From the NCBI GenBank assembly GCA_947629705.1, contig CANREN010000001.1, forward strand, positions 1 through 64,000: a DNA stretch of 64,000 bases. The letters are read 5' to 3'. Numbering within the stretch: position 1 is the stretch's first letter; each line of letters begins with the position of its first letter. Shown in pieces: positions 1-64,000 of the stretch. The stretch is from an uncultured Alistipes sp. Its GTDB lineage: Bacteria > Bacteroidota > Bacteroidia > Bacteroidales > Rikenellaceae. The position numbers and the translations under genes are program-made. Under the pieces are notes generated by a model, which worked only from the letters and a program-made list of their open reading frames with translations, searched no databases and was not told where the DNA came from.

Positions 1-1504
1 GGTTTATCACCATAGGGTCAAAGCCCTTCGATGCAAGATGCTCGGCCGCCTGCTGCATTGCCGGAAGGAATGTACCTGCACCTATAAGGGCTATTCGCGA
101 GCCTTTTCTGACTATTTCATACGAGGGGCGGGAATAGTCGTCTAAAATACCGATATTTGAGTCGGAACGCACTGCACCACCCGGAACACGGATAACTACA
201 GGCTTCTTGCGCTGGTCTTCCGACCAACGGAGCATCGCCAAAAACTCCTCCTTGCAGGTCGGAGTTAATACCAGCAGATCGGGAATATTGGAGAGCAATC
301 CTAAATCAAAGAAACCAAGATGGGTCTCGTCGTTGAGGCCGAGAACCGAACCATAGAAGACAACGAAGGTTGCCGGCTGGTGATTCAGGGCAATGTCCTG
401 ACTGAACTGGTCATAGGCCCGTTGCAGGAAACTACTTGCAAGTGCCACGACCGGACGTGCCCCTCCCTTTGCGAGACCGCTTGCCATGGCAACAGCTTGT
501 TGTTCGGCAATACCGACATCCACAAACTGACAGCCTGCTTTTTTGCGACGTTCAGGAGTAAAACCTATCGCGCCGGGTGTTCCGGCGTTTATAACTACGA
601 GTTCCGGCACTTCCTTCATCCGGGCGAGCACCTGATTGGCGAACAGGTCTTCATATCCTTCCGGAGTATCGGATGAAGAATAAGGTTCCCCTGTCTTGAG
701 ATCGAACGGAGCGGAGAAATGGAATCTTTCCTTATCGGCTTCAGCGACAGGGAGTCCCATCCCTTTCATCGTATTGATATGCACCACTACGGGATGGTTG
801 ATCTCCTTGACCGAACGGAACATATCGACAAGACTGGGAATATCGTTACCGTTATGGACATACCGATAATCAAAGCCCATTGCCCGGAAAAGATTATTCT
901 CCGCTGTTCCGCCGGTTTCGCGCAGCAGACGCAGACCATCATAGATACCGCCGTGATTTTCTGCGATACTCATGTCATTGTCATTGACAACAACGATGAA
1001 GTTCGTACCGAGGGTTGCACCGTAGTCAAGCCCCTCGAACGCCACGCCGCCGCTGAGCGAGCCGTCGCCGATAACGGCTATCACATGTTCCTTGCCTCCT
1101 TTGAGGTCGCGGGCCTTGGCAAGTCCGGAGGCCAAAGAGACGGCGGAAGAGGTGTGGCCGAGCGAGAAAAGGTCATAGCCGCTTTCCTGCGGATTGGTGT
1201 ATCCGGTTACGTCATCATAATGTGCCGGATCGGTAAACGCCTGCATGCGGCCGGTCAGCATCTTATGGGGATAGGTCTGATGCGAGACATCGAATACGAT
1301 TTTGTCTTCGGGAGTATGAAAGACATGATGAAGGGCAATGATTGCCTCTATCATACCGAGATTCGGGCCGACATGGCCACCGTGGGCTGACAACTTTTCA
1401 AGAAGCGCCTTGCGCATAGCCGCTGCAAGGTCTTTCAACTGCTTTTCATCCATCCTGCGAATATCCGCAGGGGATTTGATTGCTGATAAATCCATATTTT
1501 TCAT
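1..1504 (-). CDS. dxs: 1-deoxy-D-xylulose-5-phosphate synthase (3' end runs off the window)
   Basis: Reverse-strand translation from ATG at 1504 reads MKNMDLSAIKSPADIRRMDEKQLKDLAAAMRKALLEKLSAHGGHVGPNLGMIEAIIALHHVF...IGDGSLSGGVAFEGLDYG...GIAEQQAVAMASGLA, typical of Dxs. Missing from the ORF track because it is open at the window edge. Confidence 0.93.
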   Translation of the reverse strand, partial: MKNMDLSAIKSPADIRRMDEKQLKDLAAAMRKALLEKLSAHGGHVGPNLGMIEAIIALHHVFHTPEDKIVFDVSHQTYPHKMLTGRMQAFTDPAHYDDVTGYTNPQESGYDLFSLGHTSSAVSLASGLAKARDLKGGKEHVIAVIGDGSLSGGVAFEGLDYGATLGTNFIVVVNDNDMSIAENHGGIYDGLRLLRETGGTAENNLFRAMGFDYRYVHNGNDIPSLVDMFRSVKEINHPVVVHINTMKGMGLPVAEADKERFHFSAPFDLKTGEPYSSSDTPEGYEDLFANQVLARMKEVPELVVINAGTPGAIGFTPERRKKAGCQFVDVGIAEQQAVAMASGLAKGGARPVVALASSFLQRAYDQFSQDIALNHQPATFVVFYGSVLGLNDETHLGFFDLGLLSNIPDLLVLTPTCKEEFLAMLRWSEDQRKKPVVIRVPGGAVRSDSNIGILDDYSRPSYEIVRKGSRIALIGAGTFLPAMQQAAEHLASKGFDPMVIN

Positions 1505-1525
1505 CTTATGTGATAATATTTACTG

Positions 1526-2056
1526 TTAATCAATGTATTTGATGATTTTCGCAGGTACACCAGCCACTACTGCATTGTCCGGCACATCCTTGGTAACGAC
1601 AGCACCTGCCGCCACAATGGCATTCTCTCCAATGGTGATGCAGGGTAATATTGTTGCACCGGCACCGACCCATGCGTTGCGCTTGATTTCTATTGGGGCG
1701 CAAGTCAAGAGCCATCGCTTGTGCTCATCGTGATTGTTGGTGATCAATTGCGCATTAGCGGCGATCATGGCTCCATCGCCGATTGTAATACCTCCGGCTG
1801 CCATGAAAAGCACATTGTTCAGTATGGAACAGTTGCGACCGATTTTTACTTTCCTGCCTCTAACCGCGTTTATCATCGGCATGATCTTCGAGCCTTCGCC
1901 AAACTCACCGAAGAGTTCCTGTACGAATGCATCGAATGCAGGAGTATGGGGCATTGTATGGTTCAACTTGAAACAAAGCTGGTTATTATATACATCTTTC
2001 GCTGCATCTTCTTCCGAGACAGCACTGTAATCAATTATCGTATAATCCTTATCCAT
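1526..2056 (-). CDS. Hexapeptide-repeat (LbH) sugar/maltose O-acetyltransferase family protein
   Basis: C-terminal hexapeptide repeats IGDGAMIAANAQLITNNHD...IGENAIVAAGAVVTKDVPDNAVVAGVPAKIIKYID. Confidence 0.88.
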   Translation of the reverse strand: MDKDYTIIDYSAVSEEDAAKDVYNNQLCFKLNHTMPHTPAFDAFVQELFGEFGEGSKIMPMINAVRGRKVKIGRNCSILNNVLFMAAGGITIGDGAMIAANAQLITNNHDEHKRWLLTCAPIEIKRNAWVGAGATILPCITIGENAIVAAGAVVTKDVPDNAVVAGVPAKIIKYID

Positions 2057-2213
2057 AAATAGACATTTTACTTTACTTAAACGTAAAATTACAGCATTTT
2101 ATCCGCAGACAAGTTATCAATATTTCGGTAATACTTCACATTTTTACGGAATTTGATAACTTTGCGTCCTGGAAAGACAACTTCATGAATTGATCGTATT
2201 CTCCGATTTTCTT

Positions 2214-2299
2214 CGTATCTTTGGCTACGCCGAAGATACTCCGTCTCGGCAAAAAATGCAAACAAGTTTGCTTTTTACGCTCGACTTTTCGTATCTTTG
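2214..2299. repeat. Copy 1 of a dispersed ~85 bp intergenic element with two hairpins and a TATCTTTG motif at each end
   Basis: CGTATCTTTGGCtaCGCCGAAGATACTCCGTCTCGGCAAAAAATGCAAACaaGTTTGCTTTTTACGCTCGACTTTTCGTATCTTTG; aligns along its length with 59249..59331. Confidence 0.8.
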
Positions 2300-2366
2300 A
2301 CTGCGCCGAAACGGATTGAATCGAGGTCCGTTTCGTGCGGTTGTGGAAATCAATAAAAATTTCGTT

Positions 2367-3542
2367 ATGACACATAAAATCATGTTGCTCGGTTCCGGCG
2401 AGCTGGGCAAGGAGTTTGTCATTGCGGCGCAGCGGTTGGGACAGACCGTCGTGGCGTGCGATTCGTATGCGGGGGCTCCCGCCATGCAGGTGGCCGATGA
2501 GGCCGCGGTGTTCGATATGCTCGACGGCGATGCGTTGGCTGCCGCTGTGGCCCGTCATCGGCCCGATCTGATCGTTCCCGAAATCGAGGCCATCCGTACC
2601 GAACGCCTGTATGACTTCGAGCGGCAGGGCATACAGGTTGTGCCGAGTGCCCGGGCGGTCAGTTTCACGATGAACCGCAAGGCGATTCGCGATCTGGCAG
2701 CCAAGGAGTTGGGCCTGCGGACGGCCCGATACCGTTATGCCAGGACCTACGAGGAGTTGTGCGCGGCTGCGGCGGAGGTCGGCTTTCCGTGCGTGATCAA
2801 ACCCTTGATGTCCTCGTCAGGCAAGGGGCAGTCGGTCGTGAAGGGGCCCGAGGAGCTGGAACACGCCTGGAAGTACGGTTGCGAGGGTTCGCGCGGCGAC
2901 ATTCGCGAATTTATCGTCGAGGAGTTCATTCGTTTCGACAGCGAAATCACGCTGCTGACCGTAACGCAGAAGAACGGCCCGACGCTTTTCTGTCCGCCGA
3001 TCGGCCATGTGCAGAAGGGCGGCGATTATCGGGAGAGCTTCCAGTCGCCCGCGATCGCATCCGAGCTGTTGCAGGAGGCGCAGCGTATGGCCGCCGCCGT
3101 TACCGGTGCGCTGACCGGTGCCGGTATATGGGGCGTCGAGTTTTTCTTGAGCAAAGAGAAAGGCGTCTATTTTTCGGAGTTGTCGCCTCGTCCGCACGAT
3201 ACGGGGATGGTTACCTTGGCCGGTACGCAAAATCTCAATGAGTTCGAATTGCATTTGCGGGCTGTTTTGGGGCTGCCCATCCCCGCTGTCACGTTCGAAC
3301 GCATCGGGGCCAGCGCCGTGGTGCTCGCTCCGGAGGCGATTCCGTCGGCGCCGCATTACGAGGGCGTCGACCGGGCGATGGCCGCCGATCCGCATTTCGA
3401 CGTGCGGATTTTCGGCAAACCTTCGGCGCGTGTCAACCGGCGTATGGGCGTCGTGGTGGGGTATGCTCCGCTCGGCAGCGATCTGGATGCGCTGCGCGAT
3501 CGGGTGAAGGCGGCCGCTGCCGAAATTCATGTGGTGAAATAA
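2367..3542 (+). CDS. purT: Formate-dependent phosphoribosylglycinamide formyltransferase
   Basis: [44 protein letters not shown]...[22 protein letters not shown]...[29 protein letters not shown]-grasp PurT. Confidence 0.95.
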
Positions 3543-3556
3543 CGGTCGTCGGCGGC

Positions 3557-4147
3557 ATGAAAAATATCGTTTTCGATTTGGGAGGCGTCCTGTTCGCCCG
3601 CAGACGCAGCGAGTGTCCGCAGGATTTCATCGACTTTTTCGCCTTCATCCGGCAGGAGGAGATTCCGCATTTCTGGGTGGAGTACGATCGCGGCACGGCG
3701 ACGCTGGACGAGGTAACCGAAGAGCTGTGCCGTCGTACCGGTTGCGAGCGTGCGAAGTGCGAAGAATACCTGCGAACGGCCATCGGCCTTCAGCGGCCGG
3801 TCGAGGCGACCGAGCGATTGATCGGCGACCTGAAACGGGCCGGATACGAACTTTACGTGCTGTCGAACATGTCGTGCGAGTTCATCGACTATTTGCGCCG
3901 GTTTCCGGTTTACCGGTTGTTCGACGGCGAGGTCGTCTCGTGCGAGGAGCATACGGTGAAGCCCGAACCGCAAATTTACCGGATTTTGCTGGAGCGTTAC
4001 GGGTTGCAGCCCGATGAGACGTTGTTCATCGACGACCGTCGGGCCAACATCGAGGCGGCCGAAGCGCTTGGGATTCACGGCCGTCTGTTCGACAGCCACG
4101 ATCCCGAAGGGGCTTGCCGGACGATCCGGAAACAGCTGGCTTTGTAG
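3557..4147 (+). CDS. HAD-superfamily hydrolase (subfamily IA)
   Basis: MKNIVFDLGGVLF motif I and later motif ETLFIDDRRANIEAAEALGIHG. Confidence 0.9.
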   Translation: MKNIVFDLGGVLFARRRSECPQDFIDFFAFIRQEEIPHFWVEYDRGTATLDEVTEELCRRTGCERAKCEEYLRTAIGLQRPVEATERLIGDLKRAGYELYVLSNMSCEFIDYLRRFPVYRLFDGEVVSCEEHTVKPEPQIYRILLERYGLQPDETLFIDDRRANIEAAEALGIHGRLFDSHDPEGACRTIRKQLAL

Positions 4148-4170
4148 TCGTTCGAGTTGGACGGGAGCGT

Positions 4171-4212
4171 AAAAGAGAGGAGCGGACTTTTCATAGTCCG
4201 CTCCTCTCTTTT
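4171..4212. terminator. Bidirectional intrinsic terminator between convergent genes
   Basis: Inverted repeat AAAAGAGAGGAGCGGACT-tttcat-AGTCCGCTCCTCTCTTTT. Confidence 0.9.
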
Positions 4213-4231
4213 CCTCCGGATGGGTTTCGTT

Positions 4232-5419
4232 TCATGCGTGCAGTTTGGCGAGCACGTTGTCCGTAGCCCGTTTGAGCTGTTCTTCCGGACAGCAGAGCGT
4301 GATGCGGATATAGCGGGCCCCTTCCGAACCGAAGATGCCGCCTGGGGTCAGAAAAACATCGCATTTTTCCAGCACTTCGTCCGAAAACGCGAAGCTGTCG
4401 CCCGCATACGTCTCGGGCAGTTCGGCCCAGACGAAAAGACCGGCTTGATGCGGGCGGTACGAGCATCCGAGGGCATCGAGCAGCGCGCAGGCCTGCTTTT
4501 CCCGTCCGTAGTAGATGGCATTCAGTTCCTTGAACCAGTCGTCGCCTAATGACAGGGCCGTAGCGGCGGCTGCCTGCACGGGATAGAACATGCCCGAATC
4601 CATGTTCGATTTGAAGGTCAGAATCGCGTCGATCCACTCCTTTCTGCCCACGATGACGCCTACGCGCCAGCCGGCCATCGAATGCCCTTTCGAAAGCGAA
4701 TTGAGCTCCAACGCCACTTCGCGGGCACCGTCCGCCTCCATGATGGAGATCGGGGCCTCCGCATTGCGGATGAAGCTGTACGGGTTGTCGTGTACGATCA
4801 GAATGTTGTGTTTCGCGCCGAAATCCACGACTTTCTGCAACAGTTCGGGCGTCGGCGTTTGTCCCGTCGGCATGTTGGGGTAGTTGACCAACATCATCTT
4901 CACGCTGTCGAGACCGGCCTGTTCGATCGCCTCGAAATCGGGACAGAATCCCGTCTGTTTGTTGAGCGCATAGGGAACCATCGTGCCTCCGGCTAACCGC
5001 ACGGCGGCCGAATAGGTCGGATAACCCGGGTTGGGAACCAGCACCTTGTCGCCTTGGTTGAGGAACGTCATGCAGACGTGCATGAGGCCCTCTTTCGAGC
5101 CGATGAGCGGCAGCACCTCCGAATCGGCATCCAATTCCGTGCGGTACCACTTCCTGTACCAGTCGGCGAAGGCTTTGCGCAGAATGGGTTCGCCCTTGTA
5201 GGACATGTATTTGTGAACGTCGGGGCGTTTCGCCTCCGTTGCAAGCCGTTCGATGACCGACGGATGGGGCGGCAGGTCGGGGCTGCCCATCGCCAATTTG
5301 ACGATGCGGCGGCCTGTGGCGGCCTCCAATTCGGCGATTTCACGCAACCGGCGCGAAAAATAGTACTCTCCTGTGCCGTCCAATCGGTGCGAACGGGCGA
5401 TCGTTACTGCTTTTGCCAT
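4232..5419 (-). CDS. Class I/II pyridoxal-phosphate-dependent aminotransferase
   Basis: LAMGSPDLPPHPSVIERL...NPGYPTYSAAVRLAGG...SLSKGHSMAGWRVGVIVG (PLP lysine). Confidence 0.9.
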   Translation of the reverse strand: MAKAVTIARSHRLDGTGEYYFSRRLREIAELEAATGRRIVKLAMGSPDLPPHPSVIERLATEAKRPDVHKYMSYKGEPILRKAFADWYRKWYRTELDADSEVLPLIGSKEGLMHVCMTFLNQGDKVLVPNPGYPTYSAAVRLAGGTMVPYALNKQTGFCPDFEAIEQAGLDSVKMMLVNYPNMPTGQTPTPELLQKVVDFGAKHNILIVHDNPYSFIRNAEAPISIMEADGAREVALELNSLSKGHSMAGWRVGVIVGRKEWIDAILTFKSNMDSGMFYPVQAAAATALSLGDDWFKELNAIYYGREKQACALLDALGCSYRPHQAGLFVWAELPETYAGDSFAFSDEVLEKCDVFLTPGGIFGSEGARYIRITLCCPEEQLKRATDNVLAKLHA

Positions 5420-5455
5420 GATAGGGTATGGGGTTTTTAGGTGAGGTTTGTCGGA

Positions 5456-7117
5456 TTATAATGCAAATAGAATGAATATTTGAGCCGTCAGCACACGCAG
5501 GAACATGACGACCGGATAGACCGTCGAATAACCTACGGCCGGCATGTCGTTTCCAGCCGTCGCATTGGCATAGGCCAGTGCGGGCGGGTCGGTCGTCGAG
5601 CCGGCGATCAATCCAATTAGCGTATAATAGTTCATTTTCAGCCAGATACGGGCGACCGTCGCCACGAGCAGGATCGGCACGACCGTAATGATGAATCCAT
5701 AACCGATCCAGCGGTAGCCTCCGTTGGCGATGGTGTCGATGAATCCGTTGCCGGCGCCGATGCCTACGGCCGCCAAGAAGAGCGCGATTCCCAATTCGCG
5801 CAGCATCAGATTGGCGCTCATGGTCGTATAGGTAACCAAATGGAAGTGCGTTCCGAAACGGCCGATCAGGATGGCGACGATCAATGGGCCTCCGGCGAGA
5901 CCCAATTTCACGGGTTGGGGTACGTTCATCAACGGAATGGAGCCCAAGAGCACGCCCAAGGCGATTCCGACGAACAGGGTAATCAAATTGGGCTGTCGCA
6001 GTTTTTTGAGCGAGTTGCCCAATACGTCGGCCGCCCGTTCCACCGCCTGGGCGGGGCCTACGACCATCACGCGGTCGCCGACCTGGAGTTCCAGCCCCTG
6101 GTAAGGGATCAGATCGACCCCTGCACGATTCACGCGCGTAATGTTGATGCCGTACTTGGTGCGAAGCCGCAGGTCGGAGAACTTTTTGCCGTTGATCGAC
6201 GATTTGGTAATCAGGATGCGGCGCGAAACCAGATCCGTCTGCGACGTGTGGCAGCTCCACTCTTCATCGGACATCTCCGCGCGGCGGCCGAGGAACGCGA
6301 CGATCGCCTCGATGTCTTCGGCCTGGCAGATGACCCGAAGACGGTCGCCTTGACGCACGATGCTGTCGCTGTCGGCCATGCCGATCGTCCCGTCGTGGCA
6401 GATGCGCGAGATCACGAATTGCCGGTTGACCAACTGGCGCAGGTTCTCGATCGTGTAGCCGTTGAGCATCCGGTTGGTGAATTCGACGGAGATTTTTTCG
6501 GCGAGTTTGTGTTCGTTGGAGAGACGGGCCAGCTCTTCGTCCTCCTTTTCGAACCGCACGCGGAAGGCGTAACGGATGAAGATCATGGAGAGGATGATGC
6601 CCACGACGCCCAACGGATAGGCTGCGGCGTAACCCAAGGCGATGGTTTCATCCGCCTGTCCGGCCGCATCGGTGAAGGCCTGCTGCGCTGCACCCAGCCC
6701 GGGGGTGTTCGTTACCGCACCCGAAAGAATGCCGACCATCGTCGGGATCGGGGTGCCGGTCGCTATGTGAAGCATGTAGGCGGTCGCCACGCCCGTGAGC
6801 ACGATGGCCGTCGCACAGGCCACGAGGGTCATGCCTCCGTGTTTGAACGACGAGAAGAAGCTGGGCCCCACCTGCAATCCGATGGAAAAGACGAACAGAA
6901 TCAATCCGAACTCCTGGACGAAGTGCCGGATGTCGTCGTCGACCGTCATGCCGAAATGGCTGCATACGATGCCGACGAAAAGAATCCAGGTGATGCCGAG
7001 CGAGATTCCTTTGACCTTGATTTTGCCGAGCAGAATGCCCAGCGTGATGACCAAGGCGAACGTGATGACGGCGTGCGCGATTCCTCCGCCGAAAAACAGA
7101 TCGTAGAGCCAATTCAT
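5456..7117 (-). CDS. Putative transporter, AspT/YidE/YbjL family with TrkA-C domains
   Basis: Two hydrophobic halves (FSIGLQVGPSFFSSFKHGG; LGLAGGPLIVAILIGRFG) flanking two RCK_C/TrkA-C-like segments. Confidence 0.88.
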   Translation of the reverse strand: MNWLYDLFFGGGIAHAVITFALVITLGILLGKIKVKGISLGITWILFVGIVCSHFGMTVDDDIRHFVQEFGLILFVFSIGLQVGPSFFSSFKHGGMTLVACATAIVLTGVATAYMLHIATGTPIPTMVGILSGAVTNTPGLGAAQQAFTDAAGQADETIALGYAAAYPLGVVGIILSMIFIRYAFRVRFEKEDEELARLSNEHKLAEKISVEFTNRMLNGYTIENLRQLVNRQFVISRICHDGTIGMADSDSIVRQGDRLRVICQAEDIEAIVAFLGRRAEMSDEEWSCHTSQTDLVSRRILITKSSINGKKFSDLRLRTKYGINITRVNRAGVDLIPYQGLELQVGDRVMVVGPAQAVERAADVLGNSLKKLRQPNLITLFVGIALGVLLGSIPLMNVPQPVKLGLAGGPLIVAILIGRFGTHFHLVTYTTMSANLMLRELGIALFLAAVGIGAGNGFIDTIANGGYRWIGYGFIITVVPILLVATVARIWLKMNYYTLIGLIAGSTTDPPALAYANATAGNDMPAVGYSTVYPVVMFLRVLTAQIFILFAL

Positions 7118-7223
7118 GTTGTTGCGGGTCGATTTGACGGTTCAGCGCACAAAAGTAGTATATTTTTAAGAAAATTAAAAATCGGTGCGGCGATTTTTCG
7201 GCCGACAGGCGATTCCGGCGTCG

Positions 7224-7430
7224 TCATTTTCCGAAGCCGCTCTTTTTCGGGCCGTGCGGGCAAGCAGCTTTTCGGCTTCTGGACGGGCGGTTCCGGAGCG
7301 GACAGTCCGAATCGCCGCATCCGGCGCAGCCTCCCCGGTTGCGGCCGGTTAAGAGGCGGTACAGCCATCGCCCGAGCAGGATGAATGCGGCGAATCCGAT
7401 GGCGCCTGCGATGATCGTTTGCCAGTCCAT
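7224..7430 (-). CDS. FeoB-associated Cys-rich membrane protein
   Basis: One TM helix then a Cys-rich tail (CAGCGDSDCPLRNR...ACPHG), directly downstream of feoAB on the same strand. Confidence 0.8.
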   Translation of the reverse strand: MDWQTIIAGAIGFAAFILLGRWLYRLLTGRNRGGCAGCGDSDCPLRNRPSRSRKAACPHGPKKSGFGK

Positions 7431-7455
7431 TGTATTGTGCCGTGCGCGATTCCGT

Positions 7456-10023
7456 TTACAGCCACAGAACGAGCCGATAGACGATCCAGGCGGCGATCCA
7501 TGCCAATCCCGTATTGTAGATTAGGGAGAGACCGGCCCATTTCCAGCCCGCTTCCGTGCCGATGGCCGTTACCGTGGCGATGCAGGGAATGTAAAGCAGG
7601 ATGAACACCAAAAAAGCGAGCACCGATGCGGTCGTGAAGTCGCCGCTGGCGATCAACCGTTGCGAGAGCGAAGCGGTTTCGTCGTCCGGCCTTGCGTCCG
7701 AGGATTCGTCCGGTGAAACGAGCACCTCCGCCACGCCGTCGGTTCCGCCGATGATTGCGATTTCGGAATCCGTCTCTACCGGCCGGATTTTCGGCACCTC
7801 GGTCTCGGCATAGAGCACGCCGAGTGTGCTGACGACGATCTCTTTGGCCGGAAAGCCCGACAACAGGGCGACGCTGGCTTTCCAGTCGAGACCCAACGGT
7901 CGGAATACCGGTTCGCAGCTCTTGCCGATCCGGCCTAAATAGGAGTGTTCGTAATTGGGTTGCGACGTATAGGGCTGTTCGTCGGAAAGACGGGCATCGC
8001 GGTCGGGCTGCGGGTAGTAGTTCAAGAACCAGACGACGATCGAGGCCACGAGAATCATGCCGCCCATCTTGCGCAGGTATTGGGCGCATTTGTCCCACAT
8101 GTGCGAAAGGGTGGTTTTCCACGTCGGGAGGCGGTAGGGGGGCAGTTCCATGACGAAGGGCGTTTCATCCGCGGGAAAGAGGAAGCGGCGCATCAGCCGG
8201 GCGGTCAGAATGGCCGCCAGTACGCCGATCAGATAGAGCCCCGTCATCACCCATACGGCTTCGGCTGCGAAGAACGTACCGGTGAGCAGCAGATAGATCG
8301 GGATGCGTGCGCTGCAGGACATGAACGGGGTGATCAGGATGGTGATCAGTCGGCTGCTGCGGCTTTCGATCGTCCGGCACGCCATGATGGCGGGCACGTT
8401 GCAGCCGAAGCCCATGATCAACGGGATGAACGATTTGCCGTGCAGGCCGAGACGGTGCATGACGCGATCCATGATGAACGCCGCGCGGGCCAAATAGCCC
8501 GAATCTTCCATGAACGAGATGAACAGATAGAGGATCATGATGTTCGGCAGGAAGACGATGACCGAACCCACGCCGCCGATAATGCCGTCGCAAAGCAGGT
8601 CGCGCAGGGTGCCCTCAGGCAGCAGGAGGTTCAGCGCCTCGCTCAACCAGCCGACCAACGTTTCGATCCACCCCTGCGGATAGGCCCCTATCCGGAACGT
8701 ACACCAGAACATGAAACCCATCAGCAGAAAAAAGATCGGGAATCCCCACAACTTATGGGTAACGAACGTGTCTATCAAGGCCGTCGCCGTCGCCTCTTCG
8801 CGCTGTCCGGCGGTATAGGTCTCTTTGAGCGCGCCCGAAATGAATCCGTACTTCTGGTTGGCGAAGGCGGTTTCGACATCTTCGTCCAAGGCTTCGGTGA
8901 TCCGTTTGGCTTCGCGGTCGCGGATCGCCGTCCATTCGGCATAGTGGGCGCAGGATCGGAGTTGCGCTTCGACCTGTTTGTCGCCCTCCAACAGCTTCAT
9001 GGCGAAATAGCGGGGCGGAAAGGCTTTGGGCAGTTCGTCGCGGCAGGCGCCGATGGCGCCGTTGAGTTTCTGCAAGCTCTCCTCGATGACCGGCCCCTGG
9101 TTGATATGGATGTGGCGCACGCGCGCGTCCTGGTTTTCGTAGACAGCGATGACCGTATCGAGCAGTTCGTCGATGCCTTTGTTGTTGCGGGCCTCGACGG
9201 GGATCATCGGCACGCCTAACATCCGGCCCAAATGGTCGTAGTCGAGTTTCGCCCCGCTGGCGGTCAGCTCGTCGAACATGTTCAGCGCCACGACCATGCG
9301 GGGATTGATGTCGATGAGCTCGGTCGTCAGATAGAGGTTGCGTTCGAGGTTGGACGCCACGACCGAATTGATGATGACGTCGGGTGTCTTTTCGGCGATA
9401 TGGGTGCGCACGAAGCGTTCTTCGGGTGTATAGGCCGACAGCGCATAGGTGCCCGGCAGGTCGGTGATTTCGAACCGGTAGCCCCGATAGTTGCAGTGGC
9501 CGATTTTGGCGCCTACGGTTACGCCGCTGTAATTGCCCACGTGTTCGCGTCCGCCCGAGATGGCATTGAAAAGCGACGTTTTGCCGCTGTTGGGGTTCCC
9601 GACCAGGGCGACCGCGATGGTATGGCTTTGGCGGGTGATGATTTCGTCGGCCTGGCGGCAGGTGTCGTTTTCATCGGGATATTCGGCGAAAGCGGCTCCG
9701 GACGGAGGATGATTGCGGCGGCCTTTTTCGGAGATTCGGCGGAGGGCGTCCCGTCGGTTGCCGGAATGTCGCTCCTCTTCGATCAGATGTTGCACTTCGG
9801 CGTCGGAGAGCACGACGATCATGTCGGCCTCGCTGCGCCGCAGCGAGATGCCGTACCCCATGATTTTATATTCGATGGGGTCTTCTAACGGAGCGTTGAG
9901 CACCACCTCGACGCGCTGCCCGCGGACGAATCCCATCTCCATGATGCGGCGGCGGAATCCGCCGTGGCCCAAGACCTTCAGAATCGTGGCCGATTCACCG
10001 GTTTTCAGTTCGGAAAGACGCAT
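7456..10023 (-). CDS. feoB: FeoAB fusion, ferrous iron transporter
   Basis: N-terminal FeoA-like domain (MRLSELKTGESATILKVLGHGGFRRRIMEMGFVRGQRVEV) fused to FeoB with G motifs GNPNSGKTSLFNAI and DLPGTYALSAYTPEE. Confidence 0.95.
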   Translation of the reverse strand: MRLSELKTGESATILKVLGHGGFRRRIMEMGFVRGQRVEVVLNAPLEDPIEYKIMGYGISLRRSEADMIVVLSDAEVQHLIEEERHSGNRRDALRRISEKGRRNHPPSGAAFAEYPDENDTCRQADEIITRQSHTIAVALVGNPNSGKTSLFNAISGGREHVGNYSGVTVGAKIGHCNYRGYRFEITDLPGTYALSAYTPEERFVRTHIAEKTPDVIINSVVASNLERNLYLTTELIDINPRMVVALNMFDELTASGAKLDYDHLGRMLGVPMIPVEARNNKGIDELLDTVIAVYENQDARVRHIHINQGPVIEESLQKLNGAIGACRDELPKAFPPRYFAMKLLEGDKQVEAQLRSCAHYAEWTAIRDREAKRITEALDEDVETAFANQKYGFISGALKETYTAGQREEATATALIDTFVTHKLWGFPIFFLLMGFMFWCTFRIGAYPQGWIETLVGWLSEALNLLLPEGTLRDLLCDGIIGGVGSVIVFLPNIMILYLFISFMEDSGYLARAAFIMDRVMHRLGLHGKSFIPLIMGFGCNVPAIMACRTIESRSSRLITILITPFMSCSARIPIYLLLTGTFFAAEAVWVMTGLYLIGVLAAILTARLMRRFLFPADETPFVMELPPYRLPTWKTTLSHMWDKCAQYLRKMGGMILVASIVVWFLNYYPQPDRDARLSDEQPYTSQPNYEHSYLGRIGKSCEPVFRPLGLDWKASVALLSGFPAKEIVVSTLGVLYAETEVPKIRPVETDSEIAIIGGTDGVAEVLVSPDESSDARPDDETASLSQRLIASGDFTTASVLAFLVFILLYIPCIATVTAIGTEAGWKWAGLSLIYNTGLAWIAAWIVYRLVLWL

Positions 10024-10390
10024 GGCCGAAAACTTCGTTTACCAAATCTGCGCCAAAGATACGGCTTTCGGATGAATCCGTCAATCGCAAGTTATAGGTA
10101 TATTGTATCCTATACCCCGCCTTGGCGGGGGCTTGTGTCGGGGCGCTTCTTGTGCGGGGTGATGCTTCCCGCATCCGGACGACAGGCACACGAGCACCCC
10201 GATGTAGAATCGGAATCGAGACATGGATTCAGGATTTTTTTCTCCTTGTGGACAAAAAACATACCGTCTCACACAGCCTTGGAGACGATTTCGTCTTTTT
10301 TATGCGAATTTTGTTCGATAAAAGTAATAATATTCGATAATTTTGCTAACTTTGTCCCGATAATAGCTATTTTTACTAATAATAAAAGAG

Positions 10391-10564
10391 ATGAAAGAGC
10401 TTGTAGAAAAAATTCAGGCGGAGTATGAAGCATTCGCTGTCAATGCGGCTGCTCAAGTAGAGAAAGGCAACAAGGCTGCCGGTACCCGTGCCCGTAAAGC
10501 TGCTTTGGAGCTTTCGAAACTGATGAAAGAATTCCGCAAGGCATCCGTTGAAGCTGCGAAATAG
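10391..10564 (+). CDS. Histone H1-like protein (Bacteroidetes Hc1-type), 57 aa
   Basis: MKELVEKIQAEYEAFAVNAAAQVEKGNKAAGTRARKAALELSKLMKEFRKASVEAAK; upstream TAACTTTG promoter motif at 10347. Below the ORF-track length cutoff. Confidence 0.85.
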   Translation: MKELVEKIQAEYEAFAVNAAAQVEKGNKAAGTRARKAALELSKLMKEFRKASVEAAK

Positions 10565-10659
10565 GTCATTTGCAGTCGAAGTGTAAAAGCCGTTCCGCGT
10601 GGACGGCTTTTTTGTGCGCTGTTTTCTTGATTCGCCAAATATCGTTACATTTGCAGACC

Positions 10660-12642
10660 ATGATCGACCGGGAGACTATCGACCGCATCTATGCCGCTGC
10701 CAATATCGTGGAGATCGTCGGCGACTACGTTACGCTCAAACGCAAGGGCGCGAACTATGTGGCGTGCTGTCCGTTCCACAACGAAAAGACCCCTTCGTTC
10801 GTCGTTTCGCCTGCAAAGGGACTTTACAAATGTTTCGGCTGCGGCAAGGGCGGCAATGCCGTAACCTTCCTCATGGAGCAGGAGAGCATCACCTATCCCG
10901 AGGCGCTGAAGATGGTGGCCAAGCGCTACGGAATCGAGGTGCATGAAAAGGAGCTGACCGAGGAGGAGGTCCGCCGCAACGACGACCGCGAATCGATGTT
11001 CGCCCTGAACGGCTGGGCCGCCCAATACTTTATCGATTATCTCCATCAGAATCCGGAGGGAATGAGTGTGGGAATGTCCTATTTCCGGCAGAAGCGCGGC
11101 ATGACCGATGCGACCATCCGCAAGTTCGGTTTAGGATTCTGTCCCGCCAAGGGCGACCGCATGTCGAAGGAGGCGCTGGAGGCCGGTTACAAAGAGGAGT
11201 TCCTGTTGTCGACGGGCCTTTCGTTCAAGCGGGAAAACGACGGTTCGTTGGTCGACCGGTTCCGCGACCGCGTGATATTCCCCGTGCACAACATTTCGGG
11301 CCGCATCGTCGCATTCGGCGGCCGGACGCTCCGCACCGACAAGTCAGTCGCCAAATACCAGAACTCGCCCGAAAGCGAGATATACAGCAAAAAACGCGAG
11401 CTCTATGGTCTCTATTTCGCCAAAAAAGCGATTCAGCAGCAGGATTTCGCCATCCTGGTCGAAGGATACACCGACGTGATCTCGATGCACCAGGCCGGGG
11501 TCGAAAACGTCGTCGCTTCGTCGGGCACGTCGCTGACCACGGAGCAGATTCGTCTGTTGAACCGTTTCACCAAGAACATTACGGTGATTTACGACGGCGA
11601 CGCGGCGGGCATCCATGCTTCGCTGCGCGGGATCGACATGATTCTGCACGAGGGGATGAACGTGCGCGTCGTGCTGCTGCCGGAGCCCGAAGACCCCGAT
11701 TCGTTTGCGCGGAGCCATACGGCCGAAGAGTTGCAGGCCTATATCCGCGATAACGAACAGGATTTTCTGGCGTTCAAGGCCAAATTGTTGTTGAAGGAGG
11801 CAGAGGGCGATCCGATTCGCAAGGCGTCGTTGATCGGCGACATGGTGCAGTCCATCGCGCAGATTCCCGATCCGATCCAGCGGTCGGTCTACATCAAGGA
11901 GTGCTCGAAGACGACGGACGTCGACGAGAAGCTGTTGATTTCCGAGGTGGCGCGGATCCGGATGACTTCGACCGGCGACCGCGAAACGGATGATTTCCTG
12001 CGGCGGCAGACGGCCCGGCAGCGCAGCGAGGCGATCCGTGAGGCCGAGACCGAAGCGGAATATCCGCGTCAGTTGGAGGCCGGCAGCAGCCCCGATGCGT
12101 TGGAACGCGAATTGCTCAAGTACCTGCTCAAATACGGCCATTGCTCGTTCGAATTCAAGGAGGGACGCAATATCCTGACCTGCAACGTCGCGCAGACGAT
12201 TTTCGATGAACTGGCCGACGGCGATCTGAAATTCCGGAATCCGCTCTACGAAAAGATCCGCATGACCTACAAGGAGCAATGGAGCCGGACGGGAGTGGGC
12301 AACAAAATTCCCGAGCATGTTTTTCTGACCCACTCCGATCCGGAGGTGTGCAACGTGGCGGTGGACATCCTTACGTCCGACGACAACTATGTCATCAGTC
12401 AGTTGTGGGTGCGCAAGGAGGTGCATGTCGAGAGCGAGGAGGAGATGCTGGCGGCCGGAGTGCCGAAGGCGGTTACGCTCTACAAGTCGAAGGTCATCGA
12501 GGGGTTGGTCAATGAGCAGCAGGCCCGTTTGGCCAAGGAGGACGTAACCGAAGAGGAGATGAAAGATGCCATGCAGCAGATCGATAAATGGAACGGAGTG
12601 CGTGTGAAGATCGCGAACAAACTGCAGCGACTGATTTTGTGA
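10660..12642 (+). CDS. dnaG: DNA primase
   Basis: MIDRETIDRIYAAANIVEIVGDYVTLKRKGANYVACCPFHNEKTPSFVVSPAKGLYKCFGCGKGGNAV zinc-binding domain, then TOPRIM (ILVEGYTDVISMHQAG...VIYDGDAAGIHASLRG). Confidence 0.97.
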   Translation: MIDRETIDRIYAAANIVEIVGDYVTLKRKGANYVACCPFHNEKTPSFVVSPAKGLYKCFGCGKGGNAVTFLMEQESITYPEALKMVAKRYGIEVHEKELTEEEVRRNDDRESMFALNGWAAQYFIDYLHQNPEGMSVGMSYFRQKRGMTDATIRKFGLGFCPAKGDRMSKEALEAGYKEEFLLSTGLSFKRENDGSLVDRFRDRVIFPVHNISGRIVAFGGRTLRTDKSVAKYQNSPESEIYSKKRELYGLYFAKKAIQQQDFAILVEGYTDVISMHQAGVENVVASSGTSLTTEQIRLLNRFTKNITVIYDGDAAGIHASLRGIDMILHEGMNVRVVLLPEPEDPDSFARSHTAEELQAYIRDNEQDFLAFKAKLLLKEAEGDPIRKASLIGDMVQSIAQIPDPIQRSVYIKECSKTTDVDEKLLISEVARIRMTSTGDRETDDFLRRQTARQRSEAIREAETEAEYPRQLEAGSSPDALERELLKYLLKYGHCSFEFKEGRNILTCNVAQTIFDELADGDLKFRNPLYEKIRMTYKEQWSRTGVGNKIPEHVFLTHSDPEVCNVAVDILTSDDNYVISQLWVRKEVHVESEEEMLAAGVPKAVTLYKSKVIEGLVNEQQARLAKEDVTEEEMKDAMQQIDKWNGVRVKIANKLQRLIL

Positions 12643-12935
12643 TCGACAGGAACTCGGTTCGGTCGGGGTCAAAGCCGAATAGGCTGCCAGAGACCGCGAG
12701 GAATGACGGCCGGATGGGAAAAACGGGGCCGAACTGCGTCGACCCGTAAACGTATACGATTACGATGGAAAAAAGGGGCGGGTCTCGGGTTGTACGCGCA
12801 TCACTGCGCATACTGTGTGCAAACAGAAAATAAACAGAAAGATGTGTAAAACATATCGAAGATAAGAATCAGTTACCTTGGACCGATTCCCGCCCCGATG
12901 ATACGAAAAGCAAGTTTTATGCCGCATTGACTGCG

Positions 12936-13400
12936 ATGAGCGAACAAAAAAAGATCAATATCCGGAACAAACGGGCCGCTTTCGATTACGAGATACTCGA
13001 AGAGTGGGTGGCCGGCATCGTGTTAGTCGGTACGGAGATCAAATCGATCCGTGCGGGCAAGGTGTCGATGACCGATTCGTTCTGTTATTTCGACCGGGGC
13101 GAATTGTGGATTCGCAACGTCAATATCGCGGAATACGACTGGGGCACCTGCAACAACCATGCGCCGCGCCGCGATCGGAAACTGCTGTTGACCGGCCGCG
13201 AGTTGACGAAACTCCAGCGGGCCATGCAGGACAAAGGGTTGACCGTGGTCGGTCTGCGCCTCTTTCTGAACGAACGGGGATTGGCGAAAGTGGCCGTCGG
13301 TCTGGCCCGCGGCCGCAAGGCCTACGACAAACGCGAATATCTGAAAGAGAACGATGCCCGTCGGGAGATGGACAAGGCGATGAAGCATTACCGGAGATAG
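12936..13400 (+). CDS. smpB: SsrA-binding protein
   Basis: [42 protein letters not shown]...[29 protein letters not shown]. Confidence 0.97.
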
Positions 13401-13487
13401 CCGGCGGAACGGATGCTTTCGATTGGGTATCGGGGTACGCCCCCTTTTCGATCCCGCAACAGCAGGATAGCTTAATGAATAAAATAT

Positions 13488-14195
13488 ATGTCGTTGATTC
13501 TTTGTATCGAGACCGGCACCGACATCTGTTCGGTCGGAATAGCTAAGGAGGGCGAGCTGCTTTCGTTGCGCGAGAGCGACGAAGGGCGCGACCATGCCCG
13601 CAAAGTTGGGGTGTTCGTCGATGAATTGCTGCATGAGACCGGCATTGCACCCGATGATTTGGATGCCGTGGCGGTCGGGAAAGGACCGGGCTCCTATACG
13701 GGCCTGCGGATCGGCGTGTCGTTTGCCAAAGGGCTCTGTTACGGATTGCAGAAACCGTTGGTGGCGGTCGGTTCGCTCGATTCGCTGACCGAGGTGGCCC
13801 GCGAGGACTACGAGGCCGGTATTTTGCAGATCGACGATTGGGAGCGGGCCGTGTTGTGCCCGATGGTCGATGCGCGCCGCATGGAGGTGTATACGCAGTT
13901 GTTCGATACGACCGGCCGGCCGTTGAACGAGGTTTCGGCCGAGATCATCGACGAACGGAGTTTCGCGGAGTATCGAACCGGCCGGCAGCCGTTCGTGATT
14001 TTCGGGAACGGCGCTCGAAAGTGCGCCGGTCTGTTGGCCGGAGCCGAATGGGTCGGGGTTACGCCTTCGGCCCGCGGGTTGGCCCGATTGGCCCAGCAGG
14101 CGTTCGACGAGGGCCGCACGGAGGATGTCGCCTACTTCGAACCCTTCTATCTGAAAGATTTCGTGGTGATGACCTCCAAAAAGAAATTGTTCTGA
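13488..14195 (+). CDS. tsaB: tRNA threonylcarbamoyladenosine biosynthesis protein TsaB
   Basis: MSLILCIETGTDICSVGIAKEGELLSLRES...AVAVGKGPGSYTGLRIGVSFAKGLCYGLQKPLVAVGSL. Confidence 0.95.
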   Translation: MSLILCIETGTDICSVGIAKEGELLSLRESDEGRDHARKVGVFVDELLHETGIAPDDLDAVAVGKGPGSYTGLRIGVSFAKGLCYGLQKPLVAVGSLDSLTEVAREDYEAGILQIDDWERAVLCPMVDARRMEVYTQLFDTTGRPLNEVSAEIIDERSFAEYRTGRQPFVIFGNGARKCAGLLAGAEWVGVTPSARGLARLAQQAFDEGRTEDVAYFEPFYLKDFVVMTSKKKLF

Positions 14196-14202
14196 CGACG
14201 CG

Positions 14203-14538
14203 ATGACCCGCGACGAACTGATTGCTTCGCTTTCGGAGCGTTACTGCGAAAACTTCGCCACGACGCTCGCTGCACGGGTGATCGCCGCGGATGCCGTCGG
14301 TCTGCTGTATGAAGTCGCCACGGCATGCCACGAGACGCTGCCCGCCGCATGCGCCGCAGCTGGAGAGTCTGATATCGGCTATTTTTGTTTTTTGATAGCG
14401 AGTTGCAGCCGCCTGCCTAATTCTCCTCGCCGCCCGCCTCGTCGAGCATACGGGCCGGAAATTGTCGCTTGCTTTGCAGCCGCGCCGTCTTTTGCAGACG
14501 CAGACCGACCCGCAACAGGTTGTCGTTGCCCGAAGTGA
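14203..14538 (+). pseudogene. Possible truncated gene remnant downstream of tsaB
   Basis: A plausible N-terminus (MTRDELIASLSERYCENFATTLAARVIAADAVGLLYEVATACHETLPAA) is followed by low-complexity sequence that runs into the 3' end of convergent rmuC. Confidence 0.4.
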
Positions 14539-15739
14539 GCCTTTTGCGGGCATCCGCATAGACGTCGCGGGCTTTGTCGAGGGCCGTGCCGACCCCTTCG
14601 AACGACGTGGCGAACGAGGCCGCCTGCTCGTACAGTTTCAGGGCGCAGGCGGCTATCTCCCGCGTGTTTTTGTCTTGGTCGTGGTACTTCCAGAGGTCGG
14701 CGACCAATTTCAGCAGGGCGAACAGATTCGTCGGCGAGGAGAGGATGACTTTTTTGTCGTAGGCATCGCCCCAGATGCCCGGATCGGCCTTCAAGGCCTC
14801 CAGGAAAGCCGGTTCGTTCGGGATGAACAGGATGACGAAGTCCGGCGAGTTGAAGCGGCGCTGGTACTCTTTGCGGCCTAATTCCGTAACGTGCTGACGC
14901 ACCGATGCGACATGTGCGGCCAGATGGCGTCGGCGCTCCGCTTCGTTCGGAGCCGAGGTGCAGTCGGCGAAAGCGGTCAGCGAAACCTTCGAGTCGATGA
15001 CGATCTCCTTTTTGTCGGGCAGGTGCAGCACCACGTCCGGACGCAGGTTGCGTCCATCTTCGTCCTTCACGTTGTACTGCGTTTCGTAGTGGATGCCTTT
15101 GGTCAGCGTCGAGCTGTCGAGGATGGTTTCGAGCAGCATTTCGCCCCAGTCGCCCTGTACTTTCGAATTGCCTTTCAGCGCATTGGTCAGATTGGTCGTC
15201 TCGGTCGTGATGCGCTGGTTGAGCTCCATCAGATGCTTCAGCTCGGCCTTCAGCTCGCCGCGCTGCGACGTTTGGACGGTGTAAATCTCTTCGACCCGTT
15301 TGCGGAAGTCGGTGATGTTGTCGCGAAAGGGTTTTATCAACAACTCGATTGCTTCGTTGTTGGTTTTGCGGAGATGCTGCGACTGCTCGCCGAGAATCTC
15401 GTTCGCCAAATTGCGGAACTGGATCCGCAGCATCTCTTCGGCCTTTTCGCGCTCCTGCCGTTCGGCTTCGCGCCGCTCCTCGGACTGGCGGCGCAGGGCG
15501 TTCAGCTCCGTTTCGGACGCAGCCTTTATGGCGGCGAGCTCTGCGGCCGTATGGGCTTGTTCGCCCAGCAGCCGGCGGATTTCCGCTTCGGCCGATTTTC
15601 GGGTGTCGTCCGCCGCATTCTTTTCTTCGCGCAGCCGTTCCGATTCGCGGAGAAGCCGAGCTTTCTCTTTCAGCTGGGACAAAAGCCCCGCGACGGCGGC
15701 CGCGAGCAGCAGGAGGAGCGAAATGGAAAGTGTGTTCAT
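14417..15739 (-). CDS. rmuC: DNA recombination protein RmuC
   Basis: N-terminal TM and coiled coil, then GNSKVQGDWGEMLLETILDSSTLTKGIHYETQYNV...VVLHLPDKKEIVIDSKVSLTAFADC. Confidence 0.95.
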   Translation of the reverse strand: MNTLSISLLLLLAAAVAGLLSQLKEKARLLRESERLREEKNAADDTRKSAEAEIRRLLGEQAHTAAELAAIKAASETELNALRRQSEERREAERQEREKAEEMLRIQFRNLANEILGEQSQHLRKTNNEAIELLIKPFRDNITDFRKRVEEIYTVQTSQRGELKAELKHLMELNQRITTETTNLTNALKGNSKVQGDWGEMLLETILDSSTLTKGIHYETQYNVKDEDGRNLRPDVVLHLPDKKEIVIDSKVSLTAFADCTSAPNEAERRRHLAAHVASVRQHVTELGRKEYQRRFNSPDFVILFIPNEPAFLEALKADPGIWGDAYDKKVILSSPTNLFALLKLVADLWKYHDQDKNTREIAACALKLYEQAASFATSFEGVGTALDKARDVYADARKRLTSGNDNLLRVGLRLQKTARLQSKRQFPARMLDEAGGEEN

Positions 15740-15855
15740 ATCGACAAAATTAACGATTATTTTCGGTTTTTCATTCGGCTTGCGCTATCTTTGCAGAAAA
15801 TATTCGGGGCTGGAGGTTTCCGGCTTCTGCCCTTACCTGAATTTAACTATTCAGC

Positions 15856-16512
15856 ATGGAACCGCAACGTATTCTCGCTCCGTCGATCCTTTCGGCCGAT
15901 TTCGGACACCTCGGCCGGACGATCCGTATGCTCGACCGCAGTGCCGCCCAATGGGTGCATGTCGATGTAATGGACGGCGTGTTCGTTCCCAACATTTCGT
16001 TCGGCTTTCCCGTGCTGAAAGCCGTGCGGCGGGCGACCCGCAAAACGATCGACGTTCATCTGATGATCGTCGAGCCCGAACGTTACGTGCAGCGGTTCGT
16101 CGAGGCCGGGGCCGACCTCGTAACCTTTCATCTCGAAGCCTGCGCCGATCCGGCCCGCTGCATTGCCTTGATTCGTGAGCGCGGCGCGCGCGCGGGCATC
16201 ACCATCAAGCCTGCGACGCCGATCGAGGCGGTGCGCGAATGGATCGCTTCGGTGGATATGGTGCTGCTCATGAGTGTGGAACCCGGGTTCGGCGGGCAGG
16301 CGTTCATCCCGGCCACCTTCGATAAGATTCGCCGCCTCCGTCGGATGGCCGACGCCGGCAATCCGGCGTTGTCGATCGAGGTCGACGGCGGGGTCTCGTC
16401 GCAGAACGCCCGCGAACTCTACGAAGCCGGTGCGAATGTATTGGTGGCCGGAAGCGCCGTTTTCGGCGCCGAAGACCCCGAATCGGAAATCGCTCGTTTG
16501 TTACAATGCTGA
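15856..16512 (+). CDS. rpe: Ribulose-phosphate 3-epimerase
   Basis: ILAPSILSADFGHLG...WVHVDVMDGVFVPNISFGFPVLKAVR...VLLMSVEPGFGGQAFIP...IEVDGGVSSQNA. Confidence 0.97.
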   Translation: MEPQRILAPSILSADFGHLGRTIRMLDRSAAQWVHVDVMDGVFVPNISFGFPVLKAVRRATRKTIDVHLMIVEPERYVQRFVEAGADLVTFHLEACADPARCIALIRERGARAGITIKPATPIEAVREWIASVDMVLLMSVEPGFGGQAFIPATFDKIRRLRRMADAGNPALSIEVDGGVSSQNARELYEAGANVLVAGSAVFGAEDPESEIARLLQC

Positions 16513-16522
16513 ATGATAAACT

Positions 16523-18484
16523 ATGATTTCACTCGATAATTTGACGGTCAGTTACGGCGGCTGGACGCTCTTCGACCGTGTTTCGTTTCTGATCAATCCC
16601 AAAGACCGCATCGGTTTGGTCGGCCGCAACGGGGCCGGAAAGACCACGCTGCTGCGCATCATCACCGGCGAACAGCAGCCGACTTCGGGCGCCGTAACGA
16701 TCGATGGCGAATGCACGATCGGTTACCTGCCCCAGCAGATGCGGGTGCACGATACGACGACCCTCGTGGAGGAGACGGCCAAGGCTTTCGATGAGGTGCT
16801 GCGGTTGGAGGCCGAAATCGACCGGCTGACCCGCGAAATCGCCGAACGGACGGACTACGAAAGTCCGGCCTACGAGCAGCTGCTCCACCGCTTGAACGAT
16901 GCGCAGGACCGTTACCATATTCTGGGCGGCGAGACGCGCGACGCCGACATCGAAAAGACGCTGCTCGGTCTCGGGTTCAGGCGCGAGGACTTCGGTCGGG
17001 CGACGAGCCGGTTTTCGGGCGGTTGGCGGATGCGCATCGAGCTGGCGAAGCTGCTGTTGCGGCGGCCTTCGATCTTTCTGCTGGACGAACCGACCAACCA
17101 CTTGGACATCGAATCCATCCAGTGGTTGGAGGAGTATTTGCGCAATTACAACGGCGCCGTGCTGCTGATTTCCCACGACCGCGCGTTTTTGGACAACGTT
17201 ACGAACCGCACGGTCGAGCTCTCGTTGGGCCGCATCACCGATTACAAGGTTCCCTACTCGAAATACGTCGTGCTGCGGGCCGAACGGCGGGCGCAGCAGC
17301 TGGCCGCTTACGAAAACCAGCAGCGGATGATCGAAAAGACCGAGGAGTTCATCGAGAAGTTCCGCTACAAGCCGACGAAATCGAATCAGGTGCAGTCCCG
17401 CATCAAACAGCTGGAGCGGTTGGAGCGGTTGGAGGTCGAGGAGGAGGATCTGGCGACCCTGAACATCAAGTTCCCGCCTGCGCCCCGTTCGGGAAAGGTG
17501 GTCGCCGAGATCGACGAAGCGGGCATGTCGTTCGGTTCGAAGCACGTGTTCAGCGGGGCGAACTTCGTCATCGAGAAGGGCGACCGCATCGCGCTGGTCG
17601 GACGCAACGGCGAGGGGAAAACCACGCTGGCCCGCATGTTGGTCGGCCAGCTGACCCCGACGGAGGGATCGGTGCGGATCGGCGCCAATGTCAATATCGG
17701 CTACTATGCGCAGAATCAAGATGATCTGATGGACGGCGATTTTACCGTCTACGATACGTTGGATCGGGTGGCCGTGGGGGATATCCGCACGCGGTTGCGG
17801 GATATTCTCGGAGCGTTCCTTTTCCGCGGCGAAGAGATCGACAAAAAGGTGAAGGTGCTTTCGGGCGGCGAACGAGCGCGCTTGGCGATGGCCCGCATGA
17901 TGCTCGAACCGCGCAACCTGCTGGTGCTCGACGAGCCGACGAACCACATGGACATGCGTTCGAAGGATATACTGAAAAGCGCCATCATGAAGTACGACGG
18001 CACGGTGGTCGTCGTTTCGCACGACCGCGAGTTCCTCGACGGTATGGTCGACAAGGTCTACGAGTTCCGCGACGGCCGGGTGCACGAATATTTAGGCGGC
18101 ATCTACTATTTCCTCGAAAAGCGTAGGTTGGAGTCGCTGCGCGAGCTGGAGCGGCGCGATGCTTCGACCGCAAAATCGGCTCCTGCGGCGAATATGAAGG
18201 CGAAACCGGTCGAGATACCCCCGTCCGGCGGCGGAAAACGCTCCTACGAACAGAAAAAAGAGCAGGAAAAATTGCTGCGCAAATTGCGCAAGGCTGTGGA
18301 GACGATCGAGGCCGATTTGGCCGACATCGAGCGGCAGATTGCGGCTTACGATGCGAAATTCGCCGCAGCGACCGGCTACGACGAAGCCGATTACAAGGCC
18401 TACAACGACCTGAAAGCCCGCTACGACCATCAGATGCACGAGTGGGAGAAAGCCTCCTACGAGTTGGAGATCACCGAAGGATAG
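16523..18484 (+). CDS. ABC-F family ATP-binding protein
   Basis: Two ABC domains (GLVGRNGAGKTTLLRII; ALVGRNGEGKTTLARML; two DEPTNH motifs) and a C-terminal coiled coil. Confidence 0.95.
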   Translation: MISLDNLTVSYGGWTLFDRVSFLINPKDRIGLVGRNGAGKTTLLRIITGEQQPTSGAVTIDGECTIGYLPQQMRVHDTTTLVEETAKAFDEVLRLEAEIDRLTREIAERTDYESPAYEQLLHRLNDAQDRYHILGGETRDADIEKTLLGLGFRREDFGRATSRFSGGWRMRIELAKLLLRRPSIFLLDEPTNHLDIESIQWLEEYLRNYNGAVLLISHDRAFLDNVTNRTVELSLGRITDYKVPYSKYVVLRAERRAQQLAAYENQQRMIEKTEEFIEKFRYKPTKSNQVQSRIKQLERLERLEVEEEDLATLNIKFPPAPRSGKVVAEIDEAGMSFGSKHVFSGANFVIEKGDRIALVGRNGEGKTTLARMLVGQLTPTEGSVRIGANVNIGYYAQNQDDLMDGDFTVYDTLDRVAVGDIRTRLRDILGAFLFRGEEIDKKVKVLSGGERARLAMARMMLEPRNLLVLDEPTNHMDMRSKDILKSAIMKYDGTVVVVSHDREFLDGMVDKVYEFRDGRVHEYLGGIYYFLEKRRLESLRELERRDASTAKSAPAANMKAKPVEIPPSGGGKRSYEQKKEQEKLLRKLRKAVETIEADLADIERQIAAYDAKFAAATGYDEADYKAYNDLKARYDHQMHEWEKASYELEITEG

Positions 18485-18541
18485 TTCCCCGTTGTGCAAG
18501 GTTGTCGCAGGAAGATATCAATAAAGCAGGATCGAACATAA

Positions 18542-19279
18542 ATGGAGAACAACAATTTGATTTTCGGCATCCGGCCCGTGGCCGAGGCCGTCGAAGCCGG
18601 ACGGCAAATCGAAAAACTCTATATCCGCAAGGGGGCCGACGGCCAGCTGATGCAGGAGCTGAAAGACCGCTGCACCCGTCATCGGCTGCGCTGGCAGGAG
18701 GTGCCGGTGGAGAAGCTCAACCGTCTGACCCGAGGCAATCATCAGGGGGTCGTGGCCCAAACCGCGGCAATCGAGTATGTCGAACTGACGGATATGCTGG
18801 AACGCGTGCCCGACGATGAAACGCCGTTGATCGTCCTCTTCGACGGAGTTACCGACGTGCGGAATTTCGGGGCGATCGCCCGTTCGGCGGAGTGCGCCGG
18901 AGCGCACGGATTGATTACGCCGCTGAAAAATTCGGCACCCGTCAATGCCGAAGCGATCCGCGCTTCGGCGGGTGCGCTGACGACGATTCCCGTCTGTCGA
19001 GTCGGGTCGGTCCGCAATACGCTGAAACAGTTGCAGGCCGAAGGATTCCAGTTGGTCGCCGCTACGGAAAAGAGCCGCAAGCTGCTTTACGATGCCGATT
19101 TCCGCAAGCCGACCGTGCTCGTCATGGGGGCCGAGGACACGGGCATCTCGAAAGAGGTGCTGAAACTTTGCGATGAACGACTGGCCATTCCGCTCATCGG
19201 GCATATCGAATCGCTCAATGTGTCGGCTGCGGCGGCGGTCATGCTGTTCGAGGCGGTGCGCCAGCGGATCGGAGATTAA
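18542..19279 (+). CDS. rlmB: 23S rRNA (guanosine-2'-O-)-methyltransferase RlmB
   Basis: IFGIRPVAEAVEAGRQIEKLYIRKG...LFDGVTDVRNFGAIARSAECAGAHGLI...VMGAEDTGISKEVLKLCDERLAIPLIGHIESLNVSAAAAVMLFE SPOUT domain. Confidence 0.95.
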   Translation: MENNNLIFGIRPVAEAVEAGRQIEKLYIRKGADGQLMQELKDRCTRHRLRWQEVPVEKLNRLTRGNHQGVVAQTAAIEYVELTDMLERVPDDETPLIVLFDGVTDVRNFGAIARSAECAGAHGLITPLKNSAPVNAEAIRASAGALTTIPVCRVGSVRNTLKQLQAEGFQLVAATEKSRKLLYDADFRKPTVLVMGAEDTGISKEVLKLCDERLAIPLIGHIESLNVSAAAAVMLFEAVRQRIGD

Positions 19280-19292
19280 GAAGGTTAACAGT

Positions 19293-21014
19293 ATGATGAG
19301 CAAATTAACAGACTATTGGATCGAGCTTCGTCGGGGGCTCGTGCGGGTCGTGCGCCGCTATCCGGCAGAGACGGCGTTGCAGACGGTTTTGACCGCTTTG
19401 TTTGTCTGGTGGACCGAGGCGGAGGCTTTTTCGCTCTTTCCGGCCCAATGCTTGTGGATTTTCCCCCTCTTTTCGCTCGGGGCGCTCATCCTCAATACAT
19501 GGGCCGGTCGGGGCCCGTGGCGGATCGTTTATTATGTGATCTGGGCGCCGCTCGTGCCGTTGTTGTTTTGGAGGGGGCTGCCGGCATGGGTCGCTACGGA
19601 GCAATTCGCCCTGACGCTGGGCGTTTTGGTGCCGTTGGCCCTGCTGCTGTGCCGTAGGGTTCGGGATAACCGGCATTTCGCGGCGAATCTCCTCCTCTAT
19701 CTGCGGGCGGCGGTCGTCTCGCTGCTGTTTGCGAATATCGCGTTGGGCCTTTTCGAGGCGACGCTCTGGTCGGCGGCCTACATCTTCGGATTCGACGAAA
19801 TGCGGTGGGTCGAGCATCTGGCGGTGGATGTCGTGCCGGTGGCGGAGTTCCTGGCTGCGCCGATGCTCTTCCTGCTGCTGCTCGATCGTTGGGAACAGGC
19901 GGCGTTTCGCATGGCTCGTATCGGCGAGGTCGTGATAAACTGGATCTTTACGCCGGCGCTTGTCGTTTATGCGCTTCTTTTGCACGCGTATGTCATCAAG
20001 ATATTGATCGCTGTGTCGCTGCCGCGCGGCGGGGTGGCCTATATGGTTTTCGGATTCATCCTTACGGCATTCGTCGTGCGGGTGTTGCGCGAGTCGGTTG
20101 AAAAACGGGTCGCTGAATGGTTCTACGCCCGTTTCAGTTTCGTCATGCTCGTGCCGATCCTGCTGTTCTGGGTCGGAGCCGCGCGCCGTGTCGGCGAATA
20201 CGGATTGACCGTCCCGCGCGTCTATCTGCTCGTTTGCGGTTGCGTGATGACACTCGCCGTGATCATCTTTTCCCTGCGTTCGGGACGTTATAGTTGGCTG
20301 TTTGCTTCGGCGTTCGTGCTTTTCGCTGCCGTCGCCTATGTCCCGGCCCTGTCGCCCGCCCGCATCGGAATGCGTTCGCAGCGGGCGCGCTTCGAACGGT
20401 TGGGCCGCGAACTGGGTATGCTCGATGCCGAAGGCCGTTTCGTCCGGCGGCGTGTTCCGTTGTCCGATTCGGTGCGCAGGGCCGATTATGCCGATCTCTT
20501 TTCGGCGATGCGCTATGTCGGACGTCGCGATACGGCATTCTGTACCTCGTTGGGGTTGGAGGGCGGTTCCATACCCTGGAATTTGGAATCCGAGTTGCTG
20601 CCGTGGAACGTGGATTCGGCCGAGACGGTCGCTGTCGATCCCATCGCAACGGTGGAGTTGCCGCAGAACTGCCCGATTCCGCAGACGGACGCCTATCCGA
20701 ATCTTTATGCGAATGTCGATCATTGGCGGAGTGGGGAGACCGGGGTGCGTTTCGCTTCCGATACGCTGTGCGTAATGCTCGACGGTTGGCCGCTGCTTCT
20801 CCTTTCCGGCGAAGAATTGGTGCGTCGGCAGATGGAGCTGGCAGAACTGACGTTCGAGCAGCTTTTCAGCCTTGACGAGGAGCAGGCGATGCGTTTTCTG
20901 GACTATCGCGGCGAGCAGGTGCGGGTCGTGTTCCGAGACCTGAAGGTCGAACGCCGCGATTCGGTTTCGTATGGGTGTGCCGGTGCGGCGGCCGAATTGC
21001 TGATGACACGATGA
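19293..21014 (+). CDS. DUF4153-like polytopic membrane protein
   Basis: MMSKLTDYWIELRRGLVRVVRRYPAETALQTVLTALFVWW; multiple TM helices and an NWIFTPALVVYALLLHAYVIKI core typical of DUF4153. Confidence 0.75.
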   Translation: MMSKLTDYWIELRRGLVRVVRRYPAETALQTVLTALFVWWTEAEAFSLFPAQCLWIFPLFSLGALILNTWAGRGPWRIVYYVIWAPLVPLLFWRGLPAWVATEQFALTLGVLVPLALLLCRRVRDNRHFAANLLLYLRAAVVSLLFANIALGLFEATLWSAAYIFGFDEMRWVEHLAVDVVPVAEFLAAPMLFLLLLDRWEQAAFRMARIGEVVINWIFTPALVVYALLLHAYVIKILIAVSLPRGGVAYMVFGFILTAFVVRVLRESVEKRVAEWFYARFSFVMLVPILLFWVGAARRVGEYGLTVPRVYLLVCGCVMTLAVIIFSLRSGRYSWLFASAFVLFAAVAYVPALSPARIGMRSQRARFERLGRELGMLDAEGRFVRRRVPLSDSVRRADYADLFSAMRYVGRRDTAFCTSLGLEGGSIPWNLESELLPWNVDSAETVAVDPIATVELPQNCPIPQTDAYPNLYANVDHWRSGETGVRFASDTLCVMLDGWPLLLLSGEELVRRQMELAELTFEQLFSLDEEQAMRFLDYRGEQVRVVFRDLKVERRDSVSYGCAGAAAELLMTR

Positions 21015-21574
21015 ATCATCCGGTTTTGGGCGAAATCGTGTGCGTGCAGTCGGCGCGGGCCCGGCGCATCTCGATCAGCGTGCGCAAGGGCGGTGCGGTG
21101 CGGTTGGTTTATCCGCGCCGTGTTTCGCAACGGGAGGCATGGGCCTTTTTGGAGAGCAAGGTTGCGTGGGTCGAACGGGCCCGGCAGCGGCTCGCGGCCC
21201 GTACGCCTGTCGAACCTCTGTTGCCGCCGGCCGAGGCGAAAGAGCGGATCGAGGAGCTGCGCCGTGCGGCGAAAGCCGATCTGCCCCTCCGTCTCGAACG
21301 GCTTTCGCAGCAGACGGGCCTGCAATATGCCGGTCTGACGATTCGGGCCGCACGGACGAAGTGGGGCTGCTGCACCTGTCGGAATACGCTCTCGTTGAGC
21401 CTTTTTCTGATGCTTTTGCCCGAACGTCTGCGCGATTTCGTCCTCTTGCACGAACTTTGTCATACGGTTCATCACAACCATTCACCCCGATTCCATGCCC
21501 TGCTCGACCGACTGACCGGCGGCCGTGAAAAAGAGCTCCGTCGGGAGTTGCACAGTTATTCGATTCGAGGATAA
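21011..21574 (+). CDS. YgjP-like (SprT/M48-related) metallopeptidase-domain protein
   Basis: LLHELCHTVHHNHSPRFHALL (HExxH plus a third ligand); ATGA overlap with the upstream gene. Confidence 0.85.
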   Translation: MNHPVLGEIVCVQSARARRISISVRKGGAVRLVYPRRVSQREAWAFLESKVAWVERARQRLAARTPVEPLLPPAEAKERIEELRRAAKADLPLRLERLSQQTGLQYAGLTIRAARTKWGCCTCRNTLSLSLFLMLLPERLRDFVLLHELCHTVHHNHSPRFHALLDRLTGGREKELRRELHSYSIRG

Positions 21575-21660
21575 AAAATGGAAAAATTATTGGAATTTAG
21601 CCGGTTTATTCGTATCTTCGTTGCAATAACGACCGAAAAACCACAAAACCCATCCATACC

Positions 21661-22812
21661 ATGAAACAACAAGTCTGCAAAAAATTCGAGGAACTCTACG
21701 GCGCGGGCGCCGAGTTGTTCACTTCTCCGGGCCGCATCAACCTCATCGGCGAGCATACCGATTACAATGGCGGCTTCGTCTTTCCGGGCGCCGTCGACAA
21801 GGGGATCGTGGCTGCGATCCGGCTCAACGGCACCGATCGGGTGAATGCCTATGCGCTCGACCTCGGTGAACAAACCTCGTTCGGTCTGAACGAAGAGGAC
21901 AAACCCGGCGAAAGTTGGGCCTGCTACATTTTCGGCGTATGCCGCGAAATGCAGAAACGGGGCGGCAGGATCGGCGGATTCGACACCGTCTTCTCCGGCG
22001 ACGTTCCCCTCGGAGCCGGCATGTCGTCGTCCGCAGCATTAGAATCGACCTATGCCTATGCGTTGAACGAGCTTTTCCATTGCAATATCGACAAATTCGA
22101 GCTGGCGAAGATCGGTCAGTCTACCGAACACAACTACTGCGGGGTGAATTGCGGCATCATGGATCAATTCGCTTCGGTCTTCGGCAAGGCGGGCTGTCTG
22201 ATGCGGTTGGACTGCCGGTCGTTGGAGTATGTCTACTTCCCGTTCGATCCCGAAGCGCACGGGTACAAACTTTTGTTAGTCGATTCGCGGGTGAAACATG
22301 AGCTGGTTGATTCGCCCTACAACAAACGCCGTCAGTCGTGCGAGCGGGTCGTTGCGGCGATGCAGCAAAAGCATCCGCACGTACAGTTCCTGCGCGATGC
22401 AGACCTGACGATGCTCGAAGAGGTCGCCCCCGAGCTGTCGCAGGAGGATTACAAACGGGCCCGCTTCGTTATCGGCGAGGTGCGTCGCGTATTGGATGTT
22501 TGCGATGCGCTGGAGCGGAACGATTACGAGACGGTCGGCAGGAAGATGTACGAGACGCATTGGGGCCTGTCGAAGGATTACGAAGTGTCGTGCGTCGAAT
22601 TGGATTTCCTCGCCGAGGTCGCGAAAGCGTGCGGCGTTACGGGTTCGCGCATTATGGGCGGCGGATTCGGCGGTTGCACCATCAATTTGGTGAAAAAGGC
22701 GCTGTACGATGAGTTCGTCGCTACGGTCAAGGAGAAGTTCAGCGCCGAATACGGCCACGAACCGAAAATCTACGACGTGGTCATTTCGGACGGTTCCAGA
22801 CGATTGGAATAG
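21661..22812 (+). CDS. galK: Galactokinase
   Basis: SPGRINLIGEHTDYNGGFVFPGAVDKGI...GDVPLGAGMSSSAALE...RIMGGGFGGCTINLV. Confidence 0.97.
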   Translation: MKQQVCKKFEELYGAGAELFTSPGRINLIGEHTDYNGGFVFPGAVDKGIVAAIRLNGTDRVNAYALDLGEQTSFGLNEEDKPGESWACYIFGVCREMQKRGGRIGGFDTVFSGDVPLGAGMSSSAALESTYAYALNELFHCNIDKFELAKIGQSTEHNYCGVNCGIMDQFASVFGKAGCLMRLDCRSLEYVYFPFDPEAHGYKLLLVDSRVKHELVDSPYNKRRQSCERVVAAMQQKHPHVQFLRDADLTMLEEVAPELSQEDYKRARFVIGEVRRVLDVCDALERNDYETVGRKMYETHWGLSKDYEVSCVELDFLAEVAKACGVTGSRIMGGGFGGCTINLVKKALYDEFVATVKEKFSAEYGHEPKIYDVVISDGSRRLE

Positions 22813-22838
22813 GTCGGACGAAATTCGTTGAATACCGC

Positions 22839-22873
22839 GAGCGGGATGGCTTTCTGTTGCAGCCGTCCCGCTC
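22839..22873 (+). terminator. Intrinsic terminator downstream of galK
   Basis: GAGCGGGATGGCT-ttctgttgc-AGCCGTCCCGCTC then gattta. Confidence 0.75.
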
Positions 22874-22931
22874 GATTTATAGGGAGGTTCGTAAATAAAC
22901 CGCCGAACTCCGATTCGGCCGAAAGCCGTAT

Positions 22932-23465
22932 TCAGCTGCCTTCTAAAATCTTCTGGAACAGCATCTCGTCGGTGTAGCCGTCGGGCGTCCAGAGCCAATC
23001 GCGTTTGACTCCGATTTCGATGAATCCGGCATCTCTGAACAAAGCGAGACTGGCATTGTTCGTCGCTCCTACATTGCACCATAACTGATGCAGCCGCAAC
23101 ACTTCGCGGCCGTAGCGGCAAACCGTCGATACGGCATCCTTGGCATATCCTTTGCCTCGGGCGTCCGCCGGATAGATCAAAAGACCGATTCCGGCGCGTC
23201 CGTTCAGCGGGTCGAACTCGAACAGATCGAGGGATCCGACAACCAGCCCCTCCGCAAGAGTTTCGATCATCAACCGTTGTTGGCGGGTCTGGAAGAGGTC
23301 GAACCGCTGCTCCTCGATGAATCGTTCCAGCGTATGCCGTGAAAAAGGAGCGGTCGTGCCGCTTACGCGCCAAATCGACGGATCGTTTTCCCATCGGTAC
23401 ATCGGGTCGATGTCCTCCGGCTCGACGGCCCGCAATCGGATGAGTTTGCCTTCGATCGGTGTCAA
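22932..23465 (-). CDS. GNAT-family N-acetyltransferase
   Basis: IRLRAVEPEDIDPMYRWENDPSIWRVSG...GIGLLIYPADARGKGYAKDAVSTVCRYGREVLRLHQLWCNVGATNNASLALFRDAGF. Confidence 0.92.
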   Translation of the reverse strand: MTPIEGKLIRLRAVEPEDIDPMYRWENDPSIWRVSGTTAPFSRHTLERFIEEQRFDLFQTRQQRLMIETLAEGLVVGSLDLFEFDPLNGRAGIGLLIYPADARGKGYAKDAVSTVCRYGREVLRLHQLWCNVGATNNASLALFRDAGFIEIGVKRDWLWTPDGYTDEMLFQKILEGS

Positions 23466-24691
23466 AGTCCGATGATTTTGTTACGGATCAGCATCGCCAC
23501 GCCCCAGGCATTGGCGTTTTCCGACATCTTCGAAACGCGGAATTTCGTATCCTTGTAGACGAGATTCAGCGAATATTTGTTGGTCGCCGATTTCAGCGGC
23601 AGCATCAGATAGTCTCCTGCCGCCGCCAAGTTGCCGCCGACGATGACCGTCTCCGGATTGAACGTATTGATGAGGAAGGCGACGGCCTTGCCGACCTTCT
23701 CGCCGGCTTCCTCGATCAATTCGATGGAAAGATTGTCGTCGTTTTTCGCAGCGGCGATGATTTCATCAATATGGATGGGCTTCTTTTGTTCGTATTGTTC
23801 GCGCAGGATGGTGTTGACCCCCTTTTCGATCAGATGACGCATCTTGTCCTCGATGGCGATACCCGAAACTTCGGTCTCCAAACAGCCTTTCTTGCCGCAC
23901 GAACAGATGATTTCGTTGTCGAAGAACGGAATGTGGCCGAATTCACCGGCGAAACCGCTTTTGCCGTAATAGAGTTGTCCGTCGACGATGATTCCGATGG
24001 CCACGCCCCGACCCATGTGCAGGTAGAGCACGTTGCTTTCGTCTTTCGATTTGCCGCAGGTGTATTCGGCATAGCAGCGGGCGCGGGTGTCGTTTTCGAG
24101 CAGTACGCGGATGCCGACCCGTTCTTCGAGGATGTCGCGCAGCGATTGTTCGCTCGATGTGAAGTATTTGTAGCTGCGGCCCGTGTCCGGATTGACGCGG
24201 CCCGTCATGCAGACGCCCAACCCGAGTATTTTGCCGCGGTCGATGCCGCAGTTGGCGATGAACCGTTCGATATTCGTGCAGATATGTTCCATGCACTGCG
24301 GCCGGTCGAGCAGTTCGAACGTGTTGTCGGTCTCCTCTTTGATGATGTTGTTTTGCAGGTCGGTGATCAAAAAGGTCATGTTGTCGCGGCCGACGTTTAC
24401 GCCTGCGAAATAGATCGCCGAGTTGGCCAATCCGAAGACGTTGGGGCGGCGTCCGCCCGGCGTCTCCACTTTCCCGAGATCGCACACGATATTCTCCTCC
24501 ACCAATTCCTGTACCAATTTGGTGATGGTCGGTACGCTGATATGCAGCTGCTTGGTCAGTTCCGAGAAGGTGCATTCGCCGTTGACGGCCATGTGGGCGA
24601 TAATGTTGCGTTTGATGATGTTGTTTTTATGGGAGATTCCCTTCAAGGCATCTTCTTCGTGGTTATTGAAAAACTCGGTCAGTGAGGTCAT
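23462..24691 (-). CDS. ROK-family transcriptional regulator/sugar kinase-like protein
   Basis: N-terminal wHTH (ECTFSELTKQLHISVPTITKLVQELVEENIV), then ROK domain with CSCGKKGCLETEVSG. Confidence 0.92.
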   Translation of the reverse strand: MTSLTEFFNNHEEDALKGISHKNNIIKRNIIAHMAVNGECTFSELTKQLHISVPTITKLVQELVEENIVCDLGKVETPGGRRPNVFGLANSAIYFAGVNVGRDNMTFLITDLQNNIIKEETDNTFELLDRPQCMEHICTNIERFIANCGIDRGKILGLGVCMTGRVNPDTGRSYKYFTSSEQSLRDILEERVGIRVLLENDTRARCYAEYTCGKSKDESNVLYLHMGRGVAIGIIVDGQLYYGKSGFAGEFGHIPFFDNEIICSCGKKGCLETEVSGIAIEDKMRHLIEKGVNTILREQYEQKKPIHIDEIIAAAKNDDNLSIELIEEAGEKVGKAVAFLINTFNPETVIVGGNLAAAGDYLMLPLKSATNKYSLNLVYKDTKFRVSKMSENANAWGVAMLIRNKIIGL

Positions 24692-24821
24692 CTTTCGTTT
24701 TGCATTTTCGAATTACTGCGCAAAATTAATAAATATATTTAATAACGCAAACTTCGATCGATAAAAAAGGATATTATTATAGAGGTACGAATACGAATCC
24801 GTTTTAGGCTTGCAAAAAAAT

Positions 24822-24853
24822 ACGGGCCGCATCCTGCGCGAGGTGCGGCCCGT
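24822..24853 (-). terminator. Intrinsic terminator downstream of fabD
   Basis: ACGGGCCGCA-tcctgcgcgagg-TGCGGCCCGT with a T-rich tail on the minus strand. Confidence 0.8.
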
Positions 24854-24877
24854 TCGATCGGACGAAGGCGGTGCGGT

Positions 24878-25759
24878 TTACAAGGTCGATTTCGATTCGA
24901 CGTCGGCTTCGGCATCCACCTTTTTAATCAATCCCTGAAGCACCGTGCCCGGGCCGAGCTCGGAGAACACGGCGATACCGTCGGCGAGCATGTTGCGCAC
25001 AATGTAGGTCCAGCGCACCGGAGCCGTCAGCTGGGCGATCAGATTGGCCTTGATCGCTGCGGGATCGGTATAGGGTTTTGCATCCGCATTCTGGTAGATG
25101 GGGCAGATCGGGGTTTGGAACGGTGCATCATCGATGGCTTTCTCCAACTCCTGTTTTGCCGGCTCCATCAGCGGCGAGTGGAATGCGCCGCCGACCGGCA
25201 GACGCAATGCACGGCGGGCGCCGGCGGCTTTGGCTTTTTCACAGGCGGCATCGACGGCATCGACGGCACCCGAAATCACGAGCTGTCCCGGGCAGTTGTA
25301 GTTGGCTGCGACGACGACGCCTTCGGTCGATGCGCAAATCTCCTCGACCGTTTGGTCGTCTAATCCGAGAATGGCTGCCATCGTTCCAGGATGGGCTTCG
25401 CAGGCGTCCTGCATGGCCTGGGCACGTTTCGATACGAGTTTCAGACCGTCTTCGAACGAGAGGGCACCGGCAACGACCAATGCCGAAAATTCACCCAACG
25501 AGTGTCCGGCGACGGCATCGGGCTTTACGCCGAGCGCCTTGGCCATGATGACCGAGTGGAGGAATACGGCGGGTTGCGTAACTTTGGTCTGCTTCAACTC
25601 GTCGGGCGTACCGGCGAACATAATGTCCGTGATGCGGAATCCGAGAATCTCGTTGGCCTGTTCGAAAAGCTCTTTGGCGGCAGGCAGGTGGTCGTAGAGG
25701 TCTTTGCCCATCCCGACGGCTTGGGCGCCCTGACCCGGGAAAACGTATGCGTGTTTCAT
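24878..25759 (-). CDS. fabD: Malonyl-CoA:ACP transacylase
   Basis: MKHAYVFPGQGAQAVGMGKDLYD...VAGHSLGEFSALVVAGALSFEDGLKLVSKRAQAMQ...LPVGGAFHSPLMEPA. Confidence 0.96.
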   Translation of the reverse strand: MKHAYVFPGQGAQAVGMGKDLYDHLPAAKELFEQANEILGFRITDIMFAGTPDELKQTKVTQPAVFLHSVIMAKALGVKPDAVAGHSLGEFSALVVAGALSFEDGLKLVSKRAQAMQDACEAHPGTMAAILGLDDQTVEEICASTEGVVVAANYNCPGQLVISGAVDAVDAACEKAKAAGARRALRLPVGGAFHSPLMEPAKQELEKAIDDAPFQTPICPIYQNADAKPYTDPAAIKANLIAQLTAPVRWTYIVRNMLADGIAVFSELGPGTVLQGLIKKVDAEADVESKSTL

Positions 25760-25825
25760 CTTCGACTGCATTTTTTTGGTTTGCGCTGCAAAGATACGAA
25801 TTTATTTTTATTCCGTAACTTCGCA

Positions 25826-26000
25826 TTGCAATGGTTCGCAAAGGAGGTCCGCGTCCGGCGCGATTGAATGGGAATGCCGTGTGAATCGGCAGCAGTTCCC
25901 GCTGCTGTAAGTCCCTGCGTGTTCCGCAACACTCTATGAGCCACTGGTCTATGACCGGGAAGGCGTTGCGGACGGGACAAGCCAGAAGACCTGCCTTGCA
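25826..26000 (+). promoter_or_regulatory. Cobalamin (AdoCbl) riboswitch aptamer
   Basis: Conserved blocks in order: GGGAATGCCGTGTGAATCGGCAGCAGTTCCCGCTGCTGTAAGTCCC, GAGCCACTGG, ACCGGGAAGGCG, and B12-box GCCAGAAGACCTGCC; P1 ends TTGCA(A)/TTGCA close the structure. Confidence 0.93.
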
Positions 26001-26027
26001 TCTTCCAATTCCGGAAGAATCTTTTTT
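26001..26027 (+). terminator. Putative expression-platform terminator of the cobalamin riboswitch
   Basis: TCTTCC-aattcc-GGAAGA then atcTTTTTT, immediately 3' of P1. Confidence 0.6.
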
Positions 26028-26214
26028 CGAGGCCTCTGCGGAGAACGGAGCATCGGTCGAGTTTTTTTCAGTACGATTGTCTGAAGAAGATTATCCGTAT
26101 AGGGCGAATGCTCCAGCCGCCGAAGAACGATTCGATTCCGGAAAGGAACCCACCTTTTGCAGAATCATTCGGGCTGTCGGTGCCATAAGGAGATTAGTTG
26201 TTCGCAGTCCGAAA

Positions 26215-26253
26215 AAAGCCCCCGAAAACCTGCCTGTTTTCGAGGGCTTTTAT
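26215..26253. terminator. Bidirectional-looking intrinsic terminator
   Basis: AAAAGCCCCCGAAAAC-ctgcct-GTTTTCGAGGGCTTTT. Confidence 0.85.
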
Positions 26254-26287
26254 TAACTGGGTCGTGGTTCTATTAAAACAATACCGA

Positions 26288-26875
26288 TTAGGGCAGCCAT
26301 TCGACAATGCCTTCGGCCGGATGCGCCGCCCGCCAAGCCTCGAACTCCTCCCAGGTGCGTATGCCGTCCCGTATGACCGCTTGATAATATTCGATTCCCA
26401 TGATTTTCAGCTCGTCGGGCGTCTCGAATTTCAGCCGCAGGATGGCTTCGCGCCGTTCGTCGGTCAACGCCGCGGCGATGCGGTCGGCCACCTGCTCGAA
26501 ATAGCCGTCGTATCGCGATCCGCGAAGGATGTGGATCAAGTCGATTTGCCACAATTCGTTATCCTCGTCCCGATACCATGCGTGCCATTCGACGCAGGCT
26601 TCGTCGGTGTCGAGCGAATTGCCGAACGCGATCCGTTCGATTCCCGGGCAGGAGGCGAGCCGCCCCATGACTTCGAAATCCGACCGGATGTCGATGCGGT
26701 CGGAATAGATATGGAAGTCCAGATCCCGATGCTTGGCCAACAGCCCCATGCGCAGGGAACCGACCTGCCGGACTTCGGCGCCGATGCTTTGCCAAAGGCG
26801 TTGCAAGTCGAGTGCGGCGATAATTTGGTGGGCGCGGCGGGTGTTTTCCGCCGCGCGTTCCGCACAGGCGCCCAT
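26288..26875 (-). CDS. Nucleotidyltransferase-fold protein, uncharacterised
   Basis: GSLRMGLLAKHRDLDFHIYS fits the minimal hG[GS]..DhDh NTase signature, with a later acidic candidate in LWQIDLIHIL; length ~195 aa. Confidence 0.6.
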   Translation of the reverse strand: MGACAERAAENTRRAHQIIAALDLQRLWQSIGAEVRQVGSLRMGLLAKHRDLDFHIYSDRIDIRSDFEVMGRLASCPGIERIAFGNSLDTDEACVEWHAWYRDEDNELWQIDLIHILRGSRYDGYFEQVADRIAAALTDERREAILRLKFETPDELKIMGIEYYQAVIRDGIRTWEEFEAWRAAHPAEGIVEWLP

Positions 26876-26879
26876 CGGA

Positions 26880-28274
26880 TCAATAGCCTAAAATGCGCAG
26901 CATCGACCGGTAGGACTGCTCCTTGGCGAACAGCCGCGTGTAATACTCGTTGTCCGACTTGTCGCGGTCGATGACGATATGCTTCGGTGCCGGAATCAGG
27001 CAGTGCTGGATGCCGCCGAATCCGCCGATCGATTCCTGATAGGCTCCCGTATGGAACAAACCGATGTATTGCGTGTTGCCTTTTTCGAGTTTGGGCAGGA
27101 AGATGGCGTTGGTGTGGCACTCCGCATTGTAGAAATCTTCGCTGTCGCACGTGAGCCCCCCGAGGAACACCCGCTGGTACTCCTTGTCCCAGTTGTTGAT
27201 GGCCAGCATAATGTAGCGCTGGTTGATGCCCCACGTATCGGGCAGGGTAGTGATGAACGACGAGTCGATCATGTACCAGTTCTCGCGATCGTTCTGCTGC
27301 TTCTGGTTCACGATGGAGTAGAGCGCCGCACCGCTTTCGCCCACGGTGAAGGAGCCGAACTCCGTGAAGATATTGGGCTCTTCGATGCCGTTTCGCTGGC
27401 AAATGTTTTTGATCTGGGCGACGATCTCTTCGGTCAAGTATTCGTAGTCGTATTCGAAATTGAGCGAGTTCTTTATGGGGAATCCTCCGCCGATATTGAG
27501 GCTGTCCAACTCCGGACAGATCTGTTTCAATTCGCAGTAGACGTTCATGCACTTCGACAATTCGTTCCAGTAGTAGGCCGTGTCCTTGATGCCCGTATTG
27601 ATGAAGAAGTGCAGCATCTTGAGCTGGAATTTCTTGCTGTTTTTCAGCTTGTCCTTGTAGAAATCGACGATATCGTTGTAGCGGATGCCGAGCCGCGAGG
27701 TGTAGAAATCGAATTTGGGCTCCTCCTCGCAGGCGATGCGGATGCCCACCTTGCAATTTTTCGTGAAGGCGTCTTCGAAGAGATCGAGCTCCTCTTTGTT
27801 GTCGAGCACCGGAATGGTGTTGATGAAGCCGTCGTTGACCAACTGGGCAATGTTCTCGACATACTGCGGACGTTTGAATCCGTTGCAGACAATGTAGCGG
27901 TCTTTGTCGATGATGCCGCCGTCGTAGAGCGCATTGATGATATGGATGTCGTAGGCCGACGAGGTCTCTAAATGGATGTCGTTTTTCATCGCCTCCTCCA
28001 GCACGAACGAGAAGTGGCTCGATTTGGTGCAGTAACAGTAGTTGTACGAACCCTTGTAGTCGACCTTCGCCATCGCTACGTTGAACATGCGTTTCGCCCG
28101 ATTGATCTGCGACGAGATTTTGGGCAGATAGGTGATCTTGAGCGGAGTGCCGTATTGTTTGATCAACTCCATCAACGGAATGTCATGGAATTGCAGCTCG
28201 TTGTCTTCGACTGCAAACTCGTCCTGCGGGAAGTCGAACGATTGTTCGATGAGGTCGATGTACTTGTCCTTCAT
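26880..28274 (-). CDS. speA: Arginine decarboxylase (fold-III PLP, alanine racemase-like)
   Basis: YGTPLKITYLPKISSQINRAKRMFNVAMAKVDYKGSYNYCYCTKSSHFSFVLEEAMKNDIHLETSSAYDI...LNIGGGFPIKNS...FTEFGSFTVGESGAALY; matches the Bacteroidetes SpeA type. Confidence 0.85.
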   Translation of the reverse strand: MKDKYIDLIEQSFDFPQDEFAVEDNELQFHDIPLMELIKQYGTPLKITYLPKISSQINRAKRMFNVAMAKVDYKGSYNYCYCTKSSHFSFVLEEAMKNDIHLETSSAYDIHIINALYDGGIIDKDRYIVCNGFKRPQYVENIAQLVNDGFINTIPVLDNKEELDLFEDAFTKNCKVGIRIACEEEPKFDFYTSRLGIRYNDIVDFYKDKLKNSKKFQLKMLHFFINTGIKDTAYYWNELSKCMNVYCELKQICPELDSLNIGGGFPIKNSLNFEYDYEYLTEEIVAQIKNICQRNGIEEPNIFTEFGSFTVGESGAALYSIVNQKQQNDRENWYMIDSSFITTLPDTWGINQRYIMLAINNWDKEYQRVFLGGLTCDSEDFYNAECHTNAIFLPKLEKGNTQYIGLFHTGAYQESIGGFGGIQHCLIPAPKHIVIDRDKSDNEYYTRLFAKEQSYRSMLRILGY

Positions 28275-28499
28275 GGCTCGTTGTCGTTTTCATAAGGAAT
28301 CCGTCTCGGCTACATTGCAAATTTCGGGACAATGTAGCTCGATCGGATCGGGTTCGGGTTACGGGATGCAAAGTAAACGATTATTTTCCGGATTGCCGCC
28401 GCTTCCTCCGATTATTTTGAAAAAGCGGGCCGGATTTTGCTTTTTTCGGCGAAAAGCGGTAAATTTGAACCGTAAATCGAATAATACGAAAGTAGTGCG

Positions 28500-29339
28500 G
28501 TGGAGTTACAGACTGTTCTGACGAAATACTTGGAGACGCACAAACGGATCGTCGTTCCTCAATTAGGCGCCTTTCTCGTCAAGGAGCCCGGCAAGAGCAT
28601 TCTCTTTTCGGAGTTGGTGAAGCGCGACGATGGGGTTTTGCGCGGTTTGTTGATGGCCGACGGGCGAAGCGAAGTCGAGGCCGCCGGTGCGATCGACCGG
28701 TTCGTTTTCGAGGTGCGTCATGCGGTGGAGAGCGGAACGGAGTACCGTCTCGCCGATTTCGGCACGATGATGCCGGGACCCAACGGAACGATTCGCTTCA
28801 GCTATCGGCCGGTTGTTCGGCTCGATCGGCCCATTCGACCGGCCGAACCGGTTCCCGCTCCCTCCGTCGTTCGGCAAACCCCGCCGGTTCCGAATCCGGT
28901 CGGGCGACCGGCTCCCGAACCGGCTTCGACGCAGGAACCGGCGCCCCGAGCGGAGGAGCCCAGCGTGCAGCCGGAGGAGCCGGAATCCTCCTGCAAGTCG
29001 CATATCGATACGGCCCGCGTGGCGGAGACGGTGCGGAAGGCATTCAGCGACGAACCGGACGAGCCGGACGATGCGGATGCGCCGACGAAAAAGGCATCGA
29101 CGAAACGCCCCTGCCGTTCGTATGAATATGAAGCGGGCGAGGAGGCCGGCAAGGCTTATTCGGAGCGCAGACCGGCTCGCCGCAGGTTCGATCGGTTCCT
29201 GTTCGTGGCGATTCTGGCTGCCGTGATTGCGGTAGCGGCCATTGCGTTCGGTTTTTGGCGCGAAGCCCGCGAACGGCAGGCCGAAGAGACGCTGCAACAG
29301 ATGGAACAGATGGAACAAACCGATCCCCGACTTGAATAA
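28500..29339 (+). CDS. Bacterial HU-like (CCDC81-type) N-terminal domain protein with C-terminal TM helix; GTG start
   Basis: VELQTVLTKYLETHKRIVVPQLGAFLVKEPGKSILFSELVKRDDGVLRGLL...DFGTMM, a Pro/Glu-rich linker, then TM FDRFLFVAILAAVIAVAAIAFGFW. Confidence 0.65.
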   Translation: MELQTVLTKYLETHKRIVVPQLGAFLVKEPGKSILFSELVKRDDGVLRGLLMADGRSEVEAAGAIDRFVFEVRHAVESGTEYRLADFGTMMPGPNGTIRFSYRPVVRLDRPIRPAEPVPAPSVVRQTPPVPNPVGRPAPEPASTQEPAPRAEEPSVQPEEPESSCKSHIDTARVAETVRKAFSDEPDEPDDADAPTKKASTKRPCRSYEYEAGEEAGKAYSERRPARRRFDRFLFVAILAAVIAVAAIAFGFWREARERQAEETLQQMEQMEQTDPRLE

Positions 29340-30599
29340 TTGGACGAACAGAAGATGCAGATAACGCAAGAACAGATCAATTCGGTTAAACAGCGGTTCG
29401 GTATCATCGGTACGTCGGAACTGCTCGATCGGGCGCTCGAAGTCGCCTTGCGGGTGGCTCCGACCGATCTGACCGTGCTGGTTACGGGCGAGAGCGGTGT
29501 GGGCAAGGAGTTTTTCCCGCAGGTCGTCCATGCCTTTTCGGCCCGCAAACACAATAAATATATCGCCGTGAATTGTGCGGCCATTCCCGAGGGCACCATC
29601 GATTCGGAGCTTTTCGGACACGAGAAGGGCGCCTTTACCGGTGCCGTGGATGCCCGAAAGGGCTATTTCGAAGAGGCCGACGGCGGTACGATTTTTCTCG
29701 ACGAGGTGGCGGAACTCCCGCTTCCGACGCAGGCCCGGCTGCTGCGTGTGCTGCAAACCGGCGAATACATCCGGGTCGGATCGTCGAAGGTGCAAAAGAC
29801 CAACGTCCGGGTCGTGGCGGCCACCAATACCGACTTGCAGCAGGCGATTGCGACGGGCCGTTTCCGCGAGGATCTGTACTATCGCCTGGGGACGGTGCCG
29901 ATTGCGGTTCCGGCTCTGCGCGAGCGGCCCGGCGACATTCCGCTGCTGTTCCGCAAATTCGCCTCCGAGGTGGCGACGCAGTACCGGATGCCGGCGGTAA
30001 CGCTTGCCGACGGCGCCCGCGAAATGTTGATGGATTATTATTGGCGGGGCAATATCCGTCAGTTGAAGAACGTCGCCGAGCAGATTTCCGCCATCGAACA
30101 GGTGCGGGTCATAACGCCCGACGTGCTGGCCAAATACCTGCCTCGGCAGGAGGGCGGGGGTGCGATCGCAGCGGAGATGCCTCGTGCGGATGCGAATCCG
30201 TCGACGGAACGCGAATTGCTTTACAAGGTGCTGTTCGACATGCGTTCCGACATAAACGATTTGAAACGGATGATTTCGGAGCTGATGCAGGGGGCTTCGT
30301 GGGTGCATCGCGAGCCGCAGTACGACATCAAGGCGCTGCTGCCCACTACGGCCCAGAGTTCCATGCACGTCGTCGATCGCGGAGCGGCTTATGACAACGG
30401 GGCTCCGGTCGACACCGAGAGCGAAGATATTACCGACGAGCCGCCGCGCGAAAAGACCAAGGCCGATATGCAGCGCGAACAGATTCTTCGGGCGCTGCGT
30501 CATAACAACGGGCGTCGGCGCGAAGCTGCTGCCGAGCTGTTCATGTCCGAGCGGACGCTCTACCGCAAGATCAAGGAGCTCGGAATAGAGGAGGATTAA
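29340..30599 (+). CDS. Sigma-54-dependent transcriptional activator (AAA+ plus Fis-type HTH, no receiver domain)
   Basis: Walker [17 protein letters not shown] loop ([15 protein letters not shown]), [15 protein letters not shown]-terminal [23 protein letters not shown]. Confidence 0.93.
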
Positions 30600-30603
30600 G
30601 CGT

Positions 30604-31134
30604 ATGCAGGGAGCCATGAACAGATTTGTCATCCGGTTGATCGTGGGAGCGGTCGCCTTGTTGTCGACGGGCAGTTGCGGCGTCGCGATCAAGTATTCGT
30701 TGTCGGGCGCATCCATTCCGCCTGCGGCCAAGACCTTTTCAGTCGCCTATTTCCCCAACAATGCCACGATGGTTTCGCCGATCTTGAGTTCGACGCTCAC
30801 CGAAGCGCTGGTCGACATGTTTTCGCAGCGGACGCGTCTGACCCAGGTCGACGAGGGGGGCGATTTCGCTTTCGAGGGCGAGATCATCAATTACACGTCG
30901 GTTACGGCATCCGTGTCGAGCGACGATTATGCGTTGTTGAACCGGTTGACGATCACGGTGCGCGTGCGGTTCACCAATGCCATCGACGAGAAGGCATCGT
31001 GGAGCCAGACCTTTTCGGCCTACGAGGATTACGATTCGACGAAGCTGTTGACCGAGGTCGAGGGCGAGTTGATCCCGCAGATCGTCGAAAAGATCGTAAC
31101 CGACATTTTCCAGGCGTCGGCATCCAACTGGTAA
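30604..31134 (+). CDS. lptE: LPS-assembly lipoprotein LptE family
   Basis: Lipoprotein-like N-terminus (GAVALLSTGSCGVAIKYSLSGASIPPAAKTFSVAYFPNNA) and typical position after the sigma-54 activator and before secG. Confidence 0.85.
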   Translation: MQGAMNRFVIRLIVGAVALLSTGSCGVAIKYSLSGASIPPAAKTFSVAYFPNNATMVSPILSSTLTEALVDMFSQRTRLTQVDEGGDFAFEGEIINYTSVTASVSSDDYALLNRLTITVRVRFTNAIDEKASWSQTFSAYEDYDSTKLLTEVEGELIPQIVEKIVTDIFQASASNW

Positions 31135-31148
31135 CGCATGTTTCTATT

Positions 31149-31646
31149 ATGGAAGAACCGATTGCACGCTTATCGAAGATTCTTTTTCCGGAGGCCGAAC
31201 CCGACGGGGCGGCGCTCGATGCGCTGGTTCGGCGCTACGAATGGTTCGGGCCTGCACGGGTTTTGCGGGAACGGTCGACGGGGCGTTCCGATACCCGTTC
31301 GGCGTTGCTGGCTCCGTGGCGGGCCGAAAGTTCGCTCTGTGCGGAACCGATCGATGCGTCGGCTTTGCAGTCGGTCTCGTCCGACGATCTGATCGACCGC
31401 TTTTTGGAAGTTTCGGATTTGCGGATCGTGGCCGGGGAGGGCGAACCCGTCGAAGAGGTGCGGATCGCTCCCGATTTGGCCGAGAGCGAGGAGTTGGTGA
31501 GCGAATCGCTGGCCGAAATCTATCTTGCACAGGGCCTTTTCGATAAGGCGGCAGCGATTTATCGTAAATTAAGTTTGCTAAATCCCGAAAAAAGTGTTTA
31601 CTTTGCCGAGCTTATCGGCGAAATCGAAAGAGAAAAAAAACAATAA
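31149..31646 (+). CDS. Uncharacterised protein with a C-terminal TPR-like motif
   Basis: SESLAEIYLAQGLFDKAAAIYRKLSLLNPEKSVYFAELIGEIE. Confidence 0.8.
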   Translation: MEEPIARLSKILFPEAEPDGAALDALVRRYEWFGPARVLRERSTGRSDTRSALLAPWRAESSLCAEPIDASALQSVSSDDLIDRFLEVSDLRIVAGEGEPVEEVRIAPDLAESEELVSESLAEIYLAQGLFDKAAAIYRKLSLLNPEKSVYFAELIGEIEREKKQ

Positions 31647-31662
31647 TTAAAAATTCAACGAT

Positions 31663-32034
31663 ATGTTATACACGATTTGCGTTGCCTTGATCGTCATTGC
31701 GAGCATTCTGGTGATTCTCGCGGTATTGGTGCAGAATCCCAAGAGCGGCATGGCTGCCAACTTCGGCGCATCGAATCAGGTGATGGGTGTGCGGGAGACT
31801 TCCGATTTCCTGGAGAAATTCACGTGGACGATGGCTGTGGTCATTCTGGTGTTGAGCCTGATCGCTACGGTTGCGATGAACCGAGGCGGTGTAGCTGAGG
31901 GTGATTCCGAAGTTGCAAAGGATGTCAAAGCCCTGCAGGAACAGGTGCTTGAGACCGTTCCGGCCATTCCGCAGACCGAGGTTCCCGCCGCAAGCGACGA
32001 ACAACAGCCTGCTGCCGAAGCGTCGGCCGAATAA
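31663..32034 (+). CDS. secG: Preprotein translocase subunit SecG
   Basis: MLYTICVALIVIASILVILAVLVQNPKSGMAANFGASNQVMGVRETSDFLEKFTWTMAVVILVLSLIA. Confidence 0.95.
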   Translation: MLYTICVALIVIASILVILAVLVQNPKSGMAANFGASNQVMGVRETSDFLEKFTWTMAVVILVLSLIATVAMNRGGVAEGDSEVAKDVKALQEQVLETVPAIPQTEVPAASDEQQPAAEASAE

Positions 32035-32065
32035 GATCGGAACCGGCGAACTTCGCGAGACATTC

Positions 32066-32093
32066 AGAGAGCCGCATACAGATGCGGCTCTCT
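32066..32093 (+). terminator. Intrinsic terminator downstream of secG
   Basis: AGAGAGCCGCAT-acag-ATGCGGCTCTCT then TTGTTTG. Confidence 0.88.
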
Positions 32094-32121
32094 TTGTTTG
32101 ATCGATCTCACGCGTTGAAAT

Positions 32122-32505
32122 ATGGATGTACTGACTTTTCGCGATTATTGCCTCTCGTTGCCCATGAGCGAGGAGACCACGCCGTTCGATGAGACGACGC
32201 TCGTCTACAAGGTCGGCGGTAAGATGTTCGCTTTGGCGGATATGATCGATTTCACGTGCATAGCCGTGAAATGCGAGCCCGAGCGGGCGATCGCGCTGCG
32301 CGAACGTTATCCGGAGGTAACGCCCGGCGTCCATCTGAACAAACGTCATTGGAACGATGTGCGTACGGACAGCGATCTGCCCGATCGTTTCATCCGCGAG
32401 CAGATCCGCAATTCTTACCTGCTGGTATTGCGGCAGAACGTAACACCCAAATCCCTGCGCGACGAGCTCCTCGCTTATGTCGAGCGGCACGGGTTGCCCG
32501 AATAG
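32122..32505 (+). CDS. MmcQ/YjbR family protein
   Basis: YCLSLPMSEETTPFDETTLVYKVGGKMFALADM...CEPERAIALRERYPEVTPGVHLNKRHWNDVRTDSDLPDRFIREQIRNSYLLV. Confidence 0.93.
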   Translation: MDVLTFRDYCLSLPMSEETTPFDETTLVYKVGGKMFALADMIDFTCIAVKCEPERAIALRERYPEVTPGVHLNKRHWNDVRTDSDLPDRFIREQIRNSYLLVLRQNVTPKSLRDELLAYVERHGLPE

Positions 32506-32517
32506 GCCGACGAAGGC

Positions 32518-33108
32518 TTATTCCGCTGCGATCTGTTTCCGCCAGCGCAGATAACCCGCCACGGCCAGCGCCGAATAGAGCAGATAAAGAGCGGCCGTAA
32601 AGGGAATATCCTTGTAAATATACAATCCGACGGTCGTCAGATCGACGACCAACCACACGAGCCACTGCTCCGCATATTTGCGCGACAGCATCCACAGGGC
32701 GATGACCGACAGCGCCGTCGTGAAGCTGTCCCAGAAAGGCACCTTGCTGTCCGTAAAGTGAACGAGCAGCAGGTAGATGACGGCCTGGATGCAGAGAAAG
32801 AGCGTGAAAAGGATCGGGGCCAGCCGCAGCGGCGTGTGGCCGATTTTCGAAAACTGCTTCGTTTCCGGGTGTTCCGGATCGCCTTTTTCGCTGCGCAGCC
32901 ATACGATCCATCCGTAGAGACCCGCCAGAATGTAGTAAATCTGCATCGAACAGTCGGCGTAGAGCCCCGACCGATAGTAGAGCAGGCCGTGAACGATCGG
33001 CATGATCAATCCGACGATCCACAGCCGGATGTCGGCGCGGTATTCGAGCCAAAGGTAGAGCAGCCCGAGGACGATGCCCGTGAGCTGAAGAACGAGTTTC
33101 CAATCCAT
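32518..33108 (-). CDS. pnuT: PnuC-family transporter, probably a thiamine transporter (PnuT) by regulatory context
   Basis: PnuC-type polytopic protein (LYGWIVWLRSEKG...SVIALWMLSRKYAEQWLVWLVVDLTTVGLYIYKDIPFTAALYLLYSALAVAGYLRWRK), downstream of a TPP-riboswitch-led TonB receptor. Confidence 0.8.
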   Translation of the reverse strand: MDWKLVLQLTGIVLGLLYLWLEYRADIRLWIVGLIMPIVHGLLYYRSGLYADCSMQIYYILAGLYGWIVWLRSEKGDPEHPETKQFSKIGHTPLRLAPILFTLFLCIQAVIYLLLVHFTDSKVPFWDSFTTALSVIALWMLSRKYAEQWLVWLVVDLTTVGLYIYKDIPFTAALYLLYSALAVAGYLRWRKQIAAE

Positions 33109-33171
33109 AGTTCGTTTCGAAAATGAAGGCGAGGGCCCGCCGTTCGGGACGGGCCTTCGCCGGATGATCCG

Positions 33172-35493
33172 TCAGAATTTGACGGTTATGTTGGCCAGTA
33201 CGTTCGTCGGTGCTTGCGGAAAGTAGAACGCATGGTCGGTTTGTTCCGTCCGGTCGCTGGTATCTGTATAGGCTTCCGACCAGCCGTAGCCGTTGCTTTC
33301 GTATTCCGTATCGAACAGATTGTTGATCGTCAGGCCGATGCGGACGCTTTTGGCGGCCCGTGTGCGGAACGTATAACCCAAATTGAGATTCGTTACGCAA
33401 TAGGCGTCGAGCTGCATAGCACTATTCTCGTAGTTAGTGAAATACTGTTTGCTGACGTATTGCGTGTGCAGGATGGCTTCGAATCCGCGATGGTGGAAAT
33501 CGAGCAGCAGGGCGGCGATGGTTTTCGGTGAATAGGCGAGCCGGGTCGTGCCCATGGCAACCGTGTGATAACCGTATTCGCCCGCGACATCGCCCGATAA
33601 TCCGTAGTCGACGACGCGGTGCAGGTAGTTTTCGATGCGGTTCTGCGAGAAGGTCGCGTTGGCGCTGGCCGTGAACCATCGGGCGACGCGCCACGATGCC
33701 GACAACTCGATGCCGCGGCGATAGCTGTCGGGAACGTTGTCGTTCAAGGCGTCGTACCCGTCGTTGATGCGGCCCGTCGGCACCAATTGGTCTTTGTACT
33801 TCATGTAGTAGAGGTTCACGCCCAACGACAGTTTCGGAGCCGTGTAGGTGTACCCCAATTCATAGTCGTAGAGCTTTTCGGAGGTGGGGTAGGTGTCGGC
33901 TTCGGCGAACAGGTAGCGGTCGGTGAAGTCGCTGCGCGTCGGTTCCTTTTGCGCAATAGCGAACGAGAAATAGAAGTTGTTGCGTTTGCCGAGCGCGTAG
34001 CTCAGACCGACGTGGGGATTGAAGAAATGATACTGTTTGTCGACGTCGATGGGTTGCATGCCCACCTGTTTCGAGACGTAATTGTCGTTGACGCCCCACG
34101 CTTCGTAGCTCACGTAGCGGTATTGCAGATCGGCGAACAGACGCAGGCCGTTCGCAACCTGCCACGAGGCACGGGCGAAGAGGTTGGCATCCTGCTTGTC
34201 GACATCGTTGTCGTACCAGCGGCCGCCAATCTGCTCCGAAGCCAAGCCGTTCACCCAGTCGAGTTCGCCCCAGTGCGGACAGGTGTAGTAGCTCCACGAA
34301 CCGCCGAACGTCAGATCGAATCGTTCTACCGAGTAGTTGGCCGAGGCGTTGAGCCCGCCCAAATGGTTGCGCATCAGCTTTTCGCGGATCAAATCGGCTT
34401 TGACCTTCTCCCCGTTTGCATCGTAGGCGATGGCATCCGGAAATCCGTACTCCACGAGCTTCGAATCATCCTTGTACTGTTTGTGGTAGCCGTAGCCGTA
34501 GGTGTAAAAGGCCGTTGCGTTCAGCGTCCAGCGATCGTTCAGCCGCTGGGTCAGCAACAGCTGGTTGTTGATTTGCAGATAGTTGTCCGTCTGGTCGTCG
34601 TAGTAATCCACCGTGGCGCGCTGCAGTTCGCCGTCTTCCATATAATAATAGGAGTGGGGGCCGTCGGACGTGTAGTATTGTCCGCTGTCATGGTAGCGGC
34701 GGCCGTTCAAGGCCATGTCCGCTTTCGTTACGCCGTTGTAGGTGAGATAGGTTTTGGCCTTGCCGCCGAACGAAACCAATTTCAGCATGGTGTTGCCCTT
34801 GTAGTAGCCGGCCTGGAACATATAGGATTTGAGGTCGGTGGAACCGCGGTCGATGTATCCGTCCGAACCGATATGCGTCAGCCGTGCATCCAACGTCCAA
34901 TGTCCGCCCAACAGCCCCGACGAAAGCTGTACGGCCTGTTTGTTGGTGTCGTAGGAGCCGTAGGAGAGCGATGCCGTGCCGCGAAACTCGGTCGACAGCG
35001 GTTCGGTCGTCATGCTGATGGCTCCGCCGAATGCCCCTGTGCCGTTGGTCGATACGCCGGCGCCGCGCTGCACCTGCATCGTGCCGACCGTCGAAATCAA
35101 GTCGGGCGTATCGTACCAATACATCGAATGCGAATCGGGATTGTTCATCGAAACGCCGTTGATCGTAACGTTCAGCCGCGTGGCATCCGTACCGCGCAGC
35201 CGCATCGAGGTGCCGCCGATCCCGATGCCGGTTTCGTTGGTGGCAATCATCGACGGCGTCAAGGCCAGCACCGACGGAATGTCGTAACCGTAGCTGTTGC
35301 GGGCGATTTCGTCGCTTGAGAGGTTCGAGTGGGCCACGGGCGTCGTAGCCGTCGCGCGCGTGGCGGTTACCTCGACCTCCTGCAAACGGATCATGCGCAG
35401 CGAATCGTCCGCGCTATGCGGAACCTGCTGCGCCCTTGCGGCAGCCGCATAGAGCAGCATGGCCGCAACACTCATCGTAAAATACCTTTTCAT
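33172..35493 (-). CDS. TonB-dependent outer membrane receptor, putative thiamine/TPP uptake
   Basis: Signal peptide, plug domain (GTSMRLRGTDATRLNVTINGVSMNNPDSHSMYWYDTPDLISTVGTMQVQRGAGVSTNGTGAFGGAISMTT), C-terminal beta-barrel ending NVLANITVKF; TPP riboswitch in the leader. Confidence 0.92.
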   Translation of the reverse strand: MKRYFTMSVAAMLLYAAAARAQQVPHSADDSLRMIRLQEVEVTATRATATTPVAHSNLSSDEIARNSYGYDIPSVLALTPSMIATNETGIGIGGTSMRLRGTDATRLNVTINGVSMNNPDSHSMYWYDTPDLISTVGTMQVQRGAGVSTNGTGAFGGAISMTTEPLSTEFRGTASLSYGSYDTNKQAVQLSSGLLGGHWTLDARLTHIGSDGYIDRGSTDLKSYMFQAGYYKGNTMLKLVSFGGKAKTYLTYNGVTKADMALNGRRYHDSGQYYTSDGPHSYYYMEDGELQRATVDYYDDQTDNYLQINNQLLLTQRLNDRWTLNATAFYTYGYGYHKQYKDDSKLVEYGFPDAIAYDANGEKVKADLIREKLMRNHLGGLNASANYSVERFDLTFGGSWSYYTCPHWGELDWVNGLASEQIGGRWYDNDVDKQDANLFARASWQVANGLRLFADLQYRYVSYEAWGVNDNYVSKQVGMQPIDVDKQYHFFNPHVGLSYALGKRNNFYFSFAIAQKEPTRSDFTDRYLFAEADTYPTSEKLYDYELGYTYTAPKLSLGVNLYYMKYKDQLVPTGRINDGYDALNDNVPDSYRRGIELSASWRVARWFTASANATFSQNRIENYLHRVVDYGLSGDVAGEYGYHTVAMGTTRLAYSPKTIAALLLDFHHRGFEAILHTQYVSKQYFTNYENSAMQLDAYCVTNLNLGYTFRTRAAKSVRIGLTINNLFDTEYESNGYGWSEAYTDTSDRTEQTDHAFYFPQAPTNVLANITVKF

Positions 35494-35522
35494 ACTTACT
35501 TTAATTTGAGGTTAAAGAACTG

Positions 35523-35624
35523 AAAAGGGGTATGTGTTGTCGATTATGCGTTCCCGGTCTCGGCATTACCCGTGTCCGGTTCAATGGGTATAATCTCAGC
35601 TCGCGCGCGGCGGGCACCCCTTTA
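35523..35624 (-). promoter_or_regulatory. TPP (THI-box) riboswitch
   Basis: Minus strand: AAAGGGGTGCCC...GAGCTGAGATTATACCCATTGAACCGGACACGGGTAATGCCGAGACCGGGAACGC...ACATACCCCTTTT; all THI-box core blocks and closing P1. Confidence 0.95.
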
Positions 35625-35650
35625 AGAAATTCGCGGCAAAGGTAAAACAA

Positions 35651-35684
35651 AAGGCGGAAAGTACCAACGCTTTCCGCCTTTTTC
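35651..35684 (-). terminator. Intrinsic terminator downstream of xylA
   Basis: AGGCGGAAAG-taccaacg-CTTTCCGCCT with a TTTTGTTTT tail on the minus strand. Confidence 0.85.
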
Positions 35685-35707
35685 TGTTGTCGGCAAGCCG
35701 AACCGAC

Positions 35708-37021
35708 TTATATATACATGTTTACGATCGCCTCGTAAAGTTCCTGCTTGCCGCTGTGCCGGGCCGGTTCGTGGCTGCGGGCGTATTCGGCGACCTGCTC
35801 CAACGTCAGTTTGCCGTCTTCGAAGAGTTTGCCCTCGCCCGCATCGTAGGAGGCATAGCGTTCCGACAGCATTTTGCAGTAAGGCGAGTTATCCAAAATG
35901 TCGGCGGCGATCAGCAGCGCGCGCGCCATGACATCCATCGCTGCGATATGGGCGATGAAGATGTCTTCGAGGTCGGTCGAGTTGCGTCGGGTCTTGGCAT
36001 CGAAATTCGTGCCGCCGCCCTGCAAACCGCCGCCGCGGACGATCACCATCATGGCCTGCACCATTTCATAGAGGTCGATGGGGAACTGGTCGGTGTCCCA
36101 GCCGTTCTGGTAGTCGCCGCGGTTGGCGTCGATGGAGCCGAGCATACCGGCATCGACGGCGCATTGCAGCTCATGTTCGAACGTATGGCCGGCCAGCGTA
36201 GCATGGTTCACTTCGATATTGACCTTGAAATCCCTGTCCAATCCGTGCGCGCGCAGGAACCCGATGACGGTCTCCGTATCGACGTCGTACTGGTGCTTCA
36301 TCGGCTCCATCGGCTTCGGTTCGATCAGGAACGTGCCTTTGAACCCTTTGCCGCGGGCATAGTCGCGAGCCATGCGCAGCATGGTGGCCATGTGCTCTTT
36401 TTCGCGTTTCATGTCGGTGTTCAGCAGCGACATGTAACCTTCGCGGCCGCCCCAGAACACGTAGCAGTCGCCGCCTAATTCGATCGTCGCGTCGAGGGCG
36501 TTCTTGATCTGGAGCATGGCGCGGGCCGCCGTATCGTAGTCCGGATTGGTCGATGCGCCGTTCATGTAGCGGGCGTGCCCGAATACGTTGGCCGTACCCC
36601 ACAACAGTTTGATGCCGGTTTCGGCCTGTTTCTGCTTGGCATAGGCGACGATCGCTTTCAGATTCTTCTCGTACTCCTGCGGGGTCGCGGCTTCATCGAC
36701 GAGATCGACATCGTGGAAGCAGTAGTATTCGATGCCCATCTTCTGCATGAACTCGAATCCGGCATCCATCTTGGCCTTGGCCCGTTCGATGGGGTCGGCC
36801 GCCTCGTTCCACGGGAATTTTTTCGTGCCGCCGCCGAACTGGTCGCCGCCTTCGGCGCAAAGCGTATGCCACCACGCCATCGAGAAACGGAACCACTCTT
36901 TCATTTTGCGACCTTTCACGACCTTCTCGGGATCGTAATAGTGGAATGCCATCGGATTTTTCGACGAGGCACCTTCGAACGGAATTTTGCCCACTTCGGG
37001 GAAATAGATTTTTGCAGCCAT
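35708..37021 (-). CDS. xylA: Xylose isomerase
   Basis: [61 protein letters not shown]...[24 protein letters not shown]...[18 protein letters not shown]. Confidence 0.97.
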
Positions 37022-37036
37022 TTTATTAAGTGTTAA

Positions 37037-38536
37037 TTATAGGTTTATTGTCTGTTGGTTCAGTTTCGAATCGACTTCGCGGCACCAGGCGGCGTAGCCG
37101 GCTTCCAAGACCTCGCGGTCGGCCTCGACGGGCTCCACGACCTCCAACCGGCGCAGCGAGGCGAAGGCCTCTTCGCGCGATCGGTAGTATCCGGCCCCCA
37201 ATGCGGCCCCGCGCGCCGCACCCAAGGCCCCGTCCGTGTTGAACAGCTCGATACGAGCTCCGGTCAGCGTCGCCAACGTGCGGCGGAAGAGCGGCGAGAG
37301 GAACAGATTGGCCTTGCCGGCCCGGATGACGTCGGGTTTCAGCCCCATTCCGCGCATGATATCGATGCCGTAGCGGAACGAGTAGGCGATGCCTTCCTGG
37401 GCGGCCCGCAGGATATGGGCTGTGGTATGGCGGTTCAGGTCGATGCCGACGATCGCGGCTCCCGTCGTGCGGTTTTCGAGCACGCGCTCGGCCCCGTTGC
37501 CGAAGGGCAGCACCGACAAGCCCTCCGATCCGGCCGGAACGCGCTCTGCAAGCTCGTTCATACGGGCGTAATCGGCCGTTTGCTGGACGATATTGCGTCG
37601 AATCCATGCGTTCATGATGCCCGTGCCGTTGATGCAGAGCAGGATGCCGTAGCGCGGCGCTTCGGGCCGGTGATTGACGTGCACGAACGTGTTGACACGC
37701 GACAGCGGATCGGCTTTCGGCGTATCGACGACCCCGTAAACCACGCCGCTTGTTCCGCCGGTCGCCGCGATCTCTCCGGCTTCCAGTACATTAAGCGAAA
37801 AGGCGTTGTTCGGCTGGTCTCCGGCCCGGTAGGAGATGGGTGTGCCGGCGGGTATGCCGAGCGCTTGCTCCGTCGCCTTGTCCGTGCGGGCCTGGATGCC
37901 GATGGAAACGCCCGCTTCAGGGATGATCGTGTGCGGAATGCCGTAATGATCGGCGATGAAATCGGCGCGGCGCTCCTCTTTGAAGTCCCAGAGAATCTGT
38001 TCCGAAAGGCCGCTGATCGTGGTCGTCTTTTCGCCCGAGAGCCGGTAGGCGATGTAGTCGCCCGGCAGCATGAAGCGATCGATTTTTTCGAAAATTTCCG
38101 GTTCGTTGCGTTTCACCCACGCCAATTTCGAGGCTGTGAAGTTTCCGGGCGAGTTGAGCGTATGGGCCAGACAGTAGTCGCGTCCGATCGCCTTCAAGGC
38201 TTCGGCTCCGATGCCGACGGCGCGCGAATCGCACCAGATGATCGCCTTGCGCAGGGGCTTTCCGACACGGTCGAGCAGCGTCAGTCCGTGCATCTGGTAG
38301 GTGATGCCGATGGAGACCACTTCGCGCATGGGGTGGTCGGCGGCGATTCGGCGAATGCCTTCGCAGAGATAATGCCACCACATTTCGGGGTCTTGTTCCG
38401 CCCAGCCCGTACGGGGCGCGTCGATGCGCATTTCGGATTGCGGATTGGTCGATGAAGCGACGCATTCGCCTGTCCCGATATCCAACAGCGATACTTTGAC
38501 GGACGATGAACCGACGTCGATACCTAACGATTTCAT
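37037..38536 (-). CDS. xylB: Xylulokinase (FGGY family)
   Basis: MKSLGIDVGSSSVKVSLLDIGTGECVASSTNPQSEMRIDAPRTGWAEQDPEMWWHYL...GGTSGVVYGV. Confidence 0.95.
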   Translation of the reverse strand: MKSLGIDVGSSSVKVSLLDIGTGECVASSTNPQSEMRIDAPRTGWAEQDPEMWWHYLCEGIRRIAADHPMREVVSIGITYQMHGLTLLDRVGKPLRKAIIWCDSRAVGIGAEALKAIGRDYCLAHTLNSPGNFTASKLAWVKRNEPEIFEKIDRFMLPGDYIAYRLSGEKTTTISGLSEQILWDFKEERRADFIADHYGIPHTIIPEAGVSIGIQARTDKATEQALGIPAGTPISYRAGDQPNNAFSLNVLEAGEIAATGGTSGVVYGVVDTPKADPLSRVNTFVHVNHRPEAPRYGILLCINGTGIMNAWIRRNIVQQTADYARMNELAERVPAGSEGLSVLPFGNGAERVLENRTTGAAIVGIDLNRHTTAHILRAAQEGIAYSFRYGIDIMRGMGLKPDVIRAGKANLFLSPLFRRTLATLTGARIELFNTDGALGAARGAALGAGYYRSREEAFASLRRLEVVEPVEADREVLEAGYAAWCREVDSKLNQQTINL

Positions 38537-38619
38537 GCTTTTGCAATTTGAATCAAGTAAAGATAGCGATTTTTTTGCAATCGGCCAAAAAAAATGCGGC
38601 CGAATCCTTTTGTTGCGAA

Positions 38620-38656
38620 AAAGCGAGGATTTCGCCGGAATCGGCATCCTCGCTTT
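38620..38656. terminator. Hairpin/terminator in the galM-xylB intergenic region
   Basis: AAAGCGAGGAT-ttcgccggaatcggc-ATCCTCGCTTT. Confidence 0.6.
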
Positions 38657-38688
38657 CGCTCGTGCTTAAAAAAATGTCGGGGCTTTGC

Positions 38689-39744
38689 CTAATACGTCCC
38701 GAATCGGAAAACGATCTTCTGGCAATAGCGTTCGCCCGGTCGGAGCAGGGGCGACGGAAATTCCGGCCGGTTGACGGCATCGGGGAAATGCTGACATTCG
38801 ATGGCCACGCCGTCATGATCGGCATAGCGGCCGCCCGATTTGGTCTCGGGACAGCCTCCGGCGAGCCAGTTGCCGGTGTAGATCATCACGGAGGGTTGCG
38901 AGGAGAGAATCCGCACCGTGCGGCCCGATTTCGGATCGCGCAGTTCGCCGACTTCGCCGAGGATATTCGGCTTCCAGCCGTCGATTGCGAACGGATGATC
39001 GTATCCGCGGAAGTCGCGGATATGGTTGAACTCGGCGTCGATCCCCTCGCGCAACGGTCGGAAGGCACGGAAATCCTGCGGCGTTCCGGCTGCGTCGAGC
39101 AGCTTGCCCGTCGGAATCTGGTACGCATCCATCTCCGGCACCTGCGAGCAGTTGAGCCGCAGCTCCTGGTCGAGCACCGAGCCGCTCGCTTCGCCGGCCA
39201 GATTGAAATAGATGTGGTTGGTCATGTTGACGATCGTCGTGCGGTCGGTCTGCGCCACGTAGGTGATTTCGAACGAATTTTCGTCATCGAAATCGAACAC
39301 GGCTTCGACTTGCAGCTCGCCCGGGTACCCCTGGTCGCCGTCGTCCGAGGTCAGCGCCATGACGATCCGGTTGGTCTCCGCGCGGCTCTCCCAAATGCGG
39401 TTGGCGAAGTTCTTCGTGCCGCCGTGCAGATGGTTGCGTCCGTTGTTGATCTCCAACGAATAGGTTTCGCCGTCGATGGTCATGCGGCCCATAGCGATGC
39501 GGTTGGCGCAGCGGCCTACGCTCTTGCCCATCGCCGCGCCGTCGAAAAAGTAGCCTTCGGGATGCTTGTAGCCCAGGACGACATCGGCCATGCGGCCTTC
39601 GCGGTCGGGCATCGTCGCGCCGACGACCGTCGCGCCGAAATTCGAAATCCGCACTGCCGCACCCTGTGCATTGCGCAGGGTATAGAGGATGATGGCTTCG
39701 CCCTCGGGCGTCATGCCCCATACCTGTTGTTCGATTGTAATCAT
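38689..39744 (-). CDS. galM: Aldose 1-epimerase
   Basis: VRISNFGATVVGATMPDREGRMADVVLGYKHPEGY...GRCANRIAMGRM...NNGRNHLHGGTKNF...TNHIYFNLAGEASGSVLDQEL. Confidence 0.95.
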   Translation of the reverse strand: MITIEQQVWGMTPEGEAIILYTLRNAQGAAVRISNFGATVVGATMPDREGRMADVVLGYKHPEGYFFDGAAMGKSVGRCANRIAMGRMTIDGETYSLEINNGRNHLHGGTKNFANRIWESRAETNRIVMALTSDDGDQGYPGELQVEAVFDFDDENSFEITYVAQTDRTTIVNMTNHIYFNLAGEASGSVLDQELRLNCSQVPEMDAYQIPTGKLLDAAGTPQDFRAFRPLREGIDAEFNHIRDFRGYDHPFAIDGWKPNILGEVGELRDPKSGRTVRILSSQPSVMIYTGNWLAGGCPETKSGGRYADHDGVAIECQHFPDAVNRPEFPSPLLRPGERYCQKIVFRFGTY

Positions 39745-39746
39745 AG

Positions 39747-41282
39747 TTATTCTGCCGGTTTTAAGGTGTTCAACAGATGGTCGATGCGTCGCAGGCACTC
39801 CTCCTTGCCGAGGAACGACGTTACGTCGTACATGCCCGGGCCCTTGCCGGCGCCGACCAACGCCAGCCGCAGCGTGTTCATGACCTGCCCCATGCCGTAC
39901 CCCTTCTCCTCGATCCAGGCGTGTACGACCTGTTCGGTATGCTCCAGCGAGAAGTCGTCGAGGGCGGCCAGCACGTCGCGCAACGCCCGCAGAATGGCCG
40001 GATTGTCGCCTTTCCAATACTTTTTGACCTGCTTTTCTTCGTAGACCTCGGGCGCGATGAAGAAGAACGAGGTCAAATCCCATAGATCGGTGAGTAAGGT
40101 CGCCCGTTCTTTCATGATGCCGGCCGCATGGCCTGCAACGGCGTCCGGCACTTCGATTCCGTGCTCCCGCAGAATGGGTTGATAGAGCACGGCCAATTCC
40201 GCCTCGGTTTTGTGGTGCATGTATTGTGCATTGAACCACTTCGCCTTGTCGGGCTGGAAGCGGGCGCCCGATTTCGAGACACGCTCCAACGAAAATCGCC
40301 CGATCAGCTCCGGCATCGTGAACAACTCCTGCTCGGTGCCCGGGTTCCAGCCCAGCAGCGCGAGCATGTTGATGAAGGCCTCGGGAAAATAGCCGTCTTC
40401 GCGATAGCCGTGGGCCGTTTCGCCCGTGGCGGGCGATTCCCAGAAGAGCGGGAATACGGGGAATCCCATCTTGTCGCCGTCGCGTTTGGAGAGTTTGCCG
40501 CCGCCCGTAGGTTTCAGCAGCAGGGGCAGGTGGGCGAAAGCCGGCCGGGTCTCCTGCCAGCCGAAGGCTTCGTAAAGCAGATAGTGCAGGGGCAGGGACG
40601 GCAGCCACTCTTCGCCGCGGATGACGTGCGAAATCTCCATCAGATGGTCGTCGACGATATTGGCGAGGTGATAGGTCGGCAGCGCATCCGCCGATTTGTA
40701 GAGCACCTTGTCGTCGAGCGTCGAGGTGTTGACCTCTACGTGGCCGCGGATCAGGTCGTCCATTTCGACCAAACGGTTCTCGGGCATCTTGAAGCGGATG
40801 ACCCATTGGTCGCCGCGATCGATGCGCGCTTTGACCTCATCGGCCGACAACGAGAGCGACGTGGCGAGCCGTTCGCGGACAGTATAATTGTAGGCGAATG
40901 TTTCGCCGCGGCTTTCGTACTCCTTGCGCAGCGTTTCGAGCTCTGCGGCCGAGTCGAACGCATAATAGGCCCATCCGGCATCGACCAGCTGCAACGCATA
41001 TCCGAGGTAGATTTCGCGGCGTTCGCTCTGCCGGTAGGGGGCATGAGGCCCGCCGACTCCGACGCCTTCGTCGATTTCGATGCCGCACCAGGCGAGCGAT
41101 TCCAGAATATAGGCTTCGGCGCCGGGGACAAAGCGTTGCGAATCGGTGTCTTCGATCCGCAGAATCATCTGTCCGCCGTGCTGCCGGGCGAAAAGGTAGT
41201 TGTAGAGCGCCGTACGGACGCCTCCGATGTGCAGAGGACCGGTAGGGCTGGGTGCAAAGCGCACCCGAACAGGTCTGTTCAT
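39747..41282 (-). CDS. gltX: Glutamyl-tRNA synthetase
   Basis: [50 protein letters not shown]...[17 protein letters not shown] (KLSKR). Confidence 0.98.
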
Positions 41283-41321
41283 CTATTTGTTGGCTGTTAT
41301 ATGGCGATTTTCGGAAAAATT

Positions 41322-42050
41322 TTATTTCAGACGGTATTCGATCCGCATGGTGATGCGGGCCTTCTTCGTGCGGCTCGACGTGTTGAACGAACCGCCGGCG
41401 GAGAACTCCTCGTTGGTGTTGGCCCCCGTAATCTGGAACACGCCCATGCGGGCCGATGCGACACGGCCGATTCGGGTGCCGGCGTTGTCGGCGATCTTTT
41501 CGGCACGGGTACGGGCATCGGCCGATGCCGTTTCGATCAGCCCCATCTTCACGTCGTCGAGTTTCGTGTAGTAGTAATCGGGCGCGTACGCTTCGATCGA
41601 GACGCCTTGGGCGATCAGCGACGAGATTTCGCGCGAGACGACTTCGACCTTCTCCACATCGGTCGATTCCACGGTGAACCGTTGACGCAGCATGTAGCCC
41701 GTGAACCGTTGTCCGGCCCAGTTGCCGTTGGCGCCGTAAACCGGTTCGTACTGCTTGTTTACGTTGACGAACCCGAAAACGATGTTTTCGGCGGGAATCC
41801 CCTTGTCTGCCAGGTATTTCTGCACCTTCTGCTTGTTGGCTTCGAGTTGGGCGTAACCGGGTGCCACGCTTTGCGATTCGGTAGTGAGTTCGCCCGACCA
41901 GACGATCAGGTCGGATACGAACTCCGTTTCACCGAGCCCGGTAACAACGATGGTGTCCTGCGAACGGTACTTGTAGGTGTAGGCGCGTCCCAATACGACG
42001 GCGCAGAGGATGGAGGCAAGAGCCAGGATAAGATATTTACCGTTTTTCAT
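41322..42050 (-). CDS. SIMPL-domain (DUF541) protein
   Basis: TIVVTGLGETEFVSDLIVWSGELTTESQSVAPGYAQLEANKQKVQKYLADKGI...NAGTRIGRVASARMGVFQITGA. Confidence 0.9.
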   Translation of the reverse strand: MKNGKYLILALASILCAVVLGRAYTYKYRSQDTIVVTGLGETEFVSDLIVWSGELTTESQSVAPGYAQLEANKQKVQKYLADKGIPAENIVFGFVNVNKQYEPVYGANGNWAGQRFTGYMLRQRFTVESTDVEKVEVVSREISSLIAQGVSIEAYAPDYYYTKLDDVKMGLIETASADARTRAEKIADNAGTRIGRVASARMGVFQITGANTNEEFSAGGSFNTSSRTKKARITMRIEYRLK

Positions 42051-42162
42051 ACCGATATGTTTTTATTAATTAGGTCGTTTTGCTTCGTTGCGACGGTGGA
42101 GGCGGCGTTCATCCGTTGCGGCCCGCCGATTCCGGAGGGGGCCGATGCCGCGCACCGGCCAT

Positions 42163-43263
42163 TCAGACGTTGAACAGGAAGTGCATGATATCGCCGTCCT
42201 GGACGACGTATTCTTTGCCTTCGATTCCGATTTTGCCCGCATCGCGGCAGGCCTTTTCCGAGCCGAGCGTCGTGTAATCGTCGTATTTGATCACTTCGGC
42301 TCGAATGAACCCCTTTTCGAAATCGGTGTGGATGATGCCGGCGGTCTGCGGCGCCTTCATGCCGCGGATGTAGGTCCATGCGCGGCTCTCGTCGGGGCCC
42401 GTCGTGAAGAAGGTCTCGAGGTTGAGCAGTTTGTAGGCCGATTTGATCAGGCGGGCCACGCCGGACTCCTGCAAACCGAGGTCTTCGAGAAACAGTTGGC
42501 GTTCTTCGTAGCTTTCGAGTTCGGCGATATCCGCCTCGGTGGCTGCCGCGACGATCAGCATTTCGGCCTTTTCATCCGCGATGGCGGCCTTGACCGCTTC
42601 GGTGTAGGCATTGCCCGTTACGGCGCTTTTTTCATCGACGTTGCAGACATAGAGCACCGGTTTGTCGGTCAGCAGATTGAGGTCGGCGACCAATTTTTTG
42701 TCCTCTTTTTCCAACTCGACCGTGCGCGCGCTCGAGCCCTGTTCCAACGCCGACTTATATTGCAGAAGCAGTTCGACCGCGCGTTTCGCGTTTTTGTCGC
42801 CGCCCGAGGTGGCTTGTTTTTGGGTCTTGGCGAGCCGATTCTCGACGGTCTCCAAGTCCTTGAGCTGCAATTCGGTGTCGATGATGCCCTTGTCGCGAAC
42901 GGGGTCGATGGAGCCGTCGACATGGGTAATGTTGCCGTTGTCGAAGCAGCGGAGTACGTGGATGATCGCGTTCGTGTTCCGGATATTGCCGAGGAATTTG
43001 TTGCCCAATCCTTCGCCTTTCGAAGCGCCTTTGACCAGACCGGCGATGTCGACGATCTCGATGGTCGTCGGAACGACGCGTTTGGGATTGTCTATTTCAG
43101 CTAATTTCACCAAACGCCGGTCAGGCACGGTGATGACGCCCACATTGGGTTCGATGGTGCAGAACGGAAAATTGGCTGCCTGCGCCTTCGCATTGGACAG
43201 GCAGTTGAAAAGCGTCGACTTTCCTACGTTGGGAAGCCCCACGATACCGCATTGTAATGCCAT
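42163..43263 (-). CDS. ychF: Redox-regulated ATPase YchF
   Basis: MALQCGIVGLPNVGKSTLFNCLSNAKAQAANFPFCTIEPNVGVITVPDRRL...TTGPDESRAWTYIRGMKAPQTAGIIHTDFEKGFIRAEVIKYDD. Confidence 0.98.
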   Translation of the reverse strand: MALQCGIVGLPNVGKSTLFNCLSNAKAQAANFPFCTIEPNVGVITVPDRRLVKLAEIDNPKRVVPTTIEIVDIAGLVKGASKGEGLGNKFLGNIRNTNAIIHVLRCFDNGNITHVDGSIDPVRDKGIIDTELQLKDLETVENRLAKTQKQATSGGDKNAKRAVELLLQYKSALEQGSSARTVELEKEDKKLVADLNLLTDKPVLYVCNVDEKSAVTGNAYTEAVKAAIADEKAEMLIVAAATEADIAELESYEERQLFLEDLGLQESGVARLIKSAYKLLNLETFFTTGPDESRAWTYIRGMKAPQTAGIIHTDFEKGFIRAEVIKYDDYTTLGSEKACRDAGKIGIEGKEYVVQDGDIMHFLFNV

Positions 43264-43346
43264 AGATCGGTTGTTTCTGTTTATTCAGCGGAACAAAGAT
43301 AGTGCAAGCCGCTCGCAAAACCAAGTGCAGAATAGAAAATAATTAC

Positions 43347-43354
43347 TATCTTTG
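43347..43354 (+). promoter_or_regulatory. Bacteroidetes -7 promoter motif TATCTTTG
   Basis: ACTATCTTTGTGG 24 bp upstream of ATG 43378; makes the 43354 start in the ORF track unlikely. Confidence 0.6.
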
Positions 43355-43377
43355 TGGAGAAATTTTTATTCGGAAAG

Positions 43378-44460
43378 ATGGATTCGAAAAAGATACGGGA
43401 GACGTTGGCCCGACTGACGGAGGCGGTCGACGGTTGGAAGGAGGACGAAACGGTCGGGACGCTCGAACGCGATTGGGCGCTCGAAAAACTGCGTTCGCTC
43501 TATGAAGCGATCCGTTTTGCCGATCTGTCCGAAGCGGCGAAGCCGGTTCCGGCGCCTGCCGAGACCGAGAAAACGGACGGAACGGAAACGCCCGCCGAAG
43601 ATACGGCGGTTGAGAACGCAGGGTTGGATTTGAGCGGGATGCTGGCGCTCGAACCGGAAGCTGCCTCTGAACAGGGCGCTGTCTCCGAGCCCGAGCCTGC
43701 TCCTGCGTCTGAACCGGAACCCGAACCCAAATCGGTGTTTGAACCGGAACCCGTGCCAACTTCTGTACCGGAACCGGAAATAACTCTTGCCCCCGAACCT
43801 GCGGAACCGGTTGTTCCACAATCGGAAGCCATGGCTCATAAGACGACGTTGTTCGGGCCGGAAGAGGAAGACGATGCAATGCGTCATCGTCGGAAACAAC
43901 GGGTCATCATGTCGCTTTACGGCGAGGAGGCGGGCGTGCGATTCGATTCGGAAAGCGCTCCTGCTGCCCGTCCTGTACGCACCGACAGAGGGGGACGGGC
44001 CGATGCCGAAAAGAAAGATACGGTTACGTTCGAGGAGATTTCGGTCGAGACGGTCGCAAGCGACGATCCGATGCCGGTCTCCGGTTTCCAGTCGACCGAT
44101 ATTCCGGCCGATCGCGAGACTTCGCCTGCGTCCGTCGGCAATGTTTTGGGCGAAGTTATCAACCACGATGTGAAGACGTTGGCCGACACGATCGAACCGC
44201 CGCGCGATGTCGCTACGGACTTGCGGCGCAAGGCGCCGGTTTACGATTTGCGGCAGGCGATCGGAATCAATGACCGGTTTTTGTTGATTCGGGATTTGTT
44301 CGGCGGCGACAGCGAGGCTTGCGATACGCTGATGCAAAAGCTGAATACTTTTGAAAATCTGGATGATTGCGTGATTTATCTCACCGAAAACTATGCGTGG
44401 AACGCCAACTCCGACAGCGTGAGGCTGCTCATGGAATTGTTAGAACGAAAATTCGCTTGA
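43378..44460 (+). CDS. Uncharacterised protein with acidic Pro-Glu repeat linker and conserved-looking C-terminal domain
   Basis: MDSKKIRETLARLTEAVDGWKED..., linker SEPEPAPASEPEPEPKSVFEPEPVPTSVPEPE, then YDLRQAIGINDRFLLIRDLFGGDSEACDTLMQKLNTFENLDDCVIYLTENYAW. Confidence 0.85.
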   Translation: MDSKKIRETLARLTEAVDGWKEDETVGTLERDWALEKLRSLYEAIRFADLSEAAKPVPAPAETEKTDGTETPAEDTAVENAGLDLSGMLALEPEAASEQGAVSEPEPAPASEPEPEPKSVFEPEPVPTSVPEPEITLAPEPAEPVVPQSEAMAHKTTLFGPEEEDDAMRHRRKQRVIMSLYGEEAGVRFDSESAPAARPVRTDRGGRADAEKKDTVTFEEISVETVASDDPMPVSGFQSTDIPADRETSPASVGNVLGEVINHDVKTLADTIEPPRDVATDLRRKAPVYDLRQAIGINDRFLLIRDLFGGDSEACDTLMQKLNTFENLDDCVIYLTENYAWNANSDSVRLLMELLERKFA

Positions 44461-45191
44461 TGTCGAGGGCCAAACTCTATATCGTACCTACACCGATAGG
44501 TAATCTGGACGATATTACCTTGCGGGCAATCAACGTCTTAAAAGAGGCCGACTTCCTCTTGGCCGAGGATACGCGGACATCGTCCGTGCTGTTGAATCAT
44601 CTCGGTATCGAAAAACGACTGCAATCGTACCACAAATTTAACGAACACGCCGTCGTGCAGGCGGTAGCCGCGACGATCGCGGCGGGGCGCAGCGCGGCAC
44701 TCGTTTCGGATGCCGGTACGCCCGGAATCTCCGACCCCGGGTTCCTGCTGGTGCGGACGTGCCTCGAAGCAGGTATCGAGGTCGAGACCCTGCCCGGCGC
44801 TACGGCGCTGGTTCCGGCTTTGGTGCAGAGCGGATTTCCGTGCGACCGTTTCTGTTTCGAGGGCTTTCTTCCCCAGAAGAAGGGGCGGAACAAGCACCTG
44901 CAAGCGTTGGCTGACGAGGGGCGCACGATGATTTTTTACGAATCGCCTTATCGCGTGGTGCGTTGTCTCGAACAGTTCGCCGAGGTATTCGGGCCGGAAC
45001 GGCCGATTGCGGTCTCGCGCGAACTGACTAAAAAATTCGAAGAGACGGTGCGCGGAACGATTGCCGAGGTGCTGGCCCATTTCCGCGAGCATCCTCCGAA
45101 GGGGGAGTTCGTTTTGGTCGTTGCCGGAAAGCCCAAGGCGGGGCGTGAAGAGACGGATCGATCGGTGCATGAAGCGATTGAAGAAGATTGA
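44460..45191 (+). CDS. rsmI: 16S rRNA (cytidine(1402)-2'-O)-methyltransferase
   Basis: AKLYIVPTPIGNLDDITLRAINVLKEADFLLAEDTRTSSVLLNHLGI...LVSDAGTPGISDPGFLLVR. Confidence 0.97.
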   Translation: MSRAKLYIVPTPIGNLDDITLRAINVLKEADFLLAEDTRTSSVLLNHLGIEKRLQSYHKFNEHAVVQAVAATIAAGRSAALVSDAGTPGISDPGFLLVRTCLEAGIEVETLPGATALVPALVQSGFPCDRFCFEGFLPQKKGRNKHLQALADEGRTMIFYESPYRVVRCLEQFAEVFGPERPIAVSRELTKKFEETVRGTIAEVLAHFREHPPKGEFVLVVAGKPKAGREETDRSVHEAIEED

Positions 45192-45195
45192 TATT

Positions 45196-46569
45196 ATGGA
45201 TATGAATATGAATGGAACGGATGGAATGAAGCGGCAGCGGTTCGCCTCTCTGCGCACTTTTCTGAAAGGGCGCTTCGATTTGGATGAGGATACCGCGTCG
45301 CGCGATGAAGTGGTTGCGGCTATTTCGAAAGGCGTGGAGTTTCGGGGCGTCAACCTGTGGGTGTTGATTTTCGCGACCATGATCGCTTCATTGGGTTTGA
45401 ACGTCAATTCGCCCGCGGTCATCATCGGCGCCATGTTGATCTCGCCCATCATGGGGCCCATCATGGGGATCGGCCTTTCGCTGGGTATCAACGATTTCGA
45501 ATTGCTGAAGAAATCGCTGCGCAATTTCTCGCTCATGTTTATCGTGGCCATCGTTACGTCGACGGTCTACTTCCTCATCTCCCCGCTTTCGTCGAACAGC
45601 AGCGAATTGCTGGCCCGTACCGCACCGACCACCTACGACGTGCTGATCGCTTTGTTCGGCGGTTTGGCCGGCATCGTCGCGCAAACGCGCACGGATCGGA
45701 ATTCGACGGTCATCCCGGGCGTAGCCATCGCGACGGCCCTCATCCCGCCGCTCTGTACGGCAGGTTTCGGGATCGCGACCGGACAGCTGCGGTTTTTCAT
45801 CGGGGCGTTCTACCTCTTTTTCATCAACTCGGTATTCATTGCGCTGGCCACTTATCTGATGGTTCGCTTCCTCCGTTATGAAAAAAAGGTTTTTATCGAC
45901 AAGGAGCGCGAACGCAACGTGAAGCATTCGATGTTGATCATCACGTTGCTGACCTTTATTCCGAGCGTCTTCATCGGCTTCCGCATGGTGCGGGTAACGG
46001 TGTTCGAAGCGATGGCCGACAAATACGTCGCGCAGGTTTTTGCTTTTCCGCATACGCGGGTAGTGGAGTGCGAGAAATCATATAAGACGCGTCATCGCCC
46101 GTCGCAGATCGAACTGTTGCTGGTCGGCGAGCCGCTCGACGACGCCGTCATCGAAAATGCACGGATGCAGCTGGCGGGCTACGGGCTGGAACGCACCGAT
46201 CTGATCGTCCGTCAGGCGAACAAGTCGGATGCGCTGGATGTCGCCTCCTTGCAGGAGAGTTACACGGATTTGCTGGCGGAGAAGAACCGGCGGATCGAAG
46301 AGATGCAATCCCGTCTCGAACGCTATCAGGCAACGGATGTCGAAGTCGATGACATTTCGCGCGAGATGGGGGCCATTCTCCCGAATATCGCCGCCGTTTC
46401 GCTTACGAAAGGGGTAACGTTCGACAACACGGGAACGCCTCGGGATACGACGTTGATCTGTGTGGTAACGCCGGCGGATTCGCTGCACCCAGTCGATCGC
46501 TATACGCTGGAGCGCTGGCTGCGCATCCGTACCAAAATCGACGGTGTGCAGATATTTATCAGGCCTTGA
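45196..46569 (+). CDS. DUF389-domain membrane protein
   Basis: NSPAVIIGAMLISPIMGPIMGIGLSLGINDFELLKKSLRN...PGVAIATALIPPLCTAGFGIATGQLRFFIGAFYLFFINSVFIALATYLM. Confidence 0.9.
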   Translation: MDMNMNGTDGMKRQRFASLRTFLKGRFDLDEDTASRDEVVAAISKGVEFRGVNLWVLIFATMIASLGLNVNSPAVIIGAMLISPIMGPIMGIGLSLGINDFELLKKSLRNFSLMFIVAIVTSTVYFLISPLSSNSSELLARTAPTTYDVLIALFGGLAGIVAQTRTDRNSTVIPGVAIATALIPPLCTAGFGIATGQLRFFIGAFYLFFINSVFIALATYLMVRFLRYEKKVFIDKERERNVKHSMLIITLLTFIPSVFIGFRMVRVTVFEAMADKYVAQVFAFPHTRVVECEKSYKTRHRPSQIELLLVGEPLDDAVIENARMQLAGYGLERTDLIVRQANKSDALDVASLQESYTDLLAEKNRRIEEMQSRLERYQATDVEVDDISREMGAILPNIAAVSLTKGVTFDNTGTPRDTTLICVVTPADSLHPVDRYTLERWLRIRTKIDGVQIFIRP

Positions 46570-46704
46570 ATTTCATGAAGTTGGGAGCTTGATAGAATGT
46601 ATGGATGCAGATAAAACGCACAGCTTAATAAAACACAGAATACTACGACGGTGAAATTCTCTTGTGGAGGAGACCGCATCGTCGATAAAGTGCAAAACGG
46701 TTGC

Positions 46705-47715
46705 ATGATTGTTAAGATCGTTGTGTTGAATTGGAATGGAGCCAGGTACCTGCGTCGCTTTTTGCCGAGCGTCGAGGAAGCGGCTCCCGAGGGGGTGGAG
46801 GTCGTCGTTGCCGACAACGGTTCGACGGACGATTCTTTGGCGGTGCTCGCTCGTGATTTCCCGACGGTCGGGGTGTTGCGTCTGGATAAGAATTACGGCT
46901 TTGCCGGCGGCTACAATCGGGCGTTGGCCCGGTTGGAAGCCGATTGTTTCGTGCTGCTCAATTCGGATGTCGAGACGCCGGCCGGGTGGTTGGAGCCGTT
47001 GATCGCCGACATGGAAAACGATCCCGATGTGGCGGCCGTGGCGCCCAAATTGCGGGCCCTGACAGCTCCCGGGATGTTCGAATATGCGGGGGCCGCAGGC
47101 GGGTATGTCGATTATTTGGGGTATCCGTTCTGTCGGGGGCGTATTTTGCGGACGACGGAGGTCGATCGCGGCCAGTACGACGATGCCCGCGATGTCTTTT
47201 GGGTCAGCGGTGCGGCGTTTTGCTGTCGGGCGGAGGTGTTTCGGAAGCTCGGCGGTTTCGATGACCGCTTTTTCGCCCATATGGAGGAGATCGACCTGTG
47301 CTGGCGTATGCAGTTGGCCGGTTATCGGGTGCGGATCGTGCCGCAAAGCACGGTCTATCATTTAGGCGGAGGAACGCTCACGGCCGATTCGCCGCAAAAG
47401 ATCTATTTCAATCATCGCAACAATTTGGCGATGCTGCTCAAATGCGCTTCGCCCCTGCAGCGGGCGTGGGTCGTCGTGCTGCGGCCGGTATTGGATTTCG
47501 TGGCGGCCTGTTCCTATTTGGCCCAGGGGCAATGCCGGAGTTTTTGTGCCGTGTTCCGTGCGTACCGCGATTTTCTGCGTTGGCACGGCGACCTGAACCG
47601 CCAGCGGCGCGAAATCCGTCGGACGGCCGTGCGGAAGCAGGTATCCTCTCTTTATCGCGGTTCGATTTTGATGCGTTATCTCTTCGGTCGGCATACATTC
47701 GGACGAATGATGTAA
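46705..47715 (+). CDS. Family 2 glycosyltransferase
   Basis: MIVKIVVLNWNGARYLRRFLPSVEEAAPEGVEVVVADNGSTDDSLAVL...NSDVETPAGWLEPL...HMEEIDLCWRMQLAGYRV. Confidence 0.94.
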   Translation: MIVKIVVLNWNGARYLRRFLPSVEEAAPEGVEVVVADNGSTDDSLAVLARDFPTVGVLRLDKNYGFAGGYNRALARLEADCFVLLNSDVETPAGWLEPLIADMENDPDVAAVAPKLRALTAPGMFEYAGAAGGYVDYLGYPFCRGRILRTTEVDRGQYDDARDVFWVSGAAFCCRAEVFRKLGGFDDRFFAHMEEIDLCWRMQLAGYRVRIVPQSTVYHLGGGTLTADSPQKIYFNHRNNLAMLLKCASPLQRAWVVVLRPVLDFVAACSYLAQGQCRSFCAVFRAYRDFLRWHGDLNRQRREIRRTAVRKQVSSLYRGSILMRYLFGRHTFGRMM

Positions 47716-47785
47716 AAAAAGGTCCGGAATTTGGGCCGTGTCGAAAAAATGCTTACTTTTGCGGGCAACAAATACCCCGTTCATT

Positions 47786-49264
47786 ATGTCGTTTGTCAAC
47801 GAAAGGGTACTGCCCGAAGGTCTCACCTTCGACGACGTGCTGCTCGTACCCGCTTATTCGGAAGTGTTGCCGCGAGAGGTCTGTGTCGAGACCCGTTTTT
47901 CGCGTAATATCCGGCTCAATATCCCCATTGTGTCCGCTGCGATGGACACCGTAACCGAGGCTCCGATGGCCATTGCGCTCGCTCGTCAGGGCGGAATCGG
48001 CGTCATCCACAAGAACATGACCATCGAGGAGCAGGCTGCGCAGGTGCGCCGGGTGAAGCGTGCCGAAAACGGCATGATTTACGATCCCGTAACCATCTCC
48101 GAACAGCACACGGTGGGCGATGCGCTCCAGCTGATGCACGAAAACAAAATCGGCGGCATTCCTGTCGTCGATGCGGATCGGCGGTTGGCGGGCATCGTTA
48201 CGAATCGCGACTTGCGGTTTCAGACCGATATGTCGCGGCGGATCGCCGAAGTGATGACCCCCGGCAGCCGCCTGGTAACGACGCACAGCACCGAGTTGGA
48301 CAATGTCAAAGCCGTGCTGCTCAACAACAAGATCGAAAAATTGCCGGTCGTCGATGAAGAGGGGCGGTTAGTCGGACTGGTTACCTATAAGGATATTACG
48401 AAAGTGCAGGATCACCCGAATGCCTGCAAGGATGAAAAGGGCCGTCTGCGTGTGGCGGCCGGTGTCGGGATCACACCGGACATGATGCTGCGCGTGAAGG
48501 CGTTGGTCGATGAAGCCGTCGATGCGGTCGTGCTCGATTCGGCGCACGGCCATTCGGCCAATATCGTGCGGGCGCTGCGCGAAATCAAGGCCGCCTATCC
48601 GCAGCTCGATGTCGTGGTGGGCAATATCGCTACGGCCGAAGCCGCCCGCTTTTTGATCGACAACGGCGCCGATGGCGTGAAGGTCGGGATCGGCCCCGGG
48701 TCGATCTGTACGACGCGCGTGATTGCCGGCGTCGGCGTGCCGCAGCTTTCGGCTATCTATGCCGCCGCGGCCGAAGCCCGCAAATCGGGCGTTCCGGTGA
48801 TTGCCGACGGCGGTTTGCGCTACTCGGGCGATATCGTCAAGGCATTGGCGGCTGGCGGCGATTGCGTGATGATCGGTTCGATGTTCGCCGGAACGGAAGA
48901 GGCCCCGGGCGAGACGATTATCTACAACGGCCGTAAGTTCAAATCCTATCGCGGAATGGGTTCCATCGACGCCATGAAGGCGGGTTCGGCCGACCGTTAT
49001 TTCCAGAAGGGCTGCGAAAGCAATATCAACAAGCTCGTGCCGGAGGGCATCGTCGCCCGTGTGCCGTTCAAGGGATCGTTGAGCGAAACGGTCTATCAGT
49101 TGATCGGCGGCATCCGTTCGGGCATGGGTTATTGCGGCGCTCCGAATATCGCGGCATTGCAGCAGGCGAAGTTCATCCGGATCACCTCCAACGGCGTGAT
49201 CGAGAATCATCCGCATGACGTAACCATCACGAGCGAAGCCCCGAATTATTCGAGCGAGCGGTAG
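47786..49264 (+). CDS. guaB: IMP dehydrogenase
   Basis: [32 protein letters not shown]...CBS domains...[28 protein letters not shown]...[10 protein letters not shown]. Confidence 0.98.
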
Positions 49265-49355
49265 GCGATGAAACAGCAGATACTGAAATCCGAAGGGTGA
49301 TCGCCGGCGTGCTGTTCGTCGCCCATAACCTGAAAAATAAGTAACCTACACATAC

Positions 49356-50885
49356 ATGCAGGAAAAAATTCTGATTCTCGATTTCGGTTCCCAATATACG
49401 CAGCTCATCGCTCGCCGTGTGCGTGAATTGAACGTCTATTGCGAAATCCATCCGTTTCATAGAATTCCGACGCCGGACGATACGGTGCGGGGCGTGATCT
49501 TGTCGGGAAGCCCCTGTTCGGTGCGCGATGCCGATGCTCCGAAGCCCGATTTGTCGGCTATCAAGGGACGGTTGCCGTTGTTGGGCGTGTGTTACGGCGC
49601 CCAGTTGCTCGCTGCGGTTTACGGCGGCGAGGTGAAGCCCGCTCCGAGCCGCGAATACGGCCGTGCGATGCTGACGGTGGGTGATCCCGAAGATGCGTTG
49701 ATGCAGGGGCTGCCGCGGACGACGCAGGTGTGGATGTCTCACGGCGATACGATCACCGGCGTACCGGCGGGCTATCGGTTGATTGCCGACACGGAAGATG
49801 TTCGCGTGGCGGCGTTCCATATCGAGGGGGAGCCGACGTGGGGCATCCAGTTCCACCCGGAGGTCTACCATTCGACCGACGGTACGCAGCTGCTGCGGAA
49901 TTTCGTGGTCGGCATCTGCGGGTGTTCGCAGTCGTGGACCTCGGAGAGTTTCGTGGAGAATACCGTGCGCGAATTGCAGTCGAAGATCGGCGGCGACAAG
50001 GTCGTGCTCGGTTTGTCGGGCGGGGTCGATTCGTCGGTTGCAGCCGTGCTGCTGCACAAGGCCGTCGGACGTAATCTCTATTGCATCTTCGTCGATTCGG
50101 GGCTGCTCCGAAAGAACGAATTCGAGGAGGTGCTCGCTTCGTATAAAGACATGGGGCTGAACGTCAAGGGCGTTAAGGCAGGTGCCAGGTTCCTCGGCGA
50201 TCTGGCAGGCGTTGCCGATCCCGAAAAGAAGCGCAAAATCATCGGCCGTGATTTCGTGGAGGTCTTCAACGAAGAGGCGCAGCGAATCGAGGATGTGCGG
50301 TGGCTGGCACAGGGGACGATTTATCCCGATGTCATCGAATCGACCTCGGTGAACGGCCCGTCGGCGACCATCAAATCGCATCACAACGTGGGGGGGCTTC
50401 CCGAAAAGATGCACTTGAAGATCGTCGAACCGCTGCGTCTGCTTTTCAAGGACGAGGTGCGCCGCGTCGGACGGTCGCTCGGCATCTCCGAACAGCTCAT
50501 CGGACGGCATCCGTTCCCGGGCCCCGGACTCGCTATCCGGATATTGGGAGACATTACGCCCGAGAAAGTTGACATTCTGCAGCAGGTGGATAAAATTTAT
50601 ATCGATTCGCTGCGCAAGGCCGGACTGTACGATCGGGTTTGGCAGGCGGGGGCGATTCTGCTGCCCGTGCGGAGCGTCGGGGTGATGGGCGACGAGCGGA
50701 CGTATGAAAATTGCGTCGCTTTGCGTGCGGTAACCTCGACCGACGGAATGACGGCTGATTGGGTGCATTTGCCCTACGAGTTTCTGGCCGACGTTTCGAA
50801 CGAAATCATCAACAAGGTGCGCGGGGTCAACCGCGTAGTTTACGATATTTCGTCGAAACCGCCAGCCACCATCGAGTGGGAGTAG
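49356..50885 (+). CDS. guaA: GMP synthase (glutamine-hydrolysing)
   Basis: [30 protein letters not shown]...[11 protein letters not shown]...[22 protein letters not shown]...[15 protein letters not shown]. Confidence 0.98.
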
Positions 50886-50919
50886 CTTATTGCTATTAAG
50901 ATCAAGTCGTTAAGCTACT
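50881..50919 (+). terminator. Hairpin/terminator overlapping the guaA stop codon
   Basis: AGTAGCTTA-(21 nt)-TAAGCTACT then CTTTGTT. Confidence 0.55.
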
Positions 50920-51000
50920 CTTTGTTAGTTCGCTGATTGAATTTTAAATTTCCATCGGATAGCATGACTCCTTTCCTCGAAAGAAAGGTTGCAATCCATA

Positions 51001-51031
51001 TTGTATGGATGTAATCTTTATTGTATTTTTG
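51001..51031 (+). promoter_or_regulatory. Predicted Bacteroidetes-type promoter of the DNA methylase gene
   Basis: -33-like TTG at 51001 and -7 TATTTTTG at 51024-51031, 20 bp apart. Confidence 0.6.
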
Positions 51032-51035
51032 TAAA

Positions 51036-51932
51036 ATGAAAGCCAGCGTTCCACATATTGTGCAATACCAAGGCTCTAAAAGAAAATTAGCTCCCAAGAT
51101 ATTGCCTTTTTTACCTATTCGTTTTGGACGATTGATTGAGCCATTTGCCGGAATGGCAGCTATGTCTATCGCTGTTGCCAAAGAACATAGAAGCGAAAGA
51201 TTTGTCATTAACGATTTAAATGAGCCTCTTGTTGGGATTTTAAGAGAAGCGGTCAACAATCCAGAGCATATCATTAGTGCCTACACCGCTATATGGAACG
51301 AACAGTTCGATTATGAATCAGGCTCCGAAGCTCATTATTATCATATCAGAAATTGTTTTAATAGAGGAGATAAGAATCCCGCACTGATGTTATACATATT
51401 GGCACGATGCGTCAAAGGTGCTGTACGTTATAGTGCAAATGGTCAATTCAATCAATCTCCAGACAAAAGAAGAAATGGAACGAATCCGATAACTTTGAAA
51501 AAAAATATATATGGTGTCTCGCAAATATTAAAAGGCAAAAGCAACTTTTATTCATGCGACTATAGAGAAATTCTCGAAATGGCGCGCCCAGGAGACATTG
51601 TATACATGGATCCTCCTTATCAGGGGGTTTGTACGAGTCGAGACTCTCGTTATTTATCTGGAATAAATTTCAAAGAATTTGTTGATTCTTTAAATCGACT
51701 TAATTCCAGAAATATTGATTATATAATAAGTTATGACGGTTTTTGCGGAAACAAGGAATATGGGGAAGATTTGCCCGAAGATTTGGGATTAAAAAAACTT
51801 TATCTTGATGCCGGACTTTCCACACAATCTCTTTTTAATGGAAAAAAACTCGTTACAAAAGAATCTTTGTATATAAGTCATAACTTGAATAAACGCAGGG
51901 AAGCAAGTCAGCCAGTATTACCGTTATTTTAA
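51036..51932 (+). CDS. D12-class (Dam-type) DNA N6-adenine methyltransferase
   Basis: VQYQGSKRKLAPKILPFLP, LIEPFAGMAAMSIAVA (FxGxG-like SAM site), DIVYMDPPYQGVCTSRDSRYLSGINFKEFVD (DPPY). Confidence 0.92.
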   Translation: MKASVPHIVQYQGSKRKLAPKILPFLPIRFGRLIEPFAGMAAMSIAVAKEHRSERFVINDLNEPLVGILREAVNNPEHIISAYTAIWNEQFDYESGSEAHYYHIRNCFNRGDKNPALMLYILARCVKGAVRYSANGQFNQSPDKRRNGTNPITLKKNIYGVSQILKGKSNFYSCDYREILEMARPGDIVYMDPPYQGVCTSRDSRYLSGINFKEFVDSLNRLNSRNIDYIISYDGFCGNKEYGEDLPEDLGLKKLYLDAGLSTQSLFNGKKLVTKESLYISHNLNKRREASQPVLPLF

Positions 51933-51943
51933 GATAAATTGTC

Positions 51944-52666
51944 ATGTGTAAATTACCTAAAGAGTTTATTGAAAAATTAAAATCGGTTACCGCAAAACGT
52001 CCTGCTACAATTATCAATCATATACTTTTACACGGAAAAATCACCTCGGAAGAGATTAAAGATATTTATGGATATAATCATCCCCCAAGAGCAATAAGGG
52101 ATGTGAGAGAGCAAGGTATACCTATCGAAACCTTTCGGGTTAAAGATCATATGGGTCGCAACATCGCAGCCTATAGGTTCGGTGATCCTCATGATGTTGA
52201 AACGAAAGCCTCCAAGGTTAATGGCAGAACAGCACTGACCAAGGCGCTTAAAAACGCCTTGGTTGAAAAATATGGATCCAAGTGTTTTATATACCAACAA
52301 GAGTTAGATGCGTCATTGCTTCAAATAGACCATCGTGTTCCTTATGAAATAGCTGGAGATAATTCATCGGAGATAGAATCCTACATGTTATTATCTCCAT
52401 CAGCCAATAGAGCAAAATCTTGGACTTGTGAGCATTGCAAAAATTGGATTATTAAGAATGCAGAATTTTGTATTCATTGTTTTTGGTGCCATCCGGAGAA
52501 CTACAGTCATATTGCAGGTAATGAAGAACGCAGAATTGTCTTGACATTTACCGGAGATGAGATCGATGATTATAATCGACTAATCCATCAAGTTGGTTTA
52601 GATGAAGCAGAGATAACAATAAAGAATCTTATTCACAATAATTTAAAAGATATAATTTCAGATTAA
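51944..52666 (+). CDS. HNH-type endonuclease, probable type II restriction enzyme partner
   Basis: N-terminal wHTH-like segment (ATIINHILLHGKITSEEIKDIYGYNHPPRAIRDVREQGIPIETFRV), HNH-like core KCFIYQQELDASLLQIDHRVPYEIAGDN, C-terminal Zn-ribbon-like CEHCKNWIIKNAEFCIHCFWCHP; 11 bp after the methylase. Confidence 0.75.
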   Translation: MCKLPKEFIEKLKSVTAKRPATIINHILLHGKITSEEIKDIYGYNHPPRAIRDVREQGIPIETFRVKDHMGRNIAAYRFGDPHDVETKASKVNGRTALTKALKNALVEKYGSKCFIYQQELDASLLQIDHRVPYEIAGDNSSEIESYMLLSPSANRAKSWTCEHCKNWIIKNAEFCIHCFWCHPENYSHIAGNEERRIVLTFTGDEIDDYNRLIHQVGLDEAEITIKNLIHNNLKDIISD

Positions 52667-52749
52667 TTCATTTCAATGCCGATGATCGGCATCCCGCTTT
52701 TATTCGCTTGCGAGCGCGCGCGATTGCAACTCTCCGCACGCTAAAAAAC

Positions 52750-52781
52750 AGCCCCGAACCGTCCAACGGCTCGGGGCTGTT
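52750..52781 (-). terminator. Intrinsic terminator downstream of eno
   Basis: ACAGCCCCGA-accgtccaacggc-TCGGGGCTGT; T-rich tail on the minus strand (cagccccgagccgttggacggttcggggctgtttttt). Confidence 0.85.
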
Positions 52782-52834
52782 CGCATGAAGAAACTTTTCT
52801 TAATCGGAGCAAATTCCGTTCGGGTGTCCGTATG

Positions 52835-54464
<1,630 letters not shown>

Positions 54465-54467
54465 CAG

Positions 54468-54540
54468 TGAACCCGCTGGGGCTCGAACCCAGGACCCCAA
54501 CATTAAAAGTGTTGTGCTCTACCTGCTGAGCTACGGATTC
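54468..54540 (-). tRNA. tRNA-Lys (anticodon TTT)
   Basis: Minus strand GAATCCG TA GCTCAGCAGGTAGAGC A CAACACTTTTAATGTTG GGGTC CTGGGTTCGAGCCCCAG CGGGTTC A folds as a canonical 73 nt cloverleaf with loop CTTTTAA. Confidence 0.95.
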
Positions 54541-54700
54541 TCCGTGTGCCATCGGGAAGCGCGTTTCCGTTTTGGCGGTGCAAATATACGGATTAAATTT
54601 TAATTTACAACAATTCGGCCGCTGTTTTTCCGGAATTTTTGCAAATCCGAAAAAAATGATATTTTTGTAACCGGTAAGAATCCTAAAACGTGAAAGAATC

Positions 54701-55891
54701 ATGTGTAAAGCATTGATCATAGGCGCCGGAGGTGTCGGAACGGTCGTTACGCAGAAAATCGCGGCTAATCCCGTCTTTTCGGAGGTGATGCTGGCCAGCC
54801 GCACCCAATCGAAATGCGATGCCGTGGCCGCTGCCATCGGCGGCAATCGGGTACGGACCGCACAGGTCGACGCCGACAGCGTCGCCGAGCTGTGCGAACT
54901 GTTTCGGGCTTTCGAACCCGATATTGTCGTCAACGTGGCGCTTCCGTATCAAGACCTTACGATCATGGATGCCTGCCTCGAATGCGGCTGCAACTATTTG
55001 GATACGGCCAACTACGAGCCGAAAGACGAGGCGCATTTCGAATATTCGTGGCAGTGGGCCTATCAAGATCGGTTCAAGGCGGCGGGATTGACGGCCATCC
55101 TCGGATGCGGCTTCGACCCGGGTGTAACGGCCATCTTCACGGCCTATGCCGCCAAACACCATTTCGACGAAATCCATTATTTGGATATCGTCGACTGCAA
55201 TGCCGGAAACCACGGCATGGCATTCGCCACCAATTTCAATCCCGAGATCAATATCCGCGAGGTTACGCAGAAGGGGCGTTACTACGAGAACGGCGAGTGG
55301 GTGGTAACCGAGCCGCATGCGATTCACCGGCCGCTGCACTATCCCGAAATCGGCGAACGCGAATCGTACGTGATCTACCACGAGGAGCTCGAATCGCTCG
55401 TCAAGAACTATCCGACCATCAAGCGGGCTCGTTTCTGGATGACATTCGGGCAGGAGTATCTGACCCATCTGCGCGTGATTCAGAACATCGGCATGGCGCG
55501 GATCGACCCGATTATCTACAACGGGGTCGAGATCGTGCCGATCCAGTTCTTGAAAGCCGTGCTGCCCGATCCCAAGTCGTTGGGCGCCAACTATCACGGG
55601 AAGACCTCCATCGGATGCCGGATTCGCGGTGTGAAGGAGGGCAGGGAGCGCACCTATTATATCTACAATAATTGCGACCACGAAAAGGCCTACAAAGAGA
55701 CCGGCACGCAGGCCGTCAGCTTCACGACGGGCGTGCCTGCCGCGCTCGGCGCTTCCATGTGGGCCAAAGGTCTGTGGCGCGGCGCGGGCGTCTTCAATGT
55801 CGAGGAGTTCGACCCCGACCCGTTCCTCGCCGAGCTGGGCCCGCAGGGGCTGCCGTGGCACGAGTTGTTCGACGTCGACATAGAGGTCTGA
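54701..55891 (+). CDS. Carboxynorspermidine/carboxyspermidine dehydrogenase (saccharopine dehydrogenase family)
   Basis: MCKALIIGAGGVGTVVTQKIAANPVFSEVMLASRTQSKCDAVAAAI...LGCGFDPGVTAIFTAYAAKHHFDEIHYLDIVDCNAGNHG; an nspC homologue lies downstream. Confidence 0.9.
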   Translation: MCKALIIGAGGVGTVVTQKIAANPVFSEVMLASRTQSKCDAVAAAIGGNRVRTAQVDADSVAELCELFRAFEPDIVVNVALPYQDLTIMDACLECGCNYLDTANYEPKDEAHFEYSWQWAYQDRFKAAGLTAILGCGFDPGVTAIFTAYAAKHHFDEIHYLDIVDCNAGNHGMAFATNFNPEINIREVTQKGRYYENGEWVVTEPHAIHRPLHYPEIGERESYVIYHEELESLVKNYPTIKRARFWMTFGQEYLTHLRVIQNIGMARIDPIIYNGVEIVPIQFLKAVLPDPKSLGANYHGKTSIGCRIRGVKEGRERTYYIYNNCDHEKAYKETGTQAVSFTTGVPAALGASMWAKGLWRGAGVFNVEEFDPDPFLAELGPQGLPWHELFDVDIEV

Positions 55892-55944
55892 ATGGGATTT
55901 GTCTGCAACAAACAGGGGCTGTGTATTACGCAGCCCCTCTTGCA

Positions 55945-56295
55945 TTAGTAGTTGAAAAAATATCGCGTATCCTTTGCCGTACAGACCCAATCATATCCGG
56001 AAACATCCTGTTGTTGATAGGCGCGTATGGTATTCTTCCGTACAGGGTAATAAAATTTTCCATCTGTGAGATAATAGGAATTGCTGGTCTTTACACCGGC
56101 ATATAGTGTCCTCTCATCATAAAACCACCCATGACCTTTAGAATAAACATATACGCTTATGGTTGCGACGGGTTCATATTGCTCATTGGCGATTTCTTCA
56201 TTCGGAACATTTGCGTTTTTGGCCATATCGTTTGCATAGATTGTCATACTGCCGATTGTAAGTATTGCCAATAGCGCTATTACGTTCTTTTGCAT
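55945..56295 (-). CDS. Small secreted protein of unknown function (~116 aa, signal peptide)
   Basis: MQKNVIALLAILTIGSMTIYANDMAKNANVPNEEIANEQYEPVATISVYVYSKGHGWFYDERTLYAGVKTSNSYYLTDGKFYYPVRKNTIRAYQQQDVSGYDWVCTAKDTRYFFNY. Confidence 0.65.
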   Translation of the reverse strand: MQKNVIALLAILTIGSMTIYANDMAKNANVPNEEIANEQYEPVATISVYVYSKGHGWFYDERTLYAGVKTSNSYYLTDGKFYYPVRKNTIRAYQQQDVSGYDWVCTAKDTRYFFNY

Positions 56296-56352
56296 TTTTT
56301 CGGTTTTTTTTGGAATTGGTAAATTCGTTTTTTCGTTGTCCGTTGACATTGA

Positions 56353-56557
56353 GATACGCACATAAAAAAGCGCGGACAAAACTCTGTCATCGGTTCATGA
56401 GGTCTTCGACTACCTAACCACCAAACAAACGAGTAAAGCCCACGCCGTACGGCGTGAGCGTCATCGCTTTACTCTCGGTGGTTGTTGAAATTGTCGAAGT
56501 TTCATGAACCAGAATACAAGCTAAACGCTTTTCCGATATGTCTAAAATGTGCGTATC
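56353..56557. repeat. 205 bp nested imperfect palindrome (seven nested complementary arms)
   Basis: Pairs: GATACGCACAT 56353-63/ATGTGCGTATC 56547-57; AAAAGCG 56366-72/CGCTTTT 56526-32; GGTTCATGA 56392-400/TCATGAACC 56502-10; CTTCGAC 56404-10/GTCGAAG 56493-99; AACCACC 56416-22/GGTGGTT 56477-83; GAGTAAAGC 56431-39/GCTTTACTC 56466-74; CACGCCGTACGGCGTG 56441-56. Confidence 0.9.
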
Positions 56558-56599
56558 AAATACGCGAATGTTTCATAGGCTTGATTGTTACGGTTTGTG

Positions 56600-56631
56600 C
56601 AAAAGTAAACCATTTTTGTATAAATTCAAAA
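56600..56631 (-). promoter_or_regulatory. Predicted minus-strand promoter upstream of the palindrome and small secreted protein
   Basis: Minus strand TTTTG (56631-56627), 19 bp, TACTTTTG (56607-56600): Bacteroidetes -33/-7 arrangement. Confidence 0.6.
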
Positions 56632-56717
56632 CTCGGAATTGTAAATATTACCCAATTCCCGCCGACCGGTCAACCGAACGGGATTTTAATTATATTTGTA
56701 GTCTCAATGCAACTGCT

Positions 56718-57857
56718 ATGATCGATTTCCGGAAATTACCCTCCCCGTGCTACGTCCTCGACGAGCGCTTGCTCGATGCCAACCTTGCCGTCATCGACCG
56801 TGTGCGGCGCGAAACGGGCGTCGAAATCATCGTGGCGCTGAAAGCCTGCGCCATGTGGCGCATCTTCCCCGAGTTAGCGAAGCACTCCGACGGCGCTACG
56901 GCAAGTTCCGCCGCCGAAGCGCGTCTCGTATTCGAAACGTTCGGCCGGCCGGCCCACACCTATGCGCCGGTCTATACCGATGCGGGATTCGAGGAGATCA
57001 TGCGGCGCAGCGACCACATTACGTTCAATTCGCTGTCGCAGTTCGACCGTTTCGGACAGCGGGCGTTGATCAACGGCATTTCGTGCGGCCTGCGCATCAA
57101 TCCGCGCTATTCGCCCGTCGAAACAGCCCTCTATAATCCCTGCGTCGCGGGTTCGCGGTTGGGCGTTACGGCCGAAAAAACAGCTGCTGCGGGCGGTCTG
57201 CCGGCCGGCATCGACGGGCTGCATTTCCATGTGTTGTGCGAATCGCGTCCGGAGCATTTGCGCCTGGCCTTGGAAGCGGTCGAACGGCATTTCGGACGCT
57301 GGCTGGACGAGGTGAAGTGGCTCAATATGGGCGGCGGCCACCTAATGACCCATGCCGGCTACGATTGCGACGAATTGATCGCCCTGCTGCGGGATTTCCG
57401 CGCGCGGCATCCGCATCTGCGGTTGATTATGGAGCCCGGAAGTGCCTTCACGTGGCGCACGGGCTATCTGGTCTCGACGGTCGAGGACATCGTGGAAAAC
57501 GACGGCGTAACGACGGCCATGCTCGACGTGTCGTTCTCGTGCCACATGCCCGACTGCCTCGAAATGCCCTACAAACCGGCTATCGTCGGGGCGCACGAAC
57601 CCGCAGCGGGGGAGAAGCGTTGGCGGATGGGCGGCACGAGCTGCTTGGCGGGCGACTATTACGGCGATTGGGCCTTCGATCACGAGCTGCGGGTCGGCGA
57701 ACGCATCGTTTTCGAGGATATGATCCATTACACGATGGTGAAAACCACGATGTTCAACGGCGTGCAGCATCCGGCGATCGTCATCGTCCGCCACGACGGC
57801 ACGACGGAGATCGTCCGCGAGTTCGGTTACGAAGATTTTAAGTCCCGCATGTCCTGA
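56718..57857 (+). CDS. nspC: Carboxynorspermidine decarboxylase
   Basis: MIDFRKLPSPCYVLDERLLDANLAVIDRVRRETGVEIIVALKACAMWRIFPELAKHSDGATASSAAEARLVFETFG...GLHFHVLCESRPEHL...WLNMGGGHLMTHAGYD. Confidence 0.95.
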   Translation: MIDFRKLPSPCYVLDERLLDANLAVIDRVRRETGVEIIVALKACAMWRIFPELAKHSDGATASSAAEARLVFETFGRPAHTYAPVYTDAGFEEIMRRSDHITFNSLSQFDRFGQRALINGISCGLRINPRYSPVETALYNPCVAGSRLGVTAEKTAAAGGLPAGIDGLHFHVLCESRPEHLRLALEAVERHFGRWLDEVKWLNMGGGHLMTHAGYDCDELIALLRDFRARHPHLRLIMEPGSAFTWRTGYLVSTVEDIVENDGVTTAMLDVSFSCHMPDCLEMPYKPAIVGAHEPAAGEKRWRMGGTSCLAGDYYGDWAFDHELRVGERIVFEDMIHYTMVKTTMFNGVQHPAIVIVRHDGTTEIVREFGYEDFKSRMS

Positions 57858-57917
57858 CCGGGTGCCGCCGAGCTGCAAGGCCCGCTAACAAAGAATACTG
57901 ACAAAAACGCGAAATAG

Positions 57918-59210
57918 ATGAAAAAATTTACACCGACGTCCTATACGCTCGAATGCGTCGCCACGGGACGAGAATTTCAAGACGAAGGGTGGGTGCTCGA
58001 AGATCGGATCTGCAACACCCCCTCGCTCGTGCGCACGCATTATGCGAAAAAGCAGATCGAGGTGAAACCGGCCGAATACGGATTGTATCGCTTTTGCGAC
58101 TGGCTGCCCGTCCGCCGGATGCTCAAAGGCTCTTCGGCCCCCGTTACCTATAAAAGCAGGCGGTTGGGCGAATACCTCGGCTTGTCGAATCTGTGGATTA
58201 CGTTCAACGGCTATTATCCCGCGATCGGCGCCGCGATGACGACCTGTTCGTTCAAGGAGACGGAGGCTTACAGCGTCTGTGCCCGTGCGGCCGAGGACGA
58301 AACGCGGATTTTGGTCGTCGCTTCGGCGGGCAACACGGCCCGGGCGTTCGCCAAAGTTTGCTCCGACAATCATATCCGGCTGCTGCTCTCCGTGCCTTAC
58401 GACAACATCGGGGCCTTGTGGTTCGGGGAGCCGCTCGATCCGTGTGTGAAATTGATCTGCTGCGAGAAGGGCGGGGACTATTTCGATGCCATTCATCTTT
58501 CGGATTTGGCGCTGAAGTGCCCCGGGTTTTATGCCGAGGGCGGTGCGAAAAACGTCGCCCGCCGCGATGGCATGGCCACGACCGTGCTTTCGGCCGTAAC
58601 GGTCATCGGCCGCATCCCCGACTACTATTTCCAGGCGGTCGGCAGCGGTACGGGCGCGATCGCGGCGTGGGAGGCGAACATGCGTTTGCTGGACGACGGG
58701 CGGTTCGGAACCAATACCATGAAGCTGATGGTCTCGCAGAATGCGCCGTTCGTGCCTATGTACGACGCATGGCGGGCCGATTCCCGCAAGATGCTGGACT
58801 ACGACGAGGACAAGGCCCGCCGCGATGCCGAAATCATCGACGCCAAGGTGCTGTCGAACCGTCGGCCGCCCTATGGGATCACCGGAGGCCTTTACGATGC
58901 CTTGAAAGCGACGCACGGCGAGGTGTTCGCCATCACCAATGCGCAGGAGCGCAAGGCCTGCAAATTGTTCGAGGAGTTGGAGGGGATCGATATCTATTCG
59001 GCGGCGGGTGTCGCGACGGCTTCGTTGATCAAGGCGGTTGCCGACGGCAGGGTCGGGAAAGATGCCTGCGTGATGCTCAACATTACGGGCGGCGGCGAAA
59101 AGCAGCTCAAAGCGGGAAAAACGCTGTGGCACCTCACGCCGAGCGAAGTTTTCTCCCTGACGCCGGACAGGGACGAGGTAGTCGCCAAGGTGAGCGCCTT
59201 GTTCGACTGA
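57918..59210 (+). CDS. Cysteate synthase-like (threonine synthase-related, fold-II PLP enzyme)
   Basis: YTLECVATGREFQDEGWVLEDRICNTPSLVRTHY...TTCSFKETEAYSVCARAAED (PLP lysine)...VVASAGNTARAFAKVCSDN...YFQAVGSGTGAIAAWEANMRL; resembles the cysteate synthase family. Confidence 0.75.
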   Translation: MKKFTPTSYTLECVATGREFQDEGWVLEDRICNTPSLVRTHYAKKQIEVKPAEYGLYRFCDWLPVRRMLKGSSAPVTYKSRRLGEYLGLSNLWITFNGYYPAIGAAMTTCSFKETEAYSVCARAAEDETRILVVASAGNTARAFAKVCSDNHIRLLLSVPYDNIGALWFGEPLDPCVKLICCEKGGDYFDAIHLSDLALKCPGFYAEGGAKNVARRDGMATTVLSAVTVIGRIPDYYFQAVGSGTGAIAAWEANMRLLDDGRFGTNTMKLMVSQNAPFVPMYDAWRADSRKMLDYDEDKARRDAEIIDAKVLSNRRPPYGITGGLYDALKATHGEVFAITNAQERKACKLFEELEGIDIYSAAGVATASLIKAVADGRVGKDACVMLNITGGGEKQLKAGKTLWHLTPSEVFSLTPDRDEVVAKVSALFD

Positions 59211-59248
59211 TCATCCGTCGGAAAAAGGTCGGCCGATTGTCGGAAAAT

Positions 59249-59331
59249 CGTATCTTTGGCTTCGCCGAAGATACTCTCGCTCGGCAAAACCAAAACAAGT
59301 TTTGTTTTGCCCTCGCTTATTCGTATCTTTG
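59249..59331. repeat. Copy 2 of the dispersed ~85 bp intergenic element
   Basis: CGTATCTTTGGCttCGCCGAAGATACTCTCGCTCGGCAAAACCAAAACaaGTTTTGTTTTGCCCTCGCTTATTCGTATCTTTG; aligns with 2214..2299. Confidence 0.8.
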
Positions 59332-59399
59332 CACCGGCTCGGACTTCGGGTCCGCGCCGTTTTTTTTATTTCATTCAATTCCGAAAAACAAACAACAAG

Positions 59400-61385
59400 A
59401 TGAAAAACATCTCGACGAACAGGATTCCCTGTTTCCGGCGATGGAGCCGCAAGGGCTGGTCGGTCTTTGCGAGCCTTCATCGGCAGGTAACGATCGGAGT
59501 GCTTTCGGTGTCGATGTCCATTCTCTTGCTGTCTGCCCGGCACGCAGCTGCGCAGGAGGCTGATTCGACGGTCGTCCGTTCGTTGCGGATCGACGAGGTC
59601 GGCATCTCGGGAAGCCAAAGTTCCCCGATGCGCAACGTGTTGGCGGCAACCCCGCTTTTCGATCGGAAAGCGCAGGCTGCGGCCCCTGTCCAGACCCTGG
59701 AAGCCGCGCTGCGTCTGACGCCTTCGATCGACCTGCGGGAGCGAGGCGGCAAGGGCGCACAAGCGGACATCTCCATCCGGGGCGGCTCTTTCGATCAGAC
59801 GATGGTGCTGTTGAACGGCATCGACTTCACCGATGCCCGCACCGGCCATCAATCCCATTCGCTGCCGGTCGATCTGGAAGCGATTTCGGCCATCGAATCG
59901 GTCGACGGGTTGCCCGGGGTCGGTGCTTATGCCGGTGCGGTGAATATCCGCACGGCTCCGCTCATGTCCGATTATCTGCGATTCGATGCTTCGGGCGGCA
60001 GTTACGGATACGGGTATGCCAACCTCTCCGGTGCGGTAACCGGCCAGCGGTTTTCGCTGCTCGGTGCGGTCTCTTACCGTCGCAGCGACGGCTATCGACA
60101 CAACACCGATTTCGATAATTGCAATGCCTTCGTGCGAGCGACCTGGGAGACGCGGCGGGCTGGTTATTTCGAATTTCAGACCGGTTGCCAGGCCCGCGAG
60201 TTCGGTTCCAACGGGTTCTATGCCGCCTACAATCCCGATCAGTGGGAACGCACCTCTACGGCCCTGGCTTCGTTGTGGTGGCGCAAGGAGGCAGGCCGTT
60301 TTTCGGTCGGAGCCTCGGCCAGCTATCGAAAAAATCTCGACCGCTACGACTGGACGCGCGGCACGGCGATGAATCGGCACAATACCGATCACGTCGGAGC
60401 CGGACTTTGGGCCGATTGCCGGTGGTCGGGCGGCATTACGTCGTTGGGCGGAAACTATGCGTATCATCACATTTACAGTACGAATCTCGGCGATCTGCTC
60501 GATGCGCCGCACGGCGTTTACACCCATGGCAAGGCACGGCATACGGGCAACGTTTGGATGCGCCATACCGTGCAGGGGCGACGTTTCGATGCGGCGGCCT
60601 CGGCGGGGATCAGTCTGACGCCTTACGGGGAATCGGCGCTTTGGAGCCTCTCCGGAGGATACCGCCCGACGGCCGGATTTTATGTGAAAGCCGGTATTTC
60701 GCAGTCGATGCGCCTGCCGACCTTCACCGATCTCTATTACAGCTCGCCGGCCCAAATCAACAACCTCGATTTAGTTCCGGAACACGCTGTTACTTACCGC
60801 ATCGACGCCGATTATACGAAGCATCGCTGGAGCTTCCGGGCCGCGGCCTATTATCGGGCCGGACGCGACATTATCGACTGGGTGCGCCGCGAGGATATGG
60901 AGGGCAAATGGCACTCCGAACAGACGAGCCGCCTGGATACCTACGGCGTGGAGTTGACCGGCGTCTATGCGGCGGACGAAGGTTTTTTGCGTCGGGCGGC
61001 AGTGTCGTACGGCTGCACCATGACCGACCGGAATGCCGATCTCGAAGCGCAAAGTGCGATGGATTTTATGCGCCACAAAGCGGCATTGTCGGTCGAAGTG
61101 CGTTTTTTGCGGCGGATGTCGTTGGCGTTGACCGGATCCGTCTATGATCGGAACGGCCGTTATACGGATTATCCGATTGCCGGAAATTCGCAGGTGAAAG
61201 CGTTGCGCGACTTCGAGCCCTACATGCTGTTGGACGGCCGATTGTCTTGGGAAAAAGGCATTTGCCGATTGTATGTCGATGCCGCGAACCTGACGGATAC
61301 CCGTTATTGCGATATGGGCGGCATCCCGTTGCCCGGGACATGGATCACGGGCGGCATGACGCTGATCATCGGCGGGCAGCGGTGA
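59400..61385 (+). CDS. TonB-dependent outer membrane receptor
   Basis: Signal sequence, plug (LEAALRLTPSIDLRERGGKGAQADISIRGGSFDQTMVLLNGIDFTDARTGHQSHSLPVDLEAISAIESVDGLPGVGAYAGAVNIRT), beta-barrel with late NLTDTRYCDMGGIPLPGTW. Confidence 0.93.
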   Translation: MKNISTNRIPCFRRWSRKGWSVFASLHRQVTIGVLSVSMSILLLSARHAAAQEADSTVVRSLRIDEVGISGSQSSPMRNVLAATPLFDRKAQAAAPVQTLEAALRLTPSIDLRERGGKGAQADISIRGGSFDQTMVLLNGIDFTDARTGHQSHSLPVDLEAISAIESVDGLPGVGAYAGAVNIRTAPLMSDYLRFDASGGSYGYGYANLSGAVTGQRFSLLGAVSYRRSDGYRHNTDFDNCNAFVRATWETRRAGYFEFQTGCQAREFGSNGFYAAYNPDQWERTSTALASLWWRKEAGRFSVGASASYRKNLDRYDWTRGTAMNRHNTDHVGAGLWADCRWSGGITSLGGNYAYHHIYSTNLGDLLDAPHGVYTHGKARHTGNVWMRHTVQGRRFDAAASAGISLTPYGESALWSLSGGYRPTAGFYVKAGISQSMRLPTFTDLYYSSPAQINNLDLVPEHAVTYRIDADYTKHRWSFRAAAYYRAGRDIIDWVRREDMEGKWHSEQTSRLDTYGVELTGVYAADEGFLRRAAVSYGCTMTDRNADLEAQSAMDFMRHKAALSVEVRFLRRMSLALTGSVYDRNGRYTDYPIAGNSQVKALRDFEPYMLLDGRLSWEKGICRLYVDAANLTDTRYCDMGGIPLPGTWITGGMTLIIGGQR

Positions 61386-61440
61386 TTCGAACCGAGAAAG
61401 CGGATCGGATACCTTTCGTATGTTTTGCATCCGCATCTAT

Positions 61441-61475
61441 GAAAGCAGCCCCGCTCGTTGAGCGGGGCTGCTTTC
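61441..61475. terminator. Bidirectional intrinsic terminator between convergent TonB receptor and porin genes
   Basis: Perfect GAAAGCAGCCCCGCTC-gtt-GAGCGGGGCTGCTTTC. Confidence 0.92.
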
Positions 61476-61495
61476 GTTTGCCGCGATTTCCGGCA

Positions 61496-62860
61496 TCAGA
61501 AGTTGTATTGCAGAAGAATCTGCGCACGGTTGGCATGGTTCTTCATCCCGTCCATATTCTTGCGCGTGCCGTAGAGATATTCGGCGGCCAATTTGCAGCG
61601 CGGGGTCATCGAATAGAAGATATTGCCGAAAATGTATTGTCCCTGACGGTATTCGTCGTCGGCGAAATAGCCGTTCTGGTGCTCGATGCGAACCATTGAG
61701 TAACCTCCGGAGAGGGCGACCCGACGCGACAGGTTGATCTGGGCCGCCGCCTGCCATCCCCACATGGGCATGGTCTGGATCCGTTCGGGGTTCGCCGGAT
61801 TGGGCGTGAAGTCGAGACCGGCTCCCTTCAAGTCCTGAATGTACGGCGTGATGCCCTCGCCGTAAATGCCGTTCATGAAGAACTGGAGCCACGGGATGAC
61901 TTTGATATGGCCGCTGAACTGGGCGCCCCAGCCGAACAGCGAGGTGTTTTTGCCGGTGCGCAGGTTGTGGGCATACAGATTGCGGAATACGGCCGATGCA
62001 CGAAGATGGCTTTCGCGGTTATCGCCCCATGCCACTTGCAGGTAGACCGGGAAGTCGGGCATACGCTGCGGCATCGGTGCGAAGTTATCGTTGTAGGTGG
62101 CGCTCAAGTCGGGCATCTCGGCCGCCAGACCGAAGGTCATGCAGTCGCGGGCGAAGGAGACTTCGTAGCGGAGCATCGTCGCGAACTGAAGGTTGTAGGC
62201 GTTGGGGCCTTGGAAGTCGACCGTCGTGGGCGCTGCCTGCAGGTCGCAGAAGGTGGTAATGTCGCGGCCGATCGTGAATCCCCTGAACGAGACGTAGGCC
62301 GAACGCAGACGGGGAGCGTAGCTGCCCTGGGCACCGCCTCGGAAGTCGCCGTCGACGTAGATCACGACACGTCCCAGCGCACGGGTATTGGCGATGGCTT
62401 TCAGAAAGAGACGCGACGTCGAAGCGTCCATCGTCAGTTTCTGACGGTTGGCAAAATTGCTCGTGATGGGAATATCGTAGGGCACGAAATCGCGATTATC
62501 CACGATCCCATCGAACTCGTAGGCCGTGCGCAGCGCAATATAACCGCCCAGGGCGAACGAGAACCTGTTGTTCTTGCTTGCGAAGACGAATTGCGGAAGC
62601 TCCGTCTGCTGGAAGCCCGGACGATGGGTCTCTAAATAGTCCTGTGTCGCACCCTCGGCAGCCAGCCGGTTGAGCGCCGCCACCTGTTGGGCCGCACATA
62701 CGTCGGAGTAGATCGTATCCACCTGGTGCATGGAGATCAGATAGACCGTAGGCGCATATTCGCCGTTCCGTGCGGATCGCATCCGGTGTTGCGCCGAGGC
62801 GGTTGTGGCCAGTAACAACGCCACGATCAGAAGTCGAAATGTTTTCATAAGCCGAATCAA
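61496..62860 (-). CDS. Outer membrane beta-barrel protein/porin (DcaP-like)
   Basis: Signal peptide (MKTFRLLIVALLLATTASAQ), coiled segment, then FSFALGGYIALRTAYEFDG...RSAYVSFRGFTIGRDITTFCDLQAAPTTVDFQGPNAY...NRAQILLQYNF. Confidence 0.8.
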   Translation of the reverse strand: MIRLMKTFRLLIVALLLATTASAQHRMRSARNGEYAPTVYLISMHQVDTIYSDVCAAQQVAALNRLAAEGATQDYLETHRPGFQQTELPQFVFASKNNRFSFALGGYIALRTAYEFDGIVDNRDFVPYDIPITSNFANRQKLTMDASTSRLFLKAIANTRALGRVVIYVDGDFRGGAQGSYAPRLRSAYVSFRGFTIGRDITTFCDLQAAPTTVDFQGPNAYNLQFATMLRYEVSFARDCMTFGLAAEMPDLSATYNDNFAPMPQRMPDFPVYLQVAWGDNRESHLRASAVFRNLYAHNLRTGKNTSLFGWGAQFSGHIKVIPWLQFFMNGIYGEGITPYIQDLKGAGLDFTPNPANPERIQTMPMWGWQAAAQINLSRRVALSGGYSMVRIEHQNGYFADDEYRQGQYIFGNIFYSMTPRCKLAAEYLYGTRKNMDGMKNHANRAQILLQYNF

Positions 62861-63043
62861 TTTGGTATAAATGAACTTGTTCTGTTTTGTTTTTGGATTG
62901 CAGCCAGTTAATACTCATCGTGGGTTTTGCAAGTTGTATGCCAAATAATCGTGCACGGATTTTGATTTTTAGAGCGGCTCGGGCTTTTTTATTAACTTTG
63001 CATCGCGGAAAAAATAGTTGTCCGTATATATTTAAGGTGTGTT

Positions 63044-64000
63044 ATGACTTTTCTCTTTTTCTTCATCCTGTTGTTCCTGACGGCGATCGCTGCCGATTAC
63101 TGCTTCTGGAGGCGGCACCGTGCTTCGCTGCGCCGGCATCGGTGGGCGGTCGTATGGATGGTCGGCAGCCATTTACCGCTGCTCGTCATGATCCTTTCCG
63201 GATGGCTGGCCCGCGACAATACGACCGGTTTGATGCTCGTCAGTATATGGCTGTTCTGGATTTGGTTGCTGCTGACGCTGCCGCGATTGGTCTGTTATCT
63301 CTTTCGGCGGATGCACCTGCCCCGCGCGGGAATCGCGGTCGGCGTCGGAGTGGCCGGTTCGCTGATTTGGGGCGCGACGATCGGCCGCACGACGCTGCAC
63401 GTCAGCCGGACGGAAATCTGCTCGGCGAAACTTCCTGCGGCCTTCGACGGATTCCGGATCGTGCAGCTCTCCGATATGCACATCGGTACGCTGGTCTCGC
63501 CGGAACGGGAGCTGCAGCGGATCGTCGACAGCGTGGAGGCGCTGCACCCCGATCTGATCGTCTTTACCGGCGATCTCGTCAATATCCGTTCTTCGGAGCT
63601 GAATGATCGCAACGCGGCTGTTTTGCGCCGATTGCAAGCTCCTTGCGGCGTGTTTTCCGTAACCGGCAACCACGATGCGGGGGTCTATATCAAGGATTCG
63701 ATGCGTCAACCGGCGGCGGAGAGCTTGCAGGAGGTGATTGCCTGGCAGCGGCGGTCGGGATGGCAGGTGCTGGAGGATACGACGGTCTATCTGACCCGGG
63801 GCGGAGAGCGCATATCGTTCTCCGGCATCTCGTTCGATCCGGCCCTGCGCAAAAAACGGCACGATTCGGAACTTCCTCCGGCCCGACTGGATGTCGTCTA
63901 TCGCGGTGTGCCCGATTCGTTGTTCAACATTACGGCGGTGCATCTTCCGCAGCTTTGGACGCAGGTGCTCGACTTCGGATACGGCGATCTGACGCTGGCA
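63044..64000 (+). CDS. Metallophosphoesterase with N-terminal TM helices (truncated at window end)
   Basis: FRIVQLSDMHIGTLVSPERELQRIVDSVEALHPDLIVFTGDLVNIRSSEL...PCGVFSVTGNHDAGVYI...VYRGVPDSLFNITAVHLPQ; open at the window edge. Confidence 0.93.
   Translation, partial: MTFLFFFILLFLTAIAADYCFWRRHRASLRRHRWAVVWMVGSHLPLLVMILSGWLARDNTTGLMLVSIWLFWIWLLLTLPRLVCYLFRRMHLPRAGIAVGVGVAGSLIWGATIGRTTLHVSRTEICSAKLPAAFDGFRIVQLSDMHIGTLVSPERELQRIVDSVEALHPDLIVFTGDLVNIRSSELNDRNAAVLRRLQAPCGVFSVTGNHDAGVYIKDSMRQPAAESLQEVIAWQRRSGWQVLEDTTVYLTRGGERISFSGISFDPALRKKRHDSELPPARLDVVYRGVPDSLFNITAVHLPQLWTQVLDFGYGDLTLA

Follow-up and report, generated by a model that had tools for sequence, protein, structure and literature searches.

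The riboswitch leader and its promoter

The window, the whole stretch of 64,000 nucleotides analysed here, contains one cobalamin riboswitch, placed on the plus strand between two genes of the minus strand. On its left is the divergent fabD (malonyl-CoA-ACP transacylase, Pfam Acyl_transf_1, 24878-25771), which anchors the orthology of the locus by its conserved synteny; on its right is a convergent nucleotidyltransferase-like gene of 195 residues (26288-26875) with a weak Pfam NTP_transf_2 match below the cut-off. The aptamer (25815-26012; RF00174, 95.3 bits, E 1.8e-22 by cmscan) is complete, its alignment spanning the full model (1-189), and carries the B12 box GCCAGAAGACCTGCC at 25981-25995. 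The initial annotation had described a complete AdoCbl aptamer with a B12 box, and the Infernal/Rfam scan proposed with it bears this out by a full-length match well above the gathering score of 31.5. The riboswitch may be expected to bind a corrinoid and to act by repression.

Between the aptamer and P13 lies a short hairpin with a T-run (TCTTCC-AATTCC-GGAAGA, 26001-26027, plus strand), located by pattern scan where a terminator-like hairpin had been annotated; a region of equal size would contain about 0.9 such sites by chance. Its T-run is present in five of six closely aligned relatives and degenerate in the remaining one, L065. As this last locus (7092-7180, reverse-complement coordinates) has an intact L13 and the DUF4465 gene described below, the small hairpin is not essential to the arrangement.

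The riboswitch is not over where the aptamer ends at 26012: it extends to 26055 with an intact P13/L13 hairpin (26028-26055, plus strand), which is kept in the orthologues, and continuous homology with the relatives stops at its end. The L13 loop GCGGAGAA can pair with L5 UUCCCGC (-9.0 kcal/mol), the complementarity of a kissing loop, and the L5-L13 kissing loop is an established part of the cobalamin riboswitch class (PMC10653944). The hairpin was also considered as a novel motif and rejected as such, being the usual P13/L13 hairpin; similar ones recur 3' of other cobalamin aptamers of these bacteria. Directly 3' of P13 is a run of seven T (26062-26068), missing at this place in most aligned relatives, which may give P13 itself the character of a terminator in this species.

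The candidate promoter -7 box, TAACTTCG (25816-25823, plus strand), is altered from TAnnTTTG, the Bacteroides consensus (PMC7366714). The seven relatives with the orthologous riboswitch carry TAACTTTG, TATCTTTG or TATATTTG as their -7 box, and the other two riboswitches of the window's genome are preceded by TATCTTTG or TACATTTG. Upstream of genes in this genome TAnnTTTG is strongly enriched (79 in sense orientation versus 9 in reversed sequence) and TAnnTTCG hardly so (20 versus 11). Alignment with six relatives and the more divergent L074 places a 6-bp insertion directly upstream of the box (about 25810-25815) in the window only. With the altered box and this insertion the promoter looks decayed or weak.

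A downstream regulated gene is usual for the cobalamin riboswitch class of RNA, without being defining for it. On the same strand no gene was found in 26012-26290, either in the list of open reading frames or by Pfam. The genome of the window (G000; 1.59 Mb, about 95% complete, 26 contigs) has two further cobalamin riboswitches, both in ordinary contexts: from reading of the translations, a TonB receptor with CbiK-like and cobalamin genes lies behind one, and behind the other come an anaerobic ribonucleotide reductase and the activase of this enzyme. Among 46 cobalamin riboswitch loci, the window included, only the window has no assignable following gene, according to an automated and rough count in which some reading frames are unconfirmed as genes. 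The automated scan had returned L182 as a second orphan, which was rejected because nrdD follows in a frame missed by the scan. In three congeners the gene behind a cobalamin riboswitch encodes a conserved protein, 121-142 residues long, that begins with M(K/N)ILLYG(I/V)PA (L181 1769-2137; L186 610-975, reverse-complement coordinates; L014 1887-2315, plus strand), of which a 60-residue fragment gave no Pfam match.

The orthologous locus and the missing lipoprotein gene

A DNA search of 60 relatives led to three congeners (G013, G023 and G032) that are homologous to the window from the fabD side across the aptamer as far as position 26055 and no further. A scan of GTDB genomes with FabD added L065, L066, L068 and the more divergent L074 to these; the G023 and G032 loci are referred to as L034 and L035. 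All seven relatives have the riboswitch at the same site, divergent from fabD, with a lipoprotein gene behind it. Pfam assigns the product to DUF4465 in six (L035, L036, L065, L066, L068 and L074) and to DUF5074 in L034. BtuJ1 and BtuJ2 of B. thetaiotaomicron, which bind B12 tightly and are encoded in loci under riboswitch control, belong to DUF4465 (PMC12751083, PMC13398666), and the DUF5074 protein matches the BtuG chains of the solved structures 8blw and 8p97. The genes in L034 (11412-12500, minus strand) and L035 (12373-13245, minus strand) follow the same orthologous riboswitch and have signal-peptide regions 69% identical over 36 residues; one riboswitch is thus found with a swapped domain or gene, a DUF5074 protein in G023 and a DUF4465 protein in G032.

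Neither DUF4465 nor DUF5074 was found elsewhere in the window's genome, both searches being positive in control genomes. The nagB-type gene located downstream in G013, G023 and G032 (3/3) is likewise absent from it. Since the assembly is about 95% complete, a relocated lipoprotein gene could sit in the missing part. In the FabD tree the window groups with moderate support among the riboswitch-bearing relatives, which argues for loss of the gene and not for its original absence. Loss of the regulated gene, one of the two explanations offered by the initial annotation, is hence well supported. The expectation that the target had been btuB or a cob gene gives way to a BtuJ-family DUF4465 or BtuG-like DUF5074 lipoprotein, and the comparison of relatives, suggested as a search for a lost gene or a conserved RNA, yielded the gene and no RNA match past 26055.

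A trace of the lost regulation appears to be left. In five of the seven relatives (L034, L035, L066, L068 and L074) the start codon is immediately preceded by a strong intrinsic terminator, which folds at -13 to -21 kcal/mol and has a U-tract; none was found there in L036 and L065. The window retains only the 5' arm of this terminator, ATTCGATTCCGGA (26130-26142, plus strand), while the 3' arm, the U-tract and the gene are missing. The arm matches L066 over 14 bases, which was reached by 0/200 shuffles for the L066 locus and by 1/1,400 shuffle comparisons across all seven loci; L034, L035 and L068 align at the same place, individually without significance. As the match is followed by divergence, the sequence suggests that the regulated terminator and the gene were most likely removed together. 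A possible antiterminator, in which the 3' strand of P13 would pair with the 5' arm of the terminator, gave duplexes better than shuffled sequence in the window alone: 2.6% of shuffles were as good there, against 19-56% for the relatives.

Synteny with the relatives breaks here as well. To the left, the window (with GNAT, ROK repressor and fabD) matches contig 51 of G023; to the right, a lysA-like gene and the genes beyond match contig 50 of G023, contig 21 of G013 and contig 6 of G002. As the two sides lie on separate contigs in the relatives, two blocks are joined at the riboswitch. Of 40 relatives searched, only three have the nucleotidyltransferase-like gene that stands between both blocks, and in none of them does it lie at a related position. 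In a draft genome of this kind, such a junction of sequences from different contigs of the relatives might be an assembly artefact, the true genome keeping the lipoprotein gene beside the riboswitch. We consider this very unlikely, as the junction lies inside a 249-kb contig, the lipoprotein families and the nagB-type neighbour were not found anywhere in the genome, and the window-specific change of the -7 box fits a real loss.

The sequence downstream of the leader

After 26055 no BLAST match was obtained among 36 congeners, with the exception of the terminator-arm remnant, seen by closer comparison. The junction region from the truncated leader towards the 3' end of the convergent gene (26143-26213) has no detectable homologue in congeners or in the loci of the relatives, and for 26143-26290 no homologue adjoining the nucleotidyltransferase genes of relatives was found. 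No conserved RNA or small open reading frame was detected downstream of the riboswitch. In agreement with the initial annotation, which saw no convincing reading frame here, no frame within 26000-26215 is matched by Pfam, and those that begin after the aptamer are too short to be credible.

A strong hairpin at 26214-26251 forms a bidirectional terminator when both strands are folded: -30.1 kcal/mol (z -5.5) on the minus strand, and -24.6 kcal/mol (z -3.4) with a shorter U-tract on the plus strand. As the minus strand gives the better terminator of the two, the hairpin is probably that of the convergent gene. The hairpin previously placed at 26215-26253 is real, but is more likely to end the transcript of that gene than one from the riboswitch.

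These data bear on the second explanation offered earlier, that the switch controls a short B12-dependent non-coding RNA. In a developed form, selection would have retained the leader after the gene loss as an sRNA that responds to B12 and acts in trans, a counterpart of EutX that arose independently in Bacteroidota, with a short form ending near 26027 in the presence of B12 and a long form ending at 26251 in its absence. The intact aptamer and L13, the T-run hairpin after the aptamer and a strong hairpin able to end the long form would suit such an RNA. However, the T-run hairpin is found equally in relatives which possess the gene, the sequence of the long form past 26055 has no conserved counterpart, the -7 box is altered, the distal terminator is better on the minus strand and probably that of the opposite gene, and the loss of the target gene already explains the gene-less state. 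The proposal thus finds no positive support, and we regard it as very unlikely. A search of the genome for an EutV/ANTAR partner gave no match, and control genomes likewise gave none.

Two further possibilities are of very low probability. A transcript running against the convergent gene could act on the nucleotidyltransferase mRNA as an antisense RNA under B12 control, given that this gene starts 276 bases past the aptamer end and that the sole barrier on the plus strand is a hairpin with the shorter U-tract; this hairpin is nevertheless stable and does have a U-tract, the convergent arrangement is found in the window alone and the promoter looks weak, so that we give this hardly any credence. 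Equally implausible is a short overlooked protein, for which one frame (25936-26256) is open over 106 codons but begins within the aptamer, is not matched by Pfam and is without any relative past 26055.

A riboswitch probably orphaned by gene loss

The locus is very probably an ordinary cobalamin riboswitch leader orphaned by loss of its target gene; what stands there is most likely the remnant of that arrangement and not a novel regulatory RNA. In the ancestor, the leader would have stood divergent from fabD and before one gene for an outer-membrane B12-scavenging lipoprotein, either BtuJ/DUF4465 or BtuG-like DUF5074. In the relatives, bound cobalamin would let L5 kiss L13 and stabilise P13, whereupon the intrinsic terminator that adjoins the start codon would form and switch the gene off; without B12 the gene would be read. 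That B12 favours termination would follow by analogy with the metE riboswitch of Priestia megaterium. In the lineage of the window, a deletion or rearrangement has probably cut the leader inside this terminator, at about 26142, and joined it to an unrelated block comprising the nucleotidyltransferase and then the lysA-like gene. What is left now would be a relic, or at most the source of a functionless RNA of about 420 nt.

The sample, which contained no closely related strain, limits the dating of the loss. No decay of the aptamer is visible, L13 is intact and a relative-rate comparison of the leader with fabD gave no clear acceleration; decay of the RNA itself is thus not demonstrated. An undecayed aptamer fits a recent loss, and selection is also possible.

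Compared to known systems, the window shares the aptamer, P13/L13, the position divergent from fabD and leader sequence with the RF00174 riboswitches which precede BtuJ/DUF4465 or BtuG-like genes in Bacteroidota, and differs from them in lacking both the gene under control and the terminator's 3' half. With the metE corrinoid riboswitch of P. megaterium (PMC10653944) it has in common the L5-L13 kissing loop and, in its relatives, a terminator downstream of P13, but the window has lost this terminator. The likeness to the sRNAs EutX and Rli55 (PMC5821096) consists of a cobalamin aptamer with no coding gene on the same stretch; unlike these, the window has no conserved RNA downstream, and its gene-less state is explained by loss relative to its orthologues. 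A literature search on vestigial riboswitches gave nothing specific.

The observation holds, yet it is an ordinary one: the riboswitch belongs to a known class and has lost its target. Should the RNA prove active, it would be an uncommon case of an sRNA derived from a riboswitch. The locus illustrates how what looks like an orphan riboswitch may be the scar of a gene loss, for which a handful of relatives is enough to name the lost target and the cut site. For the organism, the locus suggests that in this reduced Alistipes-like genome a component of B12 scavenging is apparently gone.
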